Assembly (NCBI GenBank): GCA_016870915.1
Contig: VFZY01000050.1
Coordinates: 1-32,722 of the forward strand
Source: Acidobacteriota bacterium
Lineage (GTDB): Bacteria; Acidobacteriota; Terriglobia; Bryobacterales; Bryobacteraceae
Direction: 5' to 3'
DNA: 32,722 bases
Numbering within the stretch: position 1 is the stretch's first letter; each line of letters starts with the position of its first letter. Position numbers and translations under genes: made by a program. The notes under the pieces were generated by a model, which made no database searches, was not told the origin of the DNA, and saw only the letters and a list, made by a program, of their open reading frames with translations. Positions 1 through 32,722 of this stretch are shown here, piece by piece.

Positions 1-1
1 T

Positions 2-169
2 GAGCAGGTGTGGAACTACGTGAAGAACCACGGAATCGGGCGGATGTTGCTGCGCCAAGCGGACGACCTCAAGTGCGCCGTCCTGGCGCGCCTACGATCC
101 CTGCAACGCCTGCCCTGGACTATCAAAATGTTCTTCCTGACCAAGGACACCGTGTACGCCGCAGGTTGA
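2..169 (+). CDS. IS630-family transposase, C-terminal end (5' part outside window)
   Basis: Reading frame 2 is open from the first full codon to a TGA at 167-169 and encodes 55 residues beginning EQVWNYVKNHGIGR. This matches the end of the DDE catalytic domain of IS630/Tc1-type transposases, where the last catalytic glutamate lies in an NPxE-QVWN-xVKN context. The first visible residue may be that glutamate, but the residues before it are outside the window. The protein would act in trans on the ends of its own element and insert at TA dinucleotides; this is family knowledge, not visible here. The C-terminus looks complete and undamaged. Only the right part of the element is present, so neither intactness nor the left inverted repeat can be judged. 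The downstream AsmA-like gene converges on it. Confidence 0.72.
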   Translation, partial: EQVWNYVKNHGIGRMLLRQADDLKCAVLARLRSLQRLPWTIKMFFLTKDTVYAAG

Positions 170-237
170 ACTCAATGTCTACTAACCAACGGTCTGATTA
201 ATAAACACCGCATGAAGGCGGTTCGTTGGCCGGTAAA
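170..237. other. Right flank of the IS630 element / short intergenic gap
   Basis: These 68 bases separate the transposase stop from the convergent AsmA stop. They are clearly richer in A and T than the surroundings (for example TGATTAATAAAC around 195-206), as expected for an IS end. The right terminal inverted repeat should lie here, but it cannot be delimited because the left end is not in the window. No gene is seen. Confidence 0.4.
201..222 (-). terminator. Possible weak intrinsic terminator downstream of the AsmA-like gene
   Basis: ACCGC at 207-211 pairs with GCGGT at 218-222 around a six-base loop. Read on the minus strand, the stem is followed by GTTTATTAAT, a modest T-rich tail, about 16 bases after the AsmA stop codon. 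The stem has only five pairs, so it may equally be part of the insertion-sequence end. Confidence 0.3.
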
Positions 238-2508
238 CTACTCCGGTTCCAGGACGAATGGGGAGATGGTACCGGAAAACCGGTGTCTGGCACCTCCATT
301 CGAGATCTCGATTTGTAGACGGCCTGCGTTGCTGATTCCCCCTTTTCCGGTCTGCTTTCCATCTTCGGTCTGGGCCTCCACCACCTGGATGGAAAGCTCA
401 CCACCGGGTACCTTTTCGAGAGTCCCACCGGCGGCACGCACGGGCCCCAAGGAGATTCCAAGAGCTCCGAAATCCGCCGAAAGCTTAAGATTTTGAACCA
501 GTTCCGCGCCTTCCCCGCTCGATTCGAGCGCCACCTGCCCCAGTTCGACGCTCCCCCCCTTCCAAGGCACACCGCCCCAGCGGCCGGTGAAGGTGTACCG
601 GGGGCCGGTTGGGCTGGCCTCAACCGACGCGCTGCCGGTCGCACTGCCGCCGGCCAGCCGGAACCGGAGCGGCTTGGCCTCGGCGCGCACACCCTCCCAG
701 GTGACCTGGGTCTCCACCTGTCCCAGCGTGGCGCCACCGGCTTCCAGGCGGCCCAGCCGCAGGGTAGCCTTGGCACGGCGGCCTGCCAGCCAGGAAGGAG
801 GTTCCCAGCGCTTGAGCCGGAGGGTCTTGGCCAGAGACCCTCGATCCGGGCGTAAGCTTGGGGCAAACAGGCGCAGGAGTTCCGGCGCGGTGGCGGCCGG
901 GGACTCAACCTCCAGGCTGTGAGCATGGCTCTGTCGAGGGTCATAGGTATAGCGGCCGGTGAACTCGATGGCGCCGGCAGTGGCGCGCAAGCCTAATACG
1001 CTGAGCGAGTTGCCGTCGATATCGACAGTGGCGGAGCGGATGCCCACCGGGTCCGCAAGGCCTTCGACGGCGGCTTCCCCGTCCTTCAACCGGAACCGTC
1101 CGTTCCAGCGGAATGCACCGTCTACCCGCTGGCCGTCGAGCGAACCGCTCATCGTGCCGCGGCCCGAGGCAAGGACGGGCGGCAACGAGAGGCCTGGCAT
1201 AAGCCTCAGTCCGGCATGCAGGGACGCCACGGAAAGGCCCGGTGAGGCAACGCGGAAGCGCCGAAGGCCTTCGGGGAGAGCCGTCTCGATTTCCAGGCTC
1301 AACGGCTCCCCGGCGCCCGCTTCGGCACGGTCCGACTGGAGAGTGGCACCACCTCCGCCCAGAGTGAGGATCGCTTTCGGCGCGGCAAGAAACTGGTCTT
1401 CGCCGCGCGAAAACCGGGCATTTGCAATCAGAAAACCGCCCTGAGCGCCGCCGGGACCCAAGCCCACGACACCGCGGATGGAGCCGGCGGCTTCCACACC
1501 CTGGGCCGCCTGCAGCCCGGCGTGCCGGGCAATTTCGACCGCCGCGGCCATGGGAATCTCGCCCGCCCGAACGTGGAGCGACCACCGGGGGGTAGCGACG
1601 GGACCGGCGGCCCGCAGCCGCGCGGCGACCGGGAGTTCGAACTCCTGCCTTGCGGCCGTGGCCAGATCAACGGTCTGCGTATCCAGGTCGAGCAGGCCCG
1701 TGACTGCCACCGGCAGGGCTCTGGCGCCGGCCGGCAGGATGTCCCAACGGTGCACATCCTCAAGAACGGTTTTCCCTTCGATTCGGATGCCGGCCAGGGG
1801 TCCCTTGAGGTGCGCCGTGGCGGAGACCTCGCCATGCACACCCGGGTCATTGCCCGCCGCCAACATCAACCACTCGGAGAGCGCGCCTCGCACCACCCGG
1901 AAATCCAGGTCGCATTCGGTAGCCGAAATCGCACCCCGCAGTTGAAACCGGCCCAGCGTGAAGGCAGGGATGTCCGTACGGCCTCCCGAAGAGGCCATCT
2001 GGAGGTGCCACTGGCCGCCACGGCGCTCCAAATCGATGTCCGCGTCGCTCAGATAGAAAGCCGCCTTGGCCAAACCACTCTTCCAATTGACTCTGCCGCC
2101 GCGGATGGCAATGCCGGGAAACGAACCCGCCTGGCTGAGCCCGGCGATGTTCCAGCCTTGTCCTGGAATATGCGTCAGATTCAAACTGGGCTCCATGAGG
2201 CGCAGCGCGGAGATCTCGACGCGGCCGGCAAGCAGCCCCAAGAAACCGATCTGCGCTTCCAGGGAAGTGATGTAGGCGGCCGGTTCCAGGCCAAAGCGCG
2301 GGTCATCATGTACCGTAACGTCAAGGGCGCGGAGACCGGGGGCGGGAAAAACGTTGAAACGAACCTGACCGTTCAGATCGACTCGGCGCCCAAGGGAGTG
2401 TTCGAGCCCGGCCTTGAGCCGGTCCCGGAACGCGTCGGCGCTCAGGTATCGAACGGCGGCCGTGGTGACGGCCACCAGGAAGATTCCAGCGAGGATCAGG
2501 CGCTTCAT
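238..2508 (-). CDS. AsmA-family envelope protein
   Basis: The protein has 756 residues. One N-terminal membrane anchor (about residues 3-22, beginning MKRLILAGIFLVAV) is followed by the typical AsmA opening: a D-x-hydrophobic stretch with SLGRRVDLNGQVRF, then a beta-rich region with PAPGLRALDVTVHDDPRFG and the LLAGRVEISALRL segment. The rest is long, repetitive beta-strand sequence, as in AsmA/TamB-like proteins that bridge the envelope and are linked to lipid transport or outer-membrane assembly. That role comes from family knowledge. Its ATG at 2506-2508 overlaps the stop of the upstream nucleotidyltransferase gene (ATGA), which indicates translational coupling. It is the last gene of the xdhC-mobA-asmA run and ends 68 bases from the transposase remnant. 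The family assignment is good; the specific function is unknown. Confidence 0.85.
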   Translation of the reverse strand: MKRLILAGIFLVAVTTAAVRYLSADAFRDRLKAGLEHSLGRRVDLNGQVRFNVFPAPGLRALDVTVHDDPRFGLEPAAYITSLEAQIGFLGLLAGRVEISALRLMEPSLNLTHIPGQGWNIAGLSQAGSFPGIAIRGGRVNWKSGLAKAAFYLSDADIDLERRGGQWHLQMASSGGRTDIPAFTLGRFQLRGAISATECDLDFRVVRGALSEWLMLAAGNDPGVHGEVSATAHLKGPLAGIRIEGKTVLEDVHRWDILPAGARALPVAVTGLLDLDTQTVDLATAARQEFELPVAARLRAAGPVATPRWSLHVRAGEIPMAAAVEIARHAGLQAAQGVEAAGSIRGVVGLGPGGAQGGFLIANARFSRGEDQFLAAPKAILTLGGGGATLQSDRAEAGAGEPLSLEIETALPEGLRRFRVASPGLSVASLHAGLRLMPGLSLPPVLASGRGTMSGSLDGQRVDGAFRWNGRFRLKDGEAAVEGLADPVGIRSATVDIDGNSLSVLGLRATAGAIEFTGRYTYDPRQSHAHSLEVESPAATAPELLRLFAPSLRPDRGSLAKTLRLKRWEPPSWLAGRRAKATLRLGRLEAGGATLGQVETQVTWEGVRAEAKPLRFRLAGGSATGSASVEASPTGPRYTFTGRWGGVPWKGGSVELGQVALESSGEGAELVQNLKLSADFGALGISLGPVRAAGGTLEKVPGGELSIQVVEAQTEDGKQTGKGGISNAGRLQIEISNGGARHRFSGTISPFVLEPE

Positions 2509-3095
2509 GCCACTTTTCCCCCGGTGAGCCGGTGGTAGTCTTCCGGGTGGTCGATGTCGTGGGTGATGCCCGGATCCGGCACGTCCACGTAGACCGTGGA
2601 AGCAGCGTGACGGTGGACGACCTCGCGGGCCGTCGCGCCGGCGGGCAGCGCGAGCAGTTCCGCCACGACGGCTGGCGAGGCCAACACCGGATGGCCGCGG
2701 CGGTCCTGGTAGCGGGGACGCACAATTGGGGCGCCAGCGGCCTGCAAGAGAACGGAGATGGTGTCGTCTTCAATCGCCGGACAATCCACCGGCGTGAAGA
2801 GAACCGAGCAGCCCGGAGGCAGGGCGGCGAGCCCGGTCTGGAGGGAACTCAACTGGCCGCGGTCCGGATCGGGATTCACCACCGCCGCCACGCCGAGCGC
2901 CTGAACGGCGGGGAGGAGGCCGGCGTGAACCACCACGACCACGGGGGCGCAGTGGCGTTCAAAAAGCCTGGCCAGCCGTTGAACGAAAGGAACTCCGTCA
3001 TAGGGCAGCAGCGCCTTAGGCGTACCCATGCGCGAGGAAGCTCCGGCGGCGAGGATCAGGCCAGCGACTGCAGGCCGATTGGCTGGGACGGTCAC
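2505..3095 (-). CDS. MobA/MocA-like molybdenum cofactor nucleotidyltransferase
   Basis: This 196-residue protein has the NTP-transferase signature near the N-terminus (LAAGASSRMGTPKALLPYDG, about residues 14-33), which binds the nucleotide phosphates. It also has TPVDCP near residue 102, the usual magnesium-binding Asp region. The length is normal for MobA/MocA enzymes, which transfer CMP or GMP onto molybdopterin for xanthine-dehydrogenase or DMSO-reductase family enzymes. Pairing with an XdhC-family gene immediately upstream favours the cytidylyltransferase (MocA-like) role, but this is inference. The start is GTG at 3093-3095, overlapping the XdhC stop (GTGA). Its stop overlaps the AsmA start in the same way. 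No molybdenum hydroxylase structural gene is present in the window. Confidence 0.85.
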   Translation of the reverse strand: MTVPANRPAVAGLILAAGASSRMGTPKALLPYDGVPFVQRLARLFERHCAPVVVVVHAGLLPAVQALGVAAVVNPDPDRGQLSSLQTGLAALPPGCSVLFTPVDCPAIEDDTISVLLQAAGAPIVRPRYQDRRGHPVLASPAVVAELLALPAGATAREVVHRHAASTVYVDVPDPGITHDIDHPEDYHRLTGGKVA

Positions 3096-3931
3096 CGGAG
3101 AAGCGTGGCCCGGAGTTGCTCGTGGGCAAAGACGGACTTTGAGAGCGAGCGCCAGTTGGAGTCCGCTCCGCGGCGCATGGCGATCATTTCCGCCACCACC
3201 GAGACGGCAATCTCTTCGGGCGTGATGGCGCCGACCTCAAAGCCCATGGGCGCGAAGATGCGCTCAAAAGCGGACTTTGAGATGCCTTCTTTCTCCAGTT
3301 CGCGGATCACCGAGATCACCTTGCGCTTGCTGCCGATCATGGCGATGTACTTGGCGTCAGTGGTGACGGCCCAGCGCAACACCCGCATGTCGTCGCGATG
3401 GCCGCGGGTGACAATGATCAGATACGTGGCGCTGTGCACACCGAGTTTCGGGAAGACATCCTCGTACTCTTCGGCGTGAATCTCAGCGGCCTCCGGAAAG
3501 CGTTCGGCGTTGGCGAACTGCTCGCGATTATCGACCACGACGGTCTCAAACCCCGCCATGGCCGCAATTTTTGAGAGGCTCTTCGAAATGTGACCGGCGC
3601 CGAAGATAAGGGCGCGTGGTTGAGGGATGACAGGTTCCACGAAGACGTTGAGTTGGCCGCCACAGATCAAGCCGTTGTCATAGGCTGCATCCTGGCCCAG
3701 GCTGAAGTTGAGGTGGCGCGGTTTTTCGGTTTCGATGACTTCGCGGGCGGCATTCCACACCTCGGCTTCGACACAGCCTCCGCCGATGGTGCCGAGCATG
3801 GAGCCGTCCTCGCGCACCAGCAGCTTGGCGCTTTCATAGCTGGGAATGGAGCCGTTGACGTTGACGATGGTGCAGAGCGCACTCTTCTGCCCCAGACGGC
3901 GCAGTCGGACGATTTCGTCGAAGATATCCAT
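3092..3931 (-). CDS. XdhC/CoxI-family protein (molybdenum cofactor insertion or sulfuration)
   Basis: The protein has 279 residues. The N-terminal XdhC/CoxI domain contains the hallmark LGTIGGGCVEAEVW segment (about residues 46-59), with the conserved Cys used in cofactor handling. A C-terminal Rossmann domain begins at ALIFGAGHISKSL (about residues 107-119), followed by VVVDNRE and a late GSKRK segment. XdhC proteins bind molybdenum cofactor and deliver the sulfurated form to xanthine-dehydrogenase-like apoenzymes in the cytoplasm. The start is ATG at 3929-3931, with GAGG eight bases upstream on the coding strand. It is the first gene of the coupled xdhC-mobA-asmA set. The upstream 69-residue gene is separated by a hairpin-containing 63-base gap. 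Confidence 0.9.
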   Translation of the reverse strand: MDIFDEIVRLRRLGQKSALCTIVNVNGSIPSYESAKLLVREDGSMLGTIGGGCVEAEVWNAAREVIETEKPRHLNFSLGQDAAYDNGLICGGQLNVFVEPVIPQPRALIFGAGHISKSLSKIAAMAGFETVVVDNREQFANAERFPEAAEIHAEEYEDVFPKLGVHSATYLIIVTRGHRDDMRVLRWAVTTDAKYIAMIGSKRKVISVIRELEKEGISKSAFERIFAPMGFEVGAITPEEIAVSVVAEMIAMRRGADSNWRSLSKSVFAHEQLRATLLR

Positions 3932-3966
3932 CGATCGATCCTCGGAGGGCGGAGTCCGGACGTGGA

Positions 3967-3990
3967 CCTTCGGGCCAAGCGCCCGGAAGG
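3967..3990 (-). terminator. Strong hairpin between the 69-residue gene and xdhC
   Basis: CCTTCGGGC and GCCCGGAAGG flank a CAAGC loop and can pair along nine base pairs with one bulged C. On the coding (minus) strand the hairpin begins about four bases after the stop of the 69-residue gene and lies upstream of xdhC. It lacks a T-run, so it may be a processing or stability hairpin, or an attenuator, rather than a classical Rho-independent terminator. Confidence 0.4.
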
Positions 3991-3994
3991 AAGG

Positions 3995-4204
3995 CTACTT
4001 CGCCTTCTTCTGCTTCTGCTGACCGACGCGGATTTTGAACTGTTTCTGCTGGGCATCTTCCCAGCCCTTCCAGTCGAACCGCGCGGCGGCATCGGAGATG
4101 TACGCCTGGACGTCAGCGCCTTTGGGCAGAACGGCCATCAGAGTGGCGCTTCTCACCCCATCGGGATGCATGATCTTGTACCGCTTGACGTTCGGGATTG
4201 ACAT
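3995..4204 (-). CDS. Small conserved-looking hypothetical protein (69 residues)
   Basis: I do not recognise a family. The product is small, soluble and basic at its end, with a lysine/glutamine-rich tail (GQQKQKKAK). It has no membrane segment or signal peptide. The middle (PKGADVQAYISDAAARF, then DWKGWEDAQQK) suggests a short alpha/beta fold with amphipathic helices. It begins at ATG 4202-4204 with AAGGGG very close upstream (two to three bases, unusually tight). It sits between the M20 peptidase gene (18 bases upstream) and xdhC on the same strand, and is followed directly by a strong hairpin. Third-position GC bias and the tight fit between neighbours support it being real. Confidence 0.6.
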   Translation of the reverse strand: MSIPNVKRYKIMHPDGVRSATLMAVLPKGADVQAYISDAAARFDWKGWEDAQQKQFKIRVGQQKQKKAK

Positions 4205-4222
4205 AACCCCTTCATCTTACCA

Positions 4223-5227
4223 TCAGACAGCCAGTTGACGGAAAAGCTTCTGGTAGAGTTCGACGGCTTCGAGAATTTGGGTTTTCGGGATGTGCTCGTT
4301 GGGAGTGTGCGCAACATGAATAGTGCCGGGCCCGATCAGGTACGGGCGCCCCCAAGCCCCGTTGAACGCTGGAATATCGGTGGTGTACTTGGCGACCATG
4401 GTTTCGAAACCGGGGAGGGTCCCCATGCGGACGGCGTCCACCATAAGCACTTCCTTCAACTCGGCGCGGCCGAAAGCCGCGGTTTCGACGGCGGCGCGGG
4501 TAGCGCTGGCATCGCAGACCAGGCGAATGAGGATCTCGGCGCGGGCGAAATCGGCGATCACGTTGGGGGCGCGCCCGGCGGTGAGGGTGCCGATGTTGAG
4601 AGTGGAGTCGCCCATGTCCGGGTCCACGGGCAGTTCGATCTGGCGAATGGCCGCCAGGACGTCGAGCAGTTTGTCGATGGCCGACTCGCCGAGTTCGGGA
4701 TACGCCGAATGGGCCATGCGGCCGCGGGCGGTGACTTCATAGCGCAGCGCACCCTTCGACCCGACAGCCAGACGGTTTTCCGTGGGTTCGCCATTGACGA
4801 GAAACTTCGAGCCTCGCGGATGCCGGGCGGCGTGGAATGCTCCGGCGCTGTTGCGCTCTTCGCCCACCACCAGCAGCATGCCGACGTTCGAATGCCCGGC
4901 TTCGAGCAACCGCGTGATGGCGGTGATCATGGAGGCGATGATGCCTTTGGTGTCGCAGGCGCCGCGCCCATGAATGACCAGATCATCCTCGGTTGAGGGG
5001 AAGAACGGTGGCACCGTATCGATGTGCGTTGAGAACGTTACGCAAGGCTGGCCCCACTGGGCGTAGATGTTGTTGCGGCCGGGCTCCACCTCCATCTTCT
5101 CGAGGTGTCCGGGGAAGCGCTGCTGGATCGACTTGAGGTGTTCGAAAAGGTAGTCGCCAACGTTCAATTCGTTCCCGGTGATGGATTCGATATCAACCAG
5201 GGCCCGGGTGAGTTCAAACGGATGCAT
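4223..5227 (-). CDS. M20-family zinc metallopeptidase (ArgE/DapE/carboxypeptidase-like)
   Basis: The protein has 334 residues. The M20 di-zinc set is visible in order: STHIDTVPP (His and Asp, about residues 66-74), GRGACDTKG with the bridging Asp, GEERN with the catalytic and metal Glu pair, NGEPTEN, and a late metal His in IHVAHTPNEH. A lid domain with RMAHSAYPELGESAID carries the usual dimer-contact His. There is no signal peptide, so it is cytoplasmic. Family members deacylate N-acyl amino acids, succinyl-diaminopimelate or small peptides; the substrate cannot be assigned from sequence or context. The gene is divergent from the CRTAC1-like gene across 57 bases and may lead the small minus-strand run toward xdhC. 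The family call is firm. Confidence 0.88.
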   Translation of the reverse strand: MHPFELTRALVDIESITGNELNVGDYLFEHLKSIQQRFPGHLEKMEVEPGRNNIYAQWGQPCVTFSTHIDTVPPFFPSTEDDLVIHGRGACDTKGIIASMITAITRLLEAGHSNVGMLLVVGEERNSAGAFHAARHPRGSKFLVNGEPTENRLAVGSKGALRYEVTARGRMAHSAYPELGESAIDKLLDVLAAIRQIELPVDPDMGDSTLNIGTLTAGRAPNVIADFARAEILIRLVCDASATRAAVETAAFGRAELKEVLMVDAVRMGTLPGFETMVAKYTTDIPAFNGAWGRPYLIGPGTIHVAHTPNEHIPKTQILEAVELYQKLFRQLAV

Positions 5228-5284
5228 TCTATTTCAGGGTATTCGATTAAGACGCGCCCGGGCTTCCGCGCTCCGCACCGTGCC

Positions 5285-6895
5285 ATGATGACGGGAGTGA
5301 GGCGGCAGGCGACACTGTGGATCCCGATTCTGTGCGCGGCGCAGACCGTGGGGCCCGGGTTCAGCGTGGGGTTGCCGCCGGGAATCGCGTTCCGGCACGT
5401 AAACTCGGCCAGCGCGCGCAAGCATCTGATTGAAGCGATGGGTGGGGGCGTGGCCCTGTTGGACTACAACGGCGACGGCCGGTTGGACGTGTTCCTTGTC
5501 AACAGCGGCGCGATTGATTCAGGCACATTTCGACGGAACGAACCCAGGCACTGGAATCGCCTGTACCGGCAGAACCGTGATGCCAGTTTCACCGATGTGA
5601 CTGCGGCCGCCGGGCTCAGCGGTGCCGGTGATGGCAACTACGGCATGGGAGTGGCGGCGGCCGACTTTGACAACGACGGCGACCCTGATCTCTACGTGAC
5701 CAACTTCGGGCGCAACGTGCTCTACCGCAACGACGCGGGTGTCTTCCGGGACATCACCGAGGCAGCGGGTGTGGCGGGGGGCGGATGGTCCGCCTCGGCG
5801 GGTTTTTTCGACTACGACAACGACGGACGGCTGGACCTGCTGGTGACGCGCTACATGGACTGGAGCCTTCGCGCCAGCAAGGTTTGCGGCACGTCGATTC
5901 CGGTGTACTGCCCGCCGGCGGAGTTTCCTGCCGTGGCGAACGTGCTCTACCGGAATCGCGGGGACGGGACGTTTGAGGACCGCTCCGTTGCGAGTGGAAT
6001 CGCGGCCGTGAAGGGCAGGGGGCTGGGTGTAGCGTTCGCCGACTACGATTCGGACGGTTTCACCGATATCTTCGTCGCCAACGACGGCATGGAGCAGTTT
6101 CTGTTCCACAACAACGGCGACGGCACGTTCAAGGAGAGAGCCGCGGAGGCGGGGGCCGCGTTGACCGGTGAGGGGAAGGCGATCTCCGGCATGGGCGCCG
6201 CCTTTGCCGACTTCGACAACGACGGCCGCCCCGATGTTGTGGTGACCTCGCTTTCGCGCCAGAAGTACGCTCTCTGGCGCAACGCGGGCGATGGATTGTT
6301 CGAAGATGCGACGCTCACTTCAGGGTTGGGGGCGGCTTCTTTCATTCATTCGGGCTGGGGCGTGGCCCTGGCCGACTTCGACAATGATGGCTGGAAGGAC
6401 CTGCTGGTGGCGCAGGGCCACGTGATGGACAACGTGGACCAGGTGGATTCCTCGCTGGCCAGCCGTGAGGCACCACTGCTTGCGGCCAACCGGCGAGGAC
6501 GTTTTGAGCGTCGTCCGCTGGCGGCGGGCGCGGTGGCCGGGCGGGGTCTGGCGGTGGGCGATCTGAACAACGATGGATACCTGGATGCGGTGATGGGTGT
6601 GCTGGGCGGGGCCCCGGTGGTGATGACGAACAAGGGCAGCGGGAGCGGCTGGCTGACGCTCGAGTTACGCGGTGGGAAGAGCAACCGGGACGGCGTGGGG
6701 GCGCGTGTGGCGGTGAACGGCCAGCACCAGACGGGTGGGGCGGCGGGGAGTTATCTTTCGTCGAACGACAAGAGGATTCACTTTGGCGTGGGTGCGGCGA
6801 AGACGCTGCGGGTCGAGATACGATGGCCTTCTGGCGCCGTGCAAACCATGGAAGACGTCCGCACCAATCAGATTCTGCGCGTGGAGGAGCCCTAG
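5285..6895 (+). CDS. Secreted CRTAC1-type FG-GAP/VCBS beta-propeller with ASPIC/UnbV domain
   Basis: The start chosen is the double ATG at 5285/5288, giving MMTGVRRQATLWIPILCAAQ, a plausible signal peptide. Longer in-frame openings would overlap the divergent M20 gene. The mature protein has seven calcium-loop repeats of the D-x-N/D-x-DG-x-x-D type (for example LLDYNGDGRLD, AADFDNDGDPD, FFDYDNDGRLD, FADFDNDGRPD, VGDLNNDGYLD), fitting a seven-bladed integrin-like propeller. It ends with an ASPIC/UnbV domain (NRDGVGARV, then GSYLSSNDKRIHFGVG). Such proteins are exported and thought to bind ligands or surfaces; the exact role is unknown. The stop is directly followed by the GTG of the TPR gene, a common CRTAC1-TPR pairing that suggests co-translation. 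Confidence 0.88.
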   Translation: MMTGVRRQATLWIPILCAAQTVGPGFSVGLPPGIAFRHVNSASARKHLIEAMGGGVALLDYNGDGRLDVFLVNSGAIDSGTFRRNEPRHWNRLYRQNRDASFTDVTAAAGLSGAGDGNYGMGVAAADFDNDGDPDLYVTNFGRNVLYRNDAGVFRDITEAAGVAGGGWSASAGFFDYDNDGRLDLLVTRYMDWSLRASKVCGTSIPVYCPPAEFPAVANVLYRNRGDGTFEDRSVASGIAAVKGRGLGVAFADYDSDGFTDIFVANDGMEQFLFHNNGDGTFKERAAEAGAALTGEGKAISGMGAAFADFDNDGRPDVVVTSLSRQKYALWRNAGDGLFEDATLTSGLGAASFIHSGWGVALADFDNDGWKDLLVAQGHVMDNVDQVDSSLASREAPLLAANRRGRFERRPLAAGAVAGRGLAVGDLNNDGYLDAVMGVLGGAPVVMTNKGSGSGWLTLELRGGKSNRDGVGARVAVNGQHQTGGAAGSYLSSNDKRIHFGVGAAKTLRVEIRWPSGAVQTMEDVRTNQILRVEEP

Positions 6896-7948
6896 GTGTC
6901 GGGGTGGATGGCGGTTGTGATGTTGGCCGCGCAGGCGATGCCGCCCGACGTGGTGAAGCATGCGCAGGCCGGGATGGCGGCACAGAAGGAAGGCCGCTAT
7001 GGCGACGCGGTGCGGGAGTTCACTCGAGTGGCGGAGTTGGCGCCGGGGCTGGCGGCTGCGTTCGTGAACCTGGGCAACGCCCACATGTTGAATGGCGATC
7101 ACGCGGCGGCGGTTGCTCCGTTGCGGCGGTCCCTGGAGTTGAACCCGGCGTTGATCGGCGCTGCGCAGATGTTGGGCGTGGCGCTACTGACATCGGGCCA
7201 CGCGGCGGAGGCGATTCCGCATCTTGAAAGGACGGGGACAACGGGCCCGCTCGGAATCGCTTTGTACCAGGCAGGACGGTTGCCTGAAGCGATCGCGCGA
7301 CTGAGTGCCGCGTTGGCGGCGCAACCGGACGATCCAGACTTGCTCTACTACCTGGGCCGCGCCAGTGGCCAGCTTTCGAAGAGCAGCTACGATGCGCTGC
7401 AGGCATCGGACCCGGGTTCGGCGCGGGCGCTGCAGTTGGATGGTGAGACGCATGTGGCCCTGCGCAAATTGCCTGAAGCGGAGAAGGCCTACCTGGCGGC
7501 GCTGCGGCTTCGGCCCGCGACACCGGGCGTGCGGCTGCTGTTGGGTGAGGTGTATGCGACGCAGGGCGAATGGGAGAAGGCGGCGGCCGAGTTCAAGGCG
7601 GAGAGCAGGGTTCGGCCAGGCGATGCCGAGTCGGCGTACCGGCTGGGGCACGCGTTGCTGGAATTGGGGCGCGTGAAGGAGGCCCGCACGGAGTTGACGC
7701 GTGCGGCAGGGCTGGCGCGGGGAATGCCGGAGACTCTTTACGATCTGGGGAAGGCTGCTTCACTGGACGGCGATGCCGCGGCGGCGGTGCGGCATTGGGA
7801 GGAGTTGCTGGGTGTTGAGAAACAGTCCGCGTTGGCGCTGCAGGCGTATTTCGGTCTAGCGGCCATGTACAGAAAGCTGGGGCAGGGTGCGAAGGCGGAC
7901 GCCGCTCTTGTGGAGTACCGCCGATTGAAGGCTCCACGTGCGCCATAG
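6896..7948 (+). CDS. Tetratricopeptide-repeat protein, likely exported
   Basis: The protein has 350 residues and is almost entirely TPR helices: repeats such as AQKEGRYGDAVREFTRVAEL, AFVNLGNAHMLNGDHAAAVA, LPEAEKAYLAALRLRP and AYRLGHALLELGRVKEARTE, about eight to ten in all. The start is GTG at 6896, immediately after the TAG of the previous gene, with GGAGGAG at 6883-6889 at ideal spacing. A later ATG at 6908 is possible. The first residues (MSGWMAVVMLAAQAM) form a short hydrophobic leader that could be a signal peptide. TPRs mediate protein-protein contacts. The adjacency suggests it assists or binds the CRTAC1-type propeller, which is inference. The gene ends 140 bases before the sensor kinase gene. 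Confidence 0.85.
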   Translation: MSGWMAVVMLAAQAMPPDVVKHAQAGMAAQKEGRYGDAVREFTRVAELAPGLAAAFVNLGNAHMLNGDHAAAVAPLRRSLELNPALIGAAQMLGVALLTSGHAAEAIPHLERTGTTGPLGIALYQAGRLPEAIARLSAALAAQPDDPDLLYYLGRASGQLSKSSYDALQASDPGSARALQLDGETHVALRKLPEAEKAYLAALRLRPATPGVRLLLGEVYATQGEWEKAAAEFKAESRVRPGDAESAYRLGHALLELGRVKEARTELTRAAGLARGMPETLYDLGKAASLDGDAAAAVRHWEELLGVEKQSALALQAYFGLAAMYRKLGQGAKADAALVEYRRLKAPRAP

Positions 7949-8052
7949 ACGATTGGAACGGGTTCCCCGGAACGGCAAGTAAAACGAACCTCCGAACAAT
8001 CAGCAAGTACACCCCCCGGCAGGTACTCAGTGGCGACGCCGGCAGTGCGTTG

Positions 8053-8058
8053 TATACT
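8053..8058 (+). promoter_or_regulatory. Probable -10 element for the sensor kinase gene
   Basis: TATACT at 8053-8058 lies 30 bases before the ATG at 8089 and would give a leader of roughly 20-25 bases. No good -35 is visible at 17 bases upstream. An almost identical TATACTC element sits in front of the 11186 gene. Confidence 0.4.
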
Positions 8059-8088
8059 CACTGAGATCGACTCGTTGGTTCACGCGAC

Positions 8089-11000
8089 ATGCGCCACCTT
8101 TGGATACTCGGACTTGGCTTGGTTGCAGGGCCCTGGTGCGCCGTGGCGGAGAAGCTGCCGCTTGCGATCTACACCACGGCGGACGGCCTGGCCCACAACC
8201 ATATCAATCGCATCAAGACCGATTCGCATGGGTTTTTGTGGTTCTGCACCGACGGCGGGCTTTCGCGTTTCGACGGCCGGCGGTTCTTCAATCTCACCAC
8301 AGAGGATGGGCTGCCGCATCCGGATGTGACAGACATTGTGGAGGCTCCCGATGGCACGTTCTGGCTCTCGACCGACGGCGGAATTTCGAAGTTCAAGCTG
8401 GTGACGCCGGGTACCTTGGCGAAGCCCAAGATCGAGACGATCCACTCCGAGGAACATCCCGAGGAGCACTACGATGCGGTGGAGTTCGACCGGCTGGGCC
8501 GCCTGTGGGCGGGAGGCAGGAAGGGACTCTATCAGGTGGAATTCACGCCGACGGGAAACCGGGTGAAGTTTATCGGCCCACCGATACCAAAGGCTGCGCC
8601 GGCGATCCCACGAATCCTTGCCGACCGGCGCTCGGGGATCTGGATTGCGACTTTCGGTGGAGCGGTCTACCGCTCCGACGACGGCCGCTACGTGCCGATT
8701 CCGCCCAGCCCCTTGGACCGTTTTCGGCCTGCCCAGTCGCTGCATCAGGACCGGGCCGGCCGGATGTGGATCGGCTATCGCACCGGCGGCCTGTGCCGGT
8801 TGCAAGCGGCACCGCAGCCCGGCCCAGGAAAAGTGGATTCTGTCTGGGCGAGCCCCAAGGCCTCAGCGTGGACGTCCGTGCCATCTTCGAAGCGGAGGAT
8901 GGCCGCCTCTGGATTGGGACCACGAAGGGCTTGTTTGAAATGGATGGCGATGCGAAAGAGATCATCCCGTATCGCACGGAGCACGGGTTGACCGAGAACT
9001 GGATTACCCGCGTGGCGCCCGACCCTGACGGAAATCTGTGGTTGGGAACGGGGCAGAGCGGATTGATGCGGTTATCGCGCCAGGGTTTCGTCCAGTACAC
9101 CGAAGCGGATGGGTTGAGGCCGGGATGGGACGCAGCGTTCTTCGAGACCCGCAGTGGACGCCTACTCCTTGCCGAATCCAGCGATTCGCCGAATCTATTT
9201 CAACTTGAGGGGCGCGTTTTCCGCAAGATTCTGAATAGCACCGACTACTCCACTGGCCATCCGACCACCGCGCCGTACTATCGCTTGGCGGAAGACTCCA
9301 GCGGGCATTTGTGGGTGGGCAGAGGGCGTTCCATCTATCGATTCCCCCCCGGCGTTGAGACCGATCAGCTGCGGGGGATCCGTGCCGTGCGATTCGAACA
9401 CGCTGAGAACTTCTGGCAACGCCGGCTTTACCACGCGAGGAACGGCGAGATGTGGTTCTTGATGAGTTGGCACCACGGCGTGGACGGCACCGGAAGGAAA
9501 CTGCTGGTTCAGGACGGACAGGGAGGACAGCCCCACTCCATACCTGCCATTGAAGCCAGCCTCGCTCGAATCGCCACGAACCGGCAAGGCGGAATCGAAG
9601 TGGAATGCATCCAACAGGACACCGGAGGAGCGATCTGGCTGGGTATTCTTGGCGATAGGATTGTGCCGCCGGGCCGGACCACGGTGCTACGGTACGCCGA
9701 CGGCATGGTGCGTGAATTCTCGTCCCGCGATGGTTTGCCCCGTGGCGGTGTGAACGGCATGTATCTGGACCGGCGCGGGCGTTTGTGGCTGGCCACCCAT
9801 GCGGGCCTGGTTCGAGCGGAGGACACCAACTCGGAGCGGCCCCGCTTCACCACCTTTACCTTTCGCCACGGCCTTTCGAGTGACGAGGTCTATTGCATCA
9901 CCGAGGATTCCGAGGGCTTCCTCTACGTTGGTACCGCCAAGGGAGTGGATCGCCTGGACCCCACCACTGGGGCGTTCCGGAACTTCACCACCAGCGATGG
10001 CCTGCCTCATGGCCGAGTATCCTCTGCCCTGCGAGATCGTCGCGGCGACCTGTGGTTCGCCTCCGGGACCGCGGTCTCCCGATTTCAGCCCCGGCAACTT
10101 CGCCCGCTTCGGGCTCCTGCGATTTACGTCGGCGCACCCACCCAGGCTCTGACGATGCGTTACGACCACAGTTCCTACGAAGCCGAGTTCTCAAGCCCCA
10201 GCTTCGGTGCGGCTCCAATCCGCTTTCAGTACAAGCTGACCGGCATTGACAGCGATTGGCGGGCGCCGGTGATGGAAGGCTCCGTCCGCTATGCCGGCAT
10301 GGCTCCTGGCTCGTACGAATTGCAGGCCCGCGCGGTGAACGCCGAAGGCACGGTGAGTGCGCAGCCTGTCTTTGTGCGATTCACGGTGACACCACCATTC
10401 TGGCGCTCCTGGTGGTTCGCGATGTTCGCCATCGCCTTGATCGCCGCGGCCGGGTACTGGCTGCATCGAACCCGCCTGGAACGAATTCTTGCGGTGGAAC
10501 GCGTGCGCCGGCGTGTTGCGGCCGATTTGCATGACGATATCGGCTCCACGCTGTCCCAGGTATCGATGCTGAGCGAACTGGCCAAGCGCGAACTCAAGGG
10601 AGCCCACCCCGCCGCCACCGACCTGATCGACCGCATGGCGAACGCCAGCCGCGAGGCGGTTTCCGCCATGGGAGACATTGTCTGGTCGATTCATCCGCGC
10701 AACGACCGGCTGCCCGATCTGGTGCAGCGCATGAGACGATTCGGTTCCGATGTACTCTCCGCCCGCGGTATCGAATTCGATCTGAGCGCACCCGATACGG
10801 AATTGGCCATTGGCCCTGAAGCACGCCGCGACCTGCTGCTGATTTTCAAGGAGAGCATTCACAACGCGGCCCGGCATTCCGGGGCCCGCCATGTGCGGGC
10901 CGCCGTCGCCGCCGATGCCCGGGAAGTTCGCCTCACCGTGGATGACGACGGCGTGGGACTCGGCTGCGATGCCGGCCGGAACGGACACGGGCTGAAGACG

Positions 11001-11108
11001 ATGCGCGCCCGCTCCGAGAAGCTGGGGGGCCGTTGCGAAGTCGGCGCCGCCCCAGGGGGCGGAACCCGTGTGGATGTCACGGTGCCGGCGCGGGCACGGG
11101 CGGCCTGA
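8089..11108 (+). CDS. Two-component sensor histidine kinase with propeller and Y_Y_Y domains, frameshifted near 8846
   Basis: Frame 1 opens at ATG 8089 with a signal peptide (MRHLWILGLGLVAGPWCAVA) and regulator-propeller repeats (ADGLAHNHINRI, SHGFLWFCTDGGLSRF). It runs out of family sequence after residue 250 and stops at 8991. The continuation (GEPQGLSVDVRAIFEAEDG onward) is in frame 3 to the TGA at 11106-11108. One extra G in the GGG at 8846-8848 would join both parts as DSVWGEPQGLS, so a single-base deletion or sequencing error is the simplest cause. The restored protein has about 1006 residues: a periplasmic double propeller, a Y_Y_Y domain (about 697-768), one membrane helix (about 770-790), a HisKA_3 dimerisation box with His about 814 in ADLHDDIGSTLSQ, and HATPase_c with N-box ESIHNAARHS (about 920) and G-box DDDGVGLG. 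This is NarL/HPK7-type signalling, possibly glycan sensing. No response regulator is nearby. A GC hairpin follows at 11114-11127. Confidence 0.85.
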
Positions 11109-11154
11109 CGGCGCGCGGAACGCCGCGAACGCCCGCCATGGCGCCGCCGGGCTC

Positions 11155-11177
11155 TGGTATACTCGCTGCCCAAGGAG
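11155..11177 (+). promoter_or_regulatory. Extended -10 promoter and ribosome binding site of the seven-gene operon
   Basis: TGGTATACT at 11155-11163 fits an extended -10 (TGnTATACT); no clear -35 is present. It is followed by AAGGAG at 11172-11177, eight bases before the ATG at 11186. The transcript would start about at the ribosome binding site. This Shine-Dalgarno decides the start of the HGSNAT-like gene over earlier in-frame codons. Confidence 0.5.
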
Positions 11178-11185
11178 ATCTCACC

Positions 11186-12313
11186 ATGGCAACACTTGTG
11201 GCTCCGCCTCCCGGGACGGAGACGATATCGACTGGAACCGGCGGAGGGCGCTCGAACGCGACCGGGCCCATCCGTCTGCTCTCGCTGGACGCCTTTCGCG
11301 GCTTCATTATGTTCGTGCTGGCGGCCAACGGCTTCGGGCTGCGACGGCTGGCGGATCAGCCGGCGTGGGCGTGGCTGGCCCACCAGTTCGATCATGTGGC
11401 CTGGGAGGGTCTGGTTTTCTGGGATCTCATTCAACCCTCGTTCATGTTTATGGTGGGTGTGGCGCTGCCATTTTCGGTGGCCAACCGCCGTTTCAAGGGC
11501 GACACGGACGCCCAGGTGCTCAAGCACGTGGCGTTCCGCGCCTTCATGTTGATTGCCTGGAGCCAGATCATCATGTCGGTCTCGCGCGGCTCGGCGCACT
11601 TCCAACTGATCAATGTGCTGTCGCAGATCGGGTTCACTTACCTGCTGGCGTATCTGATCATGCAACTGCCTTTCCGAGGACAGATTGCAGCCGCGGCCGG
11701 CATTCTGGCGGGGCACTGGGGTCTGTTCGTGCTGTTCCCGGGCCAGGAGGGACCGTTCTCAAAGGCCGATAATGTGGGGGCGGTGATCGATCAGGCGCTC
11801 GGATTGAAGTACTCAGGCTTCTACGTCACCATCAATTTCATCAGCAGCACCATCACGACGCTGATTGGCGCCTGGGTAGGACGTTTTCTCATGGAACCAG
11901 GAAGCCACGCCAAACGCATGAAGGTGCTGATTGGGGCGGCCGTGGCCGGGTGGGTGTCGGGCCTTGCGCTGGCGCTGTTGAACCCCATGGTGAAGCGCAT
12001 CTGGACCGCGTCCTTCACGCTCTTCAGCGCGGGCTGGGTGCTGGCGCTGCTGGCCTTCTTCTACTGGCTGGTTGAAGTGAGGAAGCAGGAGAAACTGGTG
12101 TTTCCGCTGCGGGTGGTGGGCATGAATTCGATCTTCATCTACACGGTGTCGATTGTGCTTTCCGGCTGGCTGAACCGCGCCGTTGGGGCATTCACGTTCA
12201 ACTATGAGTTCCTGGGCATCTGGGGTCCCGTGGCGCAGGCAACCACGGTGGTTCTGGTGATGTGGTACCTCTGCTACTGGCTGTATCAACGGAAGATTTT
12301 CTTCCGGTTCTAG
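11186..12313 (+). CDS. DUF5009 / HGSNAT-like multipass membrane acyltransferase
   Basis: The protein has 375 residues and about ten hydrophobic helices. After an unstructured head, residues 31 onward read RLLSLDAFRGFIMFVLAANG. This is followed by QFDHVAWEGLVFWDLIQPSF and FMFMVGVALPFSV, the opening seen in bacterial relatives of heparan-alpha-glucosaminide N-acetyltransferase (DUF5009, acyltransferase-3-like). The late segment VVGMNSIFIYTVSIVLSGW is also typical. The human relative moves acetyl groups across a membrane onto glucosamine; the bacterial substrate is unknown. The start is set by AAGGAG eight bases upstream, which discards a long 5' extension that overlaps the kinase frame. It leads the operon containing L-fuconate dehydratase 30 bases downstream, so a role in sugar or glycan handling is a reasonable inference. 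Confidence 0.82.
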   Translation: MATLVAPPPGTETISTGTGGGRSNATGPIRLLSLDAFRGFIMFVLAANGFGLRRLADQPAWAWLAHQFDHVAWEGLVFWDLIQPSFMFMVGVALPFSVANRRFKGDTDAQVLKHVAFRAFMLIAWSQIIMSVSRGSAHFQLINVLSQIGFTYLLAYLIMQLPFRGQIAAAAGILAGHWGLFVLFPGQEGPFSKADNVGAVIDQALGLKYSGFYVTINFISSTITTLIGAWVGRFLMEPGSHAKRMKVLIGAAVAGWVSGLALALLNPMVKRIWTASFTLFSAGWVLALLAFFYWLVEVRKQEKLVFPLRVVGMNSIFIYTVSIVLSGWLNRAVGAFTFNYEFLGIWGPVAQATTVVLVMWYLCYWLYQRKIFFRF

Positions 12314-12343
12314 CGGCGGGCCGGGAGACTCCATAATGGAGCC

Positions 12344-13642
12344 ATGTCTCCAGTCATCACCGGCGTCTCCGTGCGCGACATCCGGTTCCCAACATCCCGT
12401 GGCCGCATTGGCTCCGACGCCATGCACCCGGACCCTGACTACTCGTGCGCCTATGTTGTCCTGCGCACCAGCACCGAGGGTCTGGAAGGGCACGGGCTGA
12501 CGTTCACGATCGGGCGCGGCACAGAAGTTGTGGCCGCCGCGGTGCGCGCCCTGGCGCATCTGTTCACCGGCCGCACGCTGGCCAGCATCACGGAAGATTT
12601 CGGGATCTTCTGGCGATCTGTTGCCAGCGAAAGCCAGCTCCGGTGGATCGGACCGGAGAAGGGCGTGATCCATCTTGCCACCGCCGCACTGATCAACGCC
12701 GTCTGGGACCTGTGGGGAAAAGCGGCCGGCAAGCCCGTCTGGAAGCTTCTGGCCGATCTTCGGCCGGAAGAAGTGGTGCGGCTCATCGATTTCCGCTACC
12801 TGAGCGACGCGCTCACGCCCGAGGAGGCGCTCGACATTCTGCGCCGCAATGAAGCAGGGAAGGCAAGCCGCGAGGCCGAGTTGCTGGAGAAAGGCTTCCC
12901 GGCCTACACCACTTCCGCCGGCTGGCTGGGATACTCCGATGACTATCTGCGTCAGGTTTGCCGGGACTCCATCGCCGAAGGCTGGACCCATTTCAAGATC
13001 AAGGTCGGCGGCGACCTTGAAGATGACCGGCGGCGCTGCCGGGTGATCCGGGAAGAGATCGGGTGGGAGCGGCCGCTGATGATGGATGCCAATCAGCGCT
13101 GGGACGTGGCGCAGGCCATCGAATGGATGCACGCGCTCGCGGAGTTCAAGCCCAAATGGATTGAGGAGCCCACCAGCCCCGATGACGTGCTGGGCCACGC
13201 GGCGGTGGCGCGCGCGATTGCGCCCATTGGAGTGGCGACCGGGGAGCAGTGCCAGAACCGGGTGATCTTCAAACAACTGATGCAGGCCGGGGCGGTGCAG
13301 TACGTCCAGATCGACAGCTGCCGCATGGGCGGAGTGAATGAGATTCTCGCCGTGATCCTGATGGCGGCCAAATTCGGCCTTCCGGTGTGCCCTCACGCGG
13401 GCGGCGTGGGGCTGTGTGAATACGTTCAGCACCTGGCGTTTTTTGACTACCTGCGCGCGGGGGCCTCGCCGGATGATCGCGTGTTGGAATACGTCGACCA
13501 CTTGCATGAGCACTTTGAAGAGCCGGTGGTGATGCGCAACGGCCGCTACATGCCACCGGCGCGGCCTGGCTACAGCATCACGATGAAGCCGGCTTCCCTG
13601 GATGCCCACGAGTTCCCGGGAGGCTCGGCATGGCGCGAGTGA
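12344..13642 (+). CDS. fucD: L-fuconate dehydratase (enolase superfamily)
   Basis: The protein has 432 residues and matches L-fuconate dehydratases (bacterial FucD, human ENOSF1) throughout. The active-site set is complete: Lys218 and Lys220 in HFKIKVGG, magnesium ligands Asp248 (MMDANQRWD), Glu274 (WIEEPTSPDD) and Glu301 (ATGEQC), then Asp324, His351 (CPHAGGVGLCE) and Glu382. The numbering coincides with the numbering I recall for the characterised Xanthomonas enzyme. It dehydrates L-fuconate to 2-keto-3-deoxy-L-fuconate in the non-phosphorylated fucose pathway, in the cytoplasm. The start is ATG at 12344, with GGAG only two bases upstream and a small CTCCA/TGGAG hairpin over it. It overlaps the next gene by 13 bases. 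The dehydrogenases of the fucose pathway are not in the window. Confidence 0.93.
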   Translation: MSPVITGVSVRDIRFPTSRGRIGSDAMHPDPDYSCAYVVLRTSTEGLEGHGLTFTIGRGTEVVAAAVRALAHLFTGRTLASITEDFGIFWRSVASESQLRWIGPEKGVIHLATAALINAVWDLWGKAAGKPVWKLLADLRPEEVVRLIDFRYLSDALTPEEALDILRRNEAGKASREAELLEKGFPAYTTSAGWLGYSDDYLRQVCRDSIAEGWTHFKIKVGGDLEDDRRRCRVIREEIGWERPLMMDANQRWDVAQAIEWMHALAEFKPKWIEEPTSPDDVLGHAAVARAIAPIGVATGEQCQNRVIFKQLMQAGAVQYVQIDSCRMGGVNEILAVILMAAKFGLPVCPHAGGVGLCEYVQHLAFFDYLRAGASPDDRVLEYVDHLHEHFEEPVVMRNGRYMPPARPGYSITMKPASLDAHEFPGGSAWRE

Positions 13643-15633
13643 TGCTGGGCCTGGCAACACTGGGCCTGGCGCTGGCGGGCGCTCTCGCGGCCCAACCGGT
13701 ACGCGTGGGCCGCTTTGCCCAGTCCGTGCGCGTGGACAACGTGGCTGCCGCCGTAACTCCGCCCGTCACCGGCGTTCCCGGCTGGCAGGTGCGCCAATCG
13801 GCGAATGGCCCGGAGGGGCGTCTGGCGATCGCCGCCGGCGAGGGGCTCTTTGAACGGATGCCGAACGAGCCCTGGGTCCGGCTATTGCCGCGGGCAGGCG
13901 CGCGGAGTTGGGCCCCGGTGGATGTCCGCGGCGTGGCCTACGATGCCCAGGGGCGGCTGTGGTTTGCGAGTCCGCAGGGGGTGGGCGTGCGTGACGGCGG
14001 CGCGTGGAGGCTGTACACGGCGGAAGATGGGTTGCCTTACGACGACTTCACGACCGTGGCGGCGGGCGGCGGTGAAGCAGCATGGTTTGGAACCCGGATC
14101 GGGGCCATTCGCTTCGACGGCTCACAGTGGGAATACCGACAGGGCCGGCGCTGGCTGCCCGACGACGAGGTGCGCGCGATCGCGGTGGAGGAGTCCGGCA
14201 GCGCCACCATCACAACGGCGACCGGCGCGGTTCGCATTGAACGGCGCCCGATGACGCTGCGGGCCAAGGCTGGTTTCTTCGAAGACGAGATCGACCGCCG
14301 CCACCGCCGCACTCAGTATGGGTACGTGCTGGGCGTGTCCCTCAAGCGCCCCGGCGACACCAGCGAATGGACGCAGCACGACAGCGACAACGATGGCCTG
14401 TGGACCGCGATGTACGGCGCGGGGGAGTGCTTCGCGTTTGCCGCGCGGGGTGATGCGGGATCTCGCCAGCGGGCGCGCCAGGCGTTCGAGGCATTGCGAT
14501 TCCTGCGCGTGATGGCGGAGAACGGAACGCCGGCGCCGCCCAAGGGCTTTGTCGCGCGAACCGTGCTTCCCGCCTCCGCCGGCAACCCGAACGGCACTGC
14601 CTATTCGCCCGAGCGCGACCGGAAGACGCGCGAAACGCGGGACCGCCTTTGGAAGATCATGAGCCCGCGCTGGCCGCTGAGCGCCGACGGCCAGTGGTAT
14701 TGGAAGGCCGACACCAGTTCCGACGAATTGGACGGCCATTACTTCTTCTACGGCCTCTACTACGATCTGGTGGCGGATGCCGGCGAAAGGGAACGCGTGC
14801 GCGAGCATGTGCGCGCCATCACCGATCACCTGATCGATCATGGCTTCCAACTGCGAGACCATGACGGAGCCGCGACGCGCTGGGGGATTTTCGACCCCGC
14901 CAGCTTGAATGGGTCCGCGAACTGGTGGGCGGACCGGGGGCTCAACTCGCTCAGCATTCTGACCTATCTCAAGGTGGCCGGGCACATCACCGGCGAGGCC
15001 CGTTATGAGAAAGCGGCCCGGGAACTCATCACACGGCACCACTACGATCAGAATGTGCTGATCCCCAAGACCAGTGCGGGTCCGGGCGGCGGCAACCAGT
15101 CCGATGATGAGATGTTCCTGATGAACTTCTATCACCTTGTGCGCTATGAGCGGGACGCCGGGTTGAAGTCCAAGTACGCTCGCGCTCTTCGCACGCACTG
15201 GGAGAATGAGAGGCCGGAGCGAAATCCGTTGTTCGGCTTTATCGCCAAGGCGGCGCTGGAAGGTCTAACGTTCGAAACAGCGTTCCGCACGGAGACGCTC
15301 ACCGTTCCAAGCGGGGATCTGGCCGATGGCATCGATACGCTGAAGCGCTACCCGCTGGACCGCGTGAACTGGGGCCACCGGAACAGCCACCGCCGTGACA
15401 TCGCACTGTTGCACGCCGGGGCGCGCGAATCGGGTGCACGCGGCGGCCTGCGCGACGGGCGTGCAATCCCCATTGACGAGCGTTTCGTCGAGCACTGGAA
15501 TCACGACCCGTGGCGGCTGGACGTGAACGGTGCGGGAACAACCCTGGCCGACGGCGCGTCCTTTCTGCTGCCCTATTACATGGGCCTCTACCACCGGTAC
15601 CTGGAGGACGATCCTCCGGGCGCGGTACCCTAG
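13630..15633 (+). CDS. Secreted fusion: regulator-propeller repeats plus helical (alpha/alpha) barrel, possible glycan-active enzyme
   Basis: The protein has 667 residues with a clear signal peptide (MARVMLGLATLGLALAGALA, then AQPV). Residues about 40-210 carry propeller motifs like those of two-component regulator propellers (DVRGVAYDAQGRLWFASPQG, LYTAEDGLPYDDFTTVAAG, AAWFGTRIGAIRFDG). These are too few for a full propeller on their own. From about 215 the sequence is helical and rich in aromatic and acidic residues (HDSDNDGLWTAMYGAGECFA, WYWKADTSSDELDGHYFFYG, LNGSANWWADRGLNSLSILTYLKVAG), resembling a six-hairpin or alpha/alpha-barrel glycosidase or epimerase fold. There is no membrane anchor and no kinase. 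It overlaps fucD by 13 bases and is followed 10 bases later by a TIM-barrel gene, so action on an extracellular or periplasmic sugar is inferred. I do not know a characterised member. Confidence 0.75.
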   Translation: MARVMLGLATLGLALAGALAAQPVRVGRFAQSVRVDNVAAAVTPPVTGVPGWQVRQSANGPEGRLAIAAGEGLFERMPNEPWVRLLPRAGARSWAPVDVRGVAYDAQGRLWFASPQGVGVRDGGAWRLYTAEDGLPYDDFTTVAAGGGEAAWFGTRIGAIRFDGSQWEYRQGRRWLPDDEVRAIAVEESGSATITTATGAVRIERRPMTLRAKAGFFEDEIDRRHRRTQYGYVLGVSLKRPGDTSEWTQHDSDNDGLWTAMYGAGECFAFAARGDAGSRQRARQAFEALRFLRVMAENGTPAPPKGFVARTVLPASAGNPNGTAYSPERDRKTRETRDRLWKIMSPRWPLSADGQWYWKADTSSDELDGHYFFYGLYYDLVADAGERERVREHVRAITDHLIDHGFQLRDHDGAATRWGIFDPASLNGSANWWADRGLNSLSILTYLKVAGHITGEARYEKAARELITRHHYDQNVLIPKTSAGPGGGNQSDDEMFLMNFYHLVRYERDAGLKSKYARALRTHWENERPERNPLFGFIAKAALEGLTFETAFRTETLTVPSGDLADGIDTLKRYPLDRVNWGHRNSHRRDIALLHAGARESGARGGLRDGRAIPIDERFVEHWNHDPWRLDVNGAGTTLADGASFLLPYYMGLYHRYLEDDPPGAVP

Positions 15634-15643
15634 GAGTTTCAAC

Positions 15644-16504
15644 ATGACGCCCAAGCTTCCCATCGCCGCCATTACCGACGAGTACTCTCCGGACCTGGCC
15701 CTGGCTGCGCCGCCCATGGCCGCCACGGGCATGACCGGCGCCGAACTTCGAGTGGTATTCGGCAAGAACATCATGGACCTTTCCGCCGATGACATGGCCC
15801 GCGCCCGTGACATTCTGACTGCGCACAACCTGGAGGTGATCTCCATCGCGTCGCCCATCTTGAAGTGCGTGCTGCCCGGCGGCCCCGATATCGATACTCG
15901 CTTCCAGCACGATATCTTCAACTCCAAGCACACCTTTGACGATCAGCCGCGGCTGCTGGACCGGGCCTTCGACATCGCCGAGTATTTCGGCGCCCGCATC
16001 ATCCGTGTGTTCTCCTACTGGCGCACTGTGGACCCGGACAAATGCTTCGGCGCGGTGCTTGAAGCTCTGGCGGGGATGGCAGAAAAGGCAGCTGCCCGCG
16101 GGCGCATCATCGGCATCGAGAACGAGCATGCGTGCAATCTGGCCACCGCGGCCGAGGTATCGCGTGCCCTGGCCGCCGTGGATCACCCGGCACTGCAGCT
16201 TGTCTGGGACCCGGCGAACGCTTTCGTTTCCGGAGAAAATCCTTATCCCTACGGCTACAGCCTGCTGCCGAAGAACCGCATTGCGCACGTGCATCTGAAG
16301 GACTGCCACATGGAGGGCCCGAAGGCGATTTGGGGTCCGCTGGGCACGCGTTCCGTCGATTGGAAGGGCCAGGTGGCGGCGCTGATGGCCGATGGATACC
16401 GCGGCTATTTGAGCCTGGAGACTCATTGGCCGGGGCCGGGTGGTGACAAGATGCTGGGCAGCACCATCTGCGGATGGAATTTGCGCGGTCTGGCTTCAGC
16501 CTGA
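15644..16504 (+). CDS. TIM-barrel sugar isomerase/epimerase (xylose-isomerase-like, AP-endonuclease-2 fold)
   Basis: The protein has 286 residues and no signal peptide. The metal-binding set of this fold is visible: Glu159 (IIGIENEHACN), Asp189 (LVWDPANAF), His215/217 (RIAHVHLKDCH) and Glu259 (YLSLETHWPG). Such enzymes isomerise or epimerise ketoses, keto-acids or inositols using a divalent metal. Here the fucD neighbour hints at a sugar or sugar-acid substrate, but none can be named. The ATG at 15644 follows the previous stop by 10 bases, and the TAGGAG containing that stop provides the Shine-Dalgarno. Longer in-frame extensions overlap the upstream gene and were rejected. Confidence 0.85.
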   Translation: MTPKLPIAAITDEYSPDLALAAPPMAATGMTGAELRVVFGKNIMDLSADDMARARDILTAHNLEVISIASPILKCVLPGGPDIDTRFQHDIFNSKHTFDDQPRLLDRAFDIAEYFGARIIRVFSYWRTVDPDKCFGAVLEALAGMAEKAAARGRIIGIENEHACNLATAAEVSRALAAVDHPALQLVWDPANAFVSGENPYPYGYSLLPKNRIAHVHLKDCHMEGPKAIWGPLGTRSVDWKGQVAALMADGYRGYLSLETHWPGPGGDKMLGSTICGWNLRGLASA

Positions 16505-16514
16505 GGAGTGCATC

Positions 16515-17822
16515 ATGCGCCTGGGGCTCGGTTTGTGGTTTGCGGCGGCGCTTGGCGCCCAGAATCTTGAGGTGCGCGCGCACACGCTGGCCAACGGCAT
16601 GCGCGTGCTGATTCACGAGGACCACGACATCCCAAACGTTGCCCTCTACCTGTTCTTCAAGGTGGGCGCGCGCAACGAACGGCCCGGCACCACGGGACTT
16701 TCGCACTTCTTCGAACACATGATGTTCAACGGCGCCAAGAAGTATGGTCCCAAGCAGTTCGACATTCAGATGGAGAAGAATGGCGGACGCAACAATGGCT
16801 ACACCACCAGCGACGTGACCGTCTACACGGACTTTTTCCCGCGCACAGCGCTGGACCTGATGTTCGACATGGAAGCGGACCGCATCCGCGACCTGGCCTT
16901 TGACCCAAAGATCATCGAATCCGAGCGGGGCGTGGTGCATTCCGAACGCCGATTGTCGGTGGACAACAACAACATGGGCGCGCTGCATGAGCAGGTGAAT
17001 GCGGTGGCGTTCACGGCGCATCCCTACGGGAACTCGGTGGTGGGCTGGCCGTCCGACATAGAGGGCTGGTCGCTTGAGGATCTGAAGTCGCACTTCCGCA
17101 TGGGCTACGCTCCAAACAATTGCGTTCTGGTGGTGGCGGGCGCCGTCAGTGAAGCGGAGATCCTGGCGCTGGCGAAGAAGTATCTGGAACCGATCCCCCG
17201 GCAGGAGCCTCCACCACCGGTGCGCACGCGGGAGCCGGAGCAGCGCGGTGAGAGGCGTCTGACCATTGAGAAGCCGGCCGAACTGCCGCTGCTCATGGTT
17301 GGCTATCACGTGCCCGAGGCAGCGCACGCCGACACGCCCGCGATCGCGGTAATGAATGCGCTGCTGACGCAGGGGCGCAGTTCGAGGCTGCAGAGCCGGT
17401 TGATTGAACGCGACCAGTTGGCGCTCACCGTGACCGGCCGCTCGCAGCCGGGTTTCGACCCCGGCCTGATGGTGATCATCGCGCAGCCGCGCGCCGGCGT
17501 CGACCCCGCGCGCACGGAGGCCGCGCTGCATGAGGAGACGGGCCGGCTGGGGGCAGCCGAACCCGGCGAGGACGAACTGCGGCGCGCGCGCAACCAACTG
17601 ATCGCCGCGCATTACCGTGGTCTGAAAACCATTGCGGGCAAGGCGAACACCATCGGCGGCTATGAGGTGTTTTCCGGGGGCTACCAGAAGTTGGCGGCTT
17701 ACGAAGCAGAGATCGCAGCGGTCACCCCCGCCGAGATCCGGCGTGTGGCAGGCAAGTACCTGGCGCGCCGCAACCGGACCGTCGGAACGCTGCTTCCCGA
17801 AAAGAAGGAGGCAGCGCGATGA
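16515..17822 (+). CDS. M16-family zinc peptidase, catalytic subunit, secreted
   Basis: The protein has 435 residues. A short signal peptide (MRLGLGLWFAAALGA) is followed by the inverted zinc motif HFFEH at residues 63-67, with the third zinc ligand Glu143 in VVHSERRL. The 76-residue spacing fits the family. The second half (from about 250) is the inactive M16 repeat. The size fits the heterodimeric bacterial M16B peptidases, which degrade peptides in the periplasm. The start is ATG at 16515 with GAGGAG upstream; a longer frame beginning in the preceding gene was discarded. Its stop overlaps the start of the next gene (ATGA at 17819-17822), and that gene encodes the presumed partner. Substrate unknown. 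Confidence 0.92.
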   Translation: MRLGLGLWFAAALGAQNLEVRAHTLANGMRVLIHEDHDIPNVALYLFFKVGARNERPGTTGLSHFFEHMMFNGAKKYGPKQFDIQMEKNGGRNNGYTTSDVTVYTDFFPRTALDLMFDMEADRIRDLAFDPKIIESERGVVHSERRLSVDNNNMGALHEQVNAVAFTAHPYGNSVVGWPSDIEGWSLEDLKSHFRMGYAPNNCVLVVAGAVSEAEILALAKKYLEPIPRQEPPPPVRTREPEQRGERRLTIEKPAELPLLMVGYHVPEAAHADTPAIAVMNALLTQGRSSRLQSRLIERDQLALTVTGRSQPGFDPGLMVIIAQPRAGVDPARTEAALHEETGRLGAAEPGEDELRRARNQLIAAHYRGLKTIAGKANTIGGYEVFSGGYQKLAAYEAEIAAVTPAEIRRVAGKYLARRNRTVGTLLPEKKEAAR

Positions 17823-19201
17823 GATGGCTGCTGGGGGTTCTGGCCGCGGGGGTGCTGAGCGCGCAGGTAAAGCTGCCCGCCTTCACACGCCAGACGCTAT
17901 CGAACGGGGCCACCGTCATCCTGATGCCGCGGCGTGAATTGCCTCTGGTGACGGTGAATGTGACGGTGCGCGGGGGAGCCGAATCGGACCCCGACGGGAT
18001 GGGCGGCCTGGCCAGCGTGACCGCTGAACTGCTGCGCCGGGGCGCCGGGAACCGCTCAGCCGCACGGTTCGCCGAGGATCTGGATGCGCTGGGCGCCACC
18101 TTCCTTTCGCAGGTGAGCCAGCAGGCAACCACGGTATCGCTGGAGTTTCTGGAGAAAGACGCCGAGGCCGCGCTGTCGCTGCTGGGCGAGGCACTCACCA
18201 CGCCGCAGTTCCCGGAAGACGAGGTGAAGAAGGCAATCGCGCAGCGCGCCGACAGCGTGCGGGGATCCAAGGACAATCCGATGATGTCCACCGGCATTTA
18301 CTACCGGGCGTTCTACTATCCGCAGGGCCATCCCTACGCGCGCCCGCTCAATGGCGATGAAGCGTCGCTTGCCGGCATCGGGCGCAAGGATGCCGCGGCC
18401 TATCATGCGCGCCACTACGTGGGCCGCAACATCAGTGTGGCGGTGGCAGGCAGTTTCGAGGTGCCAAAGCTGATGCCCCTGCTGGCGAAGGCGCTGGGCG
18501 GCCTGCCCGCGGGCGCCGCCTATGCCTGGCGCCGCGCCGCCGGCGCCCCCGCGCTCACCGCGCCGCGCCTACTGCTGGTGGATAAGCCGGACGCCACGCA
18601 GACCTATTTCTACATTGGCCAGCCGGGCATCGACCACAACCACCCGGATCGCGCGGCGCTCAGCATCGTCAACACGGTTTTCGGCGGACGCTTCACGTCC
18701 ATTCTCAACGACGAGTTGCGCGTGAACACGGGCCTGACCTATGGCGCTAATTCCACCGTGGAACGCGACCGGCTCACGGGCAGCATCTACATCGCTACCT
18801 TCACACGCACCGCCACCACGGCGCAGGCCATCGACAAGGCGCTGGAACTTCTGCGCAAACTGGCCTCGGCGGGGCTGAACACGGAGCAACTGGCCTCCGC
18901 CAAGGCGTACATCAAAGGCACCTACCCAACAGATCGCCTTGAGACCAGCGACCAGTTGGTGAACCTGGTGCAGGAACTCGCCCTGTTCGAACAGAACCGC
19001 GGTGAGGTGGACGACCTGTTTTCGCGGCTCGACGCGGTGACCCTTGAACAGGCCAATGCCGCTGCCAGGCGCTTCTACGGTTCACCGAATCTGGTGTTCG
19101 TCCTGGTGGGCAACGCCGCCGAGATCAGGCCGCAGGTGAAGAAGTGGGCCGCCGACGTGGTGGAGATTCCCGTCTCGCGCCCGGGGTTCGACGCGCGATG
19201 A
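17819..19201 (+). CDS. M16-family peptidase, non-catalytic partner subunit, secreted
   Basis: The protein has 460 residues with signal peptide MRWLLGVLAAGVLSAQ. It has the M16 fold: NGATVILMPRRELPLVTVNV, then the position of the zinc motif, where GGLASVTAELLRRG replaces HxxEH, so it cannot bind zinc. The substrate-holding segment of the C-terminal half is present (ILNDELRVNTGLTYGANS). In heterodimeric M16 enzymes one subunit supplies zinc and the other the Arg-Tyr pair, and this pair of genes reproduces that division. The four-base overlap with the active subunit supports a 1:1 complex in the periplasm. It overlaps the downstream oxygenase gene by four bases. Confidence 0.9.
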   Translation: MRWLLGVLAAGVLSAQVKLPAFTRQTLSNGATVILMPRRELPLVTVNVTVRGGAESDPDGMGGLASVTAELLRRGAGNRSAARFAEDLDALGATFLSQVSQQATTVSLEFLEKDAEAALSLLGEALTTPQFPEDEVKKAIAQRADSVRGSKDNPMMSTGIYYRAFYYPQGHPYARPLNGDEASLAGIGRKDAAAYHARHYVGRNISVAVAGSFEVPKLMPLLAKALGGLPAGAAYAWRRAAGAPALTAPRLLLVDKPDATQTYFYIGQPGIDHNHPDRAALSIVNTVFGGRFTSILNDELRVNTGLTYGANSTVERDRLTGSIYIATFTRTATTAQAIDKALELLRKLASAGLNTEQLASAKAYIKGTYPTDRLETSDQLVNLVQELALFEQNRGEVDDLFSRLDAVTLEQANAAARRFYGSPNLVFVLVGNAAEIRPQVKKWAADVVEIPVSRPGFDAR

Positions 19202-19944
19202 CCATGGCAGCACATCAGGCTCGTTTCGCCGAAGACGGCTTTGAAATTGTCCGCGGTCTGCTCACGGCCGCCGACCTTCAGCACATTGGAGATGGCTTTG
19301 CCCGCTTTGTGCGGGATATCGCACCCACGCTCAGCCGCGCCGAAGCGATGTACGAGGATTACGACGATCCGGCCACGTTCAAGCAGTCCGGGCAGTTGCA
19401 CCGCGAACCGGCACTCGACCGGTACCGGCATGAGGGCCCGATCCGGGAACTCGCCGAACGGCTGATCGGACCGGTGATCCCTCAACACGTCGAGTACTTC
19501 GCCAAGCCAGTGCGCGGCAGCACACCGACGCCTCCGCATCAGGATGGTTTCTACTTCTGCCTGGAGCCCAACACCGCTTGCACGGTCTGGGTGCCGCTGG
19601 ACCCGGCGGATGAGGAAAACGGCACGCTCCACTATGCACCGGGCTCGCACCGTCTGGGCGTGCTGCCCCACAATGCCTCGCACATCCTGGGTTTTTCGCA
19701 GGGGCTCGCGGAAACGGCCCCTGCCATGATTCCCTGCCCTGTGTCACCGGGCGATGCGCTGGTGCACCACTCGCTCACCGTGCATTCGGCCGGGGCGAAC
19801 CGTTCCGGGCGGCCACGACGGGTGATCGCGTTCGTGTTCTTTGGCGCGCACACGCGGCGCGACCCCGCGGCATGGGAACGCTATCAGGCGGCGCTGCGCC
19901 AGCAACACGAAGCGTTGAAGGTTACTCCTCCCGAAGCGACGTGA
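19198..19944 (+). CDS. Phytanoyl-CoA dioxygenase (PhyH)-like Fe(II)/2-oxoglutarate oxygenase
   Basis: The protein has 248 residues. It has the iron-binding HxD (His114, Asp116 in TPTPPHQDGFYF) and the distal His196 in HSAGANRSGRPRR. The Arg at 207 is positioned to hold 2-oxoglutarate, following the family pattern H-x4-N-x-S-x3-R. There is no signal peptide. The family hydroxylates acyl-CoAs, amino acids, ectoine or small natural products; the substrate is not predictable. The ATG at 19198 overlaps the M16 stop by four bases, making it the last gene of the plus-strand operon. Its 3' end overlaps the convergent permease gene by 23 bases, so the two transcripts run into each other. Confidence 0.87.
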   Translation: MTMAAHQARFAEDGFEIVRGLLTAADLQHIGDGFARFVRDIAPTLSRAEAMYEDYDDPATFKQSGQLHREPALDRYRHEGPIRELAERLIGPVIPQHVEYFAKPVRGSTPTPPHQDGFYFCLEPNTACTVWVPLDPADEENGTLHYAPGSHRLGVLPHNASHILGFSQGLAETAPAMIPCPVSPGDALVHHSLTVHSAGANRSGRPRRVIAFVFFGAHTRRDPAAWERYQAALRQQHEALKVTPPEAT

Positions 19945-22384
19945 TAGGGTTGATGCCCGTGGCACGGCGCGCCGGAAGGTAACAGGCCAGCAGCGTCAGC
20001 GCGGCGAGCAGAGCGGGTGCGCCGGCCATCAACAGGGGATCCCTGGTGCTGGTCTTGGTGACCTCGGAAAGAAGCTCCATGTAGGCCGACATCGCGCGCA
20101 GCAGCAGCAACGCCAGCGCCAGGCCGCCCACGCTGCCGATGAGCACCATCGCCACGCTCTCACGCAGCACCAGCTTCAGCACGTCGCCGGGCCGCGCGCC
20201 CAAGGCCATCCGGATGCCAATCTCCTTGTGCCGCTGCGCCACCGCATAGGCCGTGACGCCGGCCAACCCCACCGCGGCCAGAATCAGGGAAAAGAATCCG
20301 ATGCCACCGTAAACCACCAGGGTGAGCTTGGTGAGATAGAACATTTGCGTGAGATAGTCCGTCATGGACCGTGCGTTGAACACGCTCAACTCAGGGTCGA
20401 TTGCCGCCATCAGGCGCCGCACCTCGCCCAGAGCATCCACGCCGGGCCGCGCCCGCACCAGCAGTGCCACGCCTTCCCGTGACGGCTTCGCGTAGCGGCT
20501 TGGGTCCAGGGGAACATAGGCCTTGACTTGCACGGTTTGAATGATGTAACCGCCACGAATGTCCTTCACCACGCCAACCACCAGATGCGGCTTCTCGTCG
20601 ATTTCCAGGTGGCGCCCCACGGCGTCCTGGCCGGGAAACAACTCCTTGGCGGCCGTGGCATTCAGCACAGTGACCAGCGTACCTGGCTTGGTATCGCGAT
20701 CCTCGAAGTCCCGTCCCCGGATGACGGGCACTTCCAGAGTCTTGAAGTATCCCGCTCCAACACGCTCCGAGGTGAGGCGCCGCAGCGATTTTGCGGCGCT
20801 GGCCATGTCTTCGCTCATTCCCACGGTGGCCTGTTCACCGGTCACCTGAAAGGGTGGGTTCTGGCTGATGGCAGCCGCGGTGATGCCGGGCACCGTGAGG
20901 ATGCGGTCGCGGACCTTCTCCAGCAGTTCCCGGGCGCGTTCCGGCGTATAGCCGTCGCGCACGGGGTCCAGCGAGACGCTGTACAAGCCATCCACGGTGT
21001 AGCCCACCTCAATCTGGCTGTTACGGCTGAACCCAAGCACGATGAAGCCCGTCATCAGGAGCAGCACCAGCGAACACATCACCTGTTGCAAAACCAGAAT
21101 GTTCCTGGTGGAGAACCAGCGGTAGCCCTTCAGGTTTGAATACGCGCCGGCCTTGAGCGCCTGGGACACGTCTGCCTTTGAGGCCTGCAGGGCGGGTGCC
21201 AACCCAAATAGCAGACCGGTAAACAGAGTCACCGCAGCCGTGAATGCGAACGCGTGCCAGTCCATGCGAAAGTCGAGGTTCACGTAGTTCGGCATCATCG
21301 GTTTCATGGCATCCACCGAGCTTAGGCTCCAGACGGCGAACCCGTAACCGGCCACGCCGCCCATGGCCGCCAGCATGATGCTTTCCAGCAGCAACTGCCG
21401 GATGATCTGCACGCGGCTTGCGCCCACGGCCAGCCGGATGGCGAATTCACGGCGCCGCGACGCCACGCGCGCAATCAGCAGCGTGCCGACATTGGCGCAG
21501 GTGACCCACAACATCAGCACGCACAGGGTGACGGGAAAGGCGGTCATGGCGGGCAGGTCCTCATCGCGAATCGGCACCACACGGCCGCCGGGCACCAGGG
21601 TGACGCGCCGCCCGCCCCGGTCGCGAGCCGGGTCGCGCTCTTCCTGCTCGATTCTCCGCACCATGGCATCCAGGGCCGCTTCGGCCGGTTTCAGAGCCAC
21701 GCCGGGGGCCAGCCGCCCGATGATCTCAAAGGCGGTCACGCGTCGGTTGCGGCGCGCATTCTGGTCAAGCTCCGGCGCAAAGCCATCCGGCAGCGTGGTG
21801 GGCAGCCACAGATCGGCCGCCGCCACCATGGGCGAGGCTCCCAGGAAGTCCTTGGGGCCGATCCCCGCAATGGTCACAGACTGGCCGTTGATCTTGATCG
21901 CCTGCCCCACCAGCGCGGGGTTGCCGCCATAGCGGCTTTCCCAAAGCCGGTGGCTCATTACAGCCGCGGGCGCGGCCCCTTCGCGGTCCGCCGCACCCAG
22001 CACGCGTCCCAGATGGGCCTGCGTGCCCAGAACATCGAAGTAGTTGGGTGTCACCAGGTGGCCGTGCACACGTTCCGGCCCATTGGGTCCCTGCACGGTG
22101 AATGGCACGGCGGGAACATAGGCCGCCAGCATGCCAAACTGGCCGCTGCCATCGCGGAACTTCTCATAATCGGCGAAGGAGGTCGGGCCCCGGCGTGTCA
22201 CCAGTTCCGCCGGATTGGTGGTATCGGGCAGCGGCCGGAAGATGGTGGATTGATACTGGCTATAGACCGAAGTGGTCAGGCCGATGCCAATGCCCAGCGA
22301 GACTGCAATCACCAGCGCGAACCACGGAGAACCGGCAAGCCTCCGCGCGGCATAACGCACATCTTTCGCAATCGCTGACAACAT
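19922..22384 (-). CDS. Duplicated orphan ABC permease (ADOP type, MacB/FtsX family)
   Basis: The protein has 820 residues. An N-terminal membrane helix (about residues 19-40, FALVIAVSLGIGIGLTTSVY) is followed by a MacB-type periplasmic domain (LVTPNYFDVLGTQAHLGRVL), three FtsX helices (about 280-400, with RRREFAIRLAVGASRVQIIRQ), and then a second copy of the whole arrangement: helix, periplasmic domain, FtsX helices with QRHKEIGIRMALGARPGDVL. It ends with LPARRATGINPITSLREE. This duplicated layout is the hallmark of the acidobacterial duplicated orphan permease group. As usual for that group, no ATPase gene is adjacent. Many members open with a PadR-linked N-terminal segment, which is absent here. 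It may work in peptide or lipoprotein export or mechanotransmission; substrate unknown. The gene lies 9 bases after a small zincin gene on the same strand. Confidence 0.9.
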   Translation of the reverse strand: MLSAIAKDVRYAARRLAGSPWFALVIAVSLGIGIGLTTSVYSQYQSTIFRPLPDTTNPAELVTRRGPTSFADYEKFRDGSGQFGMLAAYVPAVPFTVQGPNGPERVHGHLVTPNYFDVLGTQAHLGRVLGAADREGAAPAAVMSHRLWESRYGGNPALVGQAIKINGQSVTIAGIGPKDFLGASPMVAAADLWLPTTLPDGFAPELDQNARRNRRVTAFEIIGRLAPGVALKPAEAALDAMVRRIEQEERDPARDRGGRRVTLVPGGRVVPIRDEDLPAMTAFPVTLCVLMLWVTCANVGTLLIARVASRRREFAIRLAVGASRVQIIRQLLLESIMLAAMGGVAGYGFAVWSLSSVDAMKPMMPNYVNLDFRMDWHAFAFTAAVTLFTGLLFGLAPALQASKADVSQALKAGAYSNLKGYRWFSTRNILVLQQVMCSLVLLLMTGFIVLGFSRNSQIEVGYTVDGLYSVSLDPVRDGYTPERARELLEKVRDRILTVPGITAAAISQNPPFQVTGEQATVGMSEDMASAAKSLRRLTSERVGAGYFKTLEVPVIRGRDFEDRDTKPGTLVTVLNATAAKELFPGQDAVGRHLEIDEKPHLVVGVVKDIRGGYIIQTVQVKAYVPLDPSRYAKPSREGVALLVRARPGVDALGEVRRLMAAIDPELSVFNARSMTDYLTQMFYLTKLTLVVYGGIGFFSLILAAVGLAGVTAYAVAQRHKEIGIRMALGARPGDVLKLVLRESVAMVLIGSVGGLALALLLLRAMSAYMELLSEVTKTSTRDPLLMAGAPALLAALTLLACYLPARRATGINPITSLREE

Positions 22385-22393
22385 GCATTCAGC

Positions 22394-22762
22394 TTAGCGC
22401 CACGAGCCCAGACCCATCCGGCGGCGCCGCGCCCGCTCCATCCGCAGCACCTGCCGCTCGTCCATGCCGAAGTAGTGCGCCACTTCGTGCCATACGGTCT
22501 CTTCCACCAACTGGCGCAACTCTTCCGGGTTCGCAGCCATCCTCTCATGCGGGCCCTGGTAGATGGTGATCCTGTCCGGCATGGCAAACTGGTCTTGAAC
22601 GGATCGCTGCGTCAGCGGACGGCCTTCGTAGAGTCCCAGCAGGCCCCGCCGGGGAGGTTCGGGTTCCACGATCAGCACCACGTTGCGCATGCGGCGGCGA
22701 TATCGCGCCGGAATGCGGGCCAATGCCTCCTCCACCAGCCGGTCAAACCGCTCTGGACTCAC
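22394..22762 (-). CDS. Small zincin-like metallopeptidase-family protein (HExxH, PF06262 type)
   Basis: The protein has 122 residues and starts at GTG 22760-22762. The HEVAHYFGMDE motif at residues 92-102 gives HExxHxxGxxD, the zinc site of the minimal zincin family, preceded by RITIYQGP and RQLVEETVW as usual. The normal length of the family is about 110-135 residues. There is no signal peptide, and the C-terminus is arginine-rich (ERARRRRMG). Catalytic activity is not well established for the family. It is 9 bases upstream of the permease start on the same strand and divergent from the alpha/beta hydrolase gene. Confidence 0.85.
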   Translation of the reverse strand: MSPERFDRLVEEALARIPARYRRRMRNVVLIVEPEPPRRGLLGLYEGRPLTQRSVQDQFAMPDRITIYQGPHERMAANPEELRQLVEETVWHEVAHYFGMDERQVLRMERARRRRMGLGSWR

Positions 22763-22850
22763 ACTCTTACTCTACCCCGATGAAAACGCCCGGCTCACAC
22801 ATCGCGGCCCACATCAGCGCCCGGAAAGGAGGCGAGGTATTCAAGGGACT

Positions 22851-24071
22851 GTGACAACCTCACTAGCTGTTCTGTTGGCTCTCGCGGCGCCTGCCCAGCA
22901 GCCGCCCCGCGAACTCTTCGCCAACTGGGCCGCCATGATCCGCCGGGCGTTCTCCGTGCCCGATCCGCTACCACTCCTCGCGGCGGAATTCCACGGCGTC
23001 TTTCAGGCCGAACCCGGCATTGCCGCCGAGCGCATCTCCTTCGCCACCGCCAGCGGAATGCGCGTCCCGGCGATCGTCTACCGGCCGGCGGCGTCCAAGT
23101 CCCGTGCCCCCGCCATCATCGTGGTGGGAGGCCACGGTGGCGGCAAGGCAAGCTGGTACGCCATCTATGCCGGCATCCTCTATGCCCGGGCCGGCGCTGT
23201 GGTCCTGACATTTGATGGGCCCGGCGAAGGAGAACGCAGCGTCCAGCGGCGTGTCAACACCAAGTCCCATGACATCCAGCGCGATGAGGCCACCGCCCTT
23301 CGCCTCGCCGGCCTCATGCAAACCGACATCATGCAGGCCGTTTCATACCTCGGCTCGCGCGCCGACGTCGACCCGCTACGCATCGCCGCGGTTGGCTTTT
23401 CCCTGGGCGCCTTCGCCCTCAACACCACCTGCGCCATCGACCTTCGCCTGCGGGCCTGTGTCCTTGCCGGCGGCGGCAACCTGGATGGCCCCGGCGAATA
23501 CTGGGACTCCTCCCGCCCCATGTGCCAGGCGATCCCCTACAAAGCGCTGTTGTTCCTCAAGGACCGTGCCGCTGCGCTGGCAGCCATGAGCGCCGCCCGC
23601 GGGCCCATGCTTGTCTACAACGGCCTGGAGGACCCCCTGTTGACTTACAAAGGCCGGGATCCGATCCGCCACTTCGAAGACCTTCAAGCCCGCGCCGCCC
23701 TGCTGTTTGGCCGGCGGCCCGGCATCTTCGACGTGTCCTATGAGATCCGCGGCGGGCACCGTCCCTACTTTCTCACCCGCGCCGCCGCCACCTGGCTTGA
23801 CGGTCACATCGATCTCCCCGAATGGACCCCCGAGTCCATCCGGCAAATGCAGAGCACCCACATCGGGGCATGGGTTCAGATCAGAAAGCCGGAAATCGAC
23901 CCTCTGTACAGCGGTGACGATCGCGAAGGGGGTACCATCGCACTCGGCGAGCACATCCCGGTGCCGCCGCGCCGGCAACTCGATTGCTTCGACGATGCGG
24001 AGTGGGAGAAACGATCGGCCGAACTCACGTTCGAAAGCTGGATCGCCCGGAAAGGGGCATCGCCCCCGTAA
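22851..24071 (+). CDS. Secreted alpha/beta hydrolase (esterase/peptidase-like)
   Basis: The protein has 406 residues from GTG 22851, giving a signal peptide MTTSLAVLLALAAPAQQP. The much longer in-frame extension overlaps the divergent zincin gene and has no homologous look. An AAAGGAGG stretch at 22825-22832 is somewhat far upstream. Core motifs: oxyanion region VVGGHGGGKAS (about 91-101), TFDGPGEGERS, nucleophile Ser184 in GFSLGA, acid Asp261 in NGLEDPL and catalytic His303 in GGHRPYF. The layout resembles acetyl-xylan-esterase or prolyl-oligopeptidase-like hydrolases. The C-terminal 80 residues are an added segment. The substrate is unknown. The gene is monocistronic and convergent with the 219-residue unknown gene. 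Confidence 0.82.
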   Translation: MTTSLAVLLALAAPAQQPPRELFANWAAMIRRAFSVPDPLPLLAAEFHGVFQAEPGIAAERISFATASGMRVPAIVYRPAASKSRAPAIIVVGGHGGGKASWYAIYAGILYARAGAVVLTFDGPGEGERSVQRRVNTKSHDIQRDEATALRLAGLMQTDIMQAVSYLGSRADVDPLRIAAVGFSLGAFALNTTCAIDLRLRACVLAGGGNLDGPGEYWDSSRPMCQAIPYKALLFLKDRAAALAAMSAARGPMLVYNGLEDPLLTYKGRDPIRHFEDLQARAALLFGRRPGIFDVSYEIRGGHRPYFLTRAAATWLDGHIDLPEWTPESIRQMQSTHIGAWVQIRKPEIDPLYSGDDREGGTIALGEHIPVPPRRQLDCFDDAEWEKRSAELTFESWIARKGASPP

Positions 24072-24347
24072 GACGCATTCACTGGCAGGCGATTCTATCG
24101 TGATCCCGTTTCGCGCCGGCCGGTCACGTCTGCCCCGCTTTTCCATCGGGCGACAGGCTGTTCACACGCACAGTTCACGGTGCACTTCTCAGCAAACGAT
24201 GGGGCCTACACGGCGCCACCACACTCACGCTATTCCGATAACTCAACTCCGGAGTCTCAACTTCACCACGGACGAGACAAAGTCATCCCTGGTTTCTACG
24301 TCGACCTGATCGGAACCCAGGGCGGACCGGCGAGCGGCGCGGAGTTC
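24072..24347. other. Non-coding gap between convergent genes
   Basis: These 276 bases have visibly lower GC and no preferred reading frame. Short frames in it lack homologous-looking sequence. I see no clear terminator, tRNA or repeat. Confidence 0.5.
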
Positions 24348-25004
24348 TTAGGAATCGCCCCCGCTCACGGCCTCGCCGCCCCACTCGCGTTCAAGAATTC
24401 TCGAATACTCACCCGAAGCGAAGATCTCGAACTCGAAGTGATGGCTCTTGATATCGGAGAACGTCCACAGCATCTGCCGGCAGGCGAATAGCTGATCCGC
24501 ATAGCGATAGTAGTGCCGGATGAACTCATCGGAAAGATCGTGCCGCTCCGGAGCTTCCCCGAACACCGCGTTCAACCCCAGGGCCCGCGAAAAGATCGAT
24601 TTGTAGTCCGAGACGCCCCACTTCTTCAGCTTCTCGCGCACCTGCGCCGGTGGATCCTCCACGAGCAGTGCGGCGAAACTCTGAAAGCAGATGCCGGCCG
24701 ACTTCAAGTCCGCATCCCGCTCCACCAGATCCATGCACTGCTCAATCCAACGGATCAGATCCTTGCCCACGTAAAACAGCATCCGGATTTCGCAGTACCG
24801 CCCATCCAGAAGCCGCCGTTCCAGTTCATCCCGCGACGCGCTCCCCTGCGGAATCAGCCCCTGAATCATCAGACTCGCCCGGGAACTCTCCACCAGCTTG
24901 TCCGGTCCCGCCGAATCCGCGAACGGATGCAGAATCAGCGGAGGCAGTTTCCACGTCTTAGTGGGCCTTACGGGCGTAGTGGTCATCTTCCGTTTCATCG
25001 GCAT
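24348..25004 (-). CDS. Hypothetical protein, unknown family (about 218 residues)
   Basis: I do not recognise this family. The product is soluble with no signal peptide. After a basic head (MPMKRKMTTTPVRPTKTWK) comes a mostly helical body with several conserved-looking aromatic and charged patches: LLDGRYCEIRMLFYVGKDLI, WIEQCMDLVERDADLK, GVSDYKSIFSRALGLNAVFG and EFIRHYYRYADQLFACRQML. The start may be ATG 25004 or a later ATG at 24986 or 24995; no Shine-Dalgarno decides. The tail is acidic. It is the last gene of the minus-strand run, 25 bases after the M28 peptidase stop. Strong third-position GC bias supports coding. No function is proposed. Confidence 0.65.
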   Translation of the reverse strand: MPMKRKMTTTPVRPTKTWKLPPLILHPFADSAGPDKLVESSRASLMIQGLIPQGSASRDELERRLLDGRYCEIRMLFYVGKDLIRWIEQCMDLVERDADLKSAGICFQSFAALLVEDPPAQVREKLKKWGVSDYKSIFSRALGLNAVFGEAPERHDLSDEFIRHYYRYADQLFACRQMLWTFSDIKSHHFEFEIFASGEYSRILEREWGGEAVSGGDS

Positions 25005-25029
25005 CAACAGGCATTCAGATTAGCGAAAA

Positions 25030-26820
25030 CTACCGCCGCGCCTCAAGTGTCACTTGAACTTCCACCACCGTCCCGTCGCGCGTCACTTTCACCGGAACAA
25101 CGTCGCCAACTTTCTTGGCTCGTAAGGCGTACGTAAAATCATACAGGTTTCCGATCGGCTTCCCGTCAAACTCGATCATGACATCCCCGCCCTTCAATCC
25201 CGCCTTCGCCGCCGGCGCCCCGTCGCGCACGTCCGCGAACTTCACGCCCTTCCCGTTGTACGACATATCCGGAATGGAGCCGAAGTTGGGACCATAGCCG
25301 CCTCCGCTCGCGGTGCCGGTGCCATGCGGGCGCGGGTCCTGCACCCGGACAAACGCCGGCCGCTCGGCCGATGCCGCCAATTCCCCGGTCACCCTGCCGA
25401 TCAGGTCCAGCAACTTCACGGCGCCGCCCGCATTGATCTTGTCCCACGTATCGCTCGGCCGGTGATAGTCGGCATGCAGCCCGCTGAAGAAGAACAACAC
25501 CGGAACCTGCTTCGTGGTAAAGGAGGTGTGATCGCTAGACCCATAGCCCGCCTGCTCCGAATAATCCACGGTCAATCCGGAGGGCGCCGCCAGCCGCTCC
25601 ATCATTGCCTTGAATGTCGTCCCGGTGGCCACTCCGCCCAGGATCACCTTGTTCTCGCGGATGCGGCCGATCATATCCAGGTTCACCATGGCGACAGCGT
25701 TGTCCAGGGGCATCAGCGGATGGTTCACATAGTGGCCCGACCCCAGCAGGCCGAGTTCCTCGGCCGCGTACGCCTGAAACAGGATTCCTCGCCGCAGCCT
25801 GCGCCCCTGGAAATGGCGGGCCAGTTCGATCACGCCCGCCGTGCCGCTGGCATTGTCGTCGGCACCCAGATGCGGCGTGCCGGCCTGCGAGGGCGCCATT
25901 GAATACTGTTCACCAAGCCCGAGATGATCGTAGTGCGCCCCCACCACCACATACTCAGCCGTCTCGCCGGGGAGATACCCCACCACATTGTGCACAGTCT
26001 TCACATCCCGCTGAACGTCCACGGAGCCCGACACCTTCACATTCTCCGGAAACGAAAACGACCTTGGCTTCAAATCCCCATCGATGGCAGCCATCGTGTC
26101 CTTCAGCGGCTTGCCCGCCGCCTCCATCCAGCCCGCCACGATCTCCGCCCGCACCTGGATCATCGGAATGCCGGCATCGGAAGGACCCGCGGTGCGCCCG
26201 AATTTCTCCAGAAGGTCCGCATCGCCCGTGTGATTCCCGGTGTCGTTGATGAGGATCACACCGGAGGCGCCATGCATCTTGGCGTTGATCGCCTTGGAGT
26301 CAAACTGGGAATGCCGCGTGTACACCTTGCCCTGGAACACGCTCTTTTCGTCGAACTCCTGCGGCTCATGCCGCAGCAGGATCACCACCCGGCCCTTGAC
26401 GTCCACGCCCTCGTAGTCGTCGTAGTTGTACTCGCGCGCCGTGATGCCGTAACCCACAAAGACCAGGCCACCCGAAAGTTCTCCCCGCGTGGAGAAATTG
26501 AAGGGCACGAAATCCTCTTCGAGCCGCCCTTTCCCTCCCGGATACTGCAACTGATTCCCCGGCCCCAGCCGCGCGTTCGCCGTCACCTGGAACGGCTGCA
26601 GAAAGGCGCCTCCCAGCGTCTTCAGGCCGGCCGCTTTGAACTGCGCCGCCACGTACTGCGCCGCCTTCTCCAGCTCGGGCGTGCCCGTGCCGCGCCCGCG
26701 CATCGCCTCGGACGCCAGATACTTGATGTGCGCCATGTAGCGCTGCGTCTCGAACTCCGGCTCGCGCGCCGCGAAGAGAACGCCGCACGCCAAGGCCCCT
26801 AGACAGGTGATCTGCTTCAT
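25030..26820 (-). CDS. Secreted M28 zinc aminopeptidase with PA and PDZ domains
   Basis: The protein has 596 residues with signal peptide MKQITCLGALACGVLFA. A PA insert domain is seen around 150-260 (GASGVILINDTGNHTG). The M28 catalytic domain follows: His296 (VVVGAHYDHLG), Asp321/322 (HLGADDNASG), the Glu pair about 354 (AAEELGLLGS), an Asp in NLDMIGR, and His431 (GSSDHTSF). A C-terminal PDZ domain (about 505-590) contains VRDGAPAAKAGLKGGDVMIEF and KVTRDGTVVEVQVTL. This PA-M28-PDZ order is common in secreted bacterial aminopeptidases or glutamate carboxypeptidase relatives that trim peptides outside the cytoplasm. It starts 10 bases after the stop of the DsbA-like gene. Confidence 0.92.
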   Translation of the reverse strand: MKQITCLGALACGVLFAAREPEFETQRYMAHIKYLASEAMRGRGTGTPELEKAAQYVAAQFKAAGLKTLGGAFLQPFQVTANARLGPGNQLQYPGGKGRLEEDFVPFNFSTRGELSGGLVFVGYGITAREYNYDDYEGVDVKGRVVILLRHEPQEFDEKSVFQGKVYTRHSQFDSKAINAKMHGASGVILINDTGNHTGDADLLEKFGRTAGPSDAGIPMIQVRAEIVAGWMEAAGKPLKDTMAAIDGDLKPRSFSFPENVKVSGSVDVQRDVKTVHNVVGYLPGETAEYVVVGAHYDHLGLGEQYSMAPSQAGTPHLGADDNASGTAGVIELARHFQGRRLRRGILFQAYAAEELGLLGSGHYVNHPLMPLDNAVAMVNLDMIGRIRENKVILGGVATGTTFKAMMERLAAPSGLTVDYSEQAGYGSSDHTSFTTKQVPVLFFFSGLHADYHRPSDTWDKINAGGAVKLLDLIGRVTGELAASAERPAFVRVQDPRPHGTGTASGGGYGPNFGSIPDMSYNGKGVKFADVRDGAPAAKAGLKGGDVMIEFDGKPIGNLYDFTYALRAKKVGDVVPVKVTRDGTVVEVQVTLEARR

Positions 26821-26830
26821 GACCGGCTAA

Positions 26831-27805
26831 CTACTTTCCGAAAACCGGAAGCGACAGGTCGCAGCCGCAGTCTTCTCCGGCATTCTTCGCGGTCTTCTGG
26901 TATTCGATCTCCAGATCGATGATCATCCGCAGATCCGGCCAACTCAACTGGCCCGGCAGGCGCCGTCCGTTGATGAACATAAACGGAGTCTGCGCCACGC
27001 CCAGGGAGCGCCCCTCCGAGATGTTCTTCTCCACGTCCGCGTCGCCGCCTTTCGAATCGATGCACCGCGAAAGCTGCAGCGTATCGAGCGACTTGCCCTT
27101 TGCCCAATCCAGCACCTTGTTCTTAAGATTTTCCCCAGTCACGGATGCCTGGTTCTCAAAGATCCAGTCGTGATAGTCCCAGAAACTGGCTGGAGCCTGC
27201 TTGAACACGCACCGGCCGGCCGAAGCCGCCGCCTTGGCCCAGGGGTGAATCTGTTCCAGTGGAAAGTCCTTGAAGTAGAGCCGCACCTGCTTCGGATACG
27301 CCGCCAGCAGGTTGTCGCGCAGCATCTTGGCCTCTTCCTTGCAGAAGCTGCACTGGAAGTCGCTGAACAGCACCATCACAACCGGCGCCCCGGGTGTTCC
27401 CAGGCTCGGCTGAAATTCGGTTTTCAGTTTCTTTAACTCCGCGCGGAACGGGTTATCCGCCACATTGAACACGTCGCCTCGCACGATGTGCCCGCCATCC
27501 TTGCTCACCAGGTAGGTCACTTCGGCTGACCGAACGCCCTGCGACGCCTTCACGGGCACCTCGGAGAAACCCGGCAGGGCCTCAGCCGGCTTCGGCTCCC
27601 CGATCTCTACCGTGATCTGCGGTCCCCAAAGGTTCAGATGCCGGACGTAGGCTTCAAGCGTCGCCTTGTCCAGAGCGGACTTCCGCGGCTTCGCGGCTGG
27701 CTTGGCGCCGGCCGCGGGCTTTGCCCCTGCCGCGGCTTTCTTCGGCGGAGCCTGAGCCAACGCGGCGCCCGCGCACGCCGCCATCATCATCCATCTCGCA
27801 ACCAT
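26831..27805 (-). CDS. Secreted DsbA-like thioredoxin-fold protein (thiol oxidoreductase)
   Basis: From ATG 27805 the product is 324 residues with signal peptide MVARWMMMAACAGAALAQA. Two earlier in-frame ATGs (27823, 27844) are possible. An Ala/Pro/Lys linker (AGAKPAAGAKPAAKPRK) follows. The body has a short N-terminal domain and a DsbA/Thioredoxin_4 domain with the redox pair Cys152-x-x-Cys155 in FSDFQCSFCKEEA. It also has LYFKDFPLEQIHPWA and the cis-proline segment GVAQTPFMFINGRRLPG. It likely makes or rearranges disulfides in secreted proteins; the substrate is unknown. It lies between altronate dehydratase and the M28 peptidase on the same strand, so the peptidase could be a client. Confidence 0.87.
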   Translation of the reverse strand: MVARWMMMAACAGAALAQAPPKKAAAGAKPAAGAKPAAKPRKSALDKATLEAYVRHLNLWGPQITVEIGEPKPAEALPGFSEVPVKASQGVRSAEVTYLVSKDGGHIVRGDVFNVADNPFRAELKKLKTEFQPSLGTPGAPVVMVLFSDFQCSFCKEEAKMLRDNLLAAYPKQVRLYFKDFPLEQIHPWAKAAASAGRCVFKQAPASFWDYHDWIFENQASVTGENLKNKVLDWAKGKSLDTLQLSRCIDSKGGDADVEKNISEGRSLGVAQTPFMFINGRRLPGQLSWPDLRMIIDLEIEYQKTAKNAGEDCGCDLSLPVFGK

Positions 27806-27858
27806 TGAACATCCTGCGGCCATCGAACACCTGCCCTGTGACATTGCCAGCTTCCAGT

Positions 27859-29397
27859 CTAAAGGTACGGACCGATCCGCCACGGCACGAATTCCTTGTG
27901 CCCCAGCCTCTCCGCGCAAGTCCGTTCGCCGGAGGCGGCGCGCAGCACCAGATCGAAGATCTCCTGCCCGATCTGCTCGATCGTCGCTTCGCCGTCGGCG
28001 ATCCGTCCTGCATTCACGTCCATGTTGTCCTGCATCCGGCGGTACATGGCGGAATTCGTGGCGATCTTGATCACTGGAATCGTCGGGAACCCGATCGCGC
28101 TCCCCCGCCCCGTGGTGAACGCAATGAGATTGCAGCCACCCGCCGCCAGGCCCGTCAACGACACCGGATCATACCCCGGCGTATTCATGAAGTTGAACCC
28201 CGGCGCCACAATCCGTTCGGCGTAATCCAGCGCATCCATCATCGGCGACGTGCCGGCCTTCGCCGCCGCCCCCAGCGACTTCTCGAGAATGGTGGTCAAG
28301 CCGCCATCCTTATTCCCCGGCGACGGATTGTCATTAAAGCTGCCGCCCCACTGCCGCAGATACGTCTTGTAGGACCCGATGAATCCCAGAAACCGCTCCG
28401 CGACGGCCCGGTTGCGGGCCCGCTTCACCAGCAGATGCTCGGCCCCGAAACACTCCGTGGTTTCAGCCAGCACAGAGGCTGCGTTCACGGCCGCCAGTTT
28501 GTCCGAACATACACCCAGGGCTGGGTTGGCGGTGATACCCGAAAACGAGTCGCTGCCCCCGCAGTTCAGCCCCAGCACGATCTTCGACGCCGGCACCTCA
28601 CGGCGCTGTTCCGCCGAGGCGCGCTCCATCAATCCGCCAATCGCCTGCCGCGCCGCCGCTACGGTAGCCCGCGTACCGCCCGAGGCCTGCAGCGTCATGC
28701 CCACCAGACGGTCCGTCCGGGGCGCGCCTTTGCCCAGGTAGTGGTCGATCTGGTTCACCTCGCAGCCCAACCCCAGGATGATCGCGCCGGATACGTTCGG
28801 ATGATTCAACACCCCGCCCAGCGTTCGCCGCAACTGGGCCGTATCGGGACCCTCACTGTGCCCGCAGCCCTCGCCGTGCGGAAACGCCACCACGCCATCC
28901 ACGTTCGGCGGCAGTGTTTCGCCGTCGTAGCTGTGGGCAATCAGTTCCGCCGTGTGCGCGGCGCAGTTTGAAGCCGCCACCACCGCGATGTAGTTCCGTG
29001 TCCCGGCCCGGCCGTCCTCCCGGGGATAGCCAAGAAACACCGGCCCTGCCGCGGGCGCCACGGGAATCGCAATCTCGGACGCCGGAAACTCGTATTCGAA
29101 ATCCAACTCCTCGAACGCCACGTTGTGGGTGTGCAGATGATCGCCCGTGGCGATCGCCTGCTTGGCGAATCCGATCGTCTGGCCGTATCGCACCACCCGC
29201 TCCGAGGACGCGATGGGGCGCAGGGCCACTTTGTGCCCCGCCGGCACCGCCGACCGCACTTCCACGCGCTCGCCACCCACTTCAATCACCTGCCCCGGGC
29301 TCAGCGGAACGCGCGCCACGGCGATGTTATCGCCCCCATGCAGCCGGATGGCCGAATTCGAGGCCGTGGGCAGTTTTGTTATCTCAAGCAAGCTCAT
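27859..29397 (-). CDS. uxaA: Altronate dehydratase-family protein (UxaA)
   Basis: The protein has 512 residues. The N-terminal SAF-like domain (about 1-95; VARVPLSPGQVIEVGG, TGDHLHTHNVAFEELDF) is followed by the D-galactarate/altronate dehydratase domain, with GYPREDGRAGTRNYIAVV, FPHGEGCGHSEGPD, LGLGCEVNQID, LGLNCGGSDSFSGITANPAL, NPSPGNKDGGLTT and TTGRGSAIGFPTIPVIKI. All UxaA hallmarks are present and the length is normal for a single-chain enzyme. It dehydrates D-altronate to 2-keto-3-deoxy-gluconate, the galacturonate branch of uronate catabolism, using iron or manganese, in the cytoplasm. Related galactarate or L-gulonate-type substrates are possible. No other uronate enzymes are adjacent. 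It sits inside an operon of secreted hydrolases. Confidence 0.92.
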   Translation of the reverse strand: MSLLEITKLPTASNSAIRLHGGDNIAVARVPLSPGQVIEVGGERVEVRSAVPAGHKVALRPIASSERVVRYGQTIGFAKQAIATGDHLHTHNVAFEELDFEYEFPASEIAIPVAPAAGPVFLGYPREDGRAGTRNYIAVVAASNCAAHTAELIAHSYDGETLPPNVDGVVAFPHGEGCGHSEGPDTAQLRRTLGGVLNHPNVSGAIILGLGCEVNQIDHYLGKGAPRTDRLVGMTLQASGGTRATVAAARQAIGGLMERASAEQRREVPASKIVLGLNCGGSDSFSGITANPALGVCSDKLAAVNAASVLAETTECFGAEHLLVKRARNRAVAERFLGFIGSYKTYLRQWGGSFNDNPSPGNKDGGLTTILEKSLGAAAKAGTSPMMDALDYAERIVAPGFNFMNTPGYDPVSLTGLAAGGCNLIAFTTGRGSAIGFPTIPVIKIATNSAMYRRMQDNMDVNAGRIADGEATIEQIGQEIFDLVLRAASGERTCAERLGHKEFVPWRIGPYL

Positions 29398-29410
29398 ATC
29401 TGTTGGACTC

Positions 29411-29965
29411 TTACCTCATCAGGACCGTCTCGGTGGTCTGCTCGCCGGTGTGCACATGCATCGACTTTCCAGCGCCATGCACCCAAACCCCTTCCCCCGG
29501 CTTCATCGGAATCTGCGACGGGTGCCGCACCACCACAAACCGGCTGGTCTCCACGCCTTTCAGCAGCTTCCCGACATGGACATGGAGATGGCACTGCGTG
29601 CGCACCACCTCTCCATTGTAGGCCACACCCCAATCGTCTCCCCAGAGTTCGCGGGCCCGCGCGATTGCGGCTGTCCACAGCGCTGTGCGCACCGCGCGCG
29701 GAAGGTCCTGCATCGCGTGCGGGCCGGCGGCGTGCGCGCGCCACAACAGCAGCCAACGGTTGGGCTTCCGCGGGTTGTTGTCCTTCAGGAAAAAGTATGG
29801 CGGCTCGCCGGGCGCCGCGGACCGCTTTTCGGCCTCATTGCACAGGCTGCACTCGCGAGCCTTCATAGTCTCGGGGCGCTCAGGGTCGCAGGCGCAGCCG
29901 CGGACATCGGCCCGCGCCACGGCGCATAGGGCTGCGAGCAGAATCAAAGCGAAGCGTAGGCACAT
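29411..29965 (-). CDS. Secreted HIT-like (histidine triad) protein
   Basis: The protein has 184 residues with a signal peptide (MCLRFALILLAALCAVARA, mature start about DVRGC). The mature part has ECSLCNEAEKR (Cys39-x-x-Cys42, the N-terminal zinc-type pair of HIT/GalT-fold proteins) and CHLHVHVGKLL (His126, His128, His130), which is the histidine-triad nucleotidyl hydrolase motif. HIT proteins are normally cytoplasmic and hydrolyse or transfer nucleotide phosphates, so a signal peptide is unusual. CDP-diacylglycerol pyrophosphatases are an exported branch of the superfamily and a possible relative. It lies 16 bases after the S9-like hydrolase stop and 13 bases before the UxaA start. Family call moderate; function unknown. 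Confidence 0.68.
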   Translation of the reverse strand: MCLRFALILLAALCAVARADVRGCACDPERPETMKARECSLCNEAEKRSAAPGEPPYFFLKDNNPRKPNRWLLLWRAHAAGPHAMQDLPRAVRTALWTAAIARARELWGDDWGVAYNGEVVRTQCHLHVHVGKLLKGVETSRFVVVRHPSQIPMKPGEGVWVHGAGKSMHVHTGEQTTETVLMR

Positions 29966-29981
29966 GGCAGGTTATACACGC

Positions 29982-30989
29982 TCAGGGAAGTGGGAAGGCT
30001 GGCTTGAGATGGCCAGCCAGGAACTTGTAGATCTCCCGCCGGGACGCACGCGCAAGCTGCGTATCCAGGCGATTGAAGGAGTGGCCGCCGGGCGCGTTCT
30101 GATAAATCTTGGACTCGAACTGTTTTCCTTCGGCCTTCAGTTCCGAAATCAGCCGCTCCACTTCCAGCACGTTCACGTCGTCGTCGTTCGTATTGGTGTG
30201 CACCAGCAGCGGCGTTCTCAGCTTCCTGACATGAAAAATAGGCGACCTGCGCCGGTACTCCATGATGTCGTCGCGCACGGTTTTTCCGATGTGATACTGG
30301 GCGGAAAACAGCGCCCGGTAAGAGTCCGTCGCATATCCCAGGCGAGCCACCAGGTCACTCACCGGCACACCCGCGTACGCCGCCGCATACCCCTCCGGGT
30401 GATCGAAGACATTGAACAGCGTGATCATCCCGCCGTGGCTCCAGCCGATCATGCCGACACGCTGAGGGTCGAGAAAGGAGTACGTTTCAAGCATCCACGC
30501 CCGTCCCGACCACACGTCATCGTTTTCCCGTCCGCCATAGTCGATCAGTTCATAAAACGCGCGGCCATACCCGGTGCTGCCCCGGTAATCGGGCGCAATG
30601 ATCGAATAGCCTTGCTCCAACAGCTCCCGGAAGATGTGCGACACTCCCGAAGTCACGTTCGCGTGCACGCCGCCGTGGGCATAGACGATCAGCGGATGCT
30701 TTCCTTTCCGGTCGAGCTTCTTCGGAACAAAGGTATGCGCGTGAACGATCACCGGATTTCCAGCCCCGGGGCCGGTGGGATTCCGGTTCTTCGCCGCCGG
30801 CGTCGAGGTGTAGTCCACCTCATCCACCTCCGCCACATCCTGTAGCGCCAACCGCAGCTTAAGCGCATGCATCTGCCGCTCCAGGACATCGGAATCGTGG
30901 TTCCGTCCCGTGCCGCCCGGAGCCGCCGCAGGAGCCTGCCCCCAGGCACACGCCGTCATCAGCAGGCCAAGCCCAAAACGCCATTCCAT
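29982..30989 (-). CDS. Secreted alpha/beta hydrolase of the prolyl oligopeptidase (S9) type
   Basis: The protein has 335 residues with signal peptide MEWRFGLGLLMTACAWGQAP. An opening of about 80 residues leads to the S9-like catalytic domain: oxyanion VYAHGGVHAN, IAPDYRGSTGYGRAF, nucleophile Ser184 in GWSHGGM, acid Asp about 270 in HTNTNDDDVN and His303 in APGGHSFNR. The arrangement fits dipeptidyl peptidase/acylaminoacyl peptidase-like hydrolases without the N-terminal propeller. Action on peptides or esters outside the cytoplasm is likely. It is the first gene of the minus-strand operon, divergent from the AAA ATPase gene across 129 bases. No clear Shine-Dalgarno is seen. Confidence 0.85.
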   Translation of the reverse strand: MEWRFGLGLLMTACAWGQAPAAAPGGTGRNHDSDVLERQMHALKLRLALQDVAEVDEVDYTSTPAAKNRNPTGPGAGNPVIVHAHTFVPKKLDRKGKHPLIVYAHGGVHANVTSGVSHIFRELLEQGYSIIAPDYRGSTGYGRAFYELIDYGGRENDDVWSGRAWMLETYSFLDPQRVGMIGWSHGGMITLFNVFDHPEGYAAAYAGVPVSDLVARLGYATDSYRALFSAQYHIGKTVRDDIMEYRRRSPIFHVRKLRTPLLVHTNTNDDDVNVLEVERLISELKAEGKQFESKIYQNAPGGHSFNRLDTQLARASRREIYKFLAGHLKPAFPLP

Positions 30990-31097
30990 ATGAGGCCCAT
31001 TGTAGCCACCCGGCGTGGCCTCTGGCCCGGACGCCCGCCGTACCTGCCAACCTCTTCGTTACAGTCCCATCCAACACGGGCGGCCTCCCAAACCCTG

Positions 31098-31106
31098 TGT
31101 TATGCT
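31098..31106 (+). promoter_or_regulatory. Extended -10 promoter of the AAA ATPase gene
   Basis: TGTTATGCT at 31098-31106 matches an extended -10 (TGnTATGCT) with no recognisable -35. It ends 12 bases before the ATG at 31119, so the transcript would start only about five to seven bases upstream. The region lacks a Shine-Dalgarno, which suggests near-leaderless translation. Confidence 0.45.
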
Positions 31107-31118
31107 CCGATTGGGTTC

Positions 31119-32195
31119 ATGATTTCCACTGTCCTGATCGAAGGCTATCGTGGTCTCAGACGTTTCCACCTGGACGGTTTGGGCCGCGTCAACCTTCTGG
31201 TCGGCCGAAACAACGATGGCAAGACTTCAGTTCTTGAAGCGCTCTATCTGCTCGAAAGGCAGGGCTCTCCCGCGGCGCTGGGCCGGATTCTGGCGGCCCG
31301 CGGGGAATCACTACTGGCAGCGGTCGAGGACTCATTACCTCGCCGCCGCTCCTCCCTTCTCGATATCCGGCACGTGTTCTTCGGACACGATCCCGCGCCG
31401 GGTTCGCGAATCAAGATTAGCGTCGATCCTAAGAGATTTGTAGAGTTTTCCATCGCGTTGCGTGACGCTCAGAGCCGCCTGTTCCCGCCGCCGGAACCGG
31501 AACTGACTGCCAGACTCGAGCTTAGAATTGATGGAGACCCGCCGCCACCCGTGAGCGTGGCTGCCCTGACCGATTCATTCGGATGGCTTCCGGAATGGGT
31601 CGAGCTCTCCTCGAAACGCTGGAACCCGGCGGATCGACCGTCGAGCCAGTTCATTACCCATGAGTCGCTCAATGGAACCCAGCTCCTTGAAATGTGGGAT
31701 CGTGTCGCGTTGACCCCGGCCGAGGATCTCGTACTCAGCCTGCTGCGGATCATCGAGCCAGGAGTGGAACGGGTCGCGATCCTCTCCCAGCCGCGCTCGG
31801 GGGCCAAGGGCAGTTTCATCGCTAAGCTGAAGGACGTCAACGTTCCGGTACCAATTGGAACCATGGGTGAGGGAATCTCACGTCTACTTGTTCTCGCCAT
31901 CACTTTGGCACAATGCCGCGACGGAGTTCTCCTGGTGGACGAAATCGACACTGGTCTGCACTATTCAGTCATGACTTCCATGTGGCGCCTCATCTATGAG
32001 GCCGCAATCCAGTTGAATGTACAGGTCTTTGCCACGACTCACAGCCTCGATTGCGTTGAGAGCCTTAAGGACTTGGAAGAGCGTCACGGGCACCCGCTTA
32101 CAATCCAAAGGATTGATCGCGGAACGGGGCAAGCCGCGCGGCTCAGTTACGCTGGAATGGTGGCGGCGGCCCACCACAGCATCGAAGTCCGATGA
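31119..32195 (+). CDS. OLD-like AAA-type ATPase (AAA_15/AAA_21, SMC/ABC-like)
   Basis: The protein has 358 residues from ATG 31119 (MISTVLIEGYRGLRRFHLDG). Walker A is GRNNDGKTS at 29-37, the ABC-like signature is GTMGEGISRLLVLA at 248-261, Walker B is LLVDEIDTGLHYS at 271-283 (Asp274, Glu275), and the switch His308 lies in FATTHSLD. The ends form one ATPase lobe and the middle (about 60-240) is a variable insert, as in the ATPase half of OLD-family proteins and AriA-like proteins. There is no DNA-cleavage domain in this chain. The following gene overlaps by four bases (ATGA) and supplies a TOPRIM domain. This gene pair resembles split OLD or PARIS-type modules. Codon use looks less GC3-biased than in its neighbours, a possible sign of transfer (not computed). 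Confidence 0.88.
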   Translation: MISTVLIEGYRGLRRFHLDGLGRVNLLVGRNNDGKTSVLEALYLLERQGSPAALGRILAARGESLLAAVEDSLPRRRSSLLDIRHVFFGHDPAPGSRIKISVDPKRFVEFSIALRDAQSRLFPPPEPELTARLELRIDGDPPPPVSVAALTDSFGWLPEWVELSSKRWNPADRPSSQFITHESLNGTQLLEMWDRVALTPAEDLVLSLLRIIEPGVERVAILSQPRSGAKGSFIAKLKDVNVPVPIGTMGEGISRLLVLAITLAQCRDGVLLVDEIDTGLHYSVMTSMWRLIYEAAIQLNVQVFATTHSLDCVESLKDLEERHGHPLTIQRIDRGTGQAARLSYAGMVAAAHHSIEVR

Positions 32196-32722
32196 GCCGC
32201 CGAAGGAGTTTTCCTAAGACGCTGGTGGTTGAGGGCAAGACCGATGTGTACGCAGTAGCCAGCCTAGTCAAGTACTTCGTCGACTGGCCGGACAGCGAAC
32301 GCCCCGTCGAAATTACCGCGCTGAATGGAGCCGACAGGCTCGACGCCGGACTCGTCGAAGCCGTAGCCTTTGCTGCAACCAGGATTGGATTCATCTTGGA
32401 TGCCGATGTAGATGCCTCGAGCCGTTATTCCAGCATCCGGCACCAAATTGGCAACTACTGTCCCGGGTTGCCCGCGAACATGCCGTCAGGCGGCGCGATC
32501 GCGGACGGACCGGACGGCAGGAAATGGGGTATCTGGATCATGCCCGACAACCGGAATCCCGGCGGCGTTGAAACGTTTCTCAGCCCACATTTCCATTTTG
32601 AGCCGCGCGTGCGAATCTCCTGGATGCTCGTCCGCATCAATATCGATAGGGGTTTGAAGGCAGCGAAGACCCCTGCGGAGGACAGCACCCAATGGGTGAC
32701 AAACAAAACCAGCCCTTTCAGC
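32192..32722 (+). CDS. TOPRIM-domain nuclease-like protein (DUF3226/DUF4435-like), C-terminus outside window
   Basis: An open frame starts at ATG 32192, overlapping the ATPase stop, and runs without a stop to the window end (177 residues seen). LVVEGKTDVYAV (Glu14) and GFILDADVDASSRY (Asp70, Asp72) form the Glu...DxD TOPRIM metal site. SGGAIADGPDGRKWGIWIMP and MPDNRNPGGVETFL (about 99-130) match the pattern I recall for DUF3226-type stand-alone TOPRIM proteins; DUF4435 (AriB-like) is the alternative. Residues after about 131 do not resemble the tail I would expect, so the family call there is weaker. TOPRIM domains cut or join nucleic acid using magnesium. With the ATPase it likely forms a regulated nuclease complex, by analogy with OLD, Gabija and PARIS. 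Confidence 0.72.
   Translation, partial: MSRRRSFPKTLVVEGKTDVYAVASLVKYFVDWPDSERPVEITALNGADRLDAGLVEAVAFAATRIGFILDADVDASSRYSSIRHQIGNYCPGLPANMPSGGAIADGPDGRKWGIWIMPDNRNPGGVETFLSPHFHFEPRVRISWMLVRINIDRGLKAAKTPAEDSTQWVTNKTSPFS

Follow-up and report, generated by a model that had tools for sequence, protein, structure and literature searches.

A transposon-interrupted ATPase–DUF3226 gene pair of the PDC-M38 type, a candidate phage defence module, in an Acidobacteriota genome

The right end of an Acidobacteriota contig carries an ABC/OLD-type ATPase gene followed by a DUF3226 gene that is interrupted by a transposon. We analysed the whole stretch of 32,722 nucleotides (hereafter the window), which is the entire contig C50, one of the 367 that make up the 6.6-Mb assembly. 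Judged by the models that its proteins match, the locus is a PDC-M38-type module, already catalogued as a candidate and unvalidated. The best explanation of such modules, and by analogy with studied systems a likely one, is an ATPase-gated TOPRIM nuclease acting in abortive phage defence.

Results

Two overlapping genes, the second split by a transposon

The ATPase gene (31119..32195, + strand) is an intact, PDC-M38A-like frame of 358 residues, with its ATG at 31119 and its stop at 32193-32195, and is identified by ORF, Pfam, PADLOC and structural model. It carries motifs that we take to be Walker A (GRNNDGKTS), the GEG signature, LLVDEID and ATTHS, and Pfam returns AAA_15 (1e-23) and AAA_21 (6e-19), in agreement with an earlier sequence-only reading of this DNA as encoding an SMC/ABC-like ATPase with a complete nucleotide site. 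The same reading had the two genes overlapping by four bases, and ATGA at 32192-32195 is indeed shared by both; they lie in different frames, so that these are two genes and not a fusion. The predicted structure of the ATPase (54-row alignment, mean pLDDT 88.0, last three residues below 50) resembles the heads of SMC, Rad50 and PtuA (Z 18.4-15.8).

The 5' part of the PDC-M38B-like second gene (32192..32583, + strand) matches DUF3226 at 1.4e-22 over profile positions 2-128 of 208, and no other Pfam family at E ≤ 1, DUF4435 and RloB included, which bears out the suggestion that the partner is close to DUF3226. It encodes Glu14 and Asp70-x-Asp72, presumably the Glu...DxD site of a TOPRIM domain that had been read there, as well as Glu127, and it is interrupted after 32583. 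The frame remains open up to the contig end, and the second gene had been taken to run past the window edge. This stood in so far as the rest of the gene lies elsewhere, on contig C253 (L032, about 8449-8186, minus strand); it did not in so far as 32584-32722 are the left end of a transposon and 32722 is the end of the contig, so that residues about 132-177 of the second window ORF are transposon sequence.

On C253 the other end of the transposon is followed by CTCAG and then by the right half of DUF3226, a profile match in frame with the window half. DUF3226 is matched at three places in the genome: by the left half in the window (2-128), by the right half, on C253 (128-207), and in full on contig C76. 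When the halves are joined, the frame is 220 residues long and matches DUF3226 at 163.5 bits (7.5e-48, profile 2-207 of 208), against 80.6 and 66.1 bits for the halves alone. The full gene that was to be sought by extending the sequence rightward is thereby recovered; the possible third gene is not, there being none between the DUF3226 end and a convergent permease on C253. CTCAG at 32579..32583 (+ strand) recurs beyond the other transposon end and is a probable target-site duplication, weak evidence when taken alone: CTCAG-like flanks also occur at other copies of the transposon, and for this reason the join is carried mainly by the frame and the profile.

Glu14, Asp70, Asp72 and Glu127 all lie before the insertion, which cuts off the helical, likewise conserved part at the C-terminal end. 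In the assembly, from which alone this is read, no uninterrupted second gene exists at the window locus and the transposon stands after 32583. Because the insertion parts the nuclease from its conserved C-terminal half, the window copy of the pair is very probably dead in its own genome.

The transposon end in the window (32584..32722, + strand; 139 bases, cut by the contig end) matches 39 other places in the same genome at 96-99%, among 40 scored of 177 candidates. An exact repeat core is common to 19 of the 20 regions taken, the window's own included, and the twentieth has a single change. Exact copies of the left-end pattern number 63 forward and 61 reverse, 124 in the 6.6-Mb assembly, and a reversed-pattern control has 0 occurrences in this genome. 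The start of the transposase, taken from contig C84, matches PF13701 (DDE_Tnp_1_4) at 1.8e-24. The two transposon ends are imperfect inverted copies of each other. Among the copies in the genome, the ends that we looked at are contig ends. The transposon has thus expanded greatly, with little variation between copies, and breaks up the assembly.

A divergent pair with open frames remains in the genome whose window copy is interrupted. It lies on C76 (L033 3516-5249) and consists of an ATPase of 350 residues and a DUF3226 protein of 221 residues, separated by 15 nt and respectively 24% and 19% identical to the window proteins. Its ATPase matches the AbiLi model best (1.2e-42) and PDC-M38A at 8.5e-31; its TOPRIM protein has a weak match to PDC-M38B (4.7e-6).

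Matches to catalogued defence models

The window ATPase matches PADLOC's PDC-M38A at 1.8e-73, and PDC-M38B is matched at 3.6e-19 by the window part of the TOPRIM protein and at 3.8e-45 by the joined protein. Leaving PADLOC's rule file aside, the pair is adjacent, on one strand and with the ATPase first, as in relatives. Both proteins, their adjacency, strand and order are hence those of PDC-M38 in PADLOC-DB 2.0.0, from which the window copy differs in being interrupted by the transposon; the PDC-M38 models also take in longer or divergent types, e.g. an ATPase model of 715 positions. The sequence-only reading had presented the combination as a candidate undescribed system, not known to it from experiments. 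As a defence candidate the combination is not new, since PDC-M38A/B were modelled in PADLOC-DB 2.0.0 (2023); experiments on it we found none in the papers searched. The open-licence literature that we searched yielded no mention of DUF3226 or PDC-M38; a 2020 classification of ABC ATPases (PMC7544218), which lay outside this search, may describe the pair. According to PMC12988326, which cites them to a 2024 preprint (10.1101/2024.01.29.577857), PDCs derive from guilt-by-embedding, and most members of its core set still await validation. PMC11811056 refers to PDC systems as unpublished candidates.

Distribution and gene order

The ATPase–DUF3226 pair is a conserved two-gene operon with a strict gene order and a patchy distribution. 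Of 61 genomes, 14 have DUF3226. Within the family these are 6 of 37 (the window's own included), in the rest of the order 8 of 20 and in the rest of the class 0 of 4. That the pair might be a housekeeping locus conserved in all relatives, an outcome that the sequence-only reading had named as speaking against it, was rejected on this patchiness, and two of the copies lie in Hma loci. We took the neighbourhoods of 20 of the 23 DUF3226 matches in relatives and added C76; the ATPase is directly upstream of DUF3226 at 18 of these 21 loci, the exceptions being L059, where the contig begins, L066, where the ATPase frame is broken, and L071, where DUF3226 is broken.

A scan of genome contigs gave at least 543 confirmed DUF3226 stretches, the best 80 of which are titled Cyanobacteria, Planctomycetes, Acidobacteria, Proteobacteria, Bacteroidales and others. 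These best 80 and 5 viral contigs make up a set of 85 related loci. In this set the upstream ORF has a Walker A motif at 82 loci and no motif at 2, and is missing at 1, near a contig edge; it ends within 20 nt of DUF3226 at 79 of the 85. Filters for a Walker A pattern, a gap of at most 20 nt, a TOPRIM protein above 180 residues and an ATPase above 300 residues were passed by 75 of the loci, which together with the two pairs of the window's own genome gave 77 pairs. The distances between the ATPases and those between the TOPRIM proteins are correlated (r 0.907, n = 77; 0 of 1000 permutations as high), species history being uncontrolled in this comparison.

The distribution is also partly mobile. 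DUF3226 was found in 9 of 72,556 plasmid records, 6 of them covering at least 80% of the query; a mobilizable Citrobacter plasmid of 6,449 bases carries the pair, and a Plesiomonas plasmid has it beside phage tail genes. On an Acinetobacter plasmid (L159 2014-3858) the ATPase upstream of DUF3226 is annotated as two shorter genes, and this copy may be broken too. Among the 5 viral contigs with DUF3226, L156 (2880-8633) has a BsuBI/PstI restriction-modification protein adjoining the pair along with what we ourselves read as contractile-tail genes, and L152 (1252-8612) has a Zot-family gene with it. With the window ATPase as query no relative turned up in viral contigs, and with L053, a DUF3226 relative, none in the phage collection; the Citrobacter ATPase found two phage records of a chromosome segregation protein over 21% of the query. 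No E. coli genome was among the Megablast matches of the Citrobacter pair. Among 14 control genomes, only Methanocaldococcus jannaschii has DUF3226.

Conserved residues and predicted folds

Across the 77 pairs the ATPase motifs are near-invariant, and the TOPRIM protein keeps Glu14, Asp70, Pro118 and Gly124 in all 77 and Glu127 in 76. Position 72 is Asp in 65 pairs and Asn in 12; the second Asp of DxD is therefore not invariant. The ATPase ends in Glu-x-Arg in 77 of 77 (72 EVR, 4 EIR, 1 ETR). In 68 of 75 genes the Glu of this tail is encoded by GAG, where 28.1 (sd 3.9) would be expected from the same genes, a comparison among related genes that gives no clean probability, and GAGGT occurs at the 3' end of the ATPase gene in 65 of the 75 related loci; the tail of the window ATPase, GAAGTCCGA, is without it. 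The codon usage suggests that the conserved tail is probably also the ribosome-binding site of the TOPRIM gene. We had considered E-V-R as a docking tail, a reading that is weakened because the excess of GAG and the presence of GAGGT fit ribosome binding for the next gene; this explains at least part of the pattern and does not explain the Arg.

The DUF3226 family has a TOPRIM-like fold as predicted for the relative L072 (60-row alignment, mean pLDDT 94.4), which, with Glu14 and Asp70, places the second protein within the TOPRIM superfamily and not outside it, as could have been the case. Foldseek on this model returned retron Eco2, OLD C-terminal domains (probability up to 0.97) and AriB, with nothing at E ≤ 0.001. 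The best VIA-align match was PH0156 (2p62), a hypothetical protein from an archaeon, with Z 12.8 and an rmsd of 3.5 over 192. The same comparison gave Z 10.6-9.4 for OLD C-terminal domains, 8.4 for T. scotoductus OLD, 8.0 for Eco2, 7.6 for GajA and 7.4 for AriB; since unrelated folds start at Z 7.3, AriB and GajA are tied with these. Among PDB sequences no significant relative of DUF3226 was found: PH0156 was not among the matches at E ≤ 10, and AriB came up at 0.88 in the profile search, below significance.

Genomic neighbourhoods

Two relatives of the same order have a divergent pair embedded between HmaC and HmaB of an Hma locus (L067 3200-15402 and L068 573-12782). The flanking genes match HmaC at 1.7e-93 and 1.9e-93 and HmaB at 4.3e-69 and 2e-68, respectively; the helicase matches HmaA at 2.6e-61 and 3.3e-57, the BrxH, PbeA, PLD_Helicase and DrmD models fitting it better. 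The match of the L067 TOPRIM protein to PDC-M38B is weak (1.3e-7).

The wider surroundings of the pairs are less telling. We scanned 110 of 129 near neighbours and 75 of 75 far genes. Among the 110 nearest genes, the 25 families listed, out of 60 with PADLOC matches, comprise PDC-S03 (10), mad3 (4), mad2 (3) and others with a single match; these are counts per model and not of distinct proteins. Among the 75 far genes, 5 models have one match each. Uma2 is the commonest Pfam family near the pairs of L072-L139, with 12 of 110 genes (25 of 129 families listed). The Uma2 family is abundant in cyanobacteria, and its place as commonest neighbour may reflect only this abundance. The PDC-S03 matches near the pairs are very likely Uma2 proteins, so that the enrichment of defence genes among the neighbours is weak. 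No third gene recurs near the pairs, the largest neighbour cluster holding 9 of 110. Recurrence in defence islands, for which a survey had been suggested, is seen in the two copies inside Hma loci and at most weakly in the nearest 110 genes, most of which are ordinary. The neighbours examined in the window and on C253 are ordinary too (Peptidase_S9, a MacB-like permease, an acyl-CoA dehydrogenase).

Discussion

In the mechanism that we propose, the ABC/OLD-type ATPase would be sensor and brake, and the DUF3226 protein a metal-dependent TOPRIM nuclease. Phage infection would change the state of the ATPase, the nuclease would be released or activated, and once freed it would cut nucleic acid and abort the infection. 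PARIS, OLD and Gabija, taken as analogues, make complex formation, gating, nuclease activity and phage defence all probable. PMC12409363 names OLD, Gabija, retrons, AbiL, MADS and PARIS as ATPase–TOPRIM systems and describes AriA as keeping AriB inactive until a phage trigger. In the surroundings of BREX, OLD-ABC ATPases are reported together with TOPRIM and other nucleases by PMC12839542, which refers to earlier work describing such operons. The candidate substrate could be DNA, to which we lean slightly because the predicted fold is nearest to OLD C-terminal domains; tRNA or another RNA, considered because the split layout is as in PARIS, has a little less than an even chance.

The pair shares part of its make-up with several known or candidate systems. 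The class 1 and class 2 (GajA) OLD proteins also combine an ABC ATPase with a TOPRIM domain, to which the DUF3226 model is similar at the Z values given above; in them the two are fused, whereas the window has two genes. In Gabija the GajB helicase stands beside GajA, whereas the window pair has no helicase and is flanked by Peptidase_S9 and the MacB-like permease. The window ATPase matches the AbiLi model of AbiL over 1-345 (1e-43), PDC-M38A being the better match, and no AbiLii is found among the hits of its partner, in a library that may hold no AbiLii model. The Hma-embedded candidate HEC-01 is matched by the ATPase (2.5e-10) and the TOPRIM protein (0.015), far more weakly than PDC-M38, and the window pair lies outside any Hma locus.

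PARIS, proposed as class 4 OLD with separate genes (PMC10568477), has the same layout, an OLD-type ATPase gene and then a TOPRIM gene (PMC12409363). If the pair were PARIS or a direct variant of it, with the DUF3226 protein in the role of AriB and tRNA as target, one would understand why AriA models match the window ATPase (2.1e-23), why the TOPRIM protein of the Citrobacter plasmid matches AriB at 0.0023, and why AriB appears among the profile and fold matches. Yet the AriA match is far weaker than that to PDC-M38A, no AriB model is matched by the window left half at E ≤ 1 or by the joined protein at E ≤ 0.01, and Pfam finds DUF3226 alone and no DUF4435. We rejected PARIS by name on these model tests, and that the pair is PARIS or a direct variant of it is highly improbable. 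A housekeeping or repair function is unlikely. It would recall Cran1, a class 5 OLD protein with a role in the cell cycle (PMC12796447), and would suit an ATPase that resembles SMC/Rad50 heads and neighbours that are often ordinary genes; it fits poorly with a pair that is patchy even within its family and order, broken in L066 and L071, carried on plasmids and in phage-like contigs, and embedded in Hma loci.

This embedding also speaks against a toxin–antitoxin-like module for the maintenance of plasmids or prophages, in which the TOPRIM protein would be the toxin and the ATPase its brake. Two closely coupled genes on a mobilizable 6.4-kb plasmid, with no recurrent third gene, could be such a module, and the ATPase of PARIS likewise keeps its nuclease inactive (PMC12409363). 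The few plasmid records, set against the at least 543 confirmed stretches in genome contigs, make this reading very unlikely. The ATPase-gated defence nuclease is the reading that we retain as most likely.

There is an even chance that the ATPase–DUF3226 pairs, widespread in Cyanobacteria and Planctomycetes, form a separate split-OLD class with its own TOPRIM lineage, trigger and substrate, whose marks would be a WxMPDNxxxGMLE motif and the conserved C-terminal helical half (K, WLAWQ, PG). The window copy is of less interest than the family: it shows how a transposon present in very many copies has interrupted a defence candidate, while a second pair with open frames persists in the genome. 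The family is simple, with one ATPase and one small TOPRIM protein, and broad, and it is therefore compact enough to test whether OLD-type ATPases share one way of gating TOPRIM nucleases beyond PARIS and Gabija.
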